The notes under the pieces were generated by a model. That model worked only from the letters and a program-made list of their open reading frames with translations. It made no database searches and had not been told where the DNA came from. Of a DNA stretch of 64,000 nt, positions 1 to 64,000 are shown one piece after another (position 1 is the stretch's first letter; every line of letters starts with the position of its first letter). The stretch is from positions 3,092,012 through 3,156,011 of the forward strand of contig NZ_VJOK01000001.1 in assembly GCF_013302895.1 (NCBI RefSeq), given 5' to 3'. The DNA is from Streptomyces albus subsp. chlorinus (GTDB taxonomy: Bacteria > Actinomycetota > Actinomycetes > Streptomycetales > Streptomycetaceae). Position numbers and translations under genes: made by a program.

Positions 1-246
1 GACCCGGCCACGGTGCGTCTGCTGAGCCCCGGCGACCGGGTCGACGTACTGGCGAGCGGCTCCAAGAACACCGCCGCGCGGATCGTGGCCACCGGTGCCC
101 GAGTGGCTCAGGTGCCGAAGTCCGGCGACACTGTCTCGGGCGACGGAGGCCAGGGTGCGCTGATCGTGGTGATCGTCCCCCGGCGCACGGCGGCTGCCCT
201 GGCGGGTGCCGCCGCGGACTCCCGGCTGGCGGTCACGCTGTGGTGA
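1..246 (+). CDS. SAF-domain protein, RcpC/CpaB-like, C-terminal part
   Basis: The reading frame is open from base 1 and ends at the TGA at 244-246, so about 81 C-terminal residues are present and the start lies outside the window. The visible part reads LLSPGDRVDVLASG near its beginning and has a later alternation of ALIVVIVP-type strand with an Ala-rich helix. This is the layout of the C-terminal half of SAF/RcpC domains in CpaB-like Flp pilus assembly proteins and their actinobacterial relatives. These are normally membrane-anchored and extracytoplasmic; the anchor would be upstream. The function is inferred from the fold pattern only. mscL follows 168 bases downstream on the same strand. 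Confidence 0.6.
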   Translation, partial: DPATVRLLSPGDRVDVLASGSKNTAARIVATGARVAQVPKSGDTVSGDGGQGALIVVIVPRRTAAALAGAAADSRLAVTLW

Positions 247-414
247 GGTCGCTGCTCCCGGAACCACCGCTGCGAGGGACCACGCGCATGATCCCCCGTG
301 CCCGGGGGCAGGTGAGCCGACGGCTCGGCCGAGGCGTGCCTGCCCGGGGGCTGTGCGTCATGGGCCTCCCGCTCGCAGTCAGCATCGTCACATGGTTCTG
401 GAAGAGGCAGTTCG

Positions 415-999
415 TTGAGCAACGCACCCGCACCCGCGAAGAAGGGCGTCCTCACCGGGTTCAAGGAATTCCTGATGCGCGGCAACGTGGTCGAGTTGGC
501 CGTTGCCGTGGTCGTGGGAGCGGCCTTCAGCAAGATCGTCGACGCCGTCGTCAAGGGATTCATCAACCCGCTGGTCGGGGCCATCGGCACGAAGGACCTG
601 GACAGGTACCACTCCTGCCTCAAGGGCCCGTGCACCTTCACTGCGGACGGCGAGGTGAAGCAGGGCGTCTTCATGAACTGGGGCCCGGTGCTCAGCGCCA
701 CGCTGACCTTCCTGATCACGGCGGCGGTCGTCTACTTCCTGATGATCCTGCCGATGAACAAGTTCAAGGAGCGGCAGCAGGCCAAGGCGGGCCCGGTGGA
801 GGTGCCCAAGACGGAGGTGGAACTGCTCACGGAGATCCGCGACACGCTGCTCGCCCAGCGGAGTGCCGGAAGCGGCCCCGACGAGCGGGGCGACGGCTCG
901 GTGCCGGTCGGCGCGGACGCCTCCGGTCCCGGCTCCGCCAGTGGATCCGGTGGCTCCGTGGGGCCGCAGCGCGATGGCGGCGTCAGCACGCAGAAGTAG
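415..999 (+). CDS. mscL: Large-conductance mechanosensitive channel MscL
   Basis: This 194-residue inner-membrane channel opens under membrane tension and releases solutes during hypo-osmotic shock. The N-terminal segment GFKEFLMRGNVVELAVAVVV is the diagnostic MscL helix plus TM1, around residues 14-33. A periplasmic loop follows, then TM2 (LTFLITAAVVYFLMILPMNK, around residues 102-121) and a charged cytoplasmic helix starting FKERQQ. Other MscL proteins are about 130-150 residues; the excess here is a Ser/Gly/Pro-rich tail from about residue 150 that looks disordered. The start is TTG at 415, preceded by GAAGAGGCAG. An in-frame upstream extension is not needed because the MscL alignment begins within the first 15 residues. 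Confidence 0.95.
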   Translation: MSNAPAPAKKGVLTGFKEFLMRGNVVELAVAVVVGAAFSKIVDAVVKGFINPLVGAIGTKDLDRYHSCLKGPCTFTADGEVKQGVFMNWGPVLSATLTFLITAAVVYFLMILPMNKFKERQQAKAGPVEVPKTEVELLTEIRDTLLAQRSAGSGPDERGDGSVPVGADASGPGSASGSGGSVGPQRDGGVSTQK

Positions 1000-1105
1000 C
1001 GGCAGCCCACCACGGCGAGGGGAAGACACCACGCCGGCCCCGTGGCACGCCGCCCACACGGTGGCCACGCCCTCGGGTCAGGGCTGTCCCGGTGCTCGCC
1101 CGGGC

Positions 1106-1309
1106 TCAGAGGTGGTGGGGCGGCTTCTCGTCGAGGAAACGCGCCAGGTCGGCGTTGGGACCACCGGGCTCGCCGGCACCCGCCCCTTCGCCCCAGCCCC
1201 GGTCGGTGTCATCACCGGACGGACGGGACAGCGGATCGTCGAAGACCAGCGCGGACGCCGCGTCAGGCGACGTCACCGACCGGTCGGGGAACTGCGGATC
1301 GACGTTCAT
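1106..1309 (-). CDS. Small conserved hypothetical protein, 67 aa
   Basis: A 67-residue acidic, Pro/Gly-rich soluble protein lies on the strand opposite to mscL and the P1 peptidase. It begins MNVDPQFPDRSVTSPDAASA and ends with an amphipathic stretch ADLARFLDEKPPHH. It has no signal peptide or membrane segment. The ATG at 1309 is preceded by TTGAGG. Small ORFs of this type are found beside mscL in other Streptomyces, from memory, which is why I favour it over an overlapping plus-strand frame of poor composition. No function can be assigned. It is convergent with mscL, 107 bases apart. Confidence 0.6.
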   Translation of the reverse strand: MNVDPQFPDRSVTSPDAASALVFDDPLSRPSGDDTDRGWGEGAGAGEPGGPNADLARFLDEKPPHHL

Positions 1310-1356
1310 GCCTCAAGCGTACGGCGGCCGCCCGCACCTCCTGGTAGGGATGCCAC

Positions 1357-2478
1357 ATGGAGACTCACGACACCCAGGAACCGAACGACGGCTCTCCGGA
1401 GGTGGCCACCGGTCCGCTGGACGCGCTCACCAACGTTCGCGGCCTGCGCGTGGGCCACGCCCAGCGGACGGACGACGGCTGGCTGACGGGCGTGACCGTC
1501 GTGCTGCCCCCGAAGGAGGGCGCCGTCGCGGGAGTGGACGCCCGGGGCGGGGCCCCGGGAACCCGCGAGACGGACGCACTCGACCCCCGCAACTTGGTGG
1601 AACGGGTGCACGCTGTCGTCCTGAGCGGAGGCAGCGCCTACGGTCTGGACAGCGCCTCGGGAGTGATGGCCTGGCTGGAGGAACAAGGACGCGGGGTCCC
1701 GGTGGGCTCCGAGCCTTCCCAGGTGGTGCCGGTGGTCCCGGCAGCGGTGATCTTCGACCTGGGACGTGGCGGACGCTGGAGCGCCCGGCCGGACGCGGCG
1801 CTGGGCCGGCGAGCGGTGGAAGCAGCCGCCGCGACGGAGTCGGGAGCCCCCGTCCCGCAGGGCTGCGTCGGTGCCGGGACGGGAGCAGTGGTCGGTGGCC
1901 TCAAGGGAGGAGTGGGCACAGCGAGCATCCGGCTGCCGTCGGGGACGGTCGTCGGAGCCCTGGTGGTGCTCAACGCAGCCGGATCGGCCACGGACCCGGC
2001 GACAGGAGCCCTTTACGCGGAGCTGGCGGGCGGCCCGCCGCACCTGCCCTCCCGCGAGCGGCACACCGAAGCGGAAGCGCTGCGGGCGGAAGCGAGGGAG
2101 GAGACCGTCAGACGCACGGCCGGGACGCTGCGCCCCGCGCTGAACACGACACTCGCCGTGGTGGGCACCGACGCGGCGCTCACCAGGCCGCAGGCACAGC
2201 GGCTGGCGGGCAGCGGGCAGGACGGGCTGGCGCGGGCGATACACCCGGCACACCTCATGCACGACGGGGACACGGTCTTCGCGCTGTCCACGAGCGCCCG
2301 CGAGTTGGCGGCCGGCGAGTTCAACGAGGTGCTCTCGGCGGGGGCCGATGTGGTGAGCCGCGCGGTGGTGAAGGCGGTGCGGACCGCAGTCGGCGTGGAC
2401 GGGCCAGGAGGTGTCTTTCCCTCGTACAGCGAGCTCTACGGCCGCGCGCCCTGGGCGCAGGACTCGGACGGCTCGTAA
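1357..2478 (+). CDS. P1-family (S58, DmpA/NylC-type) aminopeptidase/amidohydrolase
   Basis: This 373-residue protein belongs to the P1/DmpA superfamily, N-terminal nucleophile hydrolases that cleave themselves into alpha and beta chains. Family marks include LTNVRGLRVGHAQ near residue 25, the long conserved segment VHAVVLSGGSAYGLDSASGV at 85-103, and GAGTGAVVGGLKGGVGTAS at 172-190. Asn263-Thr264, in LNTTLAVV, lies where NylC-like members process themselves, which would make Thr264 the nucleophile. That is inferred from family knowledge, not tested. There is no export signal. The ATG at 1357 follows TAGGGATG. A strong inverted repeat (2586-2619) separates the gene from convergent hrdD. The physiological substrate is unknown; peptide, amide or oligomer hydrolysis are all possible in this family. 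Confidence 0.88.
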   Translation: METHDTQEPNDGSPEVATGPLDALTNVRGLRVGHAQRTDDGWLTGVTVVLPPKEGAVAGVDARGGAPGTRETDALDPRNLVERVHAVVLSGGSAYGLDSASGVMAWLEEQGRGVPVGSEPSQVVPVVPAAVIFDLGRGGRWSARPDAALGRRAVEAAAATESGAPVPQGCVGAGTGAVVGGLKGGVGTASIRLPSGTVVGALVVLNAAGSATDPATGALYAELAGGPPHLPSRERHTEAEALRAEAREETVRRTAGTLRPALNTTLAVVGTDAALTRPQAQRLAGSGQDGLARAIHPAHLMHDGDTVFALSTSARELAAGEFNEVLSAGADVVSRAVVKAVRTAVGVDGPGGVFPSYSELYGRAPWAQDSDGS

Positions 2479-2585
2479 CAGAAGCCGTGGCGGCCGGGCG
2501 CCGGGGACTGGCGGCTGCACTCAGGTGGCTGGCCGAGGGAACCAACCGGGCAACGGACCCGGCCGACCCGGAGGCAGGCAGCAAA

Positions 2586-2619
2586 GAGCCCCGGTGCTCG
2601 GGGGAGGGCACCGGGGCTC
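2586..2619. terminator. Bidirectional terminator-like hairpin
   Basis: A perfect 12-bp inverted repeat (2586-2597 with 2608-2619, 10-base loop) sits between the convergent P1 peptidase and hrdD genes. It has no U-tract, as is common in Streptomyces. Confidence 0.7.
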
Positions 2620-2661
2620 GTCCAAGGGGGCGGCGACGGCGGCGGGCTCGGGGAGCCGGTC

Positions 2662-3678
2662 TTACGCCGCTGCGTCGAAGCCCGTGTCATGGGCCATCTT
2701 CTTGAGTTCCAGCAGAGCGTGCTTCTCGATCTGGCGGATGCGCTCACGGGTGAGGCCGTGCTGCTTGCCGACCTCGGTCAACGTGCGCTCGCGGCCGTCC
2801 ACCATGCCGTAGCGGGCCTTGATGATCGAGGCAGTGCGGTCGTCCAGCCTGCTGATGAGGTCGTCGAGTTCCTCGCGGCGCAGCACCGTGAGCACGGACT
2901 GCTCCGGGGAGTCGGCCGAGGTGTCCTCCAGCAGGTCGCCGAACTGGGTCTCGCCCTCGTCGTCCACGGACATGTTCAGGCTGACCGGGTCGCGGGCCCA
3001 GTCGAGCACGTCGGTGACGCGCTCGGCTGTGGAGTTCAGCTCCGCCGCGACCTCGGCGGGCTCCGGGTCGCGGCCGTGCTCGCGGTTGAACTCGCGCTGC
3101 ACGCGCCGGATGCGGCCCAGTTCCTCCACCAGGTGGACGGGCAGCCGGATGGTGCGGGACTGATCGGCGATCGAACGCGTGATGGCCTGGCGGATCCACC
3201 ACGTCGCGTAGGTGGAGAACTTGAAGCCCTTGGTGTAGTCGAACTTCTCCACGGCGCGCACGAGTCCGGCGTTGCCCTCCTGGATCAGGTCCAGCAGGGG
3301 CAGGCCGCTCCGGGGGTAGCGGCGCGCCACAGCGACGACAAGACGCAGGTTGGACCGGATGAAGACATCCTTGGCCCGTTCCCCCTCGGCGACGATCGCC
3401 TCAAGCTCCTCGCGGCTCGCGCCCGCGCTGGGCGAGTCACCCGAAACCGGCTCCTCGAGCCCGTCCAGTATGCGCCGGGCGTACACGCCCGCCTCGATCG
3501 CGAGCGACAGCTCGACTTCCTTCTCAGCGTCCAGCAGCGGGGTCCGGGCGATCTCGTCGAGATACATGCCGACCAGGTCGCGGTCCGCGACTTCGCTGCC
3601 AGCGGCGCGAACACTGCTTGCCGCGTCGGAGACACCGGCGGTGTTCTCCTGACGACGGGCGACGGCACGGGTTGCCAT
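2662..3678 (-). CDS. hrdD: RNA polymerase group 2 sigma factor HrdD
   Basis: This is a 338-residue sigma-70 family factor of the non-essential group 2 class. Region 1.2 begins ADRDLVGMYLDEIARTPLL. Region 2 holds NLRLVVAVARRYPRSGLPLL and the promoter-melting segment KFSTYATWWIRQAITR. Region 4 ends with TLTEVGKQHGLTRERIRQIE, the -35-binding helix-turn-helix. The start MATRAVARRQ and the ending DTGFDAAA match remembered Streptomyces HrdD rather than HrdA, HrdB or HrdC, and the long N-terminal extension of HrdB is missing. The ATG at 3678 has AAGGGAGC upstream; an in-frame ATG at 3705 lacks a good site. A SigR-type promoter lies upstream at 3763-3788. The gene is monocistronic and ends at the 2586-2619 hairpin. 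Confidence 0.95.
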   Translation of the reverse strand: MATRAVARRQENTAGVSDAASSVRAAGSEVADRDLVGMYLDEIARTPLLDAEKEVELSLAIEAGVYARRILDGLEEPVSGDSPSAGASREELEAIVAEGERAKDVFIRSNLRLVVAVARRYPRSGLPLLDLIQEGNAGLVRAVEKFDYTKGFKFSTYATWWIRQAITRSIADQSRTIRLPVHLVEELGRIRRVQREFNREHGRDPEPAEVAAELNSTAERVTDVLDWARDPVSLNMSVDDEGETQFGDLLEDTSADSPEQSVLTVLRREELDDLISRLDDRTASIIKARYGMVDGRERTLTEVGKQHGLTRERIRQIEKHALLELKKMAHDTGFDAAA

Positions 3679-3762
3679 GCGTGCTCCCTTGCGAGTGGTC
3701 TTCAAACTTTGGCCTGGTGGCTGACTCGGACACTCCCCGAGTGCCCGCCCTGCGTAGATCTC

Positions 3763-3788
3763 AACGGCTGGAATCCGGACTAAATTCC
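3763..3788 (-). promoter_or_regulatory. SigR-type promoter of hrdD (GGAAT-N18-GTT)
   Basis: On the minus strand, GGAAT (3784-3788) and GTT (3763-3765) are separated by exactly 18 bases. This matches the consensus of the thiol-stress ECF factor SigR. hrdD is a known SigR target in S. coelicolor. The promoter lies about 85 bases upstream of the chosen hrdD start. Confidence 0.75.
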
Positions 3789-4179
3789 CAACCTGCGCAA
3801 CATTTTTCCGATCATGCAGTACCCTGTGCGGCTACCCATACGGAGGTGATGGTGACAGAGCGCACATATAGGCTGGTCAGAGCGGTGTGGGCGCCGCTCG
3901 GCGAGGGTCACCCAGAGGGCGCGCGGGCCGCTGGAAGGCGTCGTCCTCGGCCGCCCTTCACCTGACTAGACGGCTGATACCCCGCCTTGGTTGCGCGGTC
4001 TGTTTCGGGTCACCGGAGCCGAGCCCCTCGCCAGGTGCCCCGCGCAGGAAACGGTCGCGGGCCCTGGTGCGGTTCCCGGCGGGCGGTCCCCCCGGCAGAC
4101 CGGCTCGGGGCTCGCGGGGAGCGCCGGGGGCCGACGGAGACTTCTGAGCCCCTGAGAGAAAGCACGAGAGACAGCGCGA
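3789..4179. other. Intergenic region with one possible very short ORF
   Basis: No convincing gene is visible in this stretch. One plus-strand ORF at 3849-3965 (38 codons, MVTERTYRLVRAVW at its start) has a perfect GGAGGTG just before its ATG. It could be a short peptide or a leader, but its C-terminal half is only Arg/Pro/Gly-rich, so I do not call it as a gene. Confidence 0.3.
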
Positions 4180-4219
4180 GGGCGGCCCCGCGCCCGTGCG
4201 AGTGGGTGCGGGGCCGCCC
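4180..4219. terminator. Terminator-like hairpin
   Basis: Perfect 12-bp inverted repeat, 4180-4191 with 4208-4219, 16-base loop, GC-rich. It lies beyond a second, stronger hairpin at 4286-4325 and may serve as a backup terminator or act on plus-strand transcription. Confidence 0.5.
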
Positions 4220-4285
4220 TTGATGTCGGCGGCGGGTGAGGTCACACAGATGATGTGTGGTGCGTGCCGCACGACACGTGGTCAT

Positions 4286-4325
4286 GGGGCGGCACGCGGA
4301 CCGGAACCGGTCCGCGTGCCGCCCC
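4286..4325 (-). terminator. Strong hairpin downstream of the MFS gene
   Basis: A perfect 19-bp inverted repeat (4286-4304 with 4307-4325) with only AA between the arms lies about 185 bases past the stop of the MFS gene. It is a likely terminator for the tetR-MFS unit. Confidence 0.7.
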
Positions 4326-4510
4326 TATCGACCTGCCCAGCAGCGCATTGCCGGGCCACTTGGCACCGACTGCCGGGCCCCGAGCCGGGGCCGCCCGACT
4401 ACTGGGTCGCCCGGCCCCCGTCCGGGCCACCCGGGCCATTCAGCCGCCCGGGCCGCCCGAGCCGCCCTGACCGTCCGAGCCGCCCGGCCTCCGGAGCAGG
4501 AGTGCGCTCG

Positions 4511-6058
4511 TCAGTGCATCGCGACCAGGACCGGTTCGGCGTCGTCGCCGGTGGCCTCGCTGTCGGCCGGCTTGGCCGGGGACTGGCCGCCCTGGCCGCG
4601 GGCGTTCACGAAGACCGTGACGATCGTGGCGGAGACGAGCAGGATGCCCACGGCCCACCAGATGGCGGAGGTGTAGCCGTGCACCATCGCCTCCAGCTTC
4701 AGCATCTGCTGAGCCGGCTTGGTGGTGGCCTCTGCCACGTGCGAGGTGACGTACGAGGTGGTGGCGCTGGCCGCGATGGTGTTGAGCAGTGCCGTACCGA
4801 TGGCACCGCCCACCTGCTGCGAGGTGTTGACCATCGCGGAGGCGACGCCCGCGTCACTCGGCTGCACACCGTGCGTGGCCAGCGACATGGCGGGCATGAA
4901 GGCCGTGCCCAGTCCCAGTCCGAGCAGGATCTCGGCGGGCAGGATCAGCGCCGGATAGGAGCTGTCCACCTCCAACTGGGTCAGCAGCAGCATGCCCAGC
5001 GCGGCGACCAGGAAGCCCGGGGCCATGAGCAGCCGGGACGGGACCCGGGTCATCAGCCGCGCGCCGATCTGCGTGGATCCGGTGATCATGCCGGCGACCA
5101 TCGGCAGGAAGGCGACACCGGTGCGCACCGGGGAGTAGCCCTTGACCACCTGCAGGTAGTAGGTCAGGAACAGGAAGAGCCCGAACATGGCGATGGTGGC
5201 CAGACCAAGCGAGAGGTAGATCCCGCCGCGGTTCCGGTCGGTGACCACGCGCAGCGGCAGCAGGGGGGTCCGCACCTTGGCCTCGACCAGGGCGAAGGAG
5301 ACCAGCAGCACGGCCGCCGCGACGAACATGCCGATGGTGCCGCCGTCCCGCCAGCCGTCCGTCTCGGCGCGGGTGAACCCGTAGACGAGGGAGACCAGGC
5401 CGAGCGTGGAGAGGATGACGCCGGGGATGTCAAGTGCGGCCCGGTTGCGGGTCCCGCCGGGCTCACGGATGACGGTGGCGGCACCGAGTGCTGCGATGAT
5501 CGCGAACGGGACGTTGACGTAGAAGGTCCAGCGCCAGTCCATGTACTCGGTCAGGACACCGCCCAGGATGAGGCCGATGGCCCCGCCCCCGCCCGCGATG
5601 GCGCCGTAGATGCCGAACGCCTTGGCGCGCTCCTTGCCGTCGGTGAACATCACCGCGAGCAGGGAGAGAGCGGCAGGTGCGAGCAGCGCGCCGAAGGCGC
5701 CCTGCAGCGCCCGCGCCACCAGCATCATGGTCTCGCCGGTGGCCGCGCCGCCGAGGGCGGAGGCCGCTGCGAAACCGGCGAGGCCGGTCACGAACGTGCG
5801 CTTGCGGCCCCACATGTCGGCGATCCGGCCGCCGAAGAGGAGCAGACCGCCGAAGGCGAGGGCGTAGGCGGTGATGACCCACTGCCGGTTGGCGTCGGAG
5901 ATTCCCAGGTCGGACTGGGCGGAGGGAAGCGCGATGTTCACGATCGTCGCGTCGAGGACGACCATGAGCTGCGCGATGGCGATGAAGGCGAGGGCCTTCC
6001 ATCGCCGGGGGTCGGGACCGGCCTTCTGTGCGGTGGCCGAGGTGGATATTTCTGGCAT
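4511..6058 (-). CDS. MFS drug exporter, DHA2 (EmrB/QacA-like) family
   Basis: This 515-residue proton-coupled exporter has about 14 transmembrane helices. TM1 carries AQLMVVLDATIVNIALPS (around residues 28-45), a hallmark of DHA2 drug:H+ antiporters. The motif A loop after TM2 reads GGRIADMWGRKRTF (around 75-88). The motif C-like helix contains GAIAGGGGAIGLILGGVL. The C-terminal tail after about residue 490 is acidic and soluble. The ATG at 6058 is preceded by GAGGTAGG. The upstream gene on the same strand encodes a TetR regulator, 248 bases away, a common drug-efflux arrangement. The substrate cannot be read from sequence. Confidence 0.92.
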   Translation of the reverse strand: MPEISTSATAQKAGPDPRRWKALAFIAIAQLMVVLDATIVNIALPSAQSDLGISDANRQWVITAYALAFGGLLLFGGRIADMWGRKRTFVTGLAGFAAASALGGAATGETMMLVARALQGAFGALLAPAALSLLAVMFTDGKERAKAFGIYGAIAGGGGAIGLILGGVLTEYMDWRWTFYVNVPFAIIAALGAATVIREPGGTRNRAALDIPGVILSTLGLVSLVYGFTRAETDGWRDGGTIGMFVAAAVLLVSFALVEAKVRTPLLPLRVVTDRNRGGIYLSLGLATIAMFGLFLFLTYYLQVVKGYSPVRTGVAFLPMVAGMITGSTQIGARLMTRVPSRLLMAPGFLVAALGMLLLTQLEVDSSYPALILPAEILLGLGLGTAFMPAMSLATHGVQPSDAGVASAMVNTSQQVGGAIGTALLNTIAASATTSYVTSHVAEATTKPAQQMLKLEAMVHGYTSAIWWAVGILLVSATIVTVFVNARGQGGQSPAKPADSEATGDDAEPVLVAMH

Positions 6059-6306
6059 GGACGTGCCTACCTCATGGTGCGGAGTACGAAATAAGGGACG
6101 TAGAGGGTTGCATGCCCCGTCAGGCCCGGTCGGTGGGTATGAGAGACATGTGCCGCTCCCGAGACGCCGGCCCTCCTGGCCTCGCGGGCCGGAACCGGCC
6201 GCACGGGACGGGAGGACTGGTCAGAAGTGAGGACTCGGGAGGGAAGCGAAAGTAAGCGGAGCTGGAGCAGTTGGAGCTGAACTGTTCGGATCAGGTACCT
6301 GAGGGC

Positions 6307-6966
6307 TCAGTTGTCTTCTCGCAGCTCCTCCAGAGTCGCGGCATGGCCGGGTAGTTCGGATTTGGCGGGGGCGCGCAGCCCGTCCAGGTAGAGCTGCACA
6401 TGGCGTTCGACGAAACGTGCGATGCGTCCGCAGCCGACGCCCGGCAGCGGCCGGGTGAGCTGGCTGAGCGCGACCATCACGTCACCGACGCCGATGTCCT
6501 CGCGCACCTCTCCCGCCCGCTGGGCCCGACGGATGAGCTCTTCCGTCAGTCCCTCCACCCGGCGGCGAGCCGCCAAGGATTGCGGATCCACAGGGTCGAA
6601 ACGACCGGAGAGCATCGGACAGAGGGCGCCGATCCGTTCCTCCGCCGCGGCGAACACGAAGCTGCGCAACGCCTCGAAGGAGTTCTCCTCGGCCAGCGCC
6701 CGCTCTGCCCGGTCCGCGATCCGTTCGGTGACGGCGTGCATCACGCCGTGCACGAGGGCATCCCGGTCGGGGAAGTGCCGGTAGAGGGTCGCATTACCGA
6801 CCCCCGCCGCGCGAGCGATTTCATCCAGAGAGGCGTCGGCGCCGTGGACGACGAACGCCTCGCGTGCGGCGTTGAGGATGCGCTCCCGGTTGCGGGCAGC
6901 ATCCGCGCGCCCCTTGGGCGCACCGCATGCGGTGACCCGCTCGGTGACGCTGGTGGCGCTGCCCAT
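6307..6966 (-). CDS. TetR-family transcriptional regulator
   Basis: This 219-residue repressor has an N-terminal DNA-binding domain at about residues 22-75: NRERILNAAREAFVVHGADA, then the recognition-helix region IARAAGVGNATLYRHFPDRD. The C-terminal domain is all-helical and ligand-binding. The ATG at 6966 (MGSATSV) has AACGAGGAGCC upstream and fits the usual TetR length; the open frame extends back to 7140 but without family similarity. It precedes the MFS exporter on the same strand and probably represses it together with itself. The dyad at 7143-7186 upstream is a plausible operator. Confidence 0.9.
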   Translation of the reverse strand: MGSATSVTERVTACGAPKGRADAARNRERILNAAREAFVVHGADASLDEIARAAGVGNATLYRHFPDRDALVHGVMHAVTERIADRAERALAEENSFEALRSFVFAAAEERIGALCPMLSGRFDPVDPQSLAARRRVEGLTEELIRRAQRAGEVREDIGVGDVMVALSQLTRPLPGVGCGRIARFVERHVQLYLDGLRAPAKSELPGHAATLEELREDN

Positions 6967-7142
6967 GTCCGGCTCCTCGTTCCTCGCTCTCCGGTGCTGC
7001 CCCGCCGGGGTTTCTCCGACCTGCGGAGTCACGCCCGGCGAGGGCTCGCACTGGAGGTTGATACGTGTTCGGGTGCAGTGCCCGTGGTGGCGCTGCGACG
7101 GTGATCGACACTGATCACTGGTGATACCCAGGCCTGCCATCC

Positions 7143-7186
7143 GGGGACCTGGTCCCCGTTTCGCGGAGACGGTTACGTAAACGGGG
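7143..7186. promoter_or_regulatory. Operator-like nested dyads upstream of tetR
   Basis: GGGGACC-T-GGTCCCC (7143-7157) is a perfect 7+1+7 palindrome. CCCCGTTT (7154-7161) pairs with AAACGGGG (7179-7186), and TTACGTAA lies between them. Overlapping dyads of this size upstream of a TetR gene are typical operators. The assignment is inferred. Confidence 0.5.
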
Positions 7187-7517
7187 ACGCGCTCCCCGGT
7201 TATTTCCCCTGACGCCTGTGACTCACCTCACGCTTCGGAAAACCTGCTGCCCGCCCTCTCCAGGCCTCTGCTCTCCCCGATGCCCGATGCCAGACGCCCG
7301 ATGCCCGATCCCCGTCCTCCCTGGTGCTGTCCCTCCGGACCGTCCCCCGGAAGGCCGACAGGACAGGACCCGTCCGACGCCACTGGACTGGACCCATGAA
7401 GTACCGCGCGGCGTCTGGTCCGGGTCCTCCCCACGCTGCGACGATGTGCTGTCGCATCCAGCGGTGTCCCCCACATGCACCCCGTGCCGCCCGCCCGCCC
7501 ATGTGAGGAGCGTTCCG
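7187..7517. other. Leader of the GH3 gene with short repeats
   Basis: No gene is seen. Around 7277-7312 the motif GATGCCCGATGCC recurs imperfectly at about 9-base spacing. The region must hold the promoter of the GH3 gene, but I recognise no consensus. Confidence 0.4.
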
Positions 7518-9509
7518 ATGCAGCAGCCTCCCTCCCCCCGACCGGCCTCGAACAACCACGACTCCACCGGAGCCGGGGACGCCCCCGGTGGCGGGGGGTC
7601 TTCCGCCGCCGGGGACTCTTCCGGGACCGGGAACGTCTCGCGGCGGTGCGTCGTCACGGCGGCTGCGGGTGCCGCGGCTGCCGTGGCGGCGTTCGGCGCC
7701 CCGGCGCTCTCCGCGTCAGCGGCCTCCGTGGCCCCCGGACACCGGGGCACCACCCCAGCCTCCCCCGCGTCCTCCCCGCTCTCCTCATCCCCCTCATCCC
7801 CCTCGTCGTCCGCCGTCCGGGCCCGCACGTCGGCCCTGCTGCGCCGGATGAGCCTGGAGGAGAAGATCGGACAGTTGTTCGTCGTCGAGCTCTACGGGCA
7901 GACGCCGGAGACCGAGCACGCCAAGAACAGTGAGCTGTACGGGGTCTCCACACCCTCCGAGGTGATCGAGAAGTACCGTCCGGGCGGCGTCATCTACTTC
8001 GACGCGCGTCGCGGACCCGACAACGTCCGCGAGCCGCGCCAGATCGCGCGCCTGTCCAACGGCCTCCAGCGCGCCGCCGCCCGTACCGGGGCCCGCATCC
8101 CGCTCCTCGTCTCCATCGACCAGGAGGGCGGCAGCGTCGTCTACCGCATGCTGGAGCCGGCCACGCAGCTCCCGGGAAACATGGCGCTGGCCGCCACCCG
8201 CTCCCCGCGCGACGTCCACGACAGCGCCGGCATCATCGCCACCGAACTCGCCTCCGTTGGCATCAACCAGAACTACGCCCCGGTGGCGGACGTCAACATC
8301 AATCCGCAGAACCCCGTCATCGGCGTTCGCTCTTTCGGGTCGGACACCCGGCTGTGCGCGGAGTACGTTTCCACCGCCGTACGCGGCTACCACCACGGCG
8401 GCGTCGCCAGCGCGGCCAAGCACTTCCCCGGTCACGGCGACACGGACGTGGACAGCCACACGGGGCTTCCGGAGATCAAGCACACCCGGGCCGAACTGGA
8501 CCGCATCGACCTGCCGCCGTTCCGCGCCGCTATCCGCCGCGGAGTGGACACGATCATGACAGCTCACATCCTGGTGCCCTCCCTCGACCCCTCGCGGGTT
8601 CCGGCGACCATGTCACGGCCGATCGTGACCGGCCTGCTGCGCGAGGAACTCGGCTTCGACGGCCTCGTGGCGACGGACGCACTGGACATGGGTGGTGCGA
8701 CAGCTCAGTTCCCGCCCGATGTCGCACCCGTGCGCGCCCTTCAAGCCGGCTGCGACCAACTGGTACTCGCCCCGAAGCTCGACACGGCTTTCGGGGCCGT
8801 GCTGCGGGCCGTACGGTCGGGAGCGGTCAGTGAGGAGCGGCTCGACGCGTCGGTGCGGCGGATCCTGGAGCACAAACTGCGACGGAGGCTCTTCTCCCAC
8901 CCGTACGTGAACGAGCGGCACGCCGCACGGACAGTCGGAAGCCGGCGGCACCGCGCACGGGCGCGGGAGATCACCGAGCGGTCGATCACCCTGGTCCGGA
9001 ACCAGGACGGCGCCCTGCCCCTCCCCGACGCCCCCGGCTCGGTCCTGGTGACAGGCTGGGGCACCGCTCCTCTCGCCGACCTCGCCCGCGCCATCGGCGA
9101 ACGGCGCGGACAGCGGACGACCACGCTGGAGACCGGCACCGTCCCGAACGCCGCGAAGATCGCCCAGGCCACGGACGCCGCCCGCGTACACGATGTCACC
9201 GTCGTTCTCGCGAACGCGGCAGCAGCGGGCAAGGAGGACGGCGCCGCGCAGGCCAAACTGATCGAGGCCCTGATCGGCACGGGAGGGCGCGTGATCGTGG
9301 CCGGTGTCCGCCTCCCCTACGACATCCGCCGCTTCCCCGACGTCCCCGCCTACCTGGCGACCTACTCCTACACCGCGCCCTCCATGAAGGCGCTCGCCCG
9401 CGTCCTTTACGGCGAGATCGGTCCCGAGGGCAAGCTCCCCGCCCCCATCCCCGACCTCACCTCCCCCGACCGCACCCTCTACCCCTTCGGCCACGGCCTC
9501 CACTACTGA
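7518..9509 (+). CDS. Exported GH3 beta-N-acetylhexosaminidase (NagZ-like)
   Basis: This 663-residue enzyme hydrolyses terminal beta-N-acetylglucosamine, probably from chitin oligomers or peptidoglycan fragments. A Tat-type signal follows a disordered N-terminus: SRRCVVTAAAGAAAAVAAFG at about residues 43-62. The GH3 barrel starts near MSLEEKIGQLFVVELYG and contains KHFPGHGDTDVDSH (around residues 305-318), the NagZ Lys-His and Asp-His catalytic loop. VATDALDMGG holds the likely nucleophile Asp. A C-terminal GH3_C-like alpha/beta sandwich follows and ends PFGHGLHY. The ATG at 7518 has TGAGGAG upstream. A Ser/Pro linker (about 85-100) joins signal and catalytic parts. The product is expected outside the membrane. 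Confidence 0.9.
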   Translation: MQQPPSPRPASNNHDSTGAGDAPGGGGSSAAGDSSGTGNVSRRCVVTAAAGAAAAVAAFGAPALSASAASVAPGHRGTTPASPASSPLSSSPSSPSSSAVRARTSALLRRMSLEEKIGQLFVVELYGQTPETEHAKNSELYGVSTPSEVIEKYRPGGVIYFDARRGPDNVREPRQIARLSNGLQRAAARTGARIPLLVSIDQEGGSVVYRMLEPATQLPGNMALAATRSPRDVHDSAGIIATELASVGINQNYAPVADVNINPQNPVIGVRSFGSDTRLCAEYVSTAVRGYHHGGVASAAKHFPGHGDTDVDSHTGLPEIKHTRAELDRIDLPPFRAAIRRGVDTIMTAHILVPSLDPSRVPATMSRPIVTGLLREELGFDGLVATDALDMGGATAQFPPDVAPVRALQAGCDQLVLAPKLDTAFGAVLRAVRSGAVSEERLDASVRRILEHKLRRRLFSHPYVNERHAARTVGSRRHRARAREITERSITLVRNQDGALPLPDAPGSVLVTGWGTAPLADLARAIGERRGQRTTTLETGTVPNAAKIAQATDAARVHDVTVVLANAAAAGKEDGAAQAKLIEALIGTGGRVIVAGVRLPYDIRRFPDVPAYLATYSYTAPSMKALARVLYGEIGPEGKLPAPIPDLTSPDRTLYPFGHGLHY

Positions 9510-9563
9510 CCCCGCACCCCGGCGAACGACGTTGCCGAAGCCGATCCCCCATCCGCTAGGCTA

Positions 9564-9590
9564 GGCCCGCGGATCACCACTCCGCGGGCC
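9564..9590. terminator. Hairpin overlapping the tRNA 5' end
   Basis: Ten-bp perfect inverted repeat, GGCCCGCGGA (9564-9573) and TCCGCGGGCC (9581-9590), 7-base loop. It sits 55 bases after the GH3 stop, and its right arm includes the first three tRNA bases. It may terminate the GH3 transcript. Confidence 0.5.
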
Positions 9591-9660
9591 TCCGTAGCTC
9601 AGGGGATAGAGCACCGCTCTCCTAAAGCGGGTGTCGCAGGTTCGAATCCTGCCGGGGGCA
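9588..9660 (+). tRNA. tRNA-Arg, anticodon CCT
   Basis: A 73-base cloverleaf. The acceptor stem is GCCTCCG (9588-9594) with CGGGGGC and discriminator A at 9660. The D-arm is GCTCAGGGGATAGAGC, the anticodon stem-loop CCGCT-CTCCTAA-AGCGG gives anticodon CCT (9620-9622), and the T-arm is GCAGGTTCGAATCCTGC. CCA is not encoded. The gene is intact because integration at its 3' half restores the sequence. It is the attachment target of the island that follows. Confidence 0.95.
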
Positions 9661-9668
9661 CAGCAAAA
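9618..9668 (+). repeat. attL: tRNA 3' half, att core copy 1
   Basis: 9618-9663 is identical over 46 bp to 32415-32460. 9621-9668 matches 27290-27337 at 47 of 48 positions. The core begins in the anticodon loop and runs past the tRNA end, the usual attachment site for tyrosine integrases of actinobacterial elements. Confidence 0.92.
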
Positions 9669-9774
9669 CAGCAGGTCAGAGGCCCTGTCGTCCGGGAGGG
9701 CGGCGGGGCCTCCGGCTTGCAGCACACATATGGCACACATGCGCCTGTGCCCATCCCTGTGGGAGCTGTGCCCG

Positions 9775-10107
9775 ATGCCCAAGAAGGACGAGCTGTCCCA
9801 GCGCCGGTACCGGAACCTGGTGGATCGCCTTGAGGGCCTGATGAGGGCAGCGCTGAAGCCCGAATACGAGGGCTACTACGGGCAGCTGATCCTCGGCAGC
9901 CGAGACCTCGCGGAACTGGGCGAGCTGGGCGACGTCCGCCGAGCGGCGCGCGAGGCGGGCCGACGCCTTGGTTGGAAGCCCGTCACCAGGCTCGTGGGCG
10001 GCCGACTCTTCGTACTCGACACACGCGAGGTTCCGGAGAAGATCGCACGGCTCGCCGAAGAACATGCGGCCGAAGCCATGGACGAAGCCTTCCGCCGGAA
10101 GCCCTGA
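9775..10107 (+). CDS. Hypothetical protein at the left end of the element, 110 aa
   Basis: This soluble, highly charged, mostly helical protein begins MPKKDELSQRRYRNLVDRLE. A central LGWKPVTRLVGGRLFVLDTR segment looks like a beta hairpin with a short winged region, and the C-terminus is an Ala/Glu-rich helix. It could be DNA-binding but no known family is recognised. The ATG at 9775 follows GTGGGAGCTG; in-frame ATGs at 9730 and 9739 would add only low-quality residues. It is the first gene inside the element, convergent with the integrase, 97 bases apart. Its terminal position suggests a role in element maintenance, which is inference. Confidence 0.6.
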   Translation: MPKKDELSQRRYRNLVDRLEGLMRAALKPEYEGYYGQLILGSRDLAELGELGDVRRAAREAGRRLGWKPVTRLVGGRLFVLDTREVPEKIARLAEEHAAEAMDEAFRRKP

Positions 10108-10204
10108 ACGCTCCATCCCCAGGCCGATCTGCCGCTGGGGCCACGCCTTCCCCCGGAAGTGACGACACGGCCCCAGCGACTGCCCAGCACGGGTAAAGCA
10201 CACA

Positions 10205-11443
10205 TCACGCTGCGGAGCCCTCCAGTTCAACCACCTCTTCCGCGGCCCTGCGTGCCTTCTTCTCCGCCTTCTTCAGCTTGTCCTTCGCCTTGGCCAGTTG
10301 CTTGGCGCGGCGCTTGTGCATCTTCTTCGAGACCTCGTCCAGACGGTCCGGGAAAAGATGGCCGTAGGTGTCCAGCGTCAGGGTCGCGGACTTGTGGCCG
10401 AGCATGGACTGGACGACGTTGACGTCCGCGCCGCTGGCAATGGCGAGCGAGGCTGCCGTGTGGCGCAGCTTGTGCGGGGTGAGCTTCAGATGGCCCAGTC
10501 CCGCCTTGGCCACGGCGGGCGCGAAGAGCCGCTGACGGAAGTTGCGGGCACGGAGCGGCCCGTCATGCGGGGCGGTGAACAGTAGCTCGCTTTCGTGCCG
10601 CCCCTCGACGTACGGCTGGAGTTCCTCGACGAGGAAGCGCGGGATCGGTACGGACCGGCGCTCGTGGTTCTTGGGGCTGTCGAGGTAGAGCTTGCCGTTG
10701 TCCTCGACGTACGCCTCGACGACGTGCGCACGGCACGCGTCGAGATCCACCCGCCCCACCTTCAATGCTGACGCCTCGCCCCAGCGCAGGCCCGTATAGG
10801 CGAGCAGCAGGATGAACACCCGGTACGCGCCAGCCGCGTCCGCCAGGGCTTCGACCTGCATGTCATCGAGGTAGACATGATCGGCCGGCACCGCCTTGGG
10901 CAGCTCCACGCCGACAGCCGGATTGAACGCCAGACGACGGGACTTGACCGCGAATCCGAGCACGCGGCTGAACACGACGTACGCCTTGCGCACCGAGCGT
11001 GCGCTGAGCTTCCTGCCGCCCGTGACCTCACCGGACAGCATCGCCGCGAGCCACTCGGAGACGTCCTCGAAACGGATACGGTCCAGACGTGTGTCCCCCC
11101 ACCGGGGAATCACGTGAACGTCGAGAACTCCTCGGTAGCGATTGCGTGTTGAGCGCTTCAGATGGACCTGTGCTGCCAGCCAGGACTCCGCCAGCTCGGC
11201 GAACTTGACCCGTGCCGCCGCCGGATCGCGGTACGTGCCGTCGGAGAGGCGGGACTCGACCTTCGTCCGCTCGTTCTCCGCGTCGACCTTGCGGGCCACG
11301 GTCTTCATCTTCGGCTTGCCGTCAAGGTCGTACCAGCGCACGCGATAACGGCCCGGCGGAGTACGGCCCGCCTGCTTGGCCAGCGCCAGGGCGCGCGCGT
11401 ACGACGTGTGATCGATACGGTCCTCGATCCAGACGCGCGCCAT
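10205..11443 (-). CDS. int: Tyrosine recombinase, site-specific integrase
   Basis: This 412-residue integrase catalyses recombination between attP and the tRNA-Arg attB. The N-terminal part (1-75) is an arm-binding region with RYRVRWYDLDGKPK. The core-binding SAM-like domain covers about 78-170. The catalytic domain has Arg220 (YTGLRWGEA), His324 and Arg327 (HKLRHTAASLA), His350 (MLGHKSATLT) and the nucleophile Tyr360 (DTYGHLF). A Lys/Ala-rich coiled tail follows (about 375-405). The ATG at 11443 (MARVWIED) overlaps the stop of the upstream XRE gene as TGATG, so translation is probably coupled. The position near attL and the tRNA target are typical. Confidence 0.95.
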   Translation of the reverse strand: MARVWIEDRIDHTSYARALALAKQAGRTPPGRYRVRWYDLDGKPKMKTVARKVDAENERTKVESRLSDGTYRDPAAARVKFAELAESWLAAQVHLKRSTRNRYRGVLDVHVIPRWGDTRLDRIRFEDVSEWLAAMLSGEVTGGRKLSARSVRKAYVVFSRVLGFAVKSRRLAFNPAVGVELPKAVPADHVYLDDMQVEALADAAGAYRVFILLLAYTGLRWGEASALKVGRVDLDACRAHVVEAYVEDNGKLYLDSPKNHERRSVPIPRFLVEELQPYVEGRHESELLFTAPHDGPLRARNFRQRLFAPAVAKAGLGHLKLTPHKLRHTAASLAIASGADVNVVQSMLGHKSATLTLDTYGHLFPDRLDEVSKKMHKRRAKQLAKAKDKLKKAEKKARRAAEEVVELEGSAA

Positions 11444-11697
11444 CAGCTCTCCCTCCGCTGGAGCAGGGCCACCGGCGGGACTTCGAGGGCCCCGGCTATG
11501 GCAACGAGATCGTCGACATCGCAGCGCCGTCGCAGACATTCGATACGGCTGAGGGCCGTGTGCGCGAGTGGATGACCGAGCCGGTTCAAACGCGCAGCCA
11601 GTTCACGCTGGCTGAGGCCACGCTCATTGCGGACATGCTCGATCAGTCGGGCGGTCCGGAATCCAGCAGGCCCGATTGCAAGGGGTCGTTTCGCCAT
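11443..11697 (-). CDS. XRE-type regulator coupled to the integrase
   Basis: This 84-residue helix-turn-helix protein has RTARLIEHVRNERGLSQREL followed by AARLNRLGHPLAHTALSRIE, a Cro/C1-type fold filling about residues 13-75. Its stop overlaps the integrase ATG by one base. The start is uncertain: ATG at 11697 (MAKRPLA) or ATG at 11718 (MSSYNID); neither has a good ribosome site. A dyad at 11717-11741 covers the upstream start, which suggests autoregulation and that the 11697 start is used. By analogy with other integrative elements it should control integrase and excisionase expression. Confidence 0.8.
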   Translation of the reverse strand: MAKRPLAIGPAGFRTARLIEHVRNERGLSQRELAARLNRLGHPLAHTALSRIECLRRRCDVDDLVAIAGALEVPPVALLQRRES

Positions 11698-11716
11698 GTC
11701 GATGTTGTAGCTCGAC

Positions 11717-11741
11717 ATTCGCGTTTTTGGAAACCGCGAAT
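11717..11741. promoter_or_regulatory. Probable XRE operator
   Basis: ATTCGCG (11717-11723) and CGCGAAT (11735-11741) form a perfect 7-bp dyad around an 11-base centre that extends the symmetry imperfectly. It lies at the 5' end of the XRE gene. Confidence 0.5.
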
Positions 11742-12076
11742 CGTGGTGTATAAGCCCTCGCGCGCACTTCGAGGGGGCCGCAGGGGCAGTGATGCTGCGT
11801 ATTACGAGTTCGGGCTGCCTGCGGCGGCCCTGGCACGTTGCGCCGAAGGTTCCCTGCTCAAGCGTCCGATGTGAGCCACCTCCGTCGACGCGGGGCGGAA
11901 CATAGCAGCACATCGCCGGTTACCCAAACCGGCGTTTCTCCATAGGCTTTTTACTGCTTCGTAGAGCTGCCGTTTGGTGCGGCCGTGATTCGTCCGCACA
12001 ATGGCGCTCGCTTTCACGACGAACGTGTGGCTGTGTTGTCCACACCGCCGTACGGCTCCGACCAGAAGGGAAATGC
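11742..12076. other. Divergent control region between xre-int and xis
   Basis: No gene is seen. The region must hold opposing promoters for xre-int and for xis. It is less GC-rich than the flanks near 11930-11960, where a CTTTTTACTG stretch lies. Confidence 0.5.
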
Positions 12077-12295
12077 ATGCCTCCCACCTCGCCCCGCAAT
12101 TCCGCCCCCACCAGCCCTCGGGCGCTGGCCAGCCCGAAGGAGGTCGCCGACTATCTCGGCGTGCCGGTTCCGACCCTCTACCAGTGGAAGTACCGGGGCA
12201 TCGGCCCGCAGGTCCACAAGGTTGGCAAGCACCTGCGCTACCGCTGGGTCGAGGTCGATGCCTGGCTGGACCGCGACATGGATCTGGCTTCCTGA
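12077..12295 (+). CDS. xis: Excisionase-like MerR/HTH_17 protein (Xis)
   Basis: This 72-residue winged-helix DNA-binding protein contains ALASPKEVADYLGVPVPTLY and WKYRGIGPQVHKVGKHLRYR, the signature of MerR-related excisionases found beside actinobacterial integrases. It ends with the VDAWLDRDMD helix. The first 17 residues are Pro/Ser-rich. The ATG at 12077 lies after AGAAGGGAA. Xis proteins bend attP/attR DNA and direct the integrase to excision. The gene is divergent from xre-int and is followed by a 9-bp hairpin at 12319-12350. Confidence 0.88.
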   Translation: MPPTSPRNSAPTSPRALASPKEVADYLGVPVPTLYQWKYRGIGPQVHKVGKHLRYRWVEVDAWLDRDMDLAS

Positions 12296-12318
12296 ATCGC
12301 CCCGGGGGGAGCAAAAGA

Positions 12319-12350
12319 GCGGCCTCCAGCGCGCCAACGCCGGAGGCCGC
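12319..12350 (+). terminator. Terminator-like hairpin after xis
   Basis: Nine-bp perfect inverted repeat, GCGGCCTCC (12319-12327) and GGAGGCCGC (12342-12350), 14-base loop, 23 bases past the xis stop. Confidence 0.55.
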
Positions 12351-12442
12351 AGGCTCCCCGAGCCGTCACCCATCGCTAAACGTTTGACCTGGTGGGGCTG
12401 GCACTTCGCACGTGCCGGCCCCACCGCATGAGGAGCATCTGT

Positions 12443-13948
12443 ATGAACGACCCTATGCCCCCGCGCCGCCCGCAGGTGGAGTGGCCGCCGGTGGCCGTCC
12501 CCGGTCAGGGCCTCCGGTCAGACCGCACGGTCCCGAGCGGGGACGGTGGGACCGCCGTGGCCGGGGCCGGAGACGGTCCCCGTCGTGAAGCTGGTCCCCA
12601 AGCGTCGGAGGCCGGGGACCGAGCTGCCGCCTCCGGGGAAGAAGTGCAGGCCAGCGGCTTGGGGGCGGGGGACGAGACCGGGACCGGTCCCCACGTGGCC
12701 CGGGGGCCTGAAGGGGCGGACGGTCCCGCAAACCCCGGCGGATCTGCGTCCCGTGGGGACCAAGCGGTCAGCGAGGGAGCCGAGTTGCTGACCGAGTTGC
12801 GAGCTGCGGTCGGTCGGTATGTGGTCCTGCCCAGCCCGGAGGCGCTGACCGCGGTCACCTTGTGGGTGGCGGCCACCCACCTCCAGCCGGTGCTCCAGCA
12901 CGCGCCACGGCTAGCGGTCGTCGGACCGACCAAGGGGTGCGGGAAGTCCCGCCTGCTGGATGTGATCACCGAGACCGTGCACCGACCGATGATCACGGTC
13001 AACACGTCCCCGGCGGTGGTCTACCGGGTCATCGGGAAGAACCCGCCCACCCTGCTGGTGGACGAGGCCGACACCATCTTCGGCCCCAAGGCGGGCGACA
13101 AGGAGGACCTGCGCGGCCTGCTGAACGCGGGCCACCAGCGCAATCGGCCCGCCTGGCGGATCAGCGGTCCCGAACACAAGCCGACCCAGTTCCCCACCTT
13201 CGCCATGGCCGCCCTCGCCGGAATCGGCAACCTGCCGGACACGATCATGGACCGGGCCATCGTCATCCGCATGCAGAAGCGCAAGGCCGGAGAGAAGATC
13301 GCGCAGTTCCGCTCCCGTACCAGCGTCCCCGCCCTGCACCGTCTGCGTGACCGGCTCGATGCCTGGCTGACCCCGCTGGCGGAGTCCGCCGCCGACCTCG
13401 TGCCCGAGATGCCGGTCCAGGACCGGGCCGCGGATACCTGGGAACCCCTCGTCCTCGCCGCCGACCTGGCCGGTGGTGACTGGCCCGGCCTCGCCCGTGC
13501 CGCCTGTTCGACCATGACTCGGTACGAAGCCGACCAGGACGAGGAGACCGCCCTCAAGACACGGCTCCTGCGCGACATCCGCCACATCTTCGCCAAGAGG
13601 GACGACCCGGAGGCCCTCCGCACACACGACCTGATCGAGGCGCTGCGCAGCGACCCCGAAGCCCCCTGGGCGGAACACGGAGCCAACGGCCTGAACGCCT
13701 ACCATTTGGCCAACCTGCTGCGGGACTTCGATATCAAGCCCGCCAACGTCCGCTTCTCAGACGGACGCCAGGCCAAGGGCTTCACACGAAACAAGTTCCG
13801 CGACGCGTGGGAGCGCTACTGCCCCGAACCCTCTGCAGCGGCAAACGAACCCGGGTCGCCCCGTCAGCGTGGGCCACTCGCGCCCCCGTCCGGGCCGGTA
13901 CCTCCTGCCCCACCAGGACTTCCGAGCGGCCCCAAGCGGGCCCGCTGA
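12443..13948 (+). CDS. DUF3631-domain ATPase of the element
   Basis: This 501-residue protein has a low-complexity Gly/Pro/Ala N-terminus (1-110) followed by a P-loop ATPase. Walker A is VVGPTKGCGKSRLLD (around 160-174) and Walker B is PTLLVDEADTIFG (around 204-216). The segment ALAGIGNLPDTIMDRAIVIR with MQKRKAGE after it is characteristic of DUF3631 proteins, which are AAA-like and common on actinobacterial integrative elements and phages. A C-terminal winged-helix-like region (about 395-465) ends before a Pro-rich tail. The family is usually linked with element or plasmid replication; that role is inferred. The ATG at 12443 has GAGGAGC upstream. It lies between xis and the mobilisation genes. 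Confidence 0.85.
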   Translation: MNDPMPPRRPQVEWPPVAVPGQGLRSDRTVPSGDGGTAVAGAGDGPRREAGPQASEAGDRAAASGEEVQASGLGAGDETGTGPHVARGPEGADGPANPGGSASRGDQAVSEGAELLTELRAAVGRYVVLPSPEALTAVTLWVAATHLQPVLQHAPRLAVVGPTKGCGKSRLLDVITETVHRPMITVNTSPAVVYRVIGKNPPTLLVDEADTIFGPKAGDKEDLRGLLNAGHQRNRPAWRISGPEHKPTQFPTFAMAALAGIGNLPDTIMDRAIVIRMQKRKAGEKIAQFRSRTSVPALHRLRDRLDAWLTPLAESAADLVPEMPVQDRAADTWEPLVLAADLAGGDWPGLARAACSTMTRYEADQDEETALKTRLLRDIRHIFAKRDDPEALRTHDLIEALRSDPEAPWAEHGANGLNAYHLANLLRDFDIKPANVRFSDGRQAKGFTRNKFRDAWERYCPEPSAAANEPGSPRQRGPLAPPSGPVPPAPPGLPSGPKRAR

Positions 13949-13977
13949 CCGCGTCCGGATCCGTCTCGAACCGTCCC

Positions 13978-14060
13978 GTCCGTCCCCGTGCAGGTCAGCA
14001 CGGGGACGGACGTCCTCACCGGGACGGATCTATCCGTACCTGTGCCCGCATCCGTACCTG
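13978..14060 (+). other. Candidate oriT: hairpin plus direct repeats upstream of mobC
   Basis: A perfect 14-bp inverted repeat (13978-13991 with 13998-14011, 6-base loop) is followed by an 11-bp direct repeat, ATCCGTACCTG, at 14032-14042 and 14050-14060. A hairpin and short repeats just before mobC-relaxase genes is the usual layout of an origin of transfer. It could also be the terminator of the DUF3631 gene, whose stop is 30 bases upstream. Confidence 0.45.
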
Positions 14061-14127
14061 CCCTGACCAGCCACGGGACGGACGGGACGCACGTGACAGC
14101 ACCCCGCCTCATTCCACGGAGCACCCC

Positions 14128-14865
14128 ATGCACGACGACAACACCCCCGGCAGCCGCAAGCGCCGCTGGGGACTGTTCCACCGCTCCCCTCGATCGGCAG
14201 ACCGCTCCCACCGATCAGCAGCAAGCTGGAGCGAACGAGCCTCTAACGAGGCTTCGTCCGCGCTTGCCCCCGCCCCTGGGGAAGCGGGGGGCACAGCCGG
14301 GCGCCAGGGGGCGCCCGAGCTGGGGGTGGGAGTGGCCGAGCCCAGTGCCGCGTCCATAGCCGACGCTCCTGACTCCGACGTCCCGCACTCCGAGCTGGCT
14401 CTCGATGCCGGACCGGCCGCTGAGTCGCCCTCCTGGCGTGAGCTCGACGCTCCGGTGCTGCCCGCGATGATGAACCGCAAGCGCACTGTCGAGAAGCGCG
14501 ACCAGGTCAAGAACATCCGCTTCACCCCGACCGCAGTACGCCTCATCAACGCAGCGGCCGAGCAGCGCGGCCAACGCTTCGCCAGCTTCGTCGGCGACGC
14601 CGCACTCGCCGCAGCTCTCGGCAAGCCGGGACTCGCCGGTAGTCCGGAGGACGACCACGTTCGCCCGCTGGTGGAGGCCGTCGAGGCGCACATCAAGGCG
14701 TTGAACCGGATCGGCACCAACCTCAACCAGATCACCGCAGCCATCCACCGGGACACGATCCCTGAACGCACCCATGCCGTCCTGGATACCGTCGATCAAG
14801 CAGTCCAGCACAGCTACCGGCTGATGGACGAGATCATGGTGGAGGGCCTCCGTCATGGTGCCTGA
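14128..14865 (+). CDS. mobC: MobC-like mobilisation accessory protein
   Basis: This 245-residue protein has a long low-complexity N-terminus (1-110) and then a ribbon-helix-helix segment: VKNIRFTPTAVRLINAAAEQ with GQRFASFVGDAALAAAL, residues about 128-175. The C-terminus contains ALNRIGTNLNQITAAIHRD, a classic MobC signature. MobC helps the relaxase bind and open oriT. The ATG at 14128 has CACGGAGC upstream. The stop at 14863-14865 overlaps the relaxase start, indicating an operon. The N-terminal part includes a Gly/Pro stretch (14265-14340) built on inverted GC-rich repeats, possibly a small palindromic element inserted in frame. Confidence 0.82.
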   Translation: MHDDNTPGSRKRRWGLFHRSPRSADRSHRSAASWSERASNEASSALAPAPGEAGGTAGRQGAPELGVGVAEPSAASIADAPDSDVPHSELALDAGPAAESPSWRELDAPVLPAMMNRKRTVEKRDQVKNIRFTPTAVRLINAAAEQRGQRFASFVGDAALAAALGKPGLAGSPEDDHVRPLVEAVEAHIKALNRIGTNLNQITAAIHRDTIPERTHAVLDTVDQAVQHSYRLMDEIMVEGLRHGA

Positions 14866-16564
14866 CGTCTCCACCGGCTCCGACACTCGTGGCCTGGTCG
14901 CCTACCTCTTCGGCCCGGGTCGGCGCGACGAGCACACCGACGCCCACATCGTCGCCGCCTGGGACATGGCCGGCGCCCCCGACCCCGGCCGCGATCCCGA
15001 GGCCACTTACACCAGCCTCGCCAAACGCCTCGACCATCACGTTGACCTGCGTGCCCGCGAGCTGAGCGGCACCAAGCCCGCGCGGCATGTATGGCACTGC
15101 CCAGTACGTACCGCCCCCGGTGACCGCTACCTGACCGACACCGAGTGGGCCGATGTCGCCCGCCGAGTGGTGGCCGCAACGGGCATCGCGCCCGAGGGCG
15201 ACGACAAGGGGTGCCGGTGGATCGCGGTGCGGCACGCGGACGACCACATTCACCTCCTCGCCACCACCGTCCGCGCCGACGGACGCCGCCCCCGCACGCA
15301 TCGCGACGGCCAGCGCGCCCAGCGGGAATGCCGCAAGATCGAAGCCGAGTTCGGGCTGCGCCGACTCAAGTCAGGTGATCTCACCGCGCCCCGAACCCTC
15401 ACGGGCGCCGAGCGCTCCAAGGCCCAGCGCCAGGGGCGGCAAACCGCCTCCCGCGAGTGGCTGCGCGAGCAGGCATACACGGTGGCCGCCGCAGTGCGCA
15501 CCGAGACCGAATACTTCACCGTGCTGGAATCTCTGGGCATCAGGGTCAAGCCGCGCATCGGCCCCGAGACAGGTGACGTGATCGGCTACAGCCTCGCCGC
15601 GCCCGACGACACCAACGCTGACAACGCACCGATCTGGTATGGCGGCTCCAAGCTCGCCCCTGACCTGTCCATCAACCGCCTGCGCGAACGGCTCGCGGCC
15701 CAGGGCGTGGCCGAGCGCCCACGAGAAACCGCGGGCCCGGCCGAAGTGTGGCGCCGCGCCGAATCCGCCGTACGCACGGCCCGTACCAGGCTCGACTCGG
15801 ACGACAGCCCCGCCGCACAAGGCCATCTGGATGCCTTCGGCGACACCCTGCACAACCTGGCCCTCGCCACCAAGGGACCTATCCGGAGCGAACTCCACGC
15901 AGCAGCAACGGCCTTCGATCGCGCTCGCCGTTCAGCTATTCGGGCCGACCACCAAGCCGCCACCGCCCTGCGCCAGGCGGCCAAAGACCTCGTCAACACA
16001 TCCAGCAAGCCGGGCGGTATCGCTATCGCCCTGGTCTTCGCCGCCCTCCACTTGGCCCGCGCCGCCGCCAAGTGGCACGAGCAACGCGGCCACGAACAGC
16101 AGGCCGCTGCTGCCGCACAGGCAAGCGCCTTTCTCCAAGCGGGGTACGAGAGGGCGTCCGCACCGGTACTGGCCGACCTCGCCCGCCACTCCCCCGCTCC
16201 CAAGGTCGCCGAACGGTGTGCCGAGGTCGTCCGTGAGGCTCTGCCGACTGACGCCGACCGCATCCTGAGCGACACCGCGTGGCCCGCCCTGGCCACCACC
16301 CTCGCGAAGGCCGAAACGGCGGGCCACAACCCGCGACGCCTTTTGACGGAACTGGGAGCGGTACGCGAGCTCGACACGGCCAAGTTCCCGGCTCAGGTAC
16401 TGGTCTGGCGCGTCACCACGCAGCCCAACAAGCGTCAAGCAGCGGCAGCCATCCGCAGCACCTCGCCCGGGACGGGCCAGGTGAGCACGACCTCGACGGC
16501 CATCTCCGGTGTCGCCTCGTCGCAGGCTGCCCAGGAGGAGCAGCGCCGTCGACGTAGCCGGTAG
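14855..16564 (+). CDS. Relaxase/mobilization nuclease, MOBP-like
   Basis: This 569-residue protein should nick one strand at oriT and become covalently attached to it. The N-terminal domain has VAYLFGPGRRDEH, then KPARHVWHCPVRTAPGDRYL with Asp/Thr motifs, then the metal-binding triad His127, His131, His133 in RHADDHIHLLATTVR. The segment GQRAQRECRKIEAEFGLRRL is also found in actinobacterial relaxases of this group. The C-terminal half is helical and Ala-rich with no clear primase or helicase domain. The GTG/ATG region at 14855 lies inside the end of mobC (11-base overlap). No coupling protein or TraB gene follows, so mobilisation would need another element. Confidence 0.88.
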   Translation: MVPDVSTGSDTRGLVAYLFGPGRRDEHTDAHIVAAWDMAGAPDPGRDPEATYTSLAKRLDHHVDLRARELSGTKPARHVWHCPVRTAPGDRYLTDTEWADVARRVVAATGIAPEGDDKGCRWIAVRHADDHIHLLATTVRADGRRPRTHRDGQRAQRECRKIEAEFGLRRLKSGDLTAPRTLTGAERSKAQRQGRQTASREWLREQAYTVAAAVRTETEYFTVLESLGIRVKPRIGPETGDVIGYSLAAPDDTNADNAPIWYGGSKLAPDLSINRLRERLAAQGVAERPRETAGPAEVWRRAESAVRTARTRLDSDDSPAAQGHLDAFGDTLHNLALATKGPIRSELHAAATAFDRARRSAIRADHQAATALRQAAKDLVNTSSKPGGIAIALVFAALHLARAAAKWHEQRGHEQQAAAAAQASAFLQAGYERASAPVLADLARHSPAPKVAERCAEVVREALPTDADRILSDTAWPALATTLAKAETAGHNPRRLLTELGAVRELDTAKFPAQVLVWRVTTQPNKRQAAAAIRSTSPGTGQVSTTSTAISGVASSQAAQEEQRRRRSR

Positions 16565-16678
16565 CGGGGCTCACGCTGCGCGGGGAAGGCGGAAGCGCAA
16601 GCAGCCATCCTCGCCGGTGTCCCGTCGGCCCCGTGCGCTCCACGCTACGGCGTCTCGCTGACCGTTCCGCTCGATGCT

Positions 16679-17821
16679 TCAGCTTCCAAGAGGAGTAGTG
16701 GTGGGCGGGGCGTCCGCACTGCGCTCAAGACAGAGGCGCAGCCGGTCCTGGGCCGATGTCACGGTCCGCATCAGGTCGCTTCGCCAGGGTTCCGGTACGG
16801 TCCCGGCGTCGAGTCCGGCCGTGCGAACCACGCTGGTGAGGGCTCGGCGCTGGCCGACGGACATCGCGCATCGGAGCTGCGGCTGGGCGAGCGCGTCCCG
16901 GGCCGCGTAGCCGTCGGCGTGGGTCGTAGCAAGGACGTCCGCGTGCAACTGGGGTATTCGCGCGCTGGTGTGGGCTTCGGCCAGGATCAGCGAGGCGATG
17001 CCGACCCGGGCGCGGAAAACGCTCGTGCCGGCGACGGGCTGCTGCTGCAAGGTGAGCGCTGCGGTGAGCATGTCCTCCAGGTGCACCGCTGGAACGGCAC
17101 CGGAGGCGTCCCGGCACAGGGCGCGCAGCAGGCTCCGTACCGCTTCTTCCCACGGCTCGGCGAGCCGGCTGTCGGTAAGCAGGGCGGTCGCCTCGTCGTG
17201 ATGCCCCTTGTGGAGGAGGGCGAGGATGGTGATCTGGCGGCCGTCGAGGAGCCGGGCGCCAACGCCGCGGTGGGCTGCTGCGGCATTGGCCGCTTCGCTC
17301 CAGCGGCCGGCCTGGGTCAGGGCGCGGGTGCCGTCGGCCAGCAGTGCCGCCCACACCAGGGTGCAGAGCGTCTTGTGCTCGTCCGCGGAGTTGGTGAGCG
17401 TGTGGAGGGTGACGGTGCGGCCAGTGATCTGGGCGGAGGTGCGGGTGCGGGCGGCGCGGAAGAGTGCGTCGAGCGTGGCGTAGGCGCTGTTGCCATCGCC
17501 CTCGCGGATGAGCTGTCGGGCGACGTTGAGGATCGGTTGGAGCGCGAGTTTCACCGCCCAGGAAGGAAGCGGCCTTGCCTGTTCGAAGACCGCGTACTGG
17601 GACCAGCACAGGGTGCGGGCGAGGTCGGGCACTGCGCAGTCGGAAGCAATGAGGGCAGCCTTGTTGCACACCTCGGCGGCGCGGGTGGCTTGCTGCTGGA
17701 GGGTGCCGGTGGCGGGTTGTGCGGCAAGGTCCGTCAGCTGGGTGATCCGGGTCGTGAGGGGGAGCGCAGGTGGGCGGGGCCGCTGGATGAGGGGGAACCA
17801 TGCCAGAAGCCGGTCGTTCAT
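16679..17821 (-). CDS. Helical-repeat (TPR-like) protein of the lanthipeptide cluster
   Basis: This 380-residue soluble protein consists almost entirely of paired alpha helices with Ala/Leu-rich TPR-like spacing, for example ARQLIREGDGNSAYATLDAL and LHKGHHDEATALLTDSRLAE. No catalytic motif, signal or membrane segment is seen. Proteins of this type often sit at the end of class I lanthipeptide and thiopeptide operons in Streptomyces, but their role is unknown to me; scaffolding or regulation are guesses. Its ATG overlaps the stop of the upstream SpaB_C-type gene by four bases (ATGA), so it is the last gene of that operon. Confidence 0.7.
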   Translation of the reverse strand: MNDRLLAWFPLIQRPRPPALPLTTRITQLTDLAAQPATGTLQQQATRAAEVCNKAALIASDCAVPDLARTLCWSQYAVFEQARPLPSWAVKLALQPILNVARQLIREGDGNSAYATLDALFRAARTRTSAQITGRTVTLHTLTNSADEHKTLCTLVWAALLADGTRALTQAGRWSEAANAAAAHRGVGARLLDGRQITILALLHKGHHDEATALLTDSRLAEPWEEAVRSLLRALCRDASGAVPAVHLEDMLTAALTLQQQPVAGTSVFRARVGIASLILAEAHTSARIPQLHADVLATTHADGYAARDALAQPQLRCAMSVGQRRALTSVVRTAGLDAGTVPEPWRSDLMRTVTSAQDRLRLCLERSADAPPTTTPLGS

Positions 17822-18642
17822 GCCGGGGCCCCTTGCCCGCTCTGGTCCTTGAGGGCGGGGTCAGGGCCGAAGACGACGGCCTTGGCGCCTGTAGCCAGGG
17901 TGGCCTGGGTCGCGTGCGGGAGCCCGAACCGGTTGAAGGCGAAGATGAGGTGGTGAGCCAGGACGGCGCGCAGCCCACGGTGCAGCCGCCCGCCAGCGGC
18001 GAGCGCAGCCAGATCGCGGCCCGCGGTGGTGAATGCCTGCGGCCAGGCGGCGGGGACCGTGAGCGGGGCGCCGTCCCGGGTGAGCTGCGTGACGTCGGCG
18101 GTCATCAGGTGGCGCAGCCCTTCCCGCAGGCTCTTGAGTCTGCCGTCGGGCTCAGGCTGCGGCCGGTCGCGGTGGTCGGCAACGCGTGCCCAGACATCGC
18201 CCTGCTCGTACCAGTCGAGGCCGGCGGCGCGCAGCAGCGCGGTGCACAGCAGGACCGCCAGTTCGCGGCGGCGCGGACGGTCACGGTGGCAGTTCAGGTG
18301 GGCGATCAGGTGGTGGCTGTCGCGGTGGAAGAGTTCATGAGCTGTGTTCATGGCCTCCGTCCCGCCGAAGGCGTGGGTTTCCGGCTCGTAGATCGCGGGG
18401 GTCACGGCGGTGAGGTGCTGATCGCGCTGGAGGGGGCCGAGGACGTACAGGAGGTGGTCCTCGGCCGCCACGGGGTTGTCGGGCGGCTGGTAGCGGATGC
18501 GCCAGGTAGGGGTTTTGCGGACGAAGAACCAGGGGCCGGTCTCGGCGGTGGCCAGGAGCGGGACGACGTGGGTGAGGGCCGTGTGCTCGGCGCTGTCCCA
18601 GTTGGGGAAAGCGATGGTGATCTGCCGCCAGGAGGTGTCCAT
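17818..18642 (-). CDS. Thiopeptide-type bacteriocin biosynthesis protein (SpaB_C/TIGR03891-like)
   Basis: This 274-residue stand-alone version of the LanB C-terminal domain begins WRQITIAFPNWDSAEHTALT. It contains GPWFFVRKTPTWRIRYQP and a long helical C-terminus. In full LanB enzymes this domain eliminates glutamate from glutamylated Ser/Thr to give dehydroamino acids; in split systems it is separate. The split-LanB fragment at 19896-20984 already ends with its own copy of this domain, so the cluster has two. They may act at different steps or have a redundant relationship, which cannot be decided here. The ATG at 18642 follows GACGGAG. It lies 21 bases after lanC. Confidence 0.8.
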   Translation of the reverse strand: MDTSWRQITIAFPNWDSAEHTALTHVVPLLATAETGPWFFVRKTPTWRIRYQPPDNPVAAEDHLLYVLGPLQRDQHLTAVTPAIYEPETHAFGGTEAMNTAHELFHRDSHHLIAHLNCHRDRPRRRELAVLLCTALLRAAGLDWYEQGDVWARVADHRDRPQPEPDGRLKSLREGLRHLMTADVTQLTRDGAPLTVPAAWPQAFTTAGRDLAALAAGGRLHRGLRAVLAHHLIFAFNRFGLPHATQATLATGAKAVVFGPDPALKDQSGQGAPA

Positions 18643-18663
18643 ACGGGTTCGGCTCCGTCTCGT

Positions 18664-19899
18664 CTATGCCAGGAGGAGGAAGGCGTCCCAGCCCGATCGC
18701 GGGGGCGTGTTGGTGCCGAGGGTGTGCAGGGCGAGCGCGCTGCCGGCAAGGCCGTCCAAGAGTTCGGGGTCGCGCTGCTGGAGGTGGGTGATCTGCTGGC
18801 TGAGCCGGGTAGTCAGGCGGGGCAGTTCGGCGGCAAGGACACCGGTGGTCGCGTCGGTGGCCATGCGCCAGGCGGCCTGGAGCAGTCCGGCGGTGCCGTG
18901 GCAGAGCCCGGTCTCGGTGAGCATCTCCAGCTGGCCCGGGGCCTGGAGAGTGGTGAGCATGGCGCGCTCGGCGGTCTGCCGGCGGGAGCTATCACCCAGG
19001 GCCATGCCCGCGAGTTGCTGTGCTCGGGCGGTGCCGGCGATGCCGTAGCACCACGAGGGCCTCGGTCGCAGTGCCGGATCGACGTGGTGGCGCCGGACCT
19101 GGTCGAGGGTGATGAAGCCGGGCCACCAGGGACCGGTGGCATCGTCCTGGCGCCACCGGTCCGTCCAGGCGCAGATCCGTTCTGCGGCTTCGCGCGCACC
19201 GGGGACGGCCGGGCCGTCAAGCAGGGACAGGGAGAGCAGGGCGAGTACGGAACCGATGCCGTGAGCCATGCCGAAGTTCCCGTGCCCGCCGGGGTAGTCG
19301 GGGCTGACTTCGCCGTTGGGCGCCACGCCGGTCCACCATGCTGGGAGGTCGAGGCTTGGGGAGCGGGGTTCGGTCAGGCGTACCAGGTAGGCGAGGACAT
19401 CGGTGGTGACCGGGTGGTCTGGGTGACGCTTGAGGTGGTGGGCACCCAGCCCGGCGAGGCCGCGGATCACGTCGAATTCCTTCATCGCCGGGGCCTCGCC
19501 GCGCTCGATGCGGGCGTGGGCGTGAGCCAGGCGTCGGCGGGTGACGGAGAGCGTGGCGTCGTCCAGGTTCTTCAGGGCTCGCTGGTAGCGGCTGGAGTCC
19601 CCGGCGGCGGCGTTCATGGCGAAGGCCAGGGCCGGGGCTCCCATGTAGAGGCTGGCGTTCGAAGCAGCGGTCAGATCGCTGTGGGCGGCCGATGCCAGCC
19701 AGGTGTGCACGGTGTCCCACTCGCCCCGGCCGCAGTGGGCGCGTTCGATGTGGAGCAGGGCGATGCCCGCGGCGCCGCCCGCCAGTGACTGCGGCCACGC
19801 CCGACCGGCCGACGGTGCCGTATCCCAGGCGGTGCGCGGGTCGGACAGCTGCGCGGCCAGCGTGTCGGCCAGGGCCAGAGACTGCGGTATCGGCCTCAC
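18664..19899 (-). CDS. lanC: Lanthionine synthetase C (LanC-like cyclase)
   Basis: This 411-residue zinc enzyme adds cysteine thiols to dehydroalanine/dehydrobutyrine residues to form (methyl)lanthionine rings. LanC motifs are all present: GGHGNFGMAHGIGSVLALL (around 205-223), then SWCYGIAGTARAQQLAG with the first zinc Cys, then GLCHGTAGLLQAAW with the Cys-His zinc pair. The toroid repeats GAAGIALLHIE, YMGAPALAFA and GLAGSALALHTL are also visible. The start is GTG at 19899, overlapping the LanB stop by four bases (GTGA), which implies translational coupling. The open frame extends further upstream but only as antisense-like sequence in the lanB region. Confidence 0.92.
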   Translation of the reverse strand: MRPIPQSLALADTLAAQLSDPRTAWDTAPSAGRAWPQSLAGGAAGIALLHIERAHCGRGEWDTVHTWLASAAHSDLTAASNASLYMGAPALAFAMNAAAGDSSRYQRALKNLDDATLSVTRRRLAHAHARIERGEAPAMKEFDVIRGLAGLGAHHLKRHPDHPVTTDVLAYLVRLTEPRSPSLDLPAWWTGVAPNGEVSPDYPGGHGNFGMAHGIGSVLALLSLSLLDGPAVPGAREAAERICAWTDRWRQDDATGPWWPGFITLDQVRRHHVDPALRPRPSWCYGIAGTARAQQLAGMALGDSSRRQTAERAMLTTLQAPGQLEMLTETGLCHGTAGLLQAAWRMATDATTGVLAAELPRLTTRLSQQITHLQQRDPELLDGLAGSALALHTLGTNTPPRSGWDAFLLLA

Positions 19900-20984
19900 G
19901 AGGTTCTTCCCTCTTTGCTGCGGGCGGTCCAGCTCAGGGCCGCGGCACGGGCCAGGTGTACGCAGCGGCGTTCGGCCTCCATGTCCAGGGCGGCCATGCG
20001 GGTGTGGTGCAGGTGCAGCAGTTCCGGCAGCACGACGGTCGCCGTGAGCCCTCCCGCCGTCGCGAGGGCACTGCGGTAGAGGGCCAGCGCGTCGCGCCGC
20101 AGCGTCCAGCGGGCCAAGAGCTCCTCGCCCCCTGGCTGTTGGGACAGGTGGGTGCGGTCGTGGAGGTTGGCCAGAGCGATTGCCTGGTCGTACAGGCCGC
20201 GGTCCGGCGCCGTGCCGGTGGTCTGGGCGCAGTCGATGAACCACCGCATGGCCTCGCCCGCATCACCGACCAGGCCGATGACCACATCGAGCATGCTGGC
20301 CGCGGTCATGGCCCGCCGATCGGGCCCGCCGGTGGCCGCACAGGCGGCCAGTTGCGCGACGGCGGCTTCGGAGTCAGCCGCGAAGTACGCCTCGGCGGCA
20401 TCCCATGCCTGGGGGCCTCCGAAGCGGGCGGTCTCGGGGAAGTCCGTGTCCCACTGCACCCGGGCCAGCGTCCCCGCCTGACGCAGTCGCTTGGTCCAGG
20501 CGCCGACTACCGTGGCTGCGGCCTCGGCCTGGTCGTTTCCGACGGTCAGGCGTAACCGCAAGTGATCCTCGGGGTCGCGGTAGGGCAGGAACCACCACCG
20601 CACCCCGCCGCCCCGCAGATCACGCAACCGGTGGAGCAGGTCCGGAAGGTGGCGGGTGAGGATGCCGGCGTGGCGGTCGCGGTGTGCGTAGAGCTTGAGG
20701 AAAAAGTGTCCGTCGCAGCCGGGCAGGCGGCCGTGCGCGCGTTCCGACACCGGGGCCGTGTGCAGCCAGTGCGGCATCTTGACGGGGCTGCTGGTGGTGG
20801 TGAGGGGGATGACGACTTCGTGGGGGTGGCCGTTGATCCAGCCCGCGTCGGCGGCGGTTTCGGCGCGCAGGACCGCGCTGCCGTGACGCCGCATGTGGGT
20901 GTGCAGCAGGGCCCGGTGGGAGGGCTCGTCCAGGTCCAGGCGGAGGCGCTGGTCGCCCTCACCCAGGTAGACGGCGCTCGGCAC
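19896..20984 (-). CDS. LanB dehydratase, C-terminal fragment (split by frameshift)
   Basis: This 362-residue frame carries the C-terminal third of a class I lantibiotic dehydratase. It begins PSAVYLGEGDQRLRLDLDEP, which in intact enzymes is internal. It continues with VRWWFLPYRDPEDHLRLRLT and the SpaB_C/TIGR03891 elimination domain (about 90-350). The same frame stays open another 56 codons upstream to 21152 and there encodes FDWGTASRLPF, the missing link to the N-terminal fragment. The GTG at 20984 has only weak ribosome-site character, so independent translation is doubtful. Its stop overlaps the lanC start. This is either a real split or broken gene or a one-base sequence error at about 21153. 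Confidence 0.8.
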   Translation of the reverse strand: MPSAVYLGEGDQRLRLDLDEPSHRALLHTHMRRHGSAVLRAETAADAGWINGHPHEVVIPLTTTSSPVKMPHWLHTAPVSERAHGRLPGCDGHFFLKLYAHRDRHAGILTRHLPDLLHRLRDLRGGGVRWWFLPYRDPEDHLRLRLTVGNDQAEAAATVVGAWTKRLRQAGTLARVQWDTDFPETARFGGPQAWDAAEAYFAADSEAAVAQLAACAATGGPDRRAMTAASMLDVVIGLVGDAGEAMRWFIDCAQTTGTAPDRGLYDQAIALANLHDRTHLSQQPGGEELLARWTLRRDALALYRSALATAGGLTATVVLPELLHLHHTRMAALDMEAERRCVHLARAAALSWTARSKEGRTS

Positions 20985-22977
20985 CCTGATCTGGTCGCGC
21001 CAGGCGGACAGAGACCGGTCCCACCGGTCCCAGCCCGTCGTGGGGTCGGCGAGGTCGGCGGTGGTGAGCCGCCAGCGTGCCGGGGTGAGGATCGTGCGTC
21101 CGTAACGCAGGGCGGGCCGGAACGGCAGACGTGAGGCCGTGCCCCAGTCGAATGGTGCACGGGACGCTCATGGCGTGAGGGGCTTCGGTAAGGAACCGCA
21201 CCAGCGGGTGGGTACGGCGGGTGGGCTCCACCGCGTTCATGGTCACGAACTCCAGCGGACAGCGCCGCGAGGTCGATATCAGGTACAGACGGTCGGCGTC
21301 CGCGGTGACGGCGATGTCCTCCACGGGCACCAGGTCCGTGCTGCCGCCGTCGTGGCACTCGCCGAGTCGGACGGCGGCGGGCATCATCTGCGCGGTCCGG
21401 GAGACGTTCCCGGTGCCCGCATACAGCGGGGGCGCAACGACCTGCACCTTCAGCGCGTTCTCGGTGGCGGTGGATGCCGTCGCGTACACCGCCGCCATTC
21501 GATCCCGGTCGCGCCTGTCGAGCAGGCTGAGGAATCTGCCGGTCGTCGTCCCGGCGGACCGCGAGACCCCCACGACCGCCAGCGTGAACTCCCCGGCGGC
21601 CAGGGCCCCCACGCTGGGCGCCGCGATGCGCACGGTCACCTCAGTCGTCGGCTGGATGCGTCTCTCCGGCCCGGCCTCAGTGAGGTCGGTGACCATGGCA
21701 TCGTCCAGCACGGTCTCGCGGCTGCGGCGCAGGGCCGCGTTCTGGGCGAGCGTCAGCAGCTTGGTGTCCCGCTCACTCACAGCTGCCTCGGCCGGGGCGG
21801 GTGGACCGCCGAGGAAGCCGGCCGGGTAGTCCAAGCCCGTGCCACTGTCCACGGCATCCAGGAGCGGGACCACGGCGCGCGGGCCGTAGCGCTCCAGGAA
21901 GCGGCCGTGCCACGCCACCCAGCTGCGGGAGAGCGCCGAGCGGCCCGAGAGCCGGATAAGCGCAGCAGCCGCCCGCGCAGCCTCGGCCGCCACCGCACGG
22001 GGGAGCGTCATCTCGGCGTTCAGGCGCAGATCGAGGGACAGCACCGGCCCGGAGACCGGGTTGAACTCGCGCATCACCGCAGTGGCCTCGGCTCGCTCGG
22101 CCTGGGCGGTCGCTGGGTCGGTCGTGATGTTGTGCCGCGTCAGCGCGTGGGCGATCTCGCGCAGCTTCGCCGTCGGCTCGGACGCCGCAGAGGTGTCCTC
22201 GGTGCCGAGGACGGTCAGCAGATGGGCGAGCGGGTCCGTCGCCGTGAGCGCCGGGCGGAGATCCGTGACCAGGAAGCGCTGGTCGATCAAGTCCGCCAGG
22301 AGCCGGTGGACGGTGGCTGCGGGGACGTGGGGGAAGCCGGTGGCCAGTTTGGCCGCAAGGTCTGCCGTGCGGATAGGGGCGCGGGCCGCGTCCAGTGCCG
22401 CCTTGACGGGTGTGGTGAGGCGGACCTGCACGTGCTCCGGGGCACCGCCGCTGCTGCCCGTCGGACGGTGTTCCAGTACCAACGAGCCGTCCCGCTCCAC
22501 CGCGAGCGGCTGAGCCTGGACGGTGAGGTGCGGCTGGAGCTTGCGGTCGGCTTCCAGTCGTTCGACCATCGCCGTCACCCACGCCGCGTCGGGCCTGGCG
22601 ATGGCCTGGTGGCGAGTGCCGATGCGGGCTGCCGGCGCACTGGCGATGCGGGTCGGCGCTACTCCGGCGAACAGGCCGAAGGGAGTGGCCCGTCCCGAGG
22701 CGCGCAGCACGTAGCGCAGGAGGGCCACGACCACTTTGCGGACGGCCGGTGCGGGAAGCTGCCGCCCCTCGCAGATCTGCTGGACGCGGTGTGCCAGCAC
22801 CGGGCTGGCCTGCTCCACCGCGGCGGCGAAGCCGGGGATCTGCAAAGTCTGCTCCAGCCACGAACGCCACGGTTCCGGGCCGCCGCCGTCGCCGGTCAGA
22901 TCGGGCCAGGACTGGATGCGGTGATCCGGTGGCCAGGCCGCCGCCCGCAGAACCGCCCCGTCGATGAACTCGTACAC
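20959..22977 (-). CDS. lanB: LanB dehydratase, N-terminal fragment (frameshifted after residue 608)
   Basis: This is the glutamylation part of a class I lantibiotic dehydratase, which uses Glu-tRNA to activate Ser/Thr of the precursor. Lant_dehydr_N marks include VALLRYVLRASGRATPFGLF with AGVA after it (around 84-108) and AWVTAMVERLEADRKLQPHL. It runs to RTHPLVRFLTEAPHAMSVPC near residue 606. Beyond that the frame gives only Arg/Pro/His-rich nonsense (about 65 residues), while the correct continuation lies in another frame starting at 21152. One extra base at about 21153 explains it: the repaired gene would span 19896-22977 and encode 1026 residues, the normal LanB length. The GTG at 22977 follows AGGGGGG. 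Confidence 0.85.
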   Translation of the reverse strand: MYEFIDGAVLRAAAWPPDHRIQSWPDLTGDGGGPEPWRSWLEQTLQIPGFAAAVEQASPVLAHRVQQICEGRQLPAPAVRKVVVALLRYVLRASGRATPFGLFAGVAPTRIASAPAARIGTRHQAIARPDAAWVTAMVERLEADRKLQPHLTVQAQPLAVERDGSLVLEHRPTGSSGGAPEHVQVRLTTPVKAALDAARAPIRTADLAAKLATGFPHVPAATVHRLLADLIDQRFLVTDLRPALTATDPLAHLLTVLGTEDTSAASEPTAKLREIAHALTRHNITTDPATAQAERAEATAVMREFNPVSGPVLSLDLRLNAEMTLPRAVAAEAARAAAALIRLSGRSALSRSWVAWHGRFLERYGPRAVVPLLDAVDSGTGLDYPAGFLGGPPAPAEAAVSERDTKLLTLAQNAALRRSRETVLDDAMVTDLTEAGPERRIQPTTEVTVRIAAPSVGALAAGEFTLAVVGVSRSAGTTTGRFLSLLDRRDRDRMAAVYATASTATENALKVQVVAPPLYAGTGNVSRTAQMMPAAVRLGECHDGGSTDLVPVEDIAVTADADRLYLISTSRRCPLEFVTMNAVEPTRRTHPLVRFLTEAPHAMSVPCTIRLGHGLTSAVPARPALRTHDPHPGTLAAHHRRPRRPHDGLGPVGPVSVRLARPDQGAERRLPG

Positions 22978-22998
22978 CGGCCACCCCCCTGTCGCCGC

Positions 22999-23033
22999 GT
23001 GGTGTCCGGCCGCGGGTTGCAGCCGGACACCAC
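22999..23033 (-). terminator. Hairpin between lanA and lanB
   Basis: Perfect 12-bp inverted repeat, 22999-23010 with 23022-23033, 11-base loop. It lies 22 bases past the lanA stop and just before the lanB ribosome site. Such partial terminators or processing hairpins keep precursor mRNA in excess over enzyme mRNA in RiPP operons. Confidence 0.65.
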
Positions 23034-23040
23034 GGCTCTC

Positions 23041-23607
23041 CTAATTCGGACGGCCTACGGGCAGGTCTGCTGGCAGGCGGATTCGCAGGTCTGCCCGCAG
23101 CCGTCGTCGGTCATCTGGATGAGCCGGTCGGCCTCGGGGCCGGACTCGACGATGGAGACATCCAGGTCCCAGCCGTCGAGCGTCCCTTCCTGGCCCTCTG
23201 CTGCCGCGGGGACCATAGCCACCGCTTCCTCGGGGCAGCAGAGCCACGGAGGTTGACGCTGCTGCCGGGCGGAGTCTGGTGGTGCCGTCCCGTCCCGCCC
23301 AGGTCACTGCTCTCCGGGCGGGACGGGACGGTGGAACAGCCCGCGTCGTGGCATGCGGGCTGGGCCGCCCTCGGGGGTGCGGGCGGCGCGGCCGGTCCGC
23401 CGTCCTTCTCCGCGGTGAACGGACCGGCGTCCGGGGTGTCCTCGGCGGGCGGGGCGTCGAGGGCGACGGCCGCATGCGCCGGTTGTGGGGCTGCCCTGCC
23501 ACGATGACGCCAAGACCGAAGAGATTCGCCGCGACCAGGACGATGCCGGCGAACATGCCGTCCCCGTCCGGCCCCGGCGACATGGGCAGGCGGTGGCGGG
23601 CGCTCAT
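23041..23607 (-). CDS. Small membrane protein, frame uncertain after about residue 45
   Basis: The ATG at 23607 overlaps the stop of the upstream gene as ATGA. The product starts MSARHRLPMSPGPDGDGMFA and has one membrane segment, MFAGIVLVAANLFGLGVIVAG (residues about 18-38, quoted in part: FAGIVLVAANLFGLGVIVAG). After about residue 45 this frame becomes Arg/Pro/His-rich and runs through lanA. A different frame from about 23470 gives better composition (VALDAPPAEDTPDAGPFTAE), suggesting a frameshift. The true 3' end is therefore unknown and probably lies before the 23285-23331 hairpin. The function is not recognised. It is third in a chain of coupled small genes upstream of lanA. Confidence 0.4.
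   Translation of the reverse strand: MSARHRLPMSPGPDGDGMFAGIVLVAANLFGLGVIVAGQPHNRRMRPSPSTPRPPRTPRTPVRSPRRRTADRPRRPHPRGRPSPHATTRAVPPSRPARRAVTWAGRDGTTRLRPAAASTSVALLPRGSGGYGPRGSRGPGRDARRLGPGCLHRRVRPRGRPAHPDDRRRLRADLRIRLPADLPVGRPN
23055..23216 (-). CDS. lanA: FxLD-type class I lanthipeptide precursor, 53 aa
   Basis: This short gene encodes a 53-residue acidic leader plus a Cys-rich core. The leader contains GWDLDVSIVESGPEADRLIQ (residues 15-34), with WDLD in the place of the FxLD/FNLD box recognised by LanB proteins. The core follows MTDDG and reads CGQTCESACQQTCP. Cys40, 44, 48 and 52 are spaced exactly four apart. Thr36, Thr43, Ser46 and Thr51 are the only dehydratable residues, so up to four rings are possible. 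The ATG at 23216 has GAGGA ten bases upstream; an in-frame GTG at 23222 lies closer to it and could be used instead. It stands directly upstream of lanB, separated by the 22999-23033 hairpin. No protease site is obvious. Confidence 0.88.
   Translation of the reverse strand: MVPAAAEGQEGTLDGWDLDVSIVESGPEADRLIQMTDDGCGQTCESACQQTCP
23285..23331 (-). terminator. Strong hairpin upstream of lanA
   Basis: Perfect 16-bp inverted repeat, 23285-23300 with 23316-23331, 15-base loop. It separates the small upstream genes from lanA. It may be their terminator or an attenuator of the lan operon; about 65 bases then remain for a lanA promoter. Confidence 0.6.
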
Positions 23608-23861
23608 CCGTCCGCCTCTGCGGTGTCGGCCGGTGTGAGCAGCTCGGTCTCGTGGATGAGGGCCTGGCGTTCGGTGCCGTCGGCAAGCCGCGCCCACACC
23701 AAGGCGCGGTCCGCGTCCACCCCGGCGTAGCCGCTGCCGAGCTGCACCACGATGCCCTCGAACTCTTCCGGCTTCTCCTTGTCCCGGCGCTCGGGTGGTA
23801 CGTAGGAGGTGCCGCGTACGCGGTCGCCGACCCGGAAAGGGGCTGTCTCTTGCCAGCTCAC
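23604..23861 (-). CDS. Small conserved hypothetical protein, 85 aa
   Basis: This 85-residue soluble, acidic protein starts SWQETAPFRVGDRVRGTSYV and contains EFEGIVVQLGSGYAGVDADR, a pattern of short beta strands like an SH3-type or KOW-like barrel. It ends with an acidic tail. The start is GTG at 23861, overlapping the previous stop as GTGA; its own stop overlaps the next ATG. Such tight coupling suggests one mRNA with its neighbours. No known family is recognised. It may belong to the lanthipeptide operon or to element housekeeping. Confidence 0.65.
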   Translation of the reverse strand: MSWQETAPFRVGDRVRGTSYVPPERRDKEKPEEFEGIVVQLGSGYAGVDADRALVWARLADGTERQALIHETELLTPADTAEADG

Positions 23862-24067
23862 GCCGCGCCGCCTCCCACCACTCCCGCGGCAGGGGCGCCG
23901 GGGCGCTCCAGATCCAAATAGACCTCGAAGTCCTCGGCGCTCCAGGTCGCCGGGGCGCCGTGTGCGGCGCGGAAGGCGACAGCGTCAGCGGCTATCGGGG
24001 CCGTCGCCTCCTCGTCCATGAGGCGCGGGGGCGTCGTTGGTTCGCTGGAGCTGGAGCGCCCAGACAT
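23858..24067 (-). CDS. Small hypothetical protein, 69 aa
   Basis: This 69-residue protein begins MSGRSSSSEPTTPPRLMDEE and has one likely helical region, ADAVAFRAAHGAPATWSAED, before an Ala/Gly-rich tail. The ATG at 24067 has GGGAGGCAGC upstream, a strong ribosome site, which decides the start against longer in-frame options up to 24163. It is the first gene of the minus-strand series leading to lanA. The divergent XRE gene starts 290 bases away. No function can be assigned. Confidence 0.6.
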   Translation of the reverse strand: MSGRSSSSEPTTPPRLMDEEATAPIAADAVAFRAAHGAPATWSAEDFEVYLDLERPGAPAAGVVGGGAA

Positions 24068-24356
24068 GCTGCCTCCCAGAGTGAGCCGCCAGAGGGGGTG
24101 TCTGCCTGCCCTCCCGATAAGGGCGCGGGGGCAGGCAGAACCTTCGTGCCCGTCGGTGTCCAACTTCTGTGATCCGGGGGCTCATTCACCGTGGCCGCAG
24201 GCATAGTGGGTCCGCAAGTGAAACCGCACCGAAAATGTCGCTGCGGGGAAAGTGGCACATGCCAGGGCAGGCGCATCGCTGTTTCGACGGGCGCGTGCCG
24301 TGCCACACTCCGCACATCGCAGCGGCAGCGGACACAAACGCCGGGGAGGCAAGCGG

Positions 24357-25229
24357 GTGCCAGCACGAGCCAGACCAACAGCACGGCGCATCGAACTGGG
24401 ATACGCGCTGCGAGAGTTGCGCAAGCAGGCCGACCTCACCCTGGAAGAGGCAGTCCACGGACTGCCGCTGTCGGACACCAAGCTCTACCGCGTCGAGACC
24501 GGCTTGCAGGACCTGCGCAACGCAGGCGACCTGCGCAAACTCCTCACCCGCTACGGCGTGGGCGAGGAAGAGGACATCGAGAGGCTGCTGACGATCCAGC
24601 GTGCGGCCTCCAGCCGCGAATGGTGGACCCAGTTCAAAGGCTCGATGCCCTCGGGTATGCCGCGCTTCATCGGCATCGAGTCCGCCGCCGTCGAGATACA
24701 GGCGTTCCACCCCGTCGTCGTCCTCGGCCTGCTACAGACCGAGCGCTACGCGCGGGCGCTGTACGAGATCTCCAAGCAGGTCGAGGACACCACCAACGAG
24801 TTCATCGACCAGGGCGTGACGCTGCGGATGAAGCGCAAGGAGTACCTCACCCGCGATGAGGAGCCGGGCAAGCTGTGGGCAATCCTCTACGAGCCGGCCC
24901 TGCGCTACCTCGTCGGCGGCCCTGATGTGATGCGCGAGCAGTACGACGAGATCACTAGGCTGGCCGCGCTCGACAATGTGACCGTCCAGGTTCTCCCGCA
25001 CTCCGTTCGCGGGTATGTCGCGGTGAACGACTTCAGCATCCTTCACCTCGGCGACACATTGCCGACCACGATCCAGGTGGACAACGCCTGGGGCGCCTCG
25101 TCGGTCTCCGATACTCCGCGCGAGGTCGCAAAGTTCTCGCGGAAGTTCAACGCCCTGGTGGCGTCGTCCCTACCGCCCGAGGACACCCCGAATTTCCTGC
25201 ACCAACTATCGCGAGAGATCACGGAATGA
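24357..25229 (+). CDS. XRE regulator with DUF5753 domain
   Basis: This 290-residue regulator has an N-terminal helix-turn-helix, IELGYALRELRKQADLTLEE with VHGLPLSDTKLYRVETGLQD (about 12-55), followed by a DUF5753 domain starting near FIGIESAAVEIQAFHPVVVL and including LLQTERYARALYE. This architecture belongs to the large Streptomyces family that pairs with DUF397 proteins in development and antibiotic control. The start is GTG at 24357 with GGGGAGGC seven bases upstream; the open frame back to 24252 has no ribosome site. Its stop overlaps the DUF397 ATG. Being divergent from the lan operon, it is its most likely regulator, by position only. Confidence 0.88.
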   Translation: MPARARPTARRIELGYALRELRKQADLTLEEAVHGLPLSDTKLYRVETGLQDLRNAGDLRKLLTRYGVGEEEDIERLLTIQRAASSREWWTQFKGSMPSGMPRFIGIESAAVEIQAFHPVVVLGLLQTERYARALYEISKQVEDTTNEFIDQGVTLRMKRKEYLTRDEEPGKLWAILYEPALRYLVGGPDVMREQYDEITRLAALDNVTVQVLPHSVRGYVAVNDFSILHLGDTLPTTIQVDNAWGASSVSDTPREVAKFSRKFNALVASSLPPEDTPNFLHQLSREITE

Positions 25230-25468
25230 CCACACACACCCGCGCCCTCACAGCCCTCGACCTGGACGGTGTGACCAGCTGGTTCAAGTCCTCCTACAGC
25301 AGCGGATCCGGCAACAACTGCGTGGAGATCGCCGACCTGACCCACACCGCCCACCGCGTGGTCGCCATCCGCGACTCGAAGAACCCCGAAGGCCCCATCG
25401 TGCTGATCGAACCCGAGCGCTTCGCCGCCCTCGTCGAGGGCGTACGTGGCGGGCGTCTCGCCGCCTAA
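25226..25468 (+). CDS. DUF397-domain protein
   Basis: This 80-residue protein has the DUF397 signature: WFKSSYSSGSGNNCVEIADL followed by VVAIRDSKNPEGPIVLIEPE and RFAALVEGVRGG. The ATG overlaps the XRE stop by four bases (ATGA). DUF397 proteins act with their neighbouring XRE/DUF5753 partner, in part as antagonists, in several Streptomyces pairs. The pair here is inside the mobile element, while a second pair lies in the backbone at 48852-50067. Confidence 0.9.
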   Translation: MTTHTRALTALDLDGVTSWFKSSYSSGSGNNCVEIADLTHTAHRVVAIRDSKNPEGPIVLIEPERFAALVEGVRGGRLAA

Positions 25469-25667
25469 TCCCACCGACTCTGGTACGTGCTGGCCGAGCC
25501 GAACGAATCCAGAGTGCTCGGACCGGCCAGCCATCCCAGCTCCCCCACCCGCCTCTGCGGGAACTGCCCAGCGAGGAAGGGCCACCGGGGGAGCTCGCCA
25601 CCCCACCCGGACGGGAGCGGCACATGTCGCAGGCCGCAGCCAACAAGGTGCTGCGTTCAGGATCGAG
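25469..25667. other. Spacer between DUF397 gene and the amyloid-motif pair
   Basis: No gene is seen. The DNA becomes noticeably less GC-rich to the right of this point, and the two genes beyond are on the opposite strand and end here. Confidence 0.4.
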
Positions 25668-26453
25668 TCAGCGATTCGCCATGTAGAGGATGAAAAGTGC
25701 GCCGGCTAGGACGCCCCAGGCGAACGCGAAGAGTCGCGCCCTGTGGTCGGGAAGAACCTTCGGTGGCGGTGGAGTCACCGTGGCCTCAATACGGTCCGCC
25801 GCACCATTCAGTGCGCTCCCTATCTCCTCGATCCGGCCGAGAGGCTTGTCCCTGCGCTGCATGTTCTCCAAGTCTTGGGCAAGCCGGTCAATGGAACTTA
25901 GTCCTTTTTCAAGACGGGATACCAACCCCATCAGATCGTCGGACCCTCGCACGCTGATGGCGTTTTCAAAACGGTTGACAACCAGGCCAAGCTCATCAAT
26001 ATCGAGTTTGCCGGTCACTTTGACAAGGGTGTCCGCGACGTGTGACATCTGGCCAGCGACATCCTCGTTGATGCTCCGACTCGCCTCCGTGAGCAACCCC
26101 GCGACATCCTCGTTAATGCTACGGCTTGCACGGGAGATCAACCCTGCCACGTCCTCGTTGATGCTCTGAGCAGCCCGCAAGAGGGTGTCAGCGACATCTT
26201 CGTTGATACTACGCGCTGCTAGCGCGAGCAACGTCGCGGTTTCTGAGGAGATCAGCCCCTCCGTCAGAGCCTCTTCAAGCATCTCGGCCAGAGCAGGGGA
26301 ATCGTCGGAGATCTTCTCCAACAGGGCTTTGGTCTTCTCATCGAGCGCCTCGATGTGGATCTCGCCATGGTTGTCGCCCCCGACGAAAGCGCCGTCACCG
26401 TGGTTGTGCTGCTCTGTGACGCGGCGTTCAGGGGAATCATCGATGTCTGTCAA
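25668..26453 (-). CDS. Tail-anchored coiled-coil protein with N-terminal amyloid-like motif
   Basis: This 261-residue protein has no family I can name, but its architecture is clear. Residues 15-34 (QHNHGDGAFVGGDNHGEIHI) form a Gly/His/Asn-rich motif that also ends the neighbouring Bell-like protein. Residues 80-139 hold four exact-length 15-residue repeats with SINEDVA at 82, 97, 112 and 127. A further coiled-coil region runs about 140-225. A Pro-rich linker (TPPPPKVLP) precedes a final membrane helix, ARLFAFAWGVLAGALFILYM, so it is likely a C-tail anchor with the motif in the cytoplasm. The ATG at 26453 overlaps the upstream stop (ATGA). I infer a membrane-tethered partner or trigger for the Bell-like protein. 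Base composition is lower in GC than the lan genes. Confidence 0.75.
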   Translation of the reverse strand: MTDIDDSPERRVTEQHNHGDGAFVGGDNHGEIHIEALDEKTKALLEKISDDSPALAEMLEEALTEGLISSETATLLALAARSINEDVADTLLRAAQSINEDVAGLISRASRSINEDVAGLLTEASRSINEDVAGQMSHVADTLVKVTGKLDIDELGLVVNRFENAISVRGSDDLMGLVSRLEKGLSSIDRLAQDLENMQRRDKPLGRIEEIGSALNGAADRIEATVTPPPPKVLPDHRARLFAFAWGVLAGALFILYMANR

Positions 26454-26857
26454 CGCTCGTCCTGCCCATCGGCACGGACAGAACCGTAGTTGTCCCCGCC
26501 GATGAAGGTGCCTCGCCCGTGGTTGTGCTGTGCTCCGATGTTGACCGTTTTCGTGTCAGTCGGCGTCGAAGAGCTCAGCGCCTCAATATCCTCTCTGGCC
26601 TCGGGGTAGGCGGTGAGGAACGCGGTAAGCACACTGCTCCACTGGGCAGTAACCTCAGCTTGGGTAAGCCGATGTTGTTCCAAGCCCTCGGCATGCTCCT
26701 CAAGCGCTCGCAGCGCGTCAGACTCTTCGTCCGCTGTCCCGCGGCGGAAGATCGTGGAGATTCGGGCCCGCAAGGCGTCGGCCCGCCCTTGAAGCAGATA
26801 GGCGAGAACGTTGCTGGCAGCGCCAGTGGCGATGGCGGTAGCTGCTGCGTCGAGCAT
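26450..26857 (-). CDS. Bell-domain-like protein with C-terminal amyloid-like motif
   Basis: This 135-residue protein begins MLDAAATAIATGAASNVLAY, followed by a cationic helix (ADALRARISTIFRRG). It has a helical middle (residues 45-93) with LTAFLTAYPEAREDIEAL, and ends with the motif QHNHGRGTFIGGDNYGSVRA (110-129). The first part and the order of parts match bacterial Bell domains, membrane-perturbing helical bundles related in logic to fungal HeLo/HET-S, whose C-terminal amyloid motif is templated by a partner. The motif shares 12 of 20 residues with the N-terminal motif of the next gene. The family call is from pattern memory. The ATG at 26857 follows GGGGGGC. The stop overlaps the next start by four bases, so both are made from one mRNA. 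Confidence 0.72.
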   Translation of the reverse strand: MLDAAATAIATGAASNVLAYLLQGRADALRARISTIFRRGTADEESDALRALEEHAEGLEQHRLTQAEVTAQWSSVLTAFLTAYPEAREDIEALSSSTPTDTKTVNIGAQHNHGRGTFIGGDNYGSVRADGQDER

Positions 26858-27149
26858 GTCTTAGCCCCCCGAAGTCGATGTTGTGCACGGTCCTACACGC
26901 ATCGTTGATGAGTAGATCGTCCCTCGAAACGGTGGCCCGGCGCCGGTACCTGGCTCAAGTAGCCAAATGCAGAGGGACAGTTGGCCGGATCGCATACTTC
27001 TGAGCGGCGCACGCTGCCCGGGCGGGTGATCGGGGTTCCCGGCGTGCAATCGACCCGCCCCCCTGTCCCAATGGCCCACGTTCTCCTGCCGAGTCAGGCT
27101 CAAGGGTCGAAGGTGCGGCTGTGCTGTCTCTTGTTGATGCCCTGTCCGG
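26858..27149. other. Promoter region of the Bell-like pair
   Basis: No gene is supported. The region must hold the promoter for the Bell-like pair on the minus strand and borders the element's right arm. Confidence 0.4.
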
Positions 27150-27289
27150 CAGCGACACAGCAGAACGGATTCCGCACACATGAGGACGGGAAGCCCTGCG
27201 AACACGTGACAACCACGAAGAGGAGTTTTCCCAGGTCAGACGACCGCGAGCAACGTTTCCGCAGGTCACCGCCTTGATCAGGGAAATCC
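27150..27289 (+). repeat. attP right arm, copy 1 (element 1)
   Basis: This stretch closely resembles 32280-32414 in content and order. Shared blocks include CGGATTC, CACACATG, GGACGGGAA, GAACACGTGA, CAACGTTTC, GCAGGTCAC and GGAAATC, the last immediately before the att core. It is a probable integrase arm region common to both elements. Confidence 0.75.
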
Positions 27290-27337
27290 CCTAAAGCGGG
27301 TGTCGCAGGTTCGCATCCTGCCGGGGGCACAGCAAAA
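27290..27337 (+). repeat. attM: att core copy 2, junction of the two elements
   Basis: Matches 9621-9668 at 47 of 48 positions; the difference is A to C at 27314, in the T-loop equivalent. No 5' tRNA half is present, so this copy is not a tRNA gene. It ends element 1 and begins element 2. Confidence 0.92.
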
Positions 27338-27366
27338 TGCCTGCTCAGAGGCTTTTCCGTCCATCG

Positions 27367-27715
27367 GACGGCGGCCCCGACGCATGGCTCGCCGAGGCCG
27401 TGCTGTCTGCGGCGGACGCCTTGAGGCCGTCGTCCCGGCCACCGAGTACCGCGACAGACTGCCGGAGTGGCACCACTCCACGTACGACGCGCTGATGTCC
27501 CGCGCGAGCGACGTGCACGAGACCGGCATGGCCGCGTCCGACTCCGAAGCGCACATGGCCGGCTCCGAAATCCTCGTCGGGCTCGCTGACGAGCTGATTG
27601 CCGTATGGGACGGGAAGCCAGCATGGGGTACGGCGGCACGACGGACGTCGTGGCGTACGCCCAGCGGAACGGTGTGCCCGTCCGGGTGCTGTGGCCGGAG
27701 GGCGCCTCACGCTGA
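27367..27715 (+). pseudogene. Remnant of a SLOG/TIR-like Rossmann protein
   Basis: Three consecutive frames give pieces of one family. 27367 onward reads DGGPDAWLAEAVLSAA. A second frame reads LEAVVPATEYRDRLPEWHHS through ILVGLADELIAVWDGKP. A third, from about 27622, reads MGYGGTTDVVAYAQRNGVPV and ends RVLWPEGASR at the TGA at 27713-27715. Intact actinobacterial relatives have a further 60-odd N-terminal residues; here the gene is cut by the att core. At least two frameshifts plus 5' truncation make it non-functional. Truncation at the junction suggests recombination at the att site destroyed it. Confidence 0.72.
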
Positions 27716-27785
27716 CGGCACCCAGTGCGGCTCGGCACAGTTGGTCCGGAATGACGGCTCACCGGGCCTTCCCCGGAACCGCCCG

Positions 27786-28004
27786 AACGTCAAGCGAGGC
27801 ATCACCACCGCCCGTCTCACCCGCGCCCGGCTCGCCTGGGACGCCTCCGACACCGCCACTGCCACCGCGATGAAGGTCCCTACCGAAGCCGTCGCCCAGC
27901 ACGCCCGGGTCACACACACGCTGGAGTTCAGGGCCGCGCTGCGCGCCGCCACACCGGGCAGAACCTGGACCGAACACACCGTCACCTGGAGGATGGCCGC
28001 ATGA
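27786..28004 (+). pseudogene. Fragment of an unrecognised protein
   Basis: One open stretch reads NVKRGITTARLTRARLAWDA and later VAQHARVTHTLEFRAALRAA, ending WTEHTVTWRMAA at a TGA. It has normal coding composition but no start codon or ribosome site, and it follows a non-coding-like stretch. It overlaps (ATGA) another short piece, MTTAPTVELRTFTVRSPG, that also stops early. I take both as debris of lost genes. Its original function is not recognised. Confidence 0.4.
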
Positions 28005-28207
28005 CCACGGCGCCGACCGTCGAACTGCGGACCTTCACAGTCCGGTCCCCAGGGTGATGCGCCACCCGCTGACCGGCGCCCGTAACCCCCGCCTCCGAAC
28101 GGGGCAGCCGCTCGTAGGGGACAGCCCACAACAGGCAGTGTCGATCTCCCTCTACGGGCGAACGAGTCGCTGTACGTTCGCGGTATTCCAGGCTTGGGAG
28201 GGAAGAC

Positions 28208-29878
28208 GTGAAGTACTGGCTGTTAGCCGCCGAGAACAAGACGTCCGCGTACGAGATGACCCGCGGATCTTCCCAGTCGGCCGGGGGCTGGGATTCGTCG
28301 CTTTCAACCGTCACCAGCCTCGATGTTGAGGAGGGCGACGCAGTCCTACTGTGGCGGAGGGGCCGAGGCGGCGGTGTAGTGGCGCTGGGAGAAATCACCA
28401 GCACTATCCCTGTGGAGTCCGACACGCTTGGTTGGCCGCTCGCGCGGCTCATAGAGAGGGACGACGAGAGATCGGCTCCCCCTCACGTGAGAGTGCATCT
28501 GTACTTCGGCAAGCTCTCGTTCGCCGCCCCTGTCTCGGCCTCGATACTCCGGACTTCGGGCCTTGATCACGTAGTGAAGCGGGCGCGGTCAGCGACTAAG
28601 GGGCGCCAGTTGGTAGCACTCAATCTGGCCGCCAAGCGATGGAGAGATTTGATTCAACTCATGGAGGAGATACACGAACCGGATGACATGCCCACAGGTT
28701 GGAGCATCCCACCCGGGGCCGTCGTCAAACGGAGCGAACTGCACGATGTTTACGGAGGCAGTCCACGACTCACTGTCGGTTCCAGTGCAAGGACTCCCAA
28801 CGCATTACTCTTCCTCGATCGCTCCGCCACAGGCGAACTTGCCCCTCGGTGGGATGGCCCTGTGCTGCTTGCTCCCGGACAGTCGCAGTGGACAGATACC
28901 ATCTCGGACGACAACCTGGCCGCGCTCGCGCACAGGCGGCGCGGTGTCCCGCTGAGGGTCTTCGTCGCGCACCGCAGCGAGAGTCTCTATCTCGGTGAAT
29001 TCGCGATTGAACCCGAATCACCGGTGGAGCACTGGGTGGATACCGGCAAACGGAATATCCGGCCCTCCTACGCTCGTCGGCCACACGTAGTGGACACTCG
29101 AGCACCGCTATTCCGGCTTCGCCAGCTGAACGGCGTGTCGATGCCAACGGACGAGGTAGACCCGTTCCAGAATGCCTCTCGCATGAGCCTTCGGCTGCAA
29201 CCTGTCGGTAACCAGCCAGCCGCGACCGCCATCCGCAAGCTGCTTACCGTTCTGGAAAGCGAGCCAGCAACCGCCACGTCCCTCGTTGAGCTCGACGAGG
29301 CTCAGCTGCTCGCGACTTTGGTTCAACGCGCAAGATGGCAGGCTGATCTGAATGAGCTACGCGCCGCAGTCGCGGACCCCGAAAGCAGCGAAGGCGACCT
29401 GCAGAGACTCGTCGAGCGGATGACCTGGATCTTCGGGGGCGAGTTCCTGCCAGGCACGGTCCGCCGCAACATCACCCTGCGAGACCAGCTGGACCTGGCT
29501 CTGCTCCGGCCAGACGGCACCCTGCACGGCGTCGAACTCAAGAAGGCCAACATCACGCGACTGGTCACCGGCCAGCGGAACCATCTGATTGTTGGCACAG
29601 AGATCAACAAAGCGGTCGGGCAGGCAATGAACTACCTACGCGAGCTGGACGAGAAGCGCCCACAGATCCTAGTGGACTTGGGTATCGATTGCCGACGCGC
29701 GTCGATGACGGTAGTGATCGGGCACAGCGGATTCGTGACTACAGGTGCATCGCCCCAAGAGATCGACGAAACCATTCGTACCTTCAACTCGTACCTGACG
29801 CGCTTGAGCGTCACTACATACGGCCGCCTAATCGAGAACGCGCAGCGGACAATCAATCTAACGGCCTCAGACGGATAG
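28208..29878 (+). CDS. EVE-like domain fused to Shedu-like (DUF4263) nuclease
   Basis: This 556-residue protein has three parts. Residues 1 to about 135 start KYWLLAAENKTSAYEM and include EEGDAVLLWRRG with GVVALGEITS, like EVE/PUA domains that bind modified bases. A middle domain (about 165-330) has YGGSPRLTVGSSARTPNALL and no family I can name. The C-terminal part (about 400-550) resembles Shedu SduA: LVERMTWIFGGEFLPGTVRR, then Asp426/Asp429 in RDQLDLALL and VELKK (Glu443, Lys445), a PD-(D/E)xK centre. This suggests a restriction-like defence enzyme that recognises modified phage DNA, an inference from the parts. The start is GTG at 28208 with GGGAGGGAAGAC upstream. GC content is below that of the backbone. 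Confidence 0.8.
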   Translation: MKYWLLAAENKTSAYEMTRGSSQSAGGWDSSLSTVTSLDVEEGDAVLLWRRGRGGGVVALGEITSTIPVESDTLGWPLARLIERDDERSAPPHVRVHLYFGKLSFAAPVSASILRTSGLDHVVKRARSATKGRQLVALNLAAKRWRDLIQLMEEIHEPDDMPTGWSIPPGAVVKRSELHDVYGGSPRLTVGSSARTPNALLFLDRSATGELAPRWDGPVLLAPGQSQWTDTISDDNLAALAHRRRGVPLRVFVAHRSESLYLGEFAIEPESPVEHWVDTGKRNIRPSYARRPHVVDTRAPLFRLRQLNGVSMPTDEVDPFQNASRMSLRLQPVGNQPAATAIRKLLTVLESEPATATSLVELDEAQLLATLVQRARWQADLNELRAAVADPESSEGDLQRLVERMTWIFGGEFLPGTVRRNITLRDQLDLALLRPDGTLHGVELKKANITRLVTGQRNHLIVGTEINKAVGQAMNYLRELDEKRPQILVDLGIDCRRASMTVVIGHSGFVTTGASPQEIDETIRTFNSYLTRLSVTTYGRLIENAQRTINLTASDG

Positions 29879-30236
29879 AGGGCTGCCCCTGTGTCGTAAG
29901 AGCCTGAACTCTGGACCGGCCTCACGTGCGTGCGCGATGCGTGACCGGAGATCCGGCACAGCGTCGCGAGCTGGATGGGGTACGAAGCCGCAGGGTGCTA
30001 ATCAGGCAGAACAGCGCCCTGCGGCAGGGTGTAGCACTGCCTGGCAAGGATTCGGCCTCACTCCGACTGCCCTCAATGTCGGACGCGGAACGGGCCCTCT
30101 CCACCTGTTCCAAGCACTCGGAGACGGCTCTCATGGCCCCCTCCAGGATACGGGCGGGCGCAGAGGGTCGGGCAGACTTACCCGGCGAAGCCGCGAGTCA
30201 CGTGCACCAAGTGACCACTCTGTGAAAGGAAAGGCA
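29879..30236. other. Spacer between two convergent defence genes
   Basis: Several short overlapping frames exist (for example 29937-30245 on plus), but none has a ribosome site and family-like sequence. A decayed gene is possible. I see nothing firm. Confidence 0.35.
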
Positions 30237-30262
30237 CTCGTATGACGTATGCGTCATACGAG
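30237..30262 (-). terminator. Terminator hairpin at the end of the PD-(D/E)xK gene
   Basis: CTCGTATGACG (30237-30247) and CGTCATACGAG (30252-30262) form a perfect 11-bp stem with a TATG loop. On the minus strand it is followed by a T-rich CCTTTCCTTTC. It overlaps the stop codon of the gene at 30254-30256. Confidence 0.75.
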
Positions 30263-31807
30263 GTTAGGAAATCTCGGGCGCCATCCGAACTGCCTGAGTC
30301 CGACTCTGTCAACGACGACGGCATAGTGTCCCATCCTCAAGGTGAACGCCTCCTCGGAATAGTGCAGGCCCCGCTTCGGCAGATCCGGACGCTTGAGCAT
30401 CTCCACAACGCTGCGAAGCGACGGCGGGTCTCCGGACTCGATTAGATAGCGCAACGAGGTCGGGTAGATGCCCTGCACGGAAATCGGCCGCAGACAGAGC
30501 TGCTGGGGTGTGCCCACGCCCCAGGTCATCTCAATCTCACTTAGCTGGGGCCATCCGCCCGGCAGCTCAGCCACGGCAGTCCCTGACTCCAGTTCGCCAC
30601 GCACCCTCCCCAACTGGTCTGCGGCAGAGGTGACCCAGCTCTCCACTTTACCTACTTCCCGCCGCGTGACACCGTCGATGGGCCACTTGATTTCGAGGCA
30701 GATTCCAAGCTTATTCTTGGTGTCGACAGCTATGACGTCCAGGTCTCCCGCGCGTTTTCCATCAGCACGCAGCACCTTCACACCGCTCCGTGCTGATACC
30801 CCCGGAATCGCGGCAAACCAGTCCTCCCACTCTTTTGCCCGTTTCCCCAGGGTGTGACCCACCCGACCGAACCGACTCGCATCTTGAGCCGCCGTTCTCA
30901 GCGCAATGACATCAACCGCCCTCGAAGTGATGAGAGGAGGACAAAGGATGATCCTTTCTCCACTCTCGACGAGGGGCGCGGTCCGGGCCGAACGGCCCAC
31001 CCGATAGGTCAACCGCTCCAGCAGGTCGTCGATATGCGCGGTCGGAACTTCGGGGCACAGCTGGCCCAAGGCATCGACCATCACTTGCCGATCCAGATGA
31101 GCAAGCGTGCTCTCCAGTCTCGCGGCAGAGCGAGCCGCAAGTTCACAGAGGTCGGCAAGCCCCATGATGCCGGCCAGGAGAACCGTGGCTTCCCTTATAG
31201 TGAGTCCGTTGCCGAGGGCGAAGGGATCGGGCAAATATCCTTCCGGCGCAGACTTCCTCCAGGCATCAATAGACACCATTGCCCGGTCTGCGGACGCCTT
31301 CAAAACCTCGAACGGCGGCCCCTCGCGCGACTCGACGGGGCGAGCCCCGGCCCACCTCCGTTCCACCTCGGAGAACGGTGGTAGTCCTCTGGGACGCGCT
31401 CGTGATTCCAGATACATGTCGGCTGCCTCAAGGGCCACATCCCAGGCGTGGCGAACTCGAAGATCCCTGCCTCTGCGCCTAACCGAGTAACCTCCCATGC
31501 GGATACTGTGTTCTATCTGCTCCCACCGTGAGAACTCGATGGCGGAGGTGAGCACTTCGAAAGCCGCCTCCTCATCACAGTCACCATCACCAAGCGGAAA
31601 CTGGTGATGCCACTCAATCACGAACTCGAAGAGGGTTTCCCAGGGAACATCAGTCTGTATCCCGGAATCTATCTCCCTGGCCCTGAACTCGGCCGCCTTC
31701 CGCAGTAGCGCGTAGATGCGTCCCGCTCCTGCACTCCATGCACGGTGTAGCCGCAGTGCGGACCTCTTTCTGGAAATCTCCTCCAGAAGCTCTTCCACCG
31801 GTTTCAT
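30254..31807 (-). CDS. Large protein with PD-(D/E)xK nuclease-like motif
   Basis: This 517-residue soluble protein is mostly helical in its first 300 residues, including ITSAIEFSRWEQIEHSIRMG-like and WRKSAPEGYLPDPFALGNGL segments (second quoted exactly). A C-terminal domain (about 340-450) has KVLRADGKRAGDLDVIAVDT followed by KNKLGICLEIKWPIDG: an Asp then Glu-x-Lys on adjacent strands, as in PD-(D/E)xK nucleases. No other motif is recognised. The ATG at 31807 has GAGGGGGAGAG upstream; ATGs at 31825 and 31846 have none. It is convergent with the EVE-Shedu gene inside the same element and has similar lower GC, so it may be a second defence gene. The pairing is inferred from position. Confidence 0.65.
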   Translation of the reverse strand: MKPVEELLEEISRKRSALRLHRAWSAGAGRIYALLRKAAEFRAREIDSGIQTDVPWETLFEFVIEWHHQFPLGDGDCDEEAAFEVLTSAIEFSRWEQIEHSIRMGGYSVRRRGRDLRVRHAWDVALEAADMYLESRARPRGLPPFSEVERRWAGARPVESREGPPFEVLKASADRAMVSIDAWRKSAPEGYLPDPFALGNGLTIREATVLLAGIMGLADLCELAARSAARLESTLAHLDRQVMVDALGQLCPEVPTAHIDDLLERLTYRVGRSARTAPLVESGERIILCPPLITSRAVDVIALRTAAQDASRFGRVGHTLGKRAKEWEDWFAAIPGVSARSGVKVLRADGKRAGDLDVIAVDTKNKLGICLEIKWPIDGVTRREVGKVESWVTSAADQLGRVRGELESGTAVAELPGGWPQLSEIEMTWGVGTPQQLCLRPISVQGIYPTSLRYLIESGDPPSLRSVVEMLKRPDLPKRGLHYSEEAFTLRMGHYAVVVDRVGLRQFGWRPRFPNLV

Positions 31808-32090
31808 CTCTCTCCCCCTCGCCATCCGAGACTCTCGGAATGGCATCGGTCAGATACCTGGACGCCCCGAGCGCAGACCACGGTCTTGGGTCCGCATGTG
31901 ATCCTCGTACACCAAGCAGTACGACACCAGCAGATTGCCAGCTCCACATGCGCTAGGTCCCCCGCCCCAGGTGACCCTCCACCGGCCATCGGCGCTGGAC
32001 GGACATTCGGAATCTACTCAGCAAGAGACCGCCAGTTGGCTCTTTACGTAGTTGAAGCTGGTGGAGGCGTGGGGGAGAAAGCGCCCCACC

Positions 32091-32275
32091 GTGGCCCAGC
32101 CACTGTCCGCCGACCAGTTCCTCGCCGTCCTGAAAAGGTCCGGCGTCCGCGTCGTCGGGCACTGCAACCGGCGTACCCGCCAAGGCGCCTGGGCCCGGTC
32201 CACTGCATGATGATCCACCATACCGGCCCGTACTCCACCGAAGGCGGCATGGCGGAGCTCTGCCGTACCGGCTAC
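32091..32275 (+). pseudogene. N-terminal remnant of an N-acetylmuramoyl-L-alanine amidase
   Basis: A GTG at 32091 with GGGGGAGAAAGC upstream starts MAQPLSADQFLAVLKRSGVR, then VVGHCNRRTRQGAWA in the first frame. After a one-base slip near 32192 a second frame reads PVHCMMIHHTGPYSTEGGMA and ELCRTGYT. IHHT carries the first zinc His of peptidoglycan amidases, which in actinobacterial members continue for another 150 or more residues. Here the sequence is lost where the att arm begins at about 32276. The gene is frameshifted and truncated, so it is dead. It may derive from an endolysin or a spore/cell-wall amidase. Confidence 0.65.
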
Positions 32276-32279
32276 ACCT

Positions 32280-32414
32280 CGTTTCGCCGAAACGGATTCA
32301 GCACACATGGGGACGGGAAACCCCATGAACACGTGAGAACTACGGAGGGGTGTTTCCCCAGGCCAGACACCCCACAGCCAACGTTTCGGCAGGTCACAGC
32401 CCCACCCCAGGAAA
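32280..32414 (+). repeat. attP right arm, copy 2 (element 2)
   Basis: Counterpart of 27150-27289, with the same order of short blocks (CGGATTC, CACACATG, GGACGGGAAA, GAACACGTGA, CAACGTTTC, GCAGGTCAC, GGAAATC). The two arms differ enough that they are related rather than a recent duplication. Confidence 0.75.
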
Positions 32415-32460
32415 TCTCCTAAAGCGGGTGTCGCAGGTTCGAATCCTGCCGGGGGCACAG
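32415..32460 (+). repeat. attR: att core copy 3, right end of the island
   Basis: Identical over 46 bp to 9618-9663 in the tRNA-Arg gene. The sequence beyond (GGACATACC) differs from the CAGCAAAA continuation of the element left ends and is the original chromosomal flank. Confidence 0.93.
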
Positions 32461-32477
32461 GGACATACCTGGCATGG

Positions 32478-32508
32478 GGCCCTTCCGTCCGTCGGACGGG
32501 AGGGCCTT
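32478..32508 (+). terminator. Original tRNA-Arg terminator, displaced by the island
   Basis: A 13-bp stem with one G-U pair (32478-32490 with 32494-32506), followed by TT, lies 18 bases after attR. Before integration it would have stood directly downstream of the tRNA. Confidence 0.65.
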
Positions 32509-32540
32509 CGCAGGCGCAGCACTATCGACCAGGGCGCCCC

Positions 32541-32798
32541 ATGCCTCTCAAGGGACTCGCCCACGCTTTCTCGGCCCGCCTCCTGCGCGGCGTCTGCGGC
32601 ATCGTCGGTGCCCTCACTGTCTTCGACGACCTCGCCACCTTCCTCGGGCAGACGCTGCCCCTGCCGCTTCCCACTTCCGGGTCGGTGCGGTCCGCGGGCA
32701 AGGGAGGCTGCAGGGTGGCGGAAGATGGAGCCCAAGCGTGGCGAGGGGTGGAAGGGCGACAAGACGTGACCGCACCGCACTGTGCCGTCCGCGGGTGA
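32541..32798 (+). CDS. Small hypothetical protein, 85 aa
   Basis: The ATG at 32541 opens a frame starting MPLKGLAHAFSARLLRGVCG, continuing IVGALTVFDDLATFLGQTLP. The N-terminal half could be an amphipathic or membrane-associated helix pair. The second half is Gly/Arg-rich and less convincing. No ribosome site is evident upstream. Kept as a weak call; it lies in the original tRNA downstream region. Confidence 0.35.
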   Translation: MPLKGLAHAFSARLLRGVCGIVGALTVFDDLATFLGQTLPLPLPTSGSVRSAGKGGCRVAEDGAQAWRGVEGRQDVTAPHCAVRG

Positions 32799-32893
32799 CC
32801 GCGACGGGGACGGCTGTTGGTGCGGACCTCGGTGGTTGGCGAACGCACGGCCCGCGCTGTCTGAGCGCCAGAAATGAATGAGCCCCCGGGCGG

Positions 32894-34228
32894 TCACTCC
32901 GTACGGGGGCGTGGTTTGGGGGCGGGCCGGGGGGTCGTGGTGGAGGTGTTCGCGGCGGCGGACAGGACGTTCTGGGCCTGGGTGTCGACGAGCCGGGTGA
33001 AGATCTGCTGCGCGTAGCCGAAGATGATCGCCCAGGAAATGATCTGGGCCGAGGAGTCCAATGCGGTCAGGCCGGGTACGAAGCCGCCGCGCATGAGGAG
33101 GAGACCGAGGACGGCGGTCAGTGCGCCCAAGGGGAGTTTCAACAGGGCGAGGGAGAACGGGACGTTGTAGGGTTCCGCGGTTCCACCGATGCGTCGGATC
33201 GTCGCCGCGGCGGCGATTCCCGCGGCCACCAGCCCGACGAATTCGATCACCACATAGTCGGCGGGCGCGGTTGTTGCCGCGAGGCTCGCATCGATGTTCT
33301 TCGCCTTCGCCTCCGGTTCGGAACCCGTAGGGCAGACGACGTGGTATTCGGCGGCGCCCGAGGCCCGGTCGGGGGAGAAGCACAGCGGGACGGTGTCGTC
33401 GAAGAACCATCCGAAAACCGCCACAAGAACCGCCGCCGTCGCCAGGCCGCCCGCGACCCAGCGCACGATGGTGACGAAACTGCGGACCCGGAGCGTCTTT
33501 TGGATGCGGACCTGCCGGGCCACGCTCACGGCGTCCAGGATGGATTCCCGTTCGGCGTCCGTGATGTCCGCGGGGGACCTGGCGATGCGCTCGACGGCCA
33601 CCCGCCGGGGGTCCTCGACGTGCAGCGCCTCTCTCACCGATGCCAGCACCCCCGGCATCATCGCGGTGATCTCTTCCGGTCCGGAAAGGCGCAGCAGGAG
33701 ATTGTGCGCGGTGTCCACGTGGATCTGGCCCACCGCGATGTGCGCGGCGGACTTCCTTCGGCCGTGCTCATGGGACAGCACGTCGCGGGCGCTTCTCAGC
33801 TCTCCTTTCGCCTTCTCCAGCAGGTCTTTCCGCTCTTTTCCGTGGGTGCGCACCCGGTCTTCGAGAAGGGCCTGGAGTTCGTTCGTCCGCGCGATGAGGA
33901 CCTGGCGGAGTTCCCATGAACCGTGTTCCGCCGCCGAACAGGACGCGGTCTTCGGCGCGGCGCCGTTCTCCGTGGTGGTGCCTGTGTTCCGTGCCGCGCC
34001 CGCGGAGTGCGCAGACTCCGCGGGCGTCGCCGACCGGCCGTGCTTCACGAACTCCGCCGATTTCGCGGATTCCGCGGAACCCGCGGGTTTCGCGGATCCC
34101 ACCGGTTTCGCGGATCCCGCCGGTTCAGGTCCCGCCGGTTCGGATTCCGCCGGTTCAGAACCCGCGGGCTTCGCGGAGTCGGCACTTTCCTCGCGTTCTT
34201 CCGGCCCTTTTGCGCTGTCCTCACTCAT
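32894..34228 (-). CDS. Membrane protein with repetitive acidic N-terminus
   Basis: This 444-residue protein starts with about 100 disordered residues built on degenerate PAGSEP/PAGSAKP units. A soluble helical domain (about 105-230) follows, with EELQ-type and KERKDLLEKAKGELRSARDV coiled-coil segments. The C-terminal half has about four membrane helices: WVAGGLATAAVLVAVFGWFF, then YVVIEFVGLVAAGIAAAATI, then LLKLPLGALTAVLGLLLMRG, and IISWAIIFGYAQQIFTRLVD. Two Cys (in VPLCFSP and HVVCPTG) lie in the loop between the first two helices and could form an extracytoplasmic disulphide. I do not recognise a family; the core resembles actinobacterial membrane proteins of unknown function. The ATG is at 34228. 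Confidence 0.8.
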   Translation of the reverse strand: MSEDSAKGPEEREESADSAKPAGSEPAESEPAGPEPAGSAKPVGSAKPAGSAESAKSAEFVKHGRSATPAESAHSAGAARNTGTTTENGAAPKTASCSAAEHGSWELRQVLIARTNELQALLEDRVRTHGKERKDLLEKAKGELRSARDVLSHEHGRRKSAAHIAVGQIHVDTAHNLLLRLSGPEEITAMMPGVLASVREALHVEDPRRVAVERIARSPADITDAERESILDAVSVARQVRIQKTLRVRSFVTIVRWVAGGLATAAVLVAVFGWFFDDTVPLCFSPDRASGAAEYHVVCPTGSEPEAKAKNIDASLAATTAPADYVVIEFVGLVAAGIAAAATIRRIGGTAEPYNVPFSLALLKLPLGALTAVLGLLLMRGGFVPGLTALDSSAQIISWAIIFGYAQQIFTRLVDTQAQNVLSAAANTSTTTPRPAPKPRPRTE

Positions 34229-34316
34229 GCAGCCGAGTTTTGCGGCCGTTCCGGCGACTCCACGGTCGTGGCCACCGGCTTCAAGCGAAAGAGGTACTGC
34301 TTTTGGGCCTGGAGGG

Positions 34317-35144
34317 CTAGGTGTTTGTGGAGGCCAGCTCCTCGGGGGACAGCGGAAGGATGTCGGGCAGGTGGTGATGCCCCTCGGCGGTGAGGATGAG
34401 CGTACGGGGGCGGGGTCCGGGGGTGAGCCAGGAGCGGGTCAGCAAGGCGGTCAGGAGGGCCGCGCCCAGGCGCCCCGCCAGATGATGGCGCTGTTCCGTC
34501 CAGTCCAGGCAGAAGCGCAGCAGGGGGCGCCGGGTCGGGCTGGAGGGGCGGGTGGTTCCCGCGAGGTCGACACCGAGGGCCGTGAAGACCTCTTCGGCCC
34601 GGGGGCCCAGTGCGTAGGGGTGGTCGCGGAGCTGGGCGGAGAGGGGGTCGCGGGGGCGGCGGCGGGTGTCGGGGATGCCGTCGGTGGGAAGGAGGGCTTC
34701 GGCGGTGACCAGGGCGGCGGTCATCTGGACGCCGAGGTCGCCCGCGAGGTGGTCGTAGCAGCTGCGTGCCCGGCGCAGGGCGGCCGCACGGGTGTGGGCG
34801 CGCAGGGAGCGGACCGGCCGGGGAGGCGAGAGGGCGGTGAGCGCCTCCAGTGCCGTGGCGACCTGGGGTCCGGAGAGCCGGTAGTAGCGGTGCCTGCCCG
34901 ACTTCTCCATGGTGACCAGGCCGCCGTCCCGCAGCTTGGCCAGGTGCGCACTGGCAGCCGGCGCCGAGACACCTGCCTCGTCGGCCAGCACCGAGGCGGG
35001 CAGGGCCCTGCCGTCGACCAGGGCCATCAGGACCCGGGCGCGGGCGGGGTCCGCGAAGAGGGACGCCGCTGTCGCCGGGTCCGCCTCGCCGCCGCGCTGC
35101 TGTTGTGGAGCGGACGGGGTGGGATGGGTGCCGGTTGTCGTCAT
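34317..35144 (-). CDS. ArsR-family winged-helix regulator
   Basis: This 275-residue regulator has an ArsR-type winged helix at about residues 24-95: LFADPARARVLMALVDGRAL, then LADEAGVSAPAASAHLAKLR and the wing LVTMEKSGRHRYYRLSGPQV. It has a longer C-terminal domain than metal-sensing ArsR proteins, with LLRFCLDWTEQRHHLAGRLG, a region seen in Streptomyces ArsR-like regulators of efflux genes. The ATG at 35144 is the first with HTH homology in frame; there is an open upstream stretch but it is the antisense of the MFS gene. It is divergent from the MFS gene with 66 bases between, so it should control that promoter. Confidence 0.88.
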   Translation of the reverse strand: MTTTGTHPTPSAPQQQRGGEADPATAASLFADPARARVLMALVDGRALPASVLADEAGVSAPAASAHLAKLRDGGLVTMEKSGRHRYYRLSGPQVATALEALTALSPPRPVRSLRAHTRAAALRRARSCYDHLAGDLGVQMTAALVTAEALLPTDGIPDTRRRPRDPLSAQLRDHPYALGPRAEEVFTALGVDLAGTTRPSSPTRRPLLRFCLDWTEQRHHLAGRLGAALLTALLTRSWLTPGPRPRTLILTAEGHHHLPDILPLSPEELASTNT

Positions 35145-35210
35145 GGCTCCAGTCTGGGTCGGGGACACTTCGGGCCGCGTGGAAACGTTCGCGGGTGAGG
35201 GTGGGGAGCC

Positions 35211-36788
35211 ATGACCTCGGCTCGTTTTCCCAACCGTTCGGGTGGCCACTCCGCCCCTCCTTCCTCTTCGTCTGCCCCAGCCCCTGTCCGGACCCGGACG
35301 AGGGACCGGTGGGTGCTGGGGGTGATGTGCACGGGCATGTTCCTGGTGCTGCTCGATGTCACCGTCGTCAATGTCGCGCTCCCGTCGATCGGGCGTTCCC
35401 TCGGTGCGGCGTCGTCCGGGACGACGCCGGGACCCGGAACGGGTGCGGGCACAGGGACGGTGCAGTGGGTGGTCGACGCCTACGCGGTGGCCATCGCGGG
35501 CCTCCTGCTGGGTGCGGGCGCGATCGGCGACCGGGTGGGACACCGACGGGTCGTCCTGGCCGGGCTCGCGCTGTTCGGTCTCGCCTCCGCCGGGTGCGCC
35601 CTCGCGCCCGGCTCCGAGGTCCTGGTGGCCGCACGGGCCGTCCAGGGCACGGGGGCCGCGCTGCTGCTGCCCGGCAGCCTCGCGGTGATCACGGACACCT
35701 TCACCGACCCGGCGGCCCGCGCCCGCGCGCTGGGTGTCTGGGCGGGCGTCTCGTCGCTGGCGCTGCCCGCCGGACCGCTGCTCGGCGGCGCGCTGGTCGG
35801 GACCGTGGGCTGGCGGATGGTGTTCTGGGTCAACCTGCCCGTCGTGGCCGCTGCACTGGTCGCTGTGGCACGGCTGGTGCCCGGCCGCGGAGGGCGGGCC
35901 GGGAACCGGACCGACTGGCTGGGGACGGCCGGCACCGCCCTGCTGCCGGCCGCGGTCGTCTTCGCCGTGATCGACGCCGGGCACCACGGGCCGCGCGCCG
36001 TGGGCGCGTGCGCGCTCGCGGTCGCCGTAGTGGCCGGGGCCGGTCTCTCGCGGGCCCAGCGGTGTGCGCCCGCCCCCGTACTGCCGCTCCCTCTGCTGCG
36101 CCGTCCCGCCTTCGCGGGGCCGAACATCGCCGCCCTGGTGATGAACGCCGTCGCCAACGGAACGCTCTTCGTGACGACGCTGTACCTGCAGTCCGTGCAG
36201 CACCGCTCCCCGCTCGCCGCCGGCGTGGCACTGTTGCCGCTGTTCATCCCGCTCGCCCTCCTCGCACCTGTCGCGGGACGGCTCACCGCCCGCTACGGGC
36301 CGCGCGTTCCCATGGTCGCCGGTGCCTGCGCCGCCGCCTGCGGGTGTGCTGCCCTGCTCTTCGTACGGGCCGACAGCGGCATCGCCGTCCTGACACCCGG
36401 ACTGGCCGGACTCGGTACCGGGGCCGGGCTGTTCACGGCCGCTGTGGTCACCGCCGCCGTCGCCGCCGTGCCCGACGACCGCTCGGGGCTGGCCGGCGGC
36501 GTCAACAACGCCGCCCGGCAGACGGGTACGGCCCTCGGCATCGCCGTCTTCGGCGCTGTCGCCGGGTCGCCGGACGACCCGGCGGCCTTCACCGCTGCGC
36601 TGCGTCATCTCGGGCTGCTGGGAGCCGTGCTGTGGGCCGCCGTCCTCGCGCTCACCGCCGTGACGGTGCCACGGGGCCGTGAGGCGGCACGGGAAACGTT
36701 CCCCGGGGAGACGTCCCCCGGGCAGGACAGCGCCGCCTCTCGGCACGTGCCGGAACAGGAATTTCGGCGCGTGCCGAGACGGGAATGA
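35211..36788 (+). CDS. MFS drug exporter, DHA2 family
   Basis: This 525-residue protein has about 14 membrane helices. TM1 contains GMFLVLLDVTVVNVALPSIG, the DHA2 signature. Motif A reads GAGAIGDRVGHRRVVLAG around residues 103-120. VQWVVDAYAVAIAGLLLGAG is TM2. A Gly/Thr-rich insertion (SSGTTPGPGTGAGTGT) lies in the first extracellular loop and is longer than usual. The gene starts at ATG 35211 after GGGGAGCC and is divergent from the ArsR regulator. It is unrelated in close detail to the other exporter at 4511-6058. The substrate is unknown. Confidence 0.92.
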   Translation: MTSARFPNRSGGHSAPPSSSSAPAPVRTRTRDRWVLGVMCTGMFLVLLDVTVVNVALPSIGRSLGAASSGTTPGPGTGAGTGTVQWVVDAYAVAIAGLLLGAGAIGDRVGHRRVVLAGLALFGLASAGCALAPGSEVLVAARAVQGTGAALLLPGSLAVITDTFTDPAARARALGVWAGVSSLALPAGPLLGGALVGTVGWRMVFWVNLPVVAAALVAVARLVPGRGGRAGNRTDWLGTAGTALLPAAVVFAVIDAGHHGPRAVGACALAVAVVAGAGLSRAQRCAPAPVLPLPLLRRPAFAGPNIAALVMNAVANGTLFVTTLYLQSVQHRSPLAAGVALLPLFIPLALLAPVAGRLTARYGPRVPMVAGACAAACGCAALLFVRADSGIAVLTPGLAGLGTGAGLFTAAVVTAAVAAVPDDRSGLAGGVNNAARQTGTALGIAVFGAVAGSPDDPAAFTAALRHLGLLGAVLWAAVLALTAVTVPRGREAARETFPGETSPGQDSAASRHVPEQEFRRVPRRE

Positions 36789-36891
36789 GGCCACGGCGCC
36801 TGGCGCGCTGACGCCGCCTGGCCGGCCAGCGGTCCCCGGTCGGCCAGTGGCCCCCGGCGGGCGGGGGGTACGCGGCGGGCCGGGTGCGCCG

Positions 36892-37311
36892 TCATCCGCG
36901 GCTCCGGGGAGTCGAGCCGTGGCGGGGGCCGAGGGTGTGGTGGATCGTCGCCTGGAGCGCCGCGTGGAGGCACGCCGCGGGTGTGAGGGAGGCCGCCGGG
37001 GAGCAGGGGACGGCCCAGTGGGGGCCGGGCGGGTGCAGACGGTTCCTGGGCGGTACGGTCACCCAGTTCGCGGTGCCCAGCACCTGGACGGCGGTGAACT
37101 CGTCGAACGACCACTCGTTGGCGCTGCCCGGCTCGATGAGCCAGTAGAGGCGGCTGCCGTACGGATCGCGGATGACGGCTCCTGACAAGGCGCCGATCCG
37201 GGCCAGTACACCCTCGCCGAGGTAGGCGGGGACCCGTACGGCGTCCCACCACTCCCCCGCGGGTAACAGCACGGCATCCAGGCCCTTCGGCAGCGGCCAC
37301 CATACGGTCAC
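36892..37311 (-). CDS. Conserved Streptomyces protein, BdtA-like
   Basis: This 139-residue soluble protein starts VWWPLPKGLDAVLLPAGEWW after its first residues and continues WDAVRVPAYLGEGVLARIG and GAVIRDPYGSRLYWLIEPGS. It is Trp-rich in the first half. From memory it resembles small proteins of the BdtA type found next to XRE regulators in Streptomyces (SCO3328 region), and the neighbouring genes here, an XRE-TPR regulator and a flavoprotein, fit that region. The start is GTG at 37311 with AGGAGAAGCC. The promoter must lie in the dyad-rich region upstream. The function is not established to my knowledge. Confidence 0.75.
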   Translation of the reverse strand: MTVWWPLPKGLDAVLLPAGEWWDAVRVPAYLGEGVLARIGALSGAVIRDPYGSRLYWLIEPGSANEWSFDEFTAVQVLGTANWVTVPPRNRLHPPGPHWAVPCSPAASLTPAACLHAALQATIHHTLGPRHGSTPRSRG

Positions 37312-37443
37312 GGCTTCTCCTGTGCGTCTTGCGCCTCGTATGCGTCTTAAGCGTCGCCGTCGGTGGCTTCGTCGGCTCCCGAGGCGCCGACAACCACCGC
37401 ACCGTCGGCGCCTCAGGTTGTGACCCGCTCAGCTTGCCTACGA

Positions 37444-37503
37444 GGCAAGTGGCAAAGTGTCACCACTGAGTGACACTTTGCTCGCACAGTGTAGTCACTT
37501 GCC
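37444..37503. promoter_or_regulatory. Nested dyads between two minus-strand regulatory genes
   Basis: CAAAGTGTCA (37453-37462) pairs with TGACACTTTG (37471-37480), and outside it GGCAAGTG (37444-37451) pairs with CACTTGCC (37496-37503). TTGCC-N5-GGCAA lies just to the left. These are likely protein-binding sites controlling the 36892-37311 gene. Confidence 0.6.
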
Positions 37504-37552
37504 CAATGCCCCGCACCACATCACCGCGAAAGTCCCGCTCCCGCCTACCGCA

Positions 37553-37608
37553 TTGCCCCGTTGCCCCGTTGCCCCGTTGCCCCGTTGCCCCGTTGCCCCG
37601 GCACCATG
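37553..37608. repeat. Seven tandem copies of TTGCCCCG
   Basis: Seven perfect, uninterrupted 8-bp units run from 37553 to 37608, ending one base before the stop codon of the XRE-TPR gene. The array is outside the coding region. Confidence 0.95.
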
Positions 37609-37609
37609 C

Positions 37610-38986
37610 TCACAGGCCGAGCCATGCCGCCAGGTTGTCGAGCGTGTCGGGGGTGCGGCGGCGCTGGGCGACCAGGCCGTTGATGGTCTCGCGGGCGCCG
37701 GGGTGGTAACGGGTCTGTTCCGGCGCCAGTTTGCGGGCCGCCATCACCGACTCCAGGGCGGCGTCGCAGCGTCCCGTCTCCATCTCCGCGCGGGCGCGGT
37801 CCACATAGAAGTGCGCACGCCGCGACATCGGCCACCCGTTGGGGAGGCGGACCGTGCGGGACCGCTCCAGCGCCGCCCCGTACCGCCGCATCTCCACCTG
37901 TGCGGACACCTCGTGCACCGCCACATTGGCCGGTCCGAAGCTGAGCCAGTGGACACGGCCCGCCTCTCCGGTGCGTCCGGCGTAGAGGGCGGCCTCGCGC
38001 AGGTGGGCCGCCACCGCGTCGGCGTCGTGCGCACGGGCGGCGATGACGCTCGCTCCCAGGTGCAACTGCCCCCGGACGGCGAGGGTCTCCCGCGCCTCCC
38101 GGGCATCGGCGTCCGTACGGGAGACCGCCTTGTGACCCGCTTCGATGAGGCGCAGACCGATGGTGTGCTCACCCTCGCGGAAGTACGCGAGGGCGCGCAT
38201 GTACTGGCGTACGGCCGCGAGCAGGGGGTCCGAACCGCGCTCCGCGGCCCAGCCCAGCCGGTCGAGGGCGATGGTGGCCAGATCGTAGAAGCCGAGCTTG
38301 GTGGCGATGTCGTGCGCCGTGCGGTACGCCGAGCCCAGTGTCTGCCACAGCTCGGTACTGGGCGTGCGGTGGGCGGCTGTGGTGACCTCCGCGATGAAGG
38401 AGGGCAGCACGTGGGCGGCCTTGCTCAGCTGGGTGGCGCGCACCATCCGGCACAGGTCGTCGGCCTGGGCGGCGAGTTCGGCGGGGGTGCGTTCCCGCTC
38501 CGTCGCGCCGCCGCCCCGAAGCTCACCCCGTCCGCCCGTCAGCCGGCCCGCCGGTCCGCCTCCCGTCCCGTCCCGCGCGCCGCCCGCAGGGCCACCTGCG
38601 GGGCCGCTGCCCGGACAGCTGTCCAGGTCGGTTCCCGTACCGGTTCCCCGGCGGTCACCCGGATCGCTCACCGGGCGGCCCTCCAGACCGTCCTCCAGGT
38701 CGTAGAGGTCCAGCGACTCGCGGATGGGACGGATGAGTGCGGCGAGCTTGTCCTGCTGGAGCTCGTTGACGTACGGCTGCCCGGTCAGCACCGTCACGTC
38801 GATCCGCAGCAGCCGCGCCACCGCGGAGATCAGGTCGGGCGAGGCGTTCTTGCGGCCCTCCTCGACCTGGCGCAACAGGCTGTAGGAGTAGGGGAGTCTC
38901 GCCGCCAGTCCGCGCTGGGTCAGCCCTGCCAGCTTGCGTTGGTGGGCGATACGGACGCCCGCGTGTTCTTCCTTCGGCCCGCGCAT
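37610..38986 (-). CDS. XRE regulator with TPR-like C-terminus
   Basis: This 458-residue regulator has an N-terminal HTH: VRIAHQRKLAGLTQRGLAAR followed by YSYSLLRQVEEGRKNASPDL (about 9-50). A Gly/Arg/Pro-rich linker (about 105-165) follows, then helical repeats covering the rest, for example LGSAYRTAHDIATKLGFYDL and ALAYFREGEHTIGLRLIEAG. Such XRE-TPR proteins in Streptomyces often respond to small signals and act in development. The ATG at 38986 has GGAGACGCTG upstream. Its stop abuts the 8-bp tandem array. It lies between the BdtA-like gene (same strand) and a divergent flavoprotein gene. Confidence 0.85.
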   Translation of the reverse strand: MRGPKEEHAGVRIAHQRKLAGLTQRGLAARLPYSYSLLRQVEEGRKNASPDLISAVARLLRIDVTVLTGQPYVNELQQDKLAALIRPIRESLDLYDLEDGLEGRPVSDPGDRRGTGTGTDLDSCPGSGPAGGPAGGARDGTGGGPAGRLTGGRGELRGGGATERERTPAELAAQADDLCRMVRATQLSKAAHVLPSFIAEVTTAAHRTPSTELWQTLGSAYRTAHDIATKLGFYDLATIALDRLGWAAERGSDPLLAAVRQYMRALAYFREGEHTIGLRLIEAGHKAVSRTDADAREARETLAVRGQLHLGASVIAARAHDADAVAAHLREAALYAGRTGEAGRVHWLSFGPANVAVHEVSAQVEMRRYGAALERSRTVRLPNGWPMSRRAHFYVDRARAEMETGRCDAALESVMAARKLAPEQTRYHPGARETINGLVAQRRRTPDTLDNLAAWLGL

Positions 38987-39186
38987 CAGCGTCTCCGTTC
39001 CGCTCCCTGCGATGACCCGGCACGGTACGCACGTTGTGGCAAGTAGGTGCTTTTCAGCCGGAGGTTCCACCCGATCGTGTTCAGTTGAGTTGCGCCGGGG
39101 GGCGCGTTGTGGGAGATGCGCGCAGAGGAGACGGCAGAGGGCCCGGCAGAGGGCGAAACCGCAGGCATTCGTGGTGGGATGCGACT

Positions 39187-39792
39187 ATGCCCTCACCCGT
39201 CCTGTACCTGCTCGCCTGCGCGGCACCTCCCGTTCTCCGGGTGGCCGATGTCGTCGAGGACGCCCAACGCGCCGGCTGGGACGTGTGCCTGGGGCTCACC
39301 CCCACGGCGGCGCTCTGGCTGGAGGACCGCCTGCCCGCCCTGGAGCGCCGGACGGGACACCCCGTGCGCTCCCGCTACAAGCTCCCCGGCGGGCCCGATG
39401 TGTGGCCGCCCGCGACGGTGGCCCTGGTGGCGCCCGCGACGTTCAACACCGTCAACCAGTGGGCGCTAGGAATCACGGACAAGTTCGTGGTGGGTTTCGC
39501 CGCCGAGGCGATCGGCAAAAGCATCCCCCTGGTGACCATGCCGTGCGTGAACGCGGCCTACGCCCGGCACCCTCAGTTCGCCCGCTCCCTCGACGTGCTG
39601 CGCGGGGCGGGCGTACGAGTCCTGTACGGGGAGGGCGGTTTCGTGCCGAACCCTCCCGGTGAGGGCCGCCCGGGCGCGTTCCCCTGGGACTTGGCACTGC
39701 GGGCCGCAGGAGAGGCCGAAGGGGGAGAGGGGTCCGGGTGGGCCGAGGGAGCCGAGCCGGCCGGGCACCGTCCGGGAGAAGTCACGAACTGA
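39187..39792 (+). CDS. Flavoprotein-domain protein
   Basis: This 201-residue protein has the flavoprotein fold of the phosphopantothenoylcysteine decarboxylase superfamily. It begins PSPVLYLLACAAPPVLRVAD, then RRTGHPVRSRYKLPGGPDVW, then the FMN-site-like VALVAPATFNTVNQWALGIT (about 82-101) and IPLVTMPCVNAAYARHPQFA. The last 35 residues are a Gly/Glu-rich tail. No partner domain is attached, so it is not a full Dfp. The ATG at 39187 follows GGTGGGATG. It is divergent from the XRE-TPR regulator. Which substrate it decarboxylates or reduces is unknown. Confidence 0.85.
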   Translation: MPSPVLYLLACAAPPVLRVADVVEDAQRAGWDVCLGLTPTAALWLEDRLPALERRTGHPVRSRYKLPGGPDVWPPATVALVAPATFNTVNQWALGITDKFVVGFAAEAIGKSIPLVTMPCVNAAYARHPQFARSLDVLRGAGVRVLYGEGGFVPNPPGEGRPGAFPWDLALRAAGEAEGGEGSGWAEGAEPAGHRPGEVTN

Positions 39793-40507
39793 ACCGGACG
39801 CGACCGCGGAAGCCCGCCGCGGCGGATCTCGCCGGGTCCTTTCCGTTGTCCCGATGGGGGGTGACTCTGTCCGGTGCTCACGGGCTGCGGTTTGCGGGCC
39901 GCATGCGAGGCGACTGCGGGCTGCGCGTGGGTTCCTCGAAGGAGGTCTCCCACGACCGACTGCGTGGCGCAGACAGTCGTGCACCGCCGAGCACGGGCCG
40001 GACGGTGCTGCTCGGCGACGCCTGTTGGCCGTCTCCCTGCTGGCGCGGGCCAAGACGCCTCCCTCGGGATCGCCGGCGCGCACGTACTGGCGACGCAACT
40101 GGCCGGCGCCTGCGGGAGCGCGCTCGGGGATGCGCGCGGGAGCGCCCACGGGAACGCGAGCCGTCCGAGCCGCCGGAGCTGGCGGAGCTGGCGGAACTGG
40201 CGGAACTGGCGGAACTGGCGGAGGGTGGCGGAACTGGCGGAGGGTGGCGGAACTGACAATGGCGGGAGCCGACGGCTGACCGGCCGGGGTCGGACGAGGA
40301 CGTGTCTGGGCGCACCGTCCGGCGAAGGCCGCTCTTTCTTCCGCTGCACTTCCGGGTTTCTTCTGGTTTTCTTCCGGTTTTCTTCCGCCCGCGCGATGAG
40401 TTCCGCCGCGTCGGCCGGTCTGTCTCTGTGTGAAGCTTCACCGCCCCAGGGGCGGCGCCCGTGAAGAACCTGAGTGAACACGTGAGAACCCGAGAGAAGA
40501 GGCAGCC
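39793..40507. other. Long intergenic region with 9-bp tandem repeats
   Basis: No gene is firmly supported. One plus frame downstream of GAAGGAGG (about 39940) gives TTDCVAQTVVHRRARAGRCC with fair GC3 but no ATG or GTG in place. Units of GGAACTGGC and variants run from about 40174 to 40255. Around 40340-40390 a TTCTTCCGGTTTTC motif recurs. The 40508 gene's promoter should lie near the right end. Confidence 0.45.
40174..40255. repeat. Degenerate 9-10 bp tandem repeats (GGAACTGGC)
   Basis: About nine units: two of GGAGCTGGC, five of GGAACTGGC or GGAACTGAC, and two interspersed of GGAGGGTGGC, in a non-coding stretch. Confidence 0.85.
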
Positions 40508-40912
40508 ATGTCCCGGAAGATCTTCGTCAACCTGCCGGTCAAGGACCTGAACCGCAGCATCGACTTCTTCACCAAGTGCGGTTTCTCCTTCGACCCCCGG
40601 TTCACCGACGAGAACGCCACCTGCATGGTCGTCGGTGAGGACATCCGCGTGATGCTGCTCGTCGAGCCGTTCTTCCGCTCCTTCTCCCGGCGGGAGATCC
40701 CCGACACCGCGCGTACCAGCGAGGTGCTGGTCGCTCTGTCCGCCGAGAGCCGCGAGGAGGTGGACGAGCTGGTGGAGCGCGCGCTCGACGCCGGCGCCGA
40801 GGCTCACGGCGAGCCCCAGGCGGACGGCCCGATGTACGGCCGTTCCTTCACCGACCCGGACGGTCACATCTGGGAGGTCATGTGGATGGACCCGACGGCC
40901 CTCGAGGGCTGA
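40508..40912 (+). CDS. VOC-family (glyoxalase-like) protein
   Basis: This 134-residue protein has the paired beta-alpha-beta-beta-beta modules of the vicinal oxygen chelate fold. It begins SRKIFVNLPVKDLNRSIDFF and ends YGRSFTDPDGHIWEVMWMDP, with the usual PDGHxWE sequence. Its size and lack of other domains fit the PhnB/glyoxalase-like group. The metal ligand pattern is only partly conserved (a first-module His is absent), so its chemistry is uncertain. The ATG at 40508 follows AGAGAAGAGGCAGCC. A second VOC gene follows 178 bases downstream. Confidence 0.88.
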   Translation: MSRKIFVNLPVKDLNRSIDFFTKCGFSFDPRFTDENATCMVVGEDIRVMLLVEPFFRSFSRREIPDTARTSEVLVALSAESREEVDELVERALDAGAEAHGEPQADGPMYGRSFTDPDGHIWEVMWMDPTALEG

Positions 40913-41090
40913 CGGCCGTGCCGGGCGGGTCCCGCGGTCCCGCGGTCCGCGACGGGCCCGCCGGCGCGCTGCACTGCCTCCGACGACAGACGTACGCCGA
41001 AGTACCGAGCCGGAAGGTGAAATTCCGCCCGGCTCCCGGTCGTTGATCTCGGTGACCGACCCGGTACGAAGCGTGAAAGAGGAGGCGGCC

Positions 41091-41486
41091 ATGCCGGTCC
41101 AGCTCAACCACACCATCGTGCGCGCCCGCGACAAGAAGCGGTCCGCCCAGTTCCTCGCGGAGCTGCTGGACCTCGAGGTGCAGCCCCAGTTCGGGCCGTT
41201 CCTCCCGGTCGTCACCGCCAACGACGTGGCCCTGGACTTCGCCGACGCGGGTGCGGAACCCGTCGTTCCGCAGCACTACGCGTTCCTGGTGTCCGAGGAG
41301 GAGTTCGACGCGATCTTCGGCCGGATCAAGGCCGCCGGTCTGGCGTACTACGCGGACCCGGGACGCACGCGGCCCGGTCAGATCAACCACAACGACGGCG
41401 GCCGGGGCGTGTACTGGCTCGACCCGGACGGCCACGTCCTGGAGATCATCACCCGCCACTACGGCGCCGAGGGCCGGACCGGCTGA
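41091..41486 (+). CDS. VOC-family (glyoxalase-like) protein
   Basis: This 131-residue vicinal oxygen chelate protein begins PVQLNHTIVRARDKKRSAQF, with the first-module His in LNHTIV, and ends GVYWLDPDGHVLEIITRHYG with a Glu ligand in VLEII. It therefore looks like a metal-binding member, unlike its upstream neighbour. The segment PGQINHNDGGRGVYW is frequent in this subgroup. The ATG at 41091 has AGAGGAGGCGG upstream; the open frame back to 41043 has none. It is probably a small-molecule isomerase, dioxygenase or resistance-type protein. The substrate is unknown. Confidence 0.9.
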   Translation: MPVQLNHTIVRARDKKRSAQFLAELLDLEVQPQFGPFLPVVTANDVALDFADAGAEPVVPQHYAFLVSEEEFDAIFGRIKAAGLAYYADPGRTRPGQINHNDGGRGVYWLDPDGHVLEIITRHYGAEGRTG

Positions 41487-41529
41487 CGCCCGGAAGCCGC
41501 GGGGGCCCGGGGCGGGCACCCGTCAGTCC

Positions 41530-41625
41530 CGCGAGGCAGCGGTCCGGTGAAGCGGCGATCCGGTGAAGCGGCGATCCGGTGAGGCAGCGGTCCCGTGAGG
41601 CAGCGGTCCCGTGAGATGCCGGTCG
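41530..41625. repeat. Degenerate tandem repeats of about 16-18 bp
   Basis: GAAGCGGCGATCCGGT occurs twice in a row, flanked by copies of GAGGCAGCGGTCCCGT. About six related units fill this non-coding stretch just past the stop of the 41669-44068 gene. Confidence 0.8.
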
Positions 41626-41668
41626 TGAGGCATCGGCCCCGTGCGGCTCCGGGCGGGCCCATGAGGCG

Positions 41669-44068
41669 TCAGTCCCGCGAGTCCCCGGCATCCTCCCGGT
41701 CGGGGCACGGTGTGCCGCGCGGCAGCTCGTAGGGGGCTGCGATGCGGTAGACGCCGGGGCGTGGCGCGTCCAGCACCGTCCAGGTGTCCTGTACGGGTTC
41801 GTCCTTGCCCTGCGGCGGCGGGCCTCCGAAGGTCGGTTCGGCCTCGCGCAGGCATCCGTTGACGTTGTCCTCCTCCCGGGAGGGCGGCACCACGCGGTCG
41901 CCGTCCGCGTCGACCAGCCCCAGCCACGGCGAGTACGGCACCCGCACCAGCACACGCCCGCTCTCCCGCACCCGGACGGTGACGCTCTCGGCGTCGGCCC
42001 GCTCGACCGACGCCGAGGCATCCACCAGGGGCACGGCGCCCTTGACGCGGAAGAGGCGCCAGCTGTCGTCGGACCAGATCTCCTCCAGGTACGGCTGGCC
42101 CTCGCTCACCAGCTTGGCCTCGGCGACACCACCCGCGATGTCAGGCGGGTCGGCGGGCAGGACGACGTAGTGGACGGCCCAGCGGCGCAGCCACGCGTAG
42201 TAGCGGTCGGGGCTGAGTTCCTTCTCGTAGAAGAGGGGGTTGCGCTCCAGGTCTGCCTGGCGGTTCCAGCCGCGGGCGAGGTTGACGTACGGCGCCAGGG
42301 CCGACGCCTCGCGGTGGCTGTTGACGGGGACGACCTCCACACGGGCGCGGTCCGCGTCGGCCTTCTTCAACTGGGCGACCAGGGGTTTCAGCTCCGCCGA
42401 CCAGTCGGTGTCGGGGGTGGTGTGCAGGACGTCCCAGGTGGGCTTGGCGATCTGCCAGCCCATGGTCACCAGCAGCGCGAGGGCCATGGCGAGCCCCCGG
42501 CGTGACTTCCACGGCCGCCAGCCGCGGCCCACCACGATCGGCACCGCCGCCAGCAGCGCCACCGCCCCGAACAGCAGCCCGAGCCGTTCGACGTTCGAGC
42601 CGACCTGCGAGGGGATCGCCCAGGTCAGCACGATACCCAGCGCGTAGATGGCGCCGCCGACGCGGACGGCCATCCAGGTCTTGGGCACCATCAGCGTCAC
42701 CGCGACGGCACCGAGGACGGGGAAGATCAGCGACACGAACGGCATCGGCTGCACGCCCGTGAACGGGAAGAGGAGGGTGGAAGCGGCGACGACCACCGGC
42801 GGCGGCACGGCCACCGCGAACATGGCCGCGGGCCTGCGGGCCAGCAGCAGCGAGGCGGCGACGACCTCCAGGAAGAGCCCGGCGACGGGGCTGGCGGCGG
42901 TGGCGAGCGCGGCCAGCAGTATCGCGAGCGCCGCCCGCACATACCGCGCCGGGCGGCTGGCACGTGACCCGCGCCAGCGCCCCGGCCACGTCCACACGAC
43001 CGCGACCGCGCCGAGGCCGAAGAGCATGCCCAGCGCGAAGGTCACCCGTCCCGAGGCCGCGTTGCACGCGAACGCGAACGCGCCCCACAGCGAGGGCACC
43101 AGCGGTTCGGGCACCGTCCGGGCCAGCAGCAGGGCCAGCAGCCCGGCCGAGAGCACACCGGCCAGTATCAGCGTCGAGCGGACGCCGAGCACCGCCATCA
43201 AATAGGGCGAGATGACGCTGTAGGAGACGGGGTGCATCCCGCCGTACCAGGCGAGGTTGTAGGCGGAGCCCGGGTGTTCGCCCGCGAACTCGGCCCAGGC
43301 GTCCTGCGCGGCCAGGTCGCCGCCGCCGCTGGCCAGGAACCAGAGCCAGAGCAGATGGAGCAGGGCCCCTGCCGCCAGGGCGGCGCCGACGACGCCGTAC
43401 GGCCGGGACAGCACATGGCGCACGCCGCTCCACCAGCGCGACAGCCGCCGCTCGGTGCCGCGCTCGACTGCCGGAGCACCCTCGGCGGACGCCGCTGCCC
43501 TGACGGACCCCTCGGTCCCGACGGGTACGCCGGCCTCGGCGGGTGTCCCGGTCCCGACGGGTGCGCCGCCCCCGATGGGTGCCTCGGTCCCGACGGGCGC
43601 GCCAGCCTCGGCGGGTGTCTCGGTCCCGACGGGTACGCCGGGCCCGACGGGCGCCTCGGTCTCGATGGACCCCCCGGTCCCAACAGGTGCCTCGGTCCCG
43701 ACGGATGCGGCGGCCCCCGCCGGCTCGGCCGGGTCGGCCGCCCCGGAAAGCTCGGAAGTCCCGAACGGCCCGGAAGCCCCGGAGGACTCGGAGATCCCGG
43801 CGGACCCGGAAGTCCCGGAGAGCCCAGGGGACCCGGAGGACCCGGAGCGCCCTGGGAGCCCGGACGTCGCCGGGGCCGCGGTCCGTTCGCGGGCGGGCGG
43901 GGGCAGGGGATCCGGTTCCGGCCGGTTCCCCTGCGGGCGCTGCCCGGGAACGGGTGCGCGAACGGCATCCAAGGCGTCCTCCACGCCCGGACTCCCGGCT
44001 ATCTCACCGGCGCCGGCGCCGGAGTCAGGCCCCGACTCCGGCGTCGGAGGTGGGTGCACGGTGGCCAC
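41669..44068 (-). CDS. Polytopic membrane protein with long disordered N-terminus
   Basis: This 799-residue protein has a repetitive N-terminus of about 215 residues (Ser/Gly-Pro units then PVGTE/APVGTG units) and about 11-13 membrane helices from residue 230 to 570, including GVVGAALAAGALLHLLWLWF and STLILAGVLSAGLLALLLAR. An extracytoplasmic C-terminal domain (about 570-799) follows, with VHYVVLPADPPDIAGGVAEA and EEIWSDDSWRLFRVKGAVPL. The layout, a loop with Asp after TM1 and a large C-terminal domain, resembles GT-C-type polyprenol-linked glycosyltransferases, but no catalytic motif is certain. The start is GTG at 44068. The N-terminal repeats are also visible at DNA level around 43540-43850. 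Confidence 0.8.
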   Translation of the reverse strand: MATVHPPPTPESGPDSGAGAGEIAGSPGVEDALDAVRAPVPGQRPQGNRPEPDPLPPPARERTAAPATSGLPGRSGSSGSPGLSGTSGSAGISESSGASGPFGTSELSGAADPAEPAGAAASVGTEAPVGTGGSIETEAPVGPGVPVGTETPAEAGAPVGTEAPIGGGAPVGTGTPAEAGVPVGTEGSVRAAASAEGAPAVERGTERRLSRWWSGVRHVLSRPYGVVGAALAAGALLHLLWLWFLASGGGDLAAQDAWAEFAGEHPGSAYNLAWYGGMHPVSYSVISPYLMAVLGVRSTLILAGVLSAGLLALLLARTVPEPLVPSLWGAFAFACNAASGRVTFALGMLFGLGAVAVVWTWPGRWRGSRASRPARYVRAALAILLAALATAASPVAGLFLEVVAASLLLARRPAAMFAVAVPPPVVVAASTLLFPFTGVQPMPFVSLIFPVLGAVAVTLMVPKTWMAVRVGGAIYALGIVLTWAIPSQVGSNVERLGLLFGAVALLAAVPIVVGRGWRPWKSRRGLAMALALLVTMGWQIAKPTWDVLHTTPDTDWSAELKPLVAQLKKADADRARVEVVPVNSHREASALAPYVNLARGWNRQADLERNPLFYEKELSPDRYYAWLRRWAVHYVVLPADPPDIAGGVAEAKLVSEGQPYLEEIWSDDSWRLFRVKGAVPLVDASASVERADAESVTVRVRESGRVLVRVPYSPWLGLVDADGDRVVPPSREEDNVNGCLREAEPTFGGPPPQGKDEPVQDTWTVLDAPRPGVYRIAAPYELPRGTPCPDREDAGDSRD

Positions 44069-44265
44069 TGCGCTCTCTCCCCGTCCTCCCCGTACAGATG
44101 TGCGGCTCAGATCCGCATGACGTTACCGGACCACGCCGCGACGCTCCCCCGACGCCCCAACACGCTCCCCGTGATTCACCACAGGGAGCGTGTGGGGCGC
44201 GCGGGACGCGCGGACGAACCGGGCGTGCCGACTGGAACGGGGGACGCCGCAGCACGCGGAAAGGT

Positions 44266-47200
44266 TCAGCCGAGATGCGTCAGCTTGTCCGGGAAACCGG
44301 GCTCGCTGAGGCCGTCCTTGACCGCCACCGGGACCTTCACCTGGCCGGGGCCGTCACCCGCGGTCAGGGTACCGACCCTGGTGCCGGGCTCCGCCGTGTG
44401 CGGAACGCCCTTCCCGCTGTCGGTCAGTCCGAGCTTCACCTTGAGGCCGGGCCAGCCCACCGCCGTCACGTCCTTGGTGGCCACGACCGGGGTCTTGCCG
44501 CCGAGCTGGTCGTCCACATAGCCGACGACCTCGCCCTTCTTGACCACCGTCCGCGAGGTGAGCGAGTCCTGTGCCGCGTCGATCAGCTTCTTACTGGCGG
44601 CCAGCACGCTGTCCAGGATCGAGGGCTTGTACTGCCCCAGCACGGCACCGATGATGAGCTGCTTCGTGCCGCCGATCTCCTTCTCCGCCGCGAACAGCAG
44701 GTTGCCGCCCGCCTTGGTGGTCGTACCCGTCTTGATGCCGACGACGCCGTCCATCGGGACGAGCCGGTTCCAGTTGGGCTGCGCCTTGCCGTTGGTGTCG
44801 GTGTACTGCGGCTGCCGTACGACGTCGCGGAAGACCGGGTACTCCATGACCTTCTTGCCCAGCTTCACCTGGTCGGCGGCCGTGCTGACCGTCGAGGCCG
44901 TCAGACCGGAGGGGTCGGTGTAGTGGGTGTTCGTCATGCCCAGGTCCTTGGCGGCGGCGTTCATCTTCTTCACGAACGCCTTTTCCGAACCCGCGTCCCA
45001 GCGTGCGATCAGCCGCGCCACGTTGTTCGCGGACGCGATCATGATCGCGTTGAGCGCCTCGCGCTGCGAGATCTTCTGCCCCGCCTCGACCTCGACCGTC
45101 GACTCGTTCTGGGCGCTGAGCCCCGCCTCTTTCTCGGCCTTCTGGTCGACCGGGATCAGCTGCCCCTTGCCGCTCTTCTTGACCGGGTGGTCGCGCAGCA
45201 TCACATAGGCCGTCATCACCTTCGCGACACTCGCGATCGGCACCGGCTTCTGCTCGCCGTACGAGCCGAACGAGCCCAGCCCGTCCACGTCGATCACGGC
45301 CTGCCCCTCGGAGGGCCAGGGCATGGACGGCTTGGAGCCGGAGAACGTGTACGTCCCCGACGACGTCATCGACAGCTTCGGGTCCGGCAGCGGACGCACG
45401 GCCTGCACGACGACGAAGACCACCGCGAGCAGCAGCACCAGCGGCGTCCAGATCTTCACCCGGCGGGCGACCGTGCGCAGCGGCGTCTCGGGCGGGGGCG
45501 GCGAGTTGGTGAGCTGCGCGAGGAGATCCAGCGGCTGCGGCTGCGGCCCGGCCCGGCCTGCCGCCTCGGCCTCCGGCGTGCCCGGCATGGGCTGCTGCCG
45601 GGTGCGCTCCACCTCGCTCTCGGCGGCAGCCGGCGCCTCGGCGGCGCCGGGGGCCGGCGGTGGGCCCGCGGGGCGCGACGGAGCTGTCGCCCACGGGTTC
45701 GTGGTGCCGCCCGCCGGAGGCGTCGCGGGCTTGGCCGGCGCCGTGGGGGCCGCCGACGCGGTGGGAGGCAGCGGGTTCACGGGCCGCCGCGGCTCGTCGG
45801 CGGACCTCAGCGGGACGAACTGACTGGTCCGCTCCGCGTCCGACTCGTCACTGCCCCGCTCGTCCGCCCGTCCCGCGCCTGCGCCCGCCTTCGGGCCGGG
45901 CTCGTTCCCGCCGGATTTGTCCTGGCCGGACCGGCTCCCGCCGGTCTTGTCCTGACCCGGCTTGTCTTGGACGGGCTTGTCCTGGGCTGGCTTGTCCTGG
46001 ACGGGCTTGTCCGGCACGGGCTTGCCCTGGTCGGAGCGGTACTGCTCCGGCTTGCGGGGGTCGGCCACCGCGCCCTTGCCCGCACTGTCCGCCGCGGTGC
46101 CGGTGCCCTGTGCGGCGGCGGTACGGGGATCGGGGGTGGCTGAACCCTTTCTCTTGGAGCTTTCCGACTTACCGCCCTTTTCGGACTGCTGCGCCACCCG
46201 GGACTCGACGTCGGACGTACGGAAGACCGCGGTGGGCTGGTCGACGGCGGGCTTCTCCCGCGCGCCCGCGGACTGCCCGGCGGTCGCGGAACCCTTGGCG
46301 CCGGACCCCTTGCCGTCGGCTTTCCCGCTGCCGGCGCTCCTGCCGCCGTCACCGCTGCCGCCGCTGCCGTTCCCGGTACCGCTTCCGCCGTCGCGGCTGC
46401 CGGTCCGCGTCCCGGCGCCGTCGTCCTTGGTGCTCTTGGGCGCGCCGAAGAAGGCCGACGTCAGCCGTTCGGCGCGGTCGGCCGCCGCCTCGTCCTCCGT
46501 GCCGGGCTTCTCCTCCCCGCGGCGGATGATCCCGAACATCGCGGTCGGCGGGTCCGCCTGGGCGCCGTTGTCCGCCGCGCGCGCGGCCTGCGCGGCTTTT
46601 CCGGCCTTCCCGGCCTTCCCGTTTCGCTCGGACGGACCCTGGCCCCCGCCCTGCCCGGCGTCCGGTGACTTCGGCCGGACCGGGAGGTCCGAGGCGGTCG
46701 CGGCGCCACCGGAGCGGTCGGAACCCGCACCGCTCCCGGAGCCCTTCGCACCCTTCGCGCTCATCGCACCCTTGCCGTCCCCGTCGTCGGGGGAGTCCCC
46801 GGTTTCCTCCGGGTGGCTGTCGTCGCCGGCGACCCAGGCGGCCACGGCCGACTTCAGCCGCTCGTCACCCTCGTCACCCTCGTCGCCCGCACGTCCACCG
46901 CCGCTGCCGCCTCCGTCGCCGTCCCGGCCACCGTCGGCGCCGGAACGCCCGGCCTCGCCGGCCGCCGGCGCCTCGCCCTCTTCTCCGGCGGGGGACGCCG
47001 GGGCGGGGATCCGCGAGGACGCCGAGGAGCCCGACGCACCCGAGGACGGCGCCGGGGAAGACGTCGAGGAAGAGGACGACGTCGAGGAAGAGGACGCCGA
47101 GGAGGAAGAAGTCGGGGAAGAAGAGGTGCCCTCGGAGCCCGAGCCGGCGCTCTTCTCCGATTCGGCGCCGCTCAACCGTTCGTTTTCGGCCGTCTCACCC

Positions 47201-47316
47201 GGGCGCGCAACCGTGCCGCCACTCCCCGTCGTCTCCCCCGACGACCTCTCCCGATCCGACCTGTCGGGGGATTCGCCCGCCACCAATGCCTCCTGAAGCT
47301 GCTCGCCGCTCGCCAT
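44266..47316 (-). CDS. D-alanyl-D-alanine carboxypeptidase (S11 PBP) with giant disordered N-terminus
   Basis: This 1016-residue protein is a low-molecular-mass penicillin-binding protein. The catalytic domain fills the last 330 residues or so: SxxK in IASVAKVMTAYVMLRDHPVK, SxN in MIASANNVARLIARWDAGSE and KTG in GVVGIKTGTTTKAGGNLLFA. One membrane helix, PLVLLLAVVFVVVQAVRPL, lies just before the catalytic domain, so the first 600 residues are cytoplasmic and the enzyme is outside. That N-terminus is repetitive and charged (for example VQDKPAQDKPVQDKPGQDK) and contains PTAMFGIIRR and PTAVFRTSDV, phosphorylation-like motifs. The usual enzyme has about 400 residues. The ATG at 47316 (MASGEQ) is favoured over frame extension to 47451. 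It trims D-Ala from peptidoglycan stem peptides. Confidence 0.9.
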   Translation of the reverse strand: MASGEQLQEALVAGESPDRSDRERSSGETTGSGGTVARPGETAENERLSGAESEKSAGSGSEGTSSSPTSSSSASSSSTSSSSSTSSPAPSSGASGSSASSRIPAPASPAGEEGEAPAAGEAGRSGADGGRDGDGGGSGGGRAGDEGDEGDERLKSAVAAWVAGDDSHPEETGDSPDDGDGKGAMSAKGAKGSGSGAGSDRSGGAATASDLPVRPKSPDAGQGGGQGPSERNGKAGKAGKAAQAARAADNGAQADPPTAMFGIIRRGEEKPGTEDEAAADRAERLTSAFFGAPKSTKDDGAGTRTGSRDGGSGTGNGSGGSGDGGRSAGSGKADGKGSGAKGSATAGQSAGAREKPAVDQPTAVFRTSDVESRVAQQSEKGGKSESSKRKGSATPDPRTAAAQGTGTAADSAGKGAVADPRKPEQYRSDQGKPVPDKPVQDKPAQDKPVQDKPGQDKTGGSRSGQDKSGGNEPGPKAGAGAGRADERGSDESDAERTSQFVPLRSADEPRRPVNPLPPTASAAPTAPAKPATPPAGGTTNPWATAPSRPAGPPPAPGAAEAPAAAESEVERTRQQPMPGTPEAEAAGRAGPQPQPLDLLAQLTNSPPPPETPLRTVARRVKIWTPLVLLLAVVFVVVQAVRPLPDPKLSMTSSGTYTFSGSKPSMPWPSEGQAVIDVDGLGSFGSYGEQKPVPIASVAKVMTAYVMLRDHPVKKSGKGQLIPVDQKAEKEAGLSAQNESTVEVEAGQKISQREALNAIMIASANNVARLIARWDAGSEKAFVKKMNAAAKDLGMTNTHYTDPSGLTASTVSTAADQVKLGKKVMEYPVFRDVVRQPQYTDTNGKAQPNWNRLVPMDGVVGIKTGTTTKAGGNLLFAAEKEIGGTKQLIIGAVLGQYKPSILDSVLAASKKLIDAAQDSLTSRTVVKKGEVVGYVDDQLGGKTPVVATKDVTAVGWPGLKVKLGLTDSGKGVPHTAEPGTRVGTLTAGDGPGQVKVPVAVKDGLSEPGFPDKLTHLG

Positions 47317-47510
47317 ACCAGTTAACAGTGTCCCGTGCACAGAAGCCGCCACCGGCGTGGCGGCGCTCCTCTCGGGGCGGCTCCAACAGCCTCCCCTGAC
47401 GGCAGACGAGAACGACATACCTACTGGTTCCCGCCCATAACATCCAGGCACTCTCGACAGACCATTGTGAGAGGGGTCACCCTGTCATTCATCCACGCGG
47501 GGAGGCATGG

Positions 47511-48287
47511 ATGGGCAGGAGCCGCAGAACAATTCCTGAGGAGCTTCTGCTGCTCGCCCTGGACCCGGCCACGGGTACCACGGCGCAGCCGCAGTCGCTT
47601 GACCTCGGTCTGGCCGGGGCACAGCTAGTGGAGCTGGCCCTGGCGGGACGGATAGCCCCGGATGGGGATCGTATCGCCGTGGTACTGCCACGGCCGACCG
47701 GAGATCCGACACTGGACTCCGCGCTGGAACTGCTGCGCAGGCGCGGCAGCCCCGTGCGCGCGGTCCACTGGATCGGCGGGCCCCGGCTGGGGCTGCGCCA
47801 AACCTATCTCACACATCTGGAGCGGTGCGGCATGGTGCATGCCGTTTCCGGCCACATGTGCGGGGTGCTGCCGACGACGCGCTACCAGGCGACGGACACG
47901 GCCATCAGCCGGGAGATCAGGGCCCGGCTCGACGCCGCGATCCGCACCGGGGTCCCGCCGGACCCGCGGACGGCGGCGCTGGCCGCGCTGGCCCACGCGG
48001 TCGGCCTCGGCAAGCACCTCTATCCCGGCAACGAGGGGCGGTCCTGCCGCTCCCGGCTACGGGACCTGATCAGGCACGACCCGATGGGCGGACTCGTCGC
48101 GCACGCGGTGATGGACGTCCAGAACGGCGCCGCGGCGCAGCCGCGCAGGGCCCAGGCGGGCGGCTCCACGGCCGGCCGCTCCCCGGCCCGGGCGTCGGTC
48201 TCCGCGTCCGCGACCACCACGGGACGGCGCGTTCCGGAACAGGCACGGCACCTGGCGGGCGGCATGGTCCGCGCGGGCGCACGCTGA
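47511..48287 (+). CDS. GPP34 (GOLPH3-like) family protein
   Basis: This 258-residue protein belongs to the GPP34 family, bacterial relatives of the eukaryotic phosphatidylinositol-4-phosphate-binding Golgi protein. It begins RRTIPEELLLLALDPATGTT, then LDLGLAGAQLVELALAGRIA, and later ALAALAHAVGLGKHLYPGNE. The last 60 residues are Ala/Ser-rich. The family is widespread in Streptomyces, where the role is unknown; a peripheral membrane association is inferred from the eukaryotic homologues. The ATG at 47511 has GGGGAGGC upstream. It is divergent from the carboxypeptidase gene (195 bases) and followed by a 16-bp hairpin. Confidence 0.9.
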   Translation: MGRSRRTIPEELLLLALDPATGTTAQPQSLDLGLAGAQLVELALAGRIAPDGDRIAVVLPRPTGDPTLDSALELLRRRGSPVRAVHWIGGPRLGLRQTYLTHLERCGMVHAVSGHMCGVLPTTRYQATDTAISREIRARLDAAIRTGVPPDPRTAALAALAHAVGLGKHLYPGNEGRSCRSRLRDLIRHDPMGGLVAHAVMDVQNGAAAQPRRAQAGGSTAGRSPARASVSASATTTGRRVPEQARHLAGGMVRAGAR

Positions 48288-48389
48288 GCGGTTCGCTCCG
48301 GCGCACGCGAAGCCGCGCGGCGCGCCGACCGAGCGTCTCGCTTCCGTAAGTCGCCTCCGTCGGCGGCATCCGAGAAGGCACATGAACAG

Positions 48390-48445
48390 GCCCCGGTGGC
48401 CCGTGCTCCGGGCAGTCCGCGGACCGCGCCACGGGCCACCGGGGC
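48390..48445 (+). terminator. Strong terminator hairpin after the GPP34 gene
   Basis: Perfect 16-bp inverted repeat, 48390-48405 with 48430-48445, with a 24-base loop, 100 bases past the GPP34 stop. Confidence 0.7.
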
Positions 48446-48851
48446 ACCGCGTCCACGGGCACCGCGCTCCGCCTCGTCCGCGAGGACGGCGGGCGTGGCG
48501 CGTGGTCCGAGGGCCCCGCACGGAGGCACCCGCAAGGCAGGGGAAAGGGCGTCTGACGGGGGCCGACGGGCTCCGGTGGAGCCTGCCGTCGGCATGTGCC
48601 CGATGGAGGTGCTGCGCGAAGGTGCCGTACGACGGAGTGGCGCGCACGAGGAACCCGGGCGCACGCGCGGGAGGGCGGTCCGGCCCCGAGGACGAGGGCC
48701 GGCAACCCCACCCGCGCGTGACCCCCGCGCGGGTGCCGTCCGCCCGATTCCGTACTCGATCCCGCACTCTCTGTTGTCATTTCCCAGCGCGGGCGCACAT
48801 GTTGATGGCAACCTGCTGGGAGTAGTCGTACTTACACGGAGGTGCGGTCCC
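48446..48851. other. Intergenic region before the XRE gene
   Basis: No gene is supported. The last 80 bases are lower in GC (TCTCTGTTGTCATTTCCCAG near 48768) and end with the GGAGGT ribosome site of the XRE gene, so they probably contain its promoter. Confidence 0.45.
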
Positions 48852-49712
48852 GTGGCGTCGAACGTCAACCCCACAGTCCGGCGTCGCCGACTGGGCCAGG
48901 AGTTGCGTCGCCTGCGCGAGCAGAGCGGTATGACGGCCGAGGAGGTCGCGGACCGGCTGCTGGTGTCCCAGTCGAAGATCAGCCGTCTGGAGAACGGCAG
49001 GCGCAGCATCAGCCAGCGGGACGTGCGCGACCTGTGCGGCGTCTACGAGGTCGAGGACCACCGCATAGTCGATTCGCTGATGCAGATGGCCAAGGAGTCC
49101 CGCCAGCAGGGCTGGTGGCACGCCTTCGGCGACATCCCCTACAGCGTCTACATCGGCCTGGAGACCGACGCCGCCTCGCTGCGCGTCTACGAACCCCAGG
49201 TCGTCCCGGGCCTGCTGCAGACCCGGCAGTACGCGGAGGCGGTGTGCGAGGGCGCTCTGCCCGAGGCGTCGACCACCGAGGTCGAGAAGCGGGTCCAGGT
49301 GCGCATGCGCAGGCAGGAGCGCATCAAGGACCCCAAGAACCCGTTGCGCGTCTGGGCGGTCCTGGACGAAGCGGCGCTGCGGAGGGCCGTCGGCGGGCCG
49401 CAGATCATGGTGGAGCAACTGGAGTACCTGATCGAGCTGTCCCATGTGCCGCACCTGACGATCCAGGCCATGCCGTTCTCGATGGGTGCCCACCCGGGCG
49501 TCAACGGCCAGTACGCCATCTTGGAGTTCCCCGAGGCCACGGACTCCTCCGTGGTGTACCTGGAGGGCGTGACCAGCGACCTGTACCTGGAGAAGACCCA
49601 GGACGTCCAGCGCTACAGCATGATGTACGAGCACCTGAGGGCGGGGGCTCTCAACCCCGAACAGACACGGGAGTTCATCGGAAACGTGGCAAAAGACTTT
49701 GCCCGCGGCTGA
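48852..49712 (+). CDS. XRE regulator with DUF5753 domain
   Basis: This 286-residue protein has the HTH GQELRRLREQSGMTAEEVAD followed by RLLVSQSKISRLENGRRSIS (about 14-55) and a DUF5753 domain from YIGLETDAASLRVYEPQVVP to FIGNVAKDFARG, with GLLQTRQYAEAVCEGALPEA. It is the backbone counterpart of the element gene at 24357, and the two share the pairing with DUF397. The start is GTG at 48852 with ACGGAGGTGC upstream; the long open frame before it is GC-driven. Members of this group regulate sporulation and secondary metabolism in Streptomyces. Confidence 0.9.
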   Translation: MASNVNPTVRRRRLGQELRRLREQSGMTAEEVADRLLVSQSKISRLENGRRSISQRDVRDLCGVYEVEDHRIVDSLMQMAKESRQQGWWHAFGDIPYSVYIGLETDAASLRVYEPQVVPGLLQTRQYAEAVCEGALPEASTTEVEKRVQVRMRRQERIKDPKNPLRVWAVLDEAALRRAVGGPQIMVEQLEYLIELSHVPHLTIQAMPFSMGAHPGVNGQYAILEFPEATDSSVVYLEGVTSDLYLEKTQDVQRYSMMYEHLRAGALNPEQTREFIGNVAKDFARG

Positions 49713-49863
49713 GTCCGGGGACTGTACACCTGCCTGAGAGACGCTGGGAAGAGTCTCTTGGTATATGCCATCCGGTCGAGTGAACGGCTGCTCCGGAGTC
49801 CGACAGCAGGGCGGTAGCGTCACCGCCACACCACCCGCAAACGGACTCAGAACCGGAGTTGAG

Positions 49864-50067
49864 ATGACAATCCCGCAGGGACCAGGTCAGACGTGGATCA
49901 AGTCGTCGTACTCGGCAAATGGCGCATGCGTCGAAGTAAGGCCCACGACCGTGCGCACGATCGCGGTGCGTGACTCGAAGGCGTCCGACGGACCCCACCT
50001 CGGGTTCGACCAGGCGTCCTGGAACCTCTTCGTCCAGGCGGTGAGCACCGGGTCCCTCGACCTCTGA
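49864..50067 (+). CDS. DUF397-domain protein
   Basis: This 67-residue protein reads TWIKSSYSANGACVEVRPTT and TIAVRDSKASDGPHLGFDQA, then SWNLFVQAVSTG, the full DUF397 pattern. The ATG at 49864 follows CCGGAGTTGAG. It lies 151 bases after its XRE partner, so unlike the element pair it has its own leader and is not translationally coupled. An intrinsic terminator follows at 50088-50128. Confidence 0.92.
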   Translation: MTIPQGPGQTWIKSSYSANGACVEVRPTTVRTIAVRDSKASDGPHLGFDQASWNLFVQAVSTGSLDL

Positions 50068-50087
50068 GCGACCCCGCCACCGATCCG

Positions 50088-50128
50088 GCCCTCTCGACAG
50101 ACTCGCCGTCCCCGCCGAGAGGGCTTTT
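50088..50128 (+). terminator. Intrinsic terminator after DUF397
   Basis: GCCCTCTCG (50088-50096) and CGAGAGGGC (50116-50124), then TTTT. A 9-bp perfect stem with a U-tract, rare for this genome. Confidence 0.85.
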
Positions 50129-50284
50129 CACTTCCCTGGGAACAGCCGTGAGTTGTTCCCCCTGGAGCAGCCATGAGTTCGCTGAACCGCTCCACGCGTC
50201 CGGGCCGGCGACGCGGCCCCGGAAACCGGGTCCCGAAGACGGGGGCCCGAAGCGGGGCCCGATGTCGGGGGTCTGCGGCAGGAG

Positions 50285-50392
50285 GTCCGACGTCGGGGGC
50301 CCGGAACCGGAACCGGAACCCGATACGGAACCCGGAGCCCGGCCCGGAACCGTGCCTCGTGGCTCAGCGGAGTGCCCCGTGGCTCAGCGGAG
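50285..50392. repeat. CCGGAA tandem units and a duplicated gene 3' end
   Basis: CCGGAA-type units recur from about 50288 to 50350. CGTGGCTCAGCGGAG is then present at 50358-50372 and again at 50378-50392; the second copy contains the stop codon of the minus-strand gene ending at 50384. Confidence 0.8.
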
Positions 50393-51472
50393 CTGGTCCA
50401 CGTAGGTGTCGGTGCCCGGGATCGTCGGGATGAACGGTGCCACCAACTCCGTCCGCCCCGCCCCACCCTCCGCGAGCGCCTCCCCCAGGTCCGCGAACCA
50501 TGGCTCCCAGCAGGCGCGCGGATCCTCCTGGAGGAACCACAGCAGCGTCAGCCGGGTGTCCACGCCCTCCACCTGCTTGACGTACGACATCCTGTCCACC
50601 GGCAGCGGGGTGGGCCGGAAGACGGTGACCATGGCGGCCGGTGAGCCCGCCAGCCGCGCCGGGAGGTGCCGGGCGCGCAGCCACTCCAGCAGGGCGGCCC
50701 GCTCGCGCGGGCCCGCGGCCTCGACGACCTGCAGGATCAGCCCGCGGTAGGGGTGGTCGAGCGCGTGGTGGTCGCGCGGTCCGGCCGCGCCGTCGCGGTA
50801 GACGGTGGCCTCGTGGTCCTGGAAGCTGGTGAAGACGTGGGTGCGGTCGCGGTAGACGCGCCCGTCGCGGTTGAGGCGCTTGTTGATCGCCACGGTCCAC
50901 TTCATGTGCTCGGCGTAGCGGCCCTCGGTGATCCAGTACGTCGACAGGTAGCAGCCCGCCGTCACCGGCCGGGCCACCGCCGAATCCGCCGGAGAGCGCA
51001 GACTCCGCAGCTCACGGGTCGCCACCCAGCGGCGCCCCGCGTAGATCCAGGGCATGGCCATGGCGCCGGCGATGTAGTGGTCGTCCTCGTACCAGCGGTT
51101 GTAGGCGTACTCATGGCCCGGGTGCGGTTCGACCATGGTGATCAGCGCGTGGCCGGGCCGCACGCCGTACGATCCGACAGCGGCCAGCCGCGCGTAGTCC
51201 TCGCTGTCCGTACCGGCGCTTCGCCCTGCCCCGGCACCCCGCCCGTCGGCAGCCCCCGTGACGTCCGGGGAGCCCGAGGAGGCCGCGGATCCCGAGGAGG
51301 CCGCGGAATGCGGGGAGGCCGGGGAACCCGAGACGGCAGGGGAACCCGGGGAACCCGGGACGTCCGGGCCCGAGGGGGACGGGGTGTCCGGTGCGGTGGC
51401 GGGTGTGCCGCCGGTCGCGGCGGTGGGTGGTGGTGCGGTGCCGGGTGCGGGCCGGTCGGCCGATGGCTCCAT
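50384..51472 (-). CDS. Hypothetical protein, possibly dimeric alpha/beta barrel
   Basis: This 362-residue soluble protein has a disordered Pro/Ser/Gly/Ala-rich N-terminus (1-90) and a folded part starting AAVGSYGVRPGHALITMVEP. YNRWYEDDHYIAGAMAMPWI resembles the substrate pocket helix of EthD/dabb-type barrels, where a conserved W-Y-x-x-x-H element occurs. A second, similar module (about 240-360) has TRLTLLWFLQEDPRACWEPW. It is divergent from an SDR oxidoreductase, with 98 bases between, and the two may share a small-molecule pathway. The ATG is at 51472. The family assignment is tentative. Confidence 0.7.
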   Translation of the reverse strand: MEPSADRPAPGTAPPPTAATGGTPATAPDTPSPSGPDVPGSPGSPAVSGSPASPHSAASSGSAASSGSPDVTGAADGRGAGAGRSAGTDSEDYARLAAVGSYGVRPGHALITMVEPHPGHEYAYNRWYEDDHYIAGAMAMPWIYAGRRWVATRELRSLRSPADSAVARPVTAGCYLSTYWITEGRYAEHMKWTVAINKRLNRDGRVYRDRTHVFTSFQDHEATVYRDGAAGPRDHHALDHPYRGLILQVVEAAGPRERAALLEWLRARHLPARLAGSPAAMVTVFRPTPLPVDRMSYVKQVEGVDTRLTLLWFLQEDPRACWEPWFADLGEALAEGGAGRTELVAPFIPTIPGTDTYVDQLR

Positions 51473-51570
51473 CGTGGCTCTTCCTCCCCCTCGGTTCCTC
51501 CCGTACGGTGTACCCAGCTGTGTAACTGACGAGGCGTCAGAATTCGTTACCCGTGCGGGAGGGATCCGGC

Positions 51571-52365
51571 GTGCTGCTCGCGGACAGGACCGTGGTGGTC
51601 TCAGGTGTCGGTGCCGGACTCGGACACGAGGTGGCCGCCGCCTGCGTACGGGAAGGCGCCCGCGTCGTCCTCGGCGCCCGCACGGAGGCCAGGCTCAGCG
51701 CGTGTGCCGAGGCCGTCGACCCGGACGGCACCCGCAGCGCCCACCGGACCGCCGACATCCGCGACGAGGCGCAGTGCGAGCAGCTCGCCGCGCTGGCCGT
51801 GGAACGGTTCGGCGGCATCGACGCCGTCGTGCACGTCGCCGCCCTCGACACCGTCATGGGCGGGCTCCAGGATGCCGACCTCACCGAATGGCAGCGCGTC
51901 CTGGACGTCAACCTGCTGGGGACCCTGCGCATGACACGGGCCTGCCTGCCCGCCCTCAAGGAGGCCGGGGCCCGTGGGGACGGCTCCGTGGTGATGATCG
52001 GCACCCAGTCCTCCGTCGCGGCCCCGACCCAGGTGCGACAGGCCGCCTACGCCGCTTCCAAGGGCGCCCTCGTCTCCGCCATGTACTCCCTCGCCCGGGA
52101 ACTGGGACCCCACGGCGTACGGGTCAACACCGTGCAGCCCGGCTGGATGTGGGGGCCGATGGTCGAGGGTTACGTGGCGTGGGCGGCCGAGTCGGAGGGC
52201 ACGGCACCCGAGCAGGTGCGCGCCCGGCTGGATGCGCGCATGGCGCTGCCGCGGATGGCGGAGGACGGCGACGTGGCCGAGGCCGTCGCGTTCTTCGCCT
52301 CCGCGCGGGCCCGCGGGATCACGGGGCAGTGCCTGCTGGTCAACGCGGGCGAGCACATGCGCTGA
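51571..52365 (+). CDS. Short-chain dehydrogenase/reductase (SDR)
   Basis: This 264-residue Rossmann-fold NAD(P)-dependent oxidoreductase has a cofactor loop that reads VVVSGVGAGLGHEVAAACVR (a TGxxxGxG variant). Asp in TADIRDEAQ binds the adenine end, and AALDTVMGGLQD holds the NAG-like strand as VAA. The catalytic Ser lies in VVMIGTQSSVAAPTQVRQAA, and Tyr-x3-Lys in AYAASKGALVS. PHGVRVNTVQPGWMWGPMVE follows. The start is GTG at 51571 after GGGAGGGATCC; an in-frame GTG at 51553 is possible but lacks a site. The substrate is unknown. It is divergent from the 50384-51472 gene. Confidence 0.9.
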   Translation: MLLADRTVVVSGVGAGLGHEVAAACVREGARVVLGARTEARLSACAEAVDPDGTRSAHRTADIRDEAQCEQLAALAVERFGGIDAVVHVAALDTVMGGLQDADLTEWQRVLDVNLLGTLRMTRACLPALKEAGARGDGSVVMIGTQSSVAAPTQVRQAAYAASKGALVSAMYSLARELGPHGVRVNTVQPGWMWGPMVEGYVAWAAESEGTAPEQVRARLDARMALPRMAEDGDVAEAVAFFASARARGITGQCLLVNAGEHMR

Positions 52366-52645
52366 CCACCCGCCCACCCGCGCCCTCGTTCCGAGCGCGC
52401 CCTCGGAACCGCAGGGCGTGGAGGAGCCGGCCGCAGCCCGTTGAAGAGCCCGCCGCAGGCCGTGGAGGAGCCGGCGCGCTTCCGGCTGCTGTCGGGGAAC
52501 CGTGGCTGCCCCGGTCCGGGAGCGCCTCGGTCCGGGAGCGCCTCGGGCCGGGGCCGCGTCATGCCAGAGGCCGCCCCGGGCCGAGGCCGCATCGAGCCGG
52601 CACCTGCACACGGGCTCGCACGTCGGGGACCCACACACCAGGGCG
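52366..52645. other. Intergenic region with degenerate repeats
   Basis: No gene is seen. GTGGAGGAGCCGGC-type units recur about three times from 52419 to 52479, and CGGTCCGGGAGCGCCT occurs twice near 52510-52545. Confidence 0.5.
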
Positions 52646-55600
52646 CTACGCCCCCGTCCGCTCCCACGCCCGCTCGAACAGCCTCGGTATCGGCATCGAC
52701 GGCACCACCGCCATGTGCGTGGCCGAGCGGCGGTTCTCCGCCTGGGGGAGCAGCGGGAGCTTGCCGGCCTCCAGCGGGAGGCGTGGTGCCGCGCGCTCGT
52801 GCCAGGCGCCGGGGACGAACAGGGCGCGGCCCGCCCGGGAGCGGGCGGCCCGCACGACCAGCGGGGTGGCCGCCAGCTGTGCCGCCGCCTCCTTGAAGCG
52901 GGCCGGCCTCCAGCCCGTCCACGTCTTCACATTGCGGTCGGTCGGGTCCGGCAGGGCCAGCAGCATCAGATAGAGCGCGGCGGCGTCCTCACCGAGGCCG
53001 TGGCGCTCCGCGCACCGGGTCACCAGGTGGGGGACCGAGCGGGCCGGGTGCTGTTCCCATCCCGGGGGCAGCGTCCGGTCGGCTTCCAGATGGGCGCCCA
53101 GGGCCGCGAAGTCCTCGCTCAGCAGCAGCCGCAGGTCCGCGAGGGCGGGGAGGCCGGAGGGGGTGGGCAGCCACTGGGAGGGGTAGAGGCCCTCCAGGTA
53201 GGTGTCCAGTTTCTGGAGGACCGGGTCGTCGGCGCCTGTCAGGTGCGCGGGGTCCACGAGGACGTGCCGTATCTCGTACGTCTCGTCGTCGGCGACCGTG
53301 ACCGCCGGGTGGGCCGTGAGCGGCTCGATGGAGGGCGGGGCACCCATCAGGTAGTTGCGCTGGAGAGAGAAGACGCGCAACGGTCCCGGTCCGGCGGCCA
53401 GTTCCGCGCGCATGCGGGCTGCCGCGGCACCGGCAGCCGTGCGCGGCGGGGAGCCCGCCGGGGTGCGGTAGGCCGCCCAGGCGGCTATCCGGGGCAGGTC
53501 GAGCAGCCCGGCGTCGGACGCCTGCCGGGGGTCGGGGGTCAGGCAGCCGTCGCCCATGGCGAGGCGGCCCAGGAGGACGGAGCGGCGCAGGGCCGGCCAC
53601 CACTGCGGGGCCGAACCACCGCCTCCTTCCCTGCTCATGGCGTGCTCGCCCTTCGGGGCGGCGATCTCCTTGGTGGCCTGCGGCATCAGCTCGTGCGGCA
53701 CGGGCAGCGGTTCCCCGAACTCGGCCAGCCACCACTCCACGGCGCGATCGAGGTCCGGCCCCTCGGTCCACAGCCGCTCGGGGTCCTCGGGCAGGAGCCT
53801 GTCGTACAGCCTCCGCAACTGGGCGGGGGTCAGGAAGCCGAGCGCGTCACAGGCCTGGTCGAGTTCCTTGTCGCGTACCTTCCACTTCTCACTGCCGTAG
53901 TAGCCCGTGCTCAGGGGCACCTCCTGGGCGACGTCCTGGTGGGCCGCGGACGGCAGGCCGCCGCGCAGCAGGATCGTCGCCTCCGGGATGGACAGGCCGA
54001 TCCGCGCCGCGAGGTCCGCGGCCAGTGCGGGGCGGGCCGGGGCCGGGCCGCGCTCCCGGTACAGCTCGGCGAAGCGCGTGAACCACCCGCCGGGACGCGC
54101 CGGTTCCAGCACCTGGGTCCGGAGGGGTTCGAGGCCCGCGGCCGCGAGCGGTCCCGCTGCCGGGAAGTCGCCGTCCGGGGCGTACTCCAGCACGCGCAGC
54201 ACAGGGTCCCGCTTGCGTCCTGCGGCCGTCCCGCGCTGCGGCACAGCCACCGCGGCGGACGTCGCCGTGCGGATGGGCCGGGCGTACAGCGTCCTCCACC
54301 GGTTCAGCGCGGTGGGGGGCGTCGCGTATTCGACGATCCGCCACTCGCCCGCCGGGTCGGTGGCGAACGGGCACTCCGCGTACTCCGCCAGTTCCTCCAC
54401 CGTCCTCGGCCCGCTGCTTAGGCCGGCGCGCAGCGCCTCGACCACGGCGTGCCCGTGGTAGTGCGCGGGCCTCAGCCGCTGCCAGCCGGCCTCCGCGGCT
54501 CCGCTGCCTTGGTCGATGTCGCCGTCCCAGGGCGGGGTGTCGGAGACCGCCAGCTCCATCAGGCGGCGGGCGAGGGCCGGCCCGGAGGTGTCCTGCTCCG
54601 GGGCGGGCGGCTGCGCCGGCTCGGAGCCGGGCGGGGCGAGGCGGCGCACCAGGCGGGCCTGGCCGACGAGGCAGTTGGCCGCCATCACGAGCAGATGGGT
54701 CACCCGGTGGAAGCTCGCGCTCGCTTCCTGCCAGGCGGTGCCGGGGGCGAGTTCGGGCAGTTCCTCACGGAGGAGCACGTAGTTGTCACCCGTGGCACCG
54801 CTGTCCTGGCTGAGGTAGGCGGGCTCCACCCTGGCGACGAGCTTCTCCACCCGCGCGCGCTCCAGGCGCACGGGCAGTTCCGGCATCAGCAGGCCGATGA
54901 CGTCGACAGCCTGGACCTCGCGAGCCGCCTCGGCGTCCTTGAGCAGCTCGTCGACCGCTCCCCCGACGTGCACGAACCGGCCGAGGAGCGTGACGAAGCC
55001 GTCGAAGTCCACTCCCGCGCGCAGCCGTGCCCGCTCGCGTTCGCACCAGGCGCGCAGTTCCTCGTGACCGACCCAGGTGGCGTACAGATGGGTGGCGCCC
55101 GGCCAGCCCTTGGTCTCATGCGGGTTGTACCACCTGTTGGAGGACATCCCGTCGGCCGCCGTGCCGTGGCCCACCGTCATGTCCAGATCCGCGCGCATCC
55201 ACGCGCGGACCTCGCGCTGGAAGCGCTCGTCGGCCAGCAGGTGGCGCAGTTGGGGACGGTGCGTGAGCAGCAGGTCGTACGGCTTGGTGTCGGCGAGGCG
55301 TTCCGGCGGGTCGTTGACCGGGACCCCGTGTCCGAGAAGTACGTCGATGAGGTCGAGGGGGACGCGTTGCTTGTTCTTCCAGTCCCGGTGCTCCCACTGC
55401 CGGAACTCGACCGGGACGCCGTCGGCGGCGGCCTTGGATGCGACTTTTTCCGCCAGTTCGTACAGCACCGGCCCGGGGGCCCTGTGGGTGGGGATCCGGA
55501 CGTTGACGCAGCGGGTCAGCCAGGCCGCCGTCGTTCCGTGCGGCAGTCCGGGGCGTTCGCCGGCGAGCTGGGCGAGTACTCCGGTGCGCTCCAGCAGCGT

Positions 55601-56791
55601 CCGCCACAGCTGTGACTCGCTGCCGGAGCCGTAGCCTCCCGGCCGCAGGGCCAACACGGCGTCGCGGACCGCCTCGGGGCGGCGCTCGACCAGCGCGTCG
55701 AGGGCGCGTCCCTTGCAGCAGGCCGTCCAGAACTCGGTGTCGCTCAGCGAGAGACCGCCGTCCGCGAGGAGGTCCTCCATCATGGAGGCCAGCTCCTCGT
55801 CCGGGTCGAGCCGGGCCGCTTTGGCGAGCTTGCGGATGTCCGTGGCGAGCTGGGGGTGCATCTCGCCCTGCTCGCTGTTGCGGGCGCGCACCACCTCGCG
55901 GAACCGGGCGAGGGTGTCCGCGCCCACGCCGTCCCCCGCGGCGAGTTCGGCCACCCAGGCGCGCAGCACGGAGGCGGAGAGCGCGCCGGCCCGGGCGTAG
56001 CGCAGGTACCGTGCGTGCAGCCAGGCGTGGTCGGGGGCGCGGCCGAGGTTGCGCTCGGTCCTGCGGGCGCGGCCGAACCAGGCCGCCGCCTCCTGCTCGG
56101 TGCCCGCCTCCAGCGCGAAGTCGGCCATCTCGTCCAGCAGTGTGACGGCCAGCGCGGGAGCGGTCTCCTCCAGGCCGGCCAAGACGCCGTCCATGTCCTT
56201 CTTGAAAACGTACTTCCACTCCAGGGTCTCGCGCCGCAGGGCGCGGATCTTCTCCAGGGCGAGGCCATGCTGGTGCGGGTGGGCGGCCAGGACGCGCTCG
56301 GGGAAGGGGAGCCGGCCGTCCGCGTCCTGTTCCTCGTCGGCGAGGCCGGTGGCGAACAGGTCTGCCGGTTCCCATCCGTCCTCGCGCATCAGGAGGTCGC
56401 GGTAGGGGATCACGTCCTCAGCGAGCAGCTGGGTGAGGGTGCAGCCGTGCGGGCCCGCGTAGGTGCGGGCGAACAGCCCCTCCTCACCGCGGGATGCGGT
56501 CAGGGGCACGCCCGCCGTCTCCAGGGCGCGGCGCCACTCCGGATCGGCCTCGGCCAGGGCGAGCGGGCCGCACGTCCCCGCCGCCGCCCAGGCGCGGGCG
56601 CGTTCCTCGCACGCCGTGCGGTGTGCGAGGAGCGTGTTCCGCACCGCGATCAGGGACGTCAGGTCCGGGGCGCCCGCGAGCTGCGCGGGCACCTTCTTGA
56701 GCTGCCGGCCCCTCGGATTGCGGTAGACGATCTCAAGGTCGTCCGCCACCAGTTCGGCCGTGTACCCGTCCTTCTCGACGCTCGCCGCCAT
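52646..56791 (-). CDS. Very large DUF4132-like protein
   Basis: This 1381-residue protein has no signal or membrane helices and is Ala/Leu/Glu-rich, mainly helical. The N-terminus reads ELVADDLEIVYRNPRGRQLK, then KVPAQLAGAPDLTSLIAV, a pattern seen at the DUF4132 boundary in WGR-DUF4132 proteins. The second half includes PDLDRAVEWWLAEFGEPLPV and LVTRCAERHGLGEDAAALYL. DUF4132 proteins have been linked with stress or ADP-ribose-related contexts only by neighbourhood. Next door is an ADP-ribosylglycohydrolase (57041-58171), same strand, 249 bases upstream. The ATG at 56791 follows GGGGAGGAACGGGGA. Function cannot be stated. Confidence 0.72.
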   Translation of the reverse strand: MAASVEKDGYTAELVADDLEIVYRNPRGRQLKKVPAQLAGAPDLTSLIAVRNTLLAHRTACEERARAWAAAGTCGPLALAEADPEWRRALETAGVPLTASRGEEGLFARTYAGPHGCTLTQLLAEDVIPYRDLLMREDGWEPADLFATGLADEEQDADGRLPFPERVLAAHPHQHGLALEKIRALRRETLEWKYVFKKDMDGVLAGLEETAPALAVTLLDEMADFALEAGTEQEAAAWFGRARRTERNLGRAPDHAWLHARYLRYARAGALSASVLRAWVAELAAGDGVGADTLARFREVVRARNSEQGEMHPQLATDIRKLAKAARLDPDEELASMMEDLLADGGLSLSDTEFWTACCKGRALDALVERRPEAVRDAVLALRPGGYGSGSESQLWRTLLERTGVLAQLAGERPGLPHGTTAAWLTRCVNVRIPTHRAPGPVLYELAEKVASKAAADGVPVEFRQWEHRDWKNKQRVPLDLIDVLLGHGVPVNDPPERLADTKPYDLLLTHRPQLRHLLADERFQREVRAWMRADLDMTVGHGTAADGMSSNRWYNPHETKGWPGATHLYATWVGHEELRAWCERERARLRAGVDFDGFVTLLGRFVHVGGAVDELLKDAEAAREVQAVDVIGLLMPELPVRLERARVEKLVARVEPAYLSQDSGATGDNYVLLREELPELAPGTAWQEASASFHRVTHLLVMAANCLVGQARLVRRLAPPGSEPAQPPAPEQDTSGPALARRLMELAVSDTPPWDGDIDQGSGAAEAGWQRLRPAHYHGHAVVEALRAGLSSGPRTVEELAEYAECPFATDPAGEWRIVEYATPPTALNRWRTLYARPIRTATSAAVAVPQRGTAAGRKRDPVLRVLEYAPDGDFPAAGPLAAAGLEPLRTQVLEPARPGGWFTRFAELYRERGPAPARPALAADLAARIGLSIPEATILLRGGLPSAAHQDVAQEVPLSTGYYGSEKWKVRDKELDQACDALGFLTPAQLRRLYDRLLPEDPERLWTEGPDLDRAVEWWLAEFGEPLPVPHELMPQATKEIAAPKGEHAMSREGGGGSAPQWWPALRRSVLLGRLAMGDGCLTPDPRQASDAGLLDLPRIAAWAAYRTPAGSPPRTAAGAAAARMRAELAAGPGPLRVFSLQRNYLMGAPPSIEPLTAHPAVTVADDETYEIRHVLVDPAHLTGADDPVLQKLDTYLEGLYPSQWLPTPSGLPALADLRLLLSEDFAALGAHLEADRTLPPGWEQHPARSVPHLVTRCAERHGLGEDAAALYLMLLALPDPTDRNVKTWTGWRPARFKEAAAQLAATPLVVRAARSRAGRALFVPGAWHERAAPRLPLEAGKLPLLPQAENRRSATHMAVVPSMPIPRLFERAWERTGA

Positions 56792-57040
56792 TCCCCGTTC
56801 CTCCCCGTTCTCCCCGTGATCCCTTGGAATCAGCGGGTCCCGTGCCCCGTTCCGCCCGTTCGTCCTGCTCGCGGGCGCACTCGTCCCCGTGCCGGATGCC
56901 GCGTCGGGATCTTGGGAACACCCTACGCACCGCCACCGACAGGCGCCGCGGCCTGTGGATAACTCGGGACGGCGGCGCCCGGCCGGGATGGCCGGGGAGG
57001 CGGCCGGGTGGCCGGGCCGGGGCCGGAAGCGGCAGGTCCT

Positions 57041-58171
57041 CTACGCCCGCGGGTAGCGGGAGAGCCAGGCCGGGGAGGCGGTGCCCGGACCGTGCAGGGC
57101 GGGTCCCTGGGTCATCTCCATGGCGAAGTCGTCGGCAAGCTGGAGGATGGTGGCCCGGCCCTCCAGCTCGGCGACCCAGCCGGGCGGCAGGGAGGTTTCG
57201 CCGTGCATGGTGCCCAGCAGGTTGCCGCAGATGGAACCCGTCGAATCGCTGTCGCCACCGTGGTTGACGGCCAGCAGCAGTCCGTGCCGCACGTCCTCGG
57301 CGACCAGCGCGCAGTAGACGCCGATGGACAGCGACTCCTCCGCCGTCCAGCCCTCGCCCAGCGCCGCCACCCGCTCCGGAGAGGGCATGCCCTGGCGGAC
57401 GGCCCCCAGCGCCCGCTTGAGGGCGTCGGTCGTCTCCTGGTGCCCGGGGCGGGCCGCGAGGTGGACGAGGGCGCGCTGCACGGCGGTGTCCAGGTCGTCG
57501 CCGCGTGCCAGGGTGTGGATGATCGCGGCGAACGCCCCCGCCGCCAGGTAGCCGGTGGGGTGGCCGTGCGTCTGGGCCGCGCACTCGACGGCCAGCTGGA
57601 AGACCAGCGCGGGCTCCCAGCCGACCAGCAGCCCGAACGGCGCGGACCGCATGACCGTGCCGCAGCCCTTGGAGCCGGGGTTCTTCGGGTGCTCCAGCGT
57701 CCCCATCCGGGGGTCGGCCAGCCCGCTCAGACAGGCGTTGCCGGGTGCCCGGCGCGCATAGAGCCACTCCTCGCGTGCGAGCCAGCCGTCGTCCTCGCGG
57801 CGCTCGTCGGGGCCCCAGTCGCGCTGGGTCGCCGCCCAGCGGAGGTAGGCGGCGTGCAGGTCGGTGGGCGGGTGCCAGGCGCCGGTGTCGCGGCGGACGT
57901 GCGCGCGGATGAGACCGTCCACCGTGAACAGCGTCATCTGCGTGTCGTCGGTGATCGCCCCGCGGCGGCCGTAGGCGGGCAGGTAGTCGGTCACGCCCGG
58001 AGGACCGCACTTCTCCCGGATGCCGTCGAGGGAGTCGAACTCGACGGCCGCGCCCAGCGCGTCACCGATCGCGCCGCCCAGCAGGCATCCGCGCACCCTG
58101 CTGCGGTAGTCCTGCTGTTCGGCGCGGCCCCATATGGCCGCGCCGCTGTCCGTCCCGCTCGCGCTCGTCAC
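57041..58171 (-). CDS. ADP-ribosylglycohydrolase-family protein
   Basis: This 376-residue enzyme belongs to the DraG/ARH family, which removes ADP-ribose from proteins, nucleic acids or small molecules. Marks: RVRGCLLGGAIGDALGAAVE (about 23-42), ITDDTQMTLFTVDGLIRAHV with the Thr-Asp-Asp metal site, and NHGGDSDSTGSICGNLLGTM with the Asp-x-Asp of the second metal site (about 313-332). All metal ligands of active ARH enzymes are present, so it is likely active. The start is GTG at 58171 with GGAGGGGCGGGAC upstream. It follows fbiC on the same strand, 81 bases later, and may be transcribed with it. Confidence 0.92.
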   Translation of the reverse strand: MTSASGTDSGAAIWGRAEQQDYRSRVRGCLLGGAIGDALGAAVEFDSLDGIREKCGPPGVTDYLPAYGRRGAITDDTQMTLFTVDGLIRAHVRRDTGAWHPPTDLHAAYLRWAATQRDWGPDERREDDGWLAREEWLYARRAPGNACLSGLADPRMGTLEHPKNPGSKGCGTVMRSAPFGLLVGWEPALVFQLAVECAAQTHGHPTGYLAAGAFAAIIHTLARGDDLDTAVQRALVHLAARPGHQETTDALKRALGAVRQGMPSPERVAALGEGWTAEESLSIGVYCALVAEDVRHGLLLAVNHGGDSDSTGSICGNLLGTMHGETSLPPGWVAELEGRATILQLADDFAMEMTQGPALHGPGTASPAWLSRYPRA

Positions 58172-58252
58172 GACGTCCCGCCCCTCCTCGCTGCCCCTCC
58201 TCCGGCTGTGGCTCCCGCACTCTAGTGGACGTACGGCGAGGCGGTCCGCCCC

Positions 58253-60844
58253 TCAGTCCAGCACCGGCAGCAGCTCCGGCAGGTGGCCGTCGGAGGCGCG
58301 GGCCGCGCGCAGGCGCTCCTCGGGGACCTCGCCGTAACTTGTGGTGCGGGCGCGGGCCGGGCGGCCTGCCGCCTCCGCGATGGCGACCAGGTCCTTGATG
58401 GAGCGGTACGAGCCGTAGGAGGAGCCCGCCATGCGGGAGATCGTCTCCTCCATGAGGGTGCCGCCCAGGTCGTTGGCGCCGGAGCGGAGCATCTCCGCCG
58501 CACCCTCGGTGCCCAGTTTGACCCAGCTCGTCTGGATGTTGGGGATCCAGGGGTGGAGCAGCAGACGGGCCATGGCCGTCACCGCGCGGTTGTCGCGTGT
58601 GGTGGGGCCGGGCCGGGCGATACCGGCCAGGTAGACGGGCGCGTTGGTGTGGATGAACGGCAGGGTGACGAACTCGGTGAAGCCGGCCAGGCCCTTGGCG
58701 AGCGCCTCCCGCTGGATGCGGGCCAGCAGCCGCAGGTGCCCCAGCCAGTGGCGCGGCTGGTCGACGTGGCCGTACATCATCGTGGACGTAGTGCCCAGGC
58801 CCACCTCGTGTGCCGTCTGGACGACCTCGACCCAGGTGGCGGTCGGCAGCTTGCCCTTGGTGAGGATCCAGCGGACCTCGTCGTCCAGGATCTCCGCCGC
58901 CGTGCCCGGGATGGAGTCCAGCCCGGCCTCCTTGGCGGCGGTCAGCCACTCGCGGACGGACATGCCGGTGCGGGTGGCGCCGTTGACGACCTCCATGGGC
59001 GAGAAGGCGTGCACATGGATGCCCGGAACGCGCTCCTTGACCGCACGCGCGATGTCGAAGTAGGCGCTGCCCGGCAGGTCCGGGTGGATGCCTCCCTGCA
59101 TGCACACCTCGACCGCGCCCACGTCCCACGCCTGCTGTGCGCGGTCCGCGACCTGTTCGAGGGAGAGCGTGTAGGCGTCCGCGTCGGTGCGGCGCTGCGC
59201 GAACGCGCAGAACCGGCAGCCGGTGTAGCAGACGTTGGTGAAGTTGATGTTGCGGGTGACGATGTAGGTCACCTCGTCGCCGACCGCGTCGCGCCGTACG
59301 TCGTCCGCGATGCGGCACAGCGCGTCCAGTGCCGTGCCGTCCGCGTGCAGCAGGGCGAGGGCCTGTTCGTCGGTGAGCTTCGTGGGATCGGCGGCGGCCT
59401 GCGTCAGCGCCTCGCGGATGTCGGCGTCCACCCGCTCGGGCGCCATTCCGGGCGCGGCCCGCTCGCGCAGCTCCGCCCAGTCGCCGTAGATCTCGTCGAA
59501 GTCGTCCCGGCGGTCGCCGGTGCGGCCCTCGGTGTCGATGGTGCGGTGCAGATCGGTGCGGCCGGAGGGGACGAACGCCTCGTCCGGCTCCTGCCAGGGC
59601 AGGCCCTCGGGGCGTACGTCCTCACGCGCCAGCCCCGTCTCCGGATCGGCGAGCGCCCTCACGTGCGGCAGCACGCGCGGGTCCAGCCACGGTTCGCCGC
59701 GCCGCACGAACTCCGGGTAGACCGCCAGCCGTTCCCGCAGCTGGAAACCGGCCCCCGCCGTCCTGGCCTTCAGCTCGTCCAGCTGCGGCCAGGGCTGCTC
59801 GGGGTTGACGTGGTCCGGGGTGAGCGGGGAGACGCCGCCCCAGTCGTCGATGCCCGCGCCGATCAGCCGCTCGTACTCGGCGTCCACCAGGTTCGGCGGC
59901 GCCTGGAGGCAGCCGGAGGGGCCCATGATGTGCCGGGCGACGGCGACCGTGGCGACCAGGTCGTCCAGCTCCGCGTCCGGCATGCCGCGCATCGCCGTGT
60001 CCGGCTTGGCGCGGAAGTTCTGGATGATCAGCTCCTGGATGCCGTGGTAGGCGCGCTGCACACGGCGGAGTGCGAACAGCGAGTCGGCGCGCTCCTCGTA
60101 GCTCTCCCCGATGCCGATGAGCAGACCGCTGGTGAACGGGACGTTCGAGCGCCCGGCGTCCTCCAGTGCCCGCAGCCGCACGGCCGGCTCCTTGTCCGGC
60201 GAGCCGTGGTGCGGGCCGCCCGGTTCGCTCCACAGCCGCTCCGCCGTGGTCTCCAGCATCATGCCCATGGACGGCGCGACGGGCTTGAGCCGCTGGAAGT
60301 CCGTCCAGGACATCACCCCGGGGTTGAGGTGGGGCAGCAGGCCGGTCTCCTCCAGGATGCGGATGGAGACGGCACGGACGTAGGCGAGGGTGTCGTCGTA
60401 CCCCTCGGCCTCCAGCCACTCCCGTGCCTCCGGCCAGCGGTCCTCCGGCTTGTCGCCCAGGGTGATGAGCGCCTCTTTGCAGCCGAGGGCCGCGCCCTGG
60501 CGGGCGATGTCGAGGACCTCGTCCATCGACATGTACATCCCGTGCCCCGCGCGGCGCAGCTTTCCGGGCACTGTCACGAACGTGCAGTAGTGGCACTTGT
60601 CGCGGCAGAGGCGGGTCAGGGGGATGAACACGCTCTTGGAATAGGTGATGACGCCCGGGCGTCCGGCCGCTTCCAGGCCCGCGTCCCTGACGCGGGCCGC
60701 CGACGCGGTGAGGTCCGCCAGGTCCTCACCCCGCGCCTGGAGGAGGACAGCGGCTTCCGTGCGGTCGAGCGCCACGCCGTCGCGCGCTCGCTTGAGCGCC
60801 CGGCGCATCGCGTTGGCCGTCGGCGCCTGTCCGTGTGAGGTCAT
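58253..60844 (-). CDS. fbiC: FO synthase FbiC (CofG-CofH fusion)
   Basis: This 863-residue radical SAM fusion makes 7,8-didemethyl-8-hydroxy-5-deazariboflavin (FO), the chromophore of coenzyme F420, from tyrosine and a pyrimidine. The CofG half has [20 protein letters not shown] (Cys at about 83, 87, 90). The CofH half has [20 protein letters not shown] (about 545-564). Both carry a [4Fe-4S] CxxxCxxC motif. [20 protein letters not shown] and [20 protein letters not shown] are strongly conserved. The length equals other actinobacterial FbiC. The ATG at 60844 directly abuts GGAGG, so expression may be modest. The nearby LLM oxidoreductase at 61792 likely uses F420. Confidence 0.97.
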
Positions 60845-61195
60845 CCTCCGAGCGTAGCCCGGGACGCCGACAGCGCTTCAGGGGGCAAGGAGGGTGGCCC
60901 GTGGTGGCGGGTGCCGCTCCCTTCGCGCCCTCACACGCCCCTCCGCCGCACCGCCCGGCCGGGGCCCGGCCGGCCGCCCTGGGGCAGTCCTTCCGGCGCG
61001 TCAGTACGGGGATGGCCGCCGGGAGGCGGGTCCGGCATACGGGCCGAAGCTGGTGACGCTCACCGACCGGCCCGAGCCGGAAGCCGCACCGGCCCGAGCC
61101 GCATACCAGGCGTGCAAGGCACCTACCAGACGTGGGGTATCGCCGCGTTGGCCGTTCCCACCCCTGGGACGACGCCGCAGCACCCAAGGGTTCGG
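60845..61195. other. Intergenic region upstream of fbiC
   Basis: About 350 bases with no supported gene. It should carry the fbiC promoter; no consensus is recognised. Confidence 0.4.
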
Positions 61196-61639
61196 TCAGG
61201 CACTGCGGAGACATCTCCGGGCCCGCCGTACCCGGGCCCGGGACACGGCGCCCATACCCGGCAGCACGTCCAGGGCCGTGAGGTCGGCGGCGAGGAGTGA
61301 CTCGGCGTCGCAGTAGCCTGCCCGCATCACCATGTTCGACAGGCGGTGCCCGTGCTTGTCGTGGCCGAACGCGTCACGGAAGCGGAGGTCTCCGCCTCGG
61401 AGGCCGCGGCAGGAGTAGCAGCCTGCTCCAGCAGGCATCGGCTCGGCGCCCTCGATCTCGTCCCGCGCCCGGGAGGCGGCCTCCGCACTGGTCGGGGCGT
61501 CCACGACACGGGCGACGGGGTCGAAGCCGTCGCTTGGCACGGTTGTCACACCGCGGGTCGCGTCGCCTGGGACGACCGCGGCCACGAGCAGGGTCCTGGT
61601 GACCTCCTCGAGGAGGCCGAACACCGTCCAGTCACTCAT
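61196..61639 (-). CDS. Conserved hypothetical protein with HhH-like C-terminus
   Basis: This 147-residue soluble protein starts SDWTVFGLLEEVTRTLLVAA after its Met and contains two close Cys in GAGCYSCRGLRGGDLRFRDA. It ends with LTALDVLPGMGAVSRARVRR, a helix-hairpin-helix-like turn that can contact DNA. The Cys pair and a third Cys in AGYCDAE may bind metal or form a disulphide. The ATG at 61639 follows GAGGATGGG; an ATG at 61648 is too close to the AGG. No family name is recalled. Confidence 0.6.
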   Translation of the reverse strand: MSDWTVFGLLEEVTRTLLVAAVVPGDATRGVTTVPSDGFDPVARVVDAPTSAEAASRARDEIEGAEPMPAGAGCYSCRGLRGGDLRFRDAFGHDKHGHRLSNMVMRAGYCDAESLLAADLTALDVLPGMGAVSRARVRRARRCLRSA

Positions 61640-61791
61640 GCGGCCCATCCTCGCCGCCGCACCTGCGTAGAGGGGCCGGGATCCCCGGCTTCGCCGCTGG
61701 CTGGTGTGTCCGGTGTCCTGCGGGGACCTCCCGCCCCCGTGGCCACTGATGGCTGCGTCCCGCGTTCACCGAGCCGGGGGGACGCCCGTCC

Positions 61792-62628
61792 TCACAGGTA
61801 CCGGGCGTAGTCGTCGAGGGTGTGCAGGATCTCGCTCCCTGAGGCAGAGGGGAGCTGGAGGACGACTTCCTCGGCGCCCAGGTCGCGGTAGTGGGCGAGT
61901 TTGCCCGCGGAGGGGAGGACGAAGCCGGGGACGAGGGCGGGGGTTCCGGTGCGGCCCGCGGAGCGCCAGGCCGCGTGGAGGGCGGGGACGGCGTCCTTGA
62001 GCCCGCTGCCGCCGATAGGGAGCCAGCCGTCCGCGTACTCGGCGATGTGGGCGAAGAGGGTGGGTCCCGCGGCGCCGCCGAGAAGGAGGCGGGGACCGCC
62101 GGGCCGGACGGGCTTGGGGTGTGCCAGGGAGGCGCGGACGGAGCCGAACTCGCCCTCGTACGCGGTCGGCTCCGGAGCCCACAGGGCGCGCATGAGTCCG
62201 ACGCGGTCGCGCACCAGGTCGCGCCGTCGGTGCCAGGCGGTGCCGGTGACGCCGTGGTCGGCGGCCTCCTCGACGTTCCAGCCGAAGCCGACGCCCAGGG
62301 TGAGGCGTCCTCGGGACATCCAGTCGAGCGTGGCGATCTGCTTGGCCAGCACGATGGGGTCGTGCTGGGCGACCAGGGTGATGCTGGTGCCCAGGGTGAT
62401 CCGTTGGGTGACCGTCGCGGCGGCGGAGAGGGCGACGAAGGGGTCGAGGGTGCGCCCGTAGGGGCGGGGCAGCGGATCGCCCATCGGGGCGGGTGTCCGC
62501 CTGCTGACGGGTATGTGGGTGTGCTCGGGGAGGTAGAGACCGGCGAAGCCGCGCTGTTCGAGTGCGCGGGCGAGCACGTCGGGCCGGATGGTCTCGTCGG
62601 TCAGGAGGACGGTCGTCGAGATCCGCAT
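61792..62628 (-). CDS. LLM-class F420-dependent oxidoreductase
   Basis: This 278-residue TIM-barrel enzyme of the luciferase-like monooxygenase superfamily probably uses reduced F420. It begins MRISTTVLLTDETIRPDVLA, then ALEQRGFAGLYLPEHTHIPV and PFVALSAAATVTQRITLGTS (about 63-82). VFGWNVEE-type sequence is seen as LTLGVGFGWNVEEAADHGVT, and RPRLLLGG-like as GGPRLLLGGAAGPTLFAHIA. This layout matches the F420 subgroup (TIGR03619-like). The ATG at 62628 is the first in-frame start with family similarity. The nearby fbiC supplies the cofactor. The substrate is unknown. Confidence 0.9.
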   Translation of the reverse strand: MRISTTVLLTDETIRPDVLARALEQRGFAGLYLPEHTHIPVSRRTPAPMGDPLPRPYGRTLDPFVALSAAATVTQRITLGTSITLVAQHDPIVLAKQIATLDWMSRGRLTLGVGFGWNVEEAADHGVTGTAWHRRRDLVRDRVGLMRALWAPEPTAYEGEFGSVRASLAHPKPVRPGGPRLLLGGAAGPTLFAHIAEYADGWLPIGGSGLKDAVPALHAAWRSAGRTGTPALVPGFVLPSAGKLAHYRDLGAEEVVLQLPSASGSEILHTLDDYARYL

Positions 62629-62752
62629 TCCGTCACTGTGCCCGCCATGGGCGGGTAACTCCATGGCGCCGTCGGCCGCCCGGCCGGATCCGGTCGCGTC
62701 CGTGTCACCCGGGGGTCTTCTCGGCCTCACCCAGTGCGCGTACAACTCCTCC

Positions 62753-64000
62753 ATGGACGCGTACAGCTCCCCCACGGAAGCGAACGGCTCCTCCCCGGCC
62801 CCGCGCGGCACCGGCGCTCCTGTGGACGCGGAGGACTCCCCCGCGGGCACGCGCCGCTTCGGGAGCACGCGCGTGGACAGACGCGACGCGCTGCGGCTGT
62901 CGGCCGCGGCGGGCGTCGCGACGGCGGTGACGCTCTGCGGTGTGAGCTTCGCCCGTGCCGCCGACGGGCCGGACGGCGGCGGGGACGGGGACGGGAACGG
63001 CGCGGACGGCGGCGGTACGGAGGGCGGCCGGACGGCGCGCCGGACGCTGCGCGGCCATCTGCCCACCGGGGCGCCCGATTTCGTGTACCTGCCGGTGGAG
63101 GTCCCGGAGGGGGTGCGGGAGATCGCCGTCTCCTACCGTTACGACAAGCCCGCGGTCCCGGCCGGCACGCCCGGCAACGCGCTGGACATCGGGGTCTTCG
63201 ACGAGCGGGGGACCGGACTGGGCGGGCGGGGCTTCCGCGGCTGGTCCGGCGGTTTCCGCGACTCCTTCACGATCAGCGCACAGGCGGCCACCCCCGGCTA
63301 TCTTGCGGGTCCCGTGCGGGCGGGCACCTGGCATGTGGTGCTCGGGCCCTACACCGTGGCGCCGCAGGGCATGGACTACGAGGTGACGGTCACCGTGCGG
63401 TACGGGGAGCGGGGCCGCACCCCTCGGCCCGTCCATCCGCCGGAGCGCGCCAGGGGGCGGGGCAGGGCCTGGTACCGCGGGGACTGCCATCTGCACACCG
63501 TGCACTCCGACGGCGCCCGTACGCCCGCGCAGGTGGCGGCCACGGCGCGCGCCGCCGGGCTGGACTTCCTCACCACCACCGAGCACAACACCACCTCCGG
63601 GCACGCGGCGTGGGAAGGGCTGTGGGGGGAGGATCTGCTCGTGCTGTGCGGGGAGGAGATCACCACCCGCAACGGCCACTGGCTGGCGGTGGGCACCGAT
63701 CCGGGGCACGTTCTTCGACTGGCGTTACCGGGCGCGCGACGACGCCTTCCCGCGCTTCGCGCGCGCCGTCCGGCGTGCGGGCGGCCTGGTGGTGCCGGCG
63801 CACCCCCACTGCCCGTACGTCGGCTGCCAGTGGAAGTTCGGCTACGGGCACGCGGACGCGGTGGAGGTGTGGAACGGCCCCTGGACGGCCGACGACGAGA
63901 CGGCGCTGGCGGCCTGGGACAACATGCTCGTCAGCCGCGACAGCCGGCTGCCCGCCATGGGCAGCAGTGACGCGCACAGGGAGGGCCAGGACGTCGGCCT
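62753..64000 (+). CDS. CehA/McbA-type PHP-domain metallohydrolase, exported, frameshifted and cut by window end
   Basis: The N-terminus has a Tat-like signal, DRRDALRLSAAAGVATAVTL (about residues 43-62). A beta-rich domain follows (about 90-235), then a PHP domain: WYRGDCHLHTVHSDGARTPA with the His-x-His metal site and FLTTTEHNTTSGHAAWEGLW. After NGHWLAVGTDPG (about residue 318) the frame turns into Arg/Ala-rich nonsense. Another frame continues FFDWRYRARDDAFPRFARAV, GGLVVPAHPHCPYVGCQWKF and MGSSDAHREGQDVG to the window end. One extra G in the run at 63703-63706 explains the break. Either a sequence error or a disrupted gene. Intact relatives are extracytoplasmic phosphoesterases. The ATG is at 62753; the 3' end is not seen. 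Confidence 0.78.

Follow-up and report, generated by a model that had tools for sequence, protein, structure and literature searches.

Matching motifs in an overlapping gene pair on a Streptomyces integrative element: a candidate Bell-type system with a tail-anchored partner

The gene pair and its genomic setting

The window examined in the present study is a 64,000-nt stretch of the genome of Streptomyces albus subsp. chlorinus, to which all coordinates refer. Two genes on its reverse strand encode P1 (135 aa, 26450..26857), a candidate Bell-like effector based on its open reading frame, AF2 model and profile homology, and P2 (261 aa, 25668..26453, TTG start), a tail-anchored coiled-coil partner and candidate receptor based on its open reading frame and hydropathy. 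The stop of P1 and the start of P2 share four nucleotides (TTGA, 26450..26453, reverse strand), which suggests coupled translation, and effector and partner genes abut or overlap at the nine junctions listed. Re-reading of the open reading frames reproduced the overlapping genes, coordinates and peptides given in a first-pass annotation, the reported span of which (26352-26857) takes in all of P1 and, of P2, only the first 34 codons. Neither protein is covered by a curated family, and sequence matches in Pfam, NCBIfam and PDB are weak throughout. The same holds for PADLOC, where the best match is ZorA for P2 (E 7.7e-4); we rejected this identity and read the match as coiled-coil similarity.

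The pair is cargo of an integrative element at a tRNA-Arg gene, bounded by a 76-nt, 86% direct repeat and carrying integrase, HTH, DUF3631 and relaxase genes. The left att site (9618..9693, forward strand) overlaps the 3' part of the tRNA-Arg gene (9588-9661), its 86% copy forms the right att site (27287..27362, forward strand), and the tyrosine integrase of the element is encoded at 10205..11539 on the reverse strand (PF00589, 3.6e-24). The start of P1 lies about 0.4 kb inward of the right att site. A Shedu (SduA) gene (28208..29878, forward strand; PF14082, 3.1e-8; PADLOC SduA, 1.2e-66) neighbours the pair just outside the element. Defence cargo is often found in such positions of integrative elements. 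Two short overlapping genes on a mobile element, the toxin-like one first, would also suit a toxin-antitoxin or effector-inhibitor module, in which P2, tethered to the membrane, would inhibit the membrane toxin P1 by holding it through a non-templating interaction of the two motifs.

Other genes of the surroundings include those for the N- and C-terminal parts of a lantibiotic dehydratase within the element (17818-22977), an HTH/DUF5753 and DUF397 gene pair beside P2 (24252-25468) and, near Shedu, a gene for a 530-aa protein (30254-31846) that looks nuclease-like to the eye and has no Pfam or PADLOC match. No match to P1 was found in phage records, no member of its clade in viral contigs, and no match to P2 on plasmids. 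Five S. anulatus plasmids carry distant relatives of P1, and the one examined encodes a RHIM-type effector and, behind it, a 716-aa protein whose N-terminal motif is similar.

Predicted architecture of the two proteins

The AF2 model of P1, based on a three-sequence alignment, predicts helices at residues 4-22, 26-37, 42-60, 66-83 and 85-96 with pLDDT mostly >90, giving a five-helix domain at residues 4-96 (26570..26848, reverse strand) followed by a predicted disordered tail (residues 101-135, pLDDT <50). The hydropathy of the first helix is 1.43, under the transmembrane (TM) cut-off of 1.6 applied here, and the N-terminal helices of 11 other members of the P1 clade range from 1.17 to 1.68, with three of the 11 above 1.6; the moderate hydrophobicity in P1 counts against a membrane effector. 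No solved fold is clearly like P1 (Foldseek best E 1.3; VIA best Z 5.3, which is no higher than helical bundles generally give). The weak rows of this comparison include Bcl-2-family proteins, which we did not take as evidence, and no HeLo or MLKL chain is among the fold matches listed, which excludes nothing.

Bell is described as a small bundle of helices that includes a hydrophobic one and bears a motif at its C-terminus, encoded beside an NLR (PMC7889193), and P1 fits this description as a Bell-like effector. The Bell-like character put forward in the first-pass annotation is supported by profile comparison of the domain with other effectors: a motif-free profile of the P1 clade, aligned using hhalign with four other effector groups, gave probabilities of 86.6 (E 4.4e-6), 97.0, 98.3 and 97.6, and 20 column-shuffled control profiles, tested against the first group alone, did not exceed 1.8. 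Among the members of the matched groups, L038 precedes an NB-ARC/TPR protein, and L084, L110, L112 and L122 precede proteins with a P-loop pattern (pattern only), the motifs at the two ends being alike in each of these pairs; several members of the first group lack an NLR neighbour. Using BLASTP, the P1 domain matches the RHIM-type effector domain of L033 weakly (E 0.16) and one effector paired with a two-transmembrane (2-TM) protein clearly (5e-10). A motif-free effector profile found relatives in 275 of 392 genus genomes, a count for the family as a whole because the profile also contained rows of other motif types (L033, L038 and L032); the hhalign comparison of motif-free domains is independent of it.

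P2 has one predicted TM segment at its extreme C-terminus (about residues 241-259, 25677..25733, reverse strand), with a hydropathy of 2.12 over 19 residues from position 241 of 261, in agreement with its earlier description as membrane-anchored. Such a segment is called in eight of the 11 rows with a tail-anchored (TA) partner. The misses are G058 (1.25, below the cut-off), L070, in which the frame breaks ahead of the TM segment and a TM-like stretch lies in another frame, and Actinospica, in which P2 is cut short. G058 is one of the two loci in the receptor swap described below, and its value counts against a membrane receptor.

The remainder of P2 includes a PPPP stretch and four 45-nt repeats (26053..26232, reverse strand) encoding 15-residue SINEDVA-type repeats, of which three are detected by pattern in most relatives. 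AF2 predicts long helices with poor confidence (pLDDT 46), and no sensor or NTPase domain was recognised using Pfam, NCBIfam or PADLOC. With repeats and a TM segment that are scaffold-like and no recognised sensor domain, P2 might be a mere anchor or scaffold that recruits P1 through a non-amyloid homotypic binding tag, the true sensor lying elsewhere.

The shared motif and its partners

The effector-side motif, QHNHGRGTFIGGDNYGSVRA (26471..26530, reverse strand), forms the C-terminus of P1 together with six further residues, and the receptor-side motif, QHNHGDGAFVGGDNHGEIHI (26352..26411, reverse strand), begins at residue 15 of P2; both were delimited by translation of the open reading frames and motif comparison. 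Their identity of 12 in 20 positions stands as first reported, and chance similarity was rejected, as the best ungapped 20-mer in 300 shuffles of both whole proteins reached 10 (mean 7.3). The coding stretches do lie close together across the gene junction, where they also form a 47-nt direct repeat (77%, copies 119 nt apart). Codons are moreover shared at 163 of 241 identical motif residues versus 126 expected, and a duplication origin or gene conversion may thus help to keep the motifs alike. That the similarity is nothing but a functionless by-product of local duplication at the junction is nevertheless very improbable: the motif is retained in frame at opposite protein ends, across three receptor architectures and with positions invariant among relatives, and the two sides change in part together, with GNINI on both sides in L076 versus GDINI on both sides in L071-L074. 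We therefore rejected duplication as a full explanation.

Effector and partner motifs covary in part. FIGRD occurs on both sides in L070, and all four motifs of G411, which has a TA pair and a 2-TM pair, carry R at the FIGRD-type position; in L071-L074 and L076 the effector has FIGSD or FIGND versus FVGRD in the partner. Over 19 pairs, cognate motifs agree at 13.3 of 20 positions versus 11.4 for non-cognate motifs (0 of 20000 permutations as high), a signal that still includes common descent. This set is without G225, G442, G436, the second G411 pair, G335, G374, G326, G202 and G261, as well as G451 and G126, where the effector is broken. The values are 13.2 versus 11.7 for 12 non-redundant pairs (1 of 20000 permutations) and 14.0 versus 12.4 for eight TA/NLR pairs (162 of 20000).

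Single-sequence searches of 199 related genomes found P1 in 12 and P2 in five, one of these five matches being the N-terminus of an NLR. The P2 profile matches 16 of 392 genus genomes, and in all 16 the motif is kept on two adjacent genes, the partner being P2 in ten, a 2-TM protein in five and an NLR in one; no homologous pair lacking the motif was found among them. Because the motif is part of the P2 and 2-TM profiles, their matches are biased to motif carriers, and the 16 of 16 result shows pairing rather than absence elsewhere. Partners were first picked mechanically, which left several rows wrong or partnerless, and the rows used here are those checked by eye; only some candidates were scored per genome, making the survey counts lower bounds. 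Among 396 phylum genomes (236 genera), P2 was found in the window's own genome only, with a weak partial match in G475. Beyond the genus, Actinospica has the pair, and G126 has it in broken form. In G126 (L030:8723-9617), the effector slot ahead of the P2 fragment is occupied by an aromatic amino acid lyase with a broken frame (PF00221 on three pieces), which ends in the motif QNNHGSGTFVGGDNYGGI.

The place of P2 is taken by an NLR in a natural swap, which supports the earlier view of P2 as a tail-anchored coiled coil in an NLR's stead. The effectors of G058 and G035 are 84% identical. Behind the former lies a gene for a P2-type coiled coil, and behind the latter one for a 1398-aa protein with the same N-terminal motif and linker, then an NB-ARC domain (85-274) and TPRs. 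At the DNA level the two loci share a 555-nt stretch of 82% identity that runs from the effector to roughly codon 44 of the receptor. Beyond this point they diverge, and the remaining receptor parts are no more similar than shuffled sequences (local score 39 versus a mean of 33 and a best of 46 in 50 shuffles). In a tree of 34 effectors, that of G035 falls inside a 12-row clade with 11 TA effectors (98/96), beside that of G058 (93/87), a placement for which the meeting of long branches is a possible artefact.

Further partner types carry the same class of motif. In G374 (L185) it precedes a NACHT domain (Pfam E 4.6e-9), and the partners in G326 (L186) and G202 (L183) are NACHT-type by sequence reading only. 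In the genus sample the 2-TM family accounts for 12 pairs, the effector being broken in one of them. Not counted as pairs were a degenerate 2-TM locus in G261, in which the effector has the motif and the partner has a degenerate motif and a broken frame, a lone 2-TM gene with the motif beside the TA pair of G058, and fragments matching the 2-TM profile in G460, G443 and G283, in which neither motif nor effector was seen. With TA, NLR and 2-TM partners each found behind this effector, three architectures are therefore joined to one effector type and one motif type.

The partner types bear directly on whether P2 could be an inhibitor. In favour of a toxin-antitoxin or effector-inhibitor module, G451 keeps P2 behind an effector motif without a recognisable effector body, and G335 keeps the 2-TM partner of an effector with an in-frame stop. 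However, NB-ARC or NACHT-type proteins with the same motif fill the P2 slot, an arrangement for which activation has been described (PMC7889193). The Actinospica effector frame is intact although P2 is cut off before the TM segment, and motifs that are similar rather than complementary would favour homotypic stacking. We thus regard this module as unlikely.

Several arrangements were noted at other loci. The TA and 2-TM pairs of G411 (L175) are convergent and share the same motif, and with the TA pair and lone 2-TM gene of G058 (L027) they possibly represent three- or four-part motif networks. The partner in L033 has no Pfam match. In L032:8509-9428 a different motif, GTGDQHN, is common to a Bell-like effector and a multi-TM protein, and a RHIM-like VVQSGAIHGDV lies near the N-terminus of a small two-TM protein following a RHIM-type effector in L116 and L119. 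Divergent to P1 in S. cellostaticus (L025:2132-5350) is a 1072-aa protein, HTH/NB-ARC/TPR-like by eye, with an N-terminus lacking the motif and no PADLOC match.

Proposed mechanism and relation to known systems

The central core of the RHIM is (I/V)Q(I/V)G. The core of the present motif is mostly (T/A)F(I/V)G and does not match the RHIM type; in a RHIM-like register, Phe takes the position of the central Gln of the RHIM. When peptides were scored with a profile built from 29 motif 20-mers, six of six from L033, L078 and L079 (for example NNTGSVIQIGRDNSG) reached 9.7-24.7 bits in register, with none of 2000 shuffles of each as good, and three VIQAG-type peptides did not stand out (243, 44 and 39 of 2000 shuffles). 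All shuffles were likewise surpassed by an NLR peptide of a different motif type (L106, 5.5 bits), and the test is thus suggestive rather than specific. Alignment with some RHIM-like motifs, with Phe for Gln, is suggested on this basis. A comparable case is the cryptic RHIM of Drosophila PGRP-LC, which forms amyloid without a conserved Gln (PMC9496462); the likeness is offered as an analogy of mechanism and makes no claim of homology.

This alignment argues against the motif being a non-amyloid binding tag, as do its conserved Q/N/G/F/D positions and its place in the predicted disordered tail of P1. RHIM-like BASS3 forms foci in Podospora (PMC9815663) and fibrils (PMC7885112). The further motif-bearing 2-TM proteins beside the TA pairs of G411 and G058 indicate that more than two partners can share the motif, which a recruiting scaffold would accommodate. 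Overall, we consider recruitment through a non-amyloid tag rather unlikely.

Based on the sequence evidence, our preferred reading, to which we assign a probability of roughly 0.6, is an amyloid-templated cell-death switch acting at the membrane, with P2 as its input and P1 as its output: a Bell-type pair whose receptor slot is occupied by a membrane protein. P2 would be held in the membrane by its C-terminal anchor, with the coiled coil and N-terminal motif in the cytosol. P1 would be the executioner, its small helical bundle starting with a hydrophobic helix and its disordered tail bearing the motif. Clustering or a membrane disturbance, such as phage entry, would be the likeliest trigger, upon which several P2 motifs would gather into a cross-beta seed. 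This seed would template the tail of P1, leading P1 to oligomerise directly at the membrane, and the oligomers would permeabilise it, so that the cell would be killed or arrested, presumably in defence.

We counted in favour of this amyloid switch the matching motifs, their conservation in 16 of 16 genomes, the cognate excess, the swap between G058 and G035, the NACHT-type and 2-TM partners, the NLR-linked effector domain, the AF2 fold, the gene overlap and the position as element cargo by Shedu. Counted against it were the lack of a clear fold match for P1, the BLASTP E of 0.16 for its domain, the pLDDT of 46 for P2, the codon agreement, the imperfect covariation, the lack of a recognised sensor domain in P2 and the rarity of P2.

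Bell/NLR amyloid signalling in bacteria, with motifs BASS1-10, was reportedly described by Dyrka et al. in 2020 (J Mol Biol). Adjacent genes with matching amyloid motifs (BASS) are known from the passages available to us (PMC7889193, PMC8086366, PMC12261475). As described there, Bell/NLR systems resemble P1/P2 in their adjacent or overlapping genes, small helical effector with a C-terminal motif and partner with an N-terminal motif, and relatives of P1 likewise precede NLR-type genes; they differ in that P2 is a tail-anchored coiled coil (a 2-TM protein in relatives), not an NLR, and is without an NTPase domain. HET-S/NWD2 and HELLP/PNT1 of Podospora, from partial texts (PMC7885112, PMC12881547), are also effector/receptor gene pairs with matching motifs and, by analogy, a membrane-active helical effector. 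Their receptors are NLRs, unlike P2, and the likeness implies no claim of sequence homology.

The PGRP-LC receptor has an ectodomain, a difference from P2. In the excerpts available for PGRP-LC/Imd of Drosophila (PMC9496462), as proposed here, a cytosolic RHIM-like motif of the receptor, from which the conserved Gln is missing, seeds a partner bearing a similar motif. Imd is described as an adaptor, not a pore-former, and no homology is claimed. Effector-associated domains (EADs) are folded domains, in which they differ from the present motif. Conflict systems with EADs are comparable in having modules that join effectors to NTPase-type proteins in multicellular bacteria (PMC7159879, PMC8195603); in the text of these two papers available to us, the word RHIM occurs in neither and amyloid once, in a reference title. 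The passages on BASS and the Podospora systems have amyloid signalling in bacteria and fungi start from NLRs. Among the matches listed, from literature that included few preprints and lacked the founding 2020 paper, none described a tail-anchored or 2-TM protein in the place of an NLR in bacteria.

With about even confidence, we propose more broadly that bacteria have membrane-resident amyloid-signalling receptors, tail-anchored coiled coils here and 2-TM proteins in sister systems, which replace the NLR beside a Bell effector and keep only its N-terminal cross-beta motif, placing the seed at the effector's site of action, the membrane. In that case the motif would be a Phe-cored, 'cryptic' relative of the RHIM, bacteria would have membrane-receptor-to-RHIM signalling of the PGRP-LC/Imd type, and receptors would be exchanged by recombination just behind the motif. 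The nearly identical effectors of G058 and G035, each with an unrelated receptor, make this modularity directly testable, and a two-gene circuit of about 400 residues in total would provide a minimal, testable model of an amyloid switch firing at the membrane. If the proposal is true, the templating motif, and not the NLR, would be the constant part of amyloid signalling.
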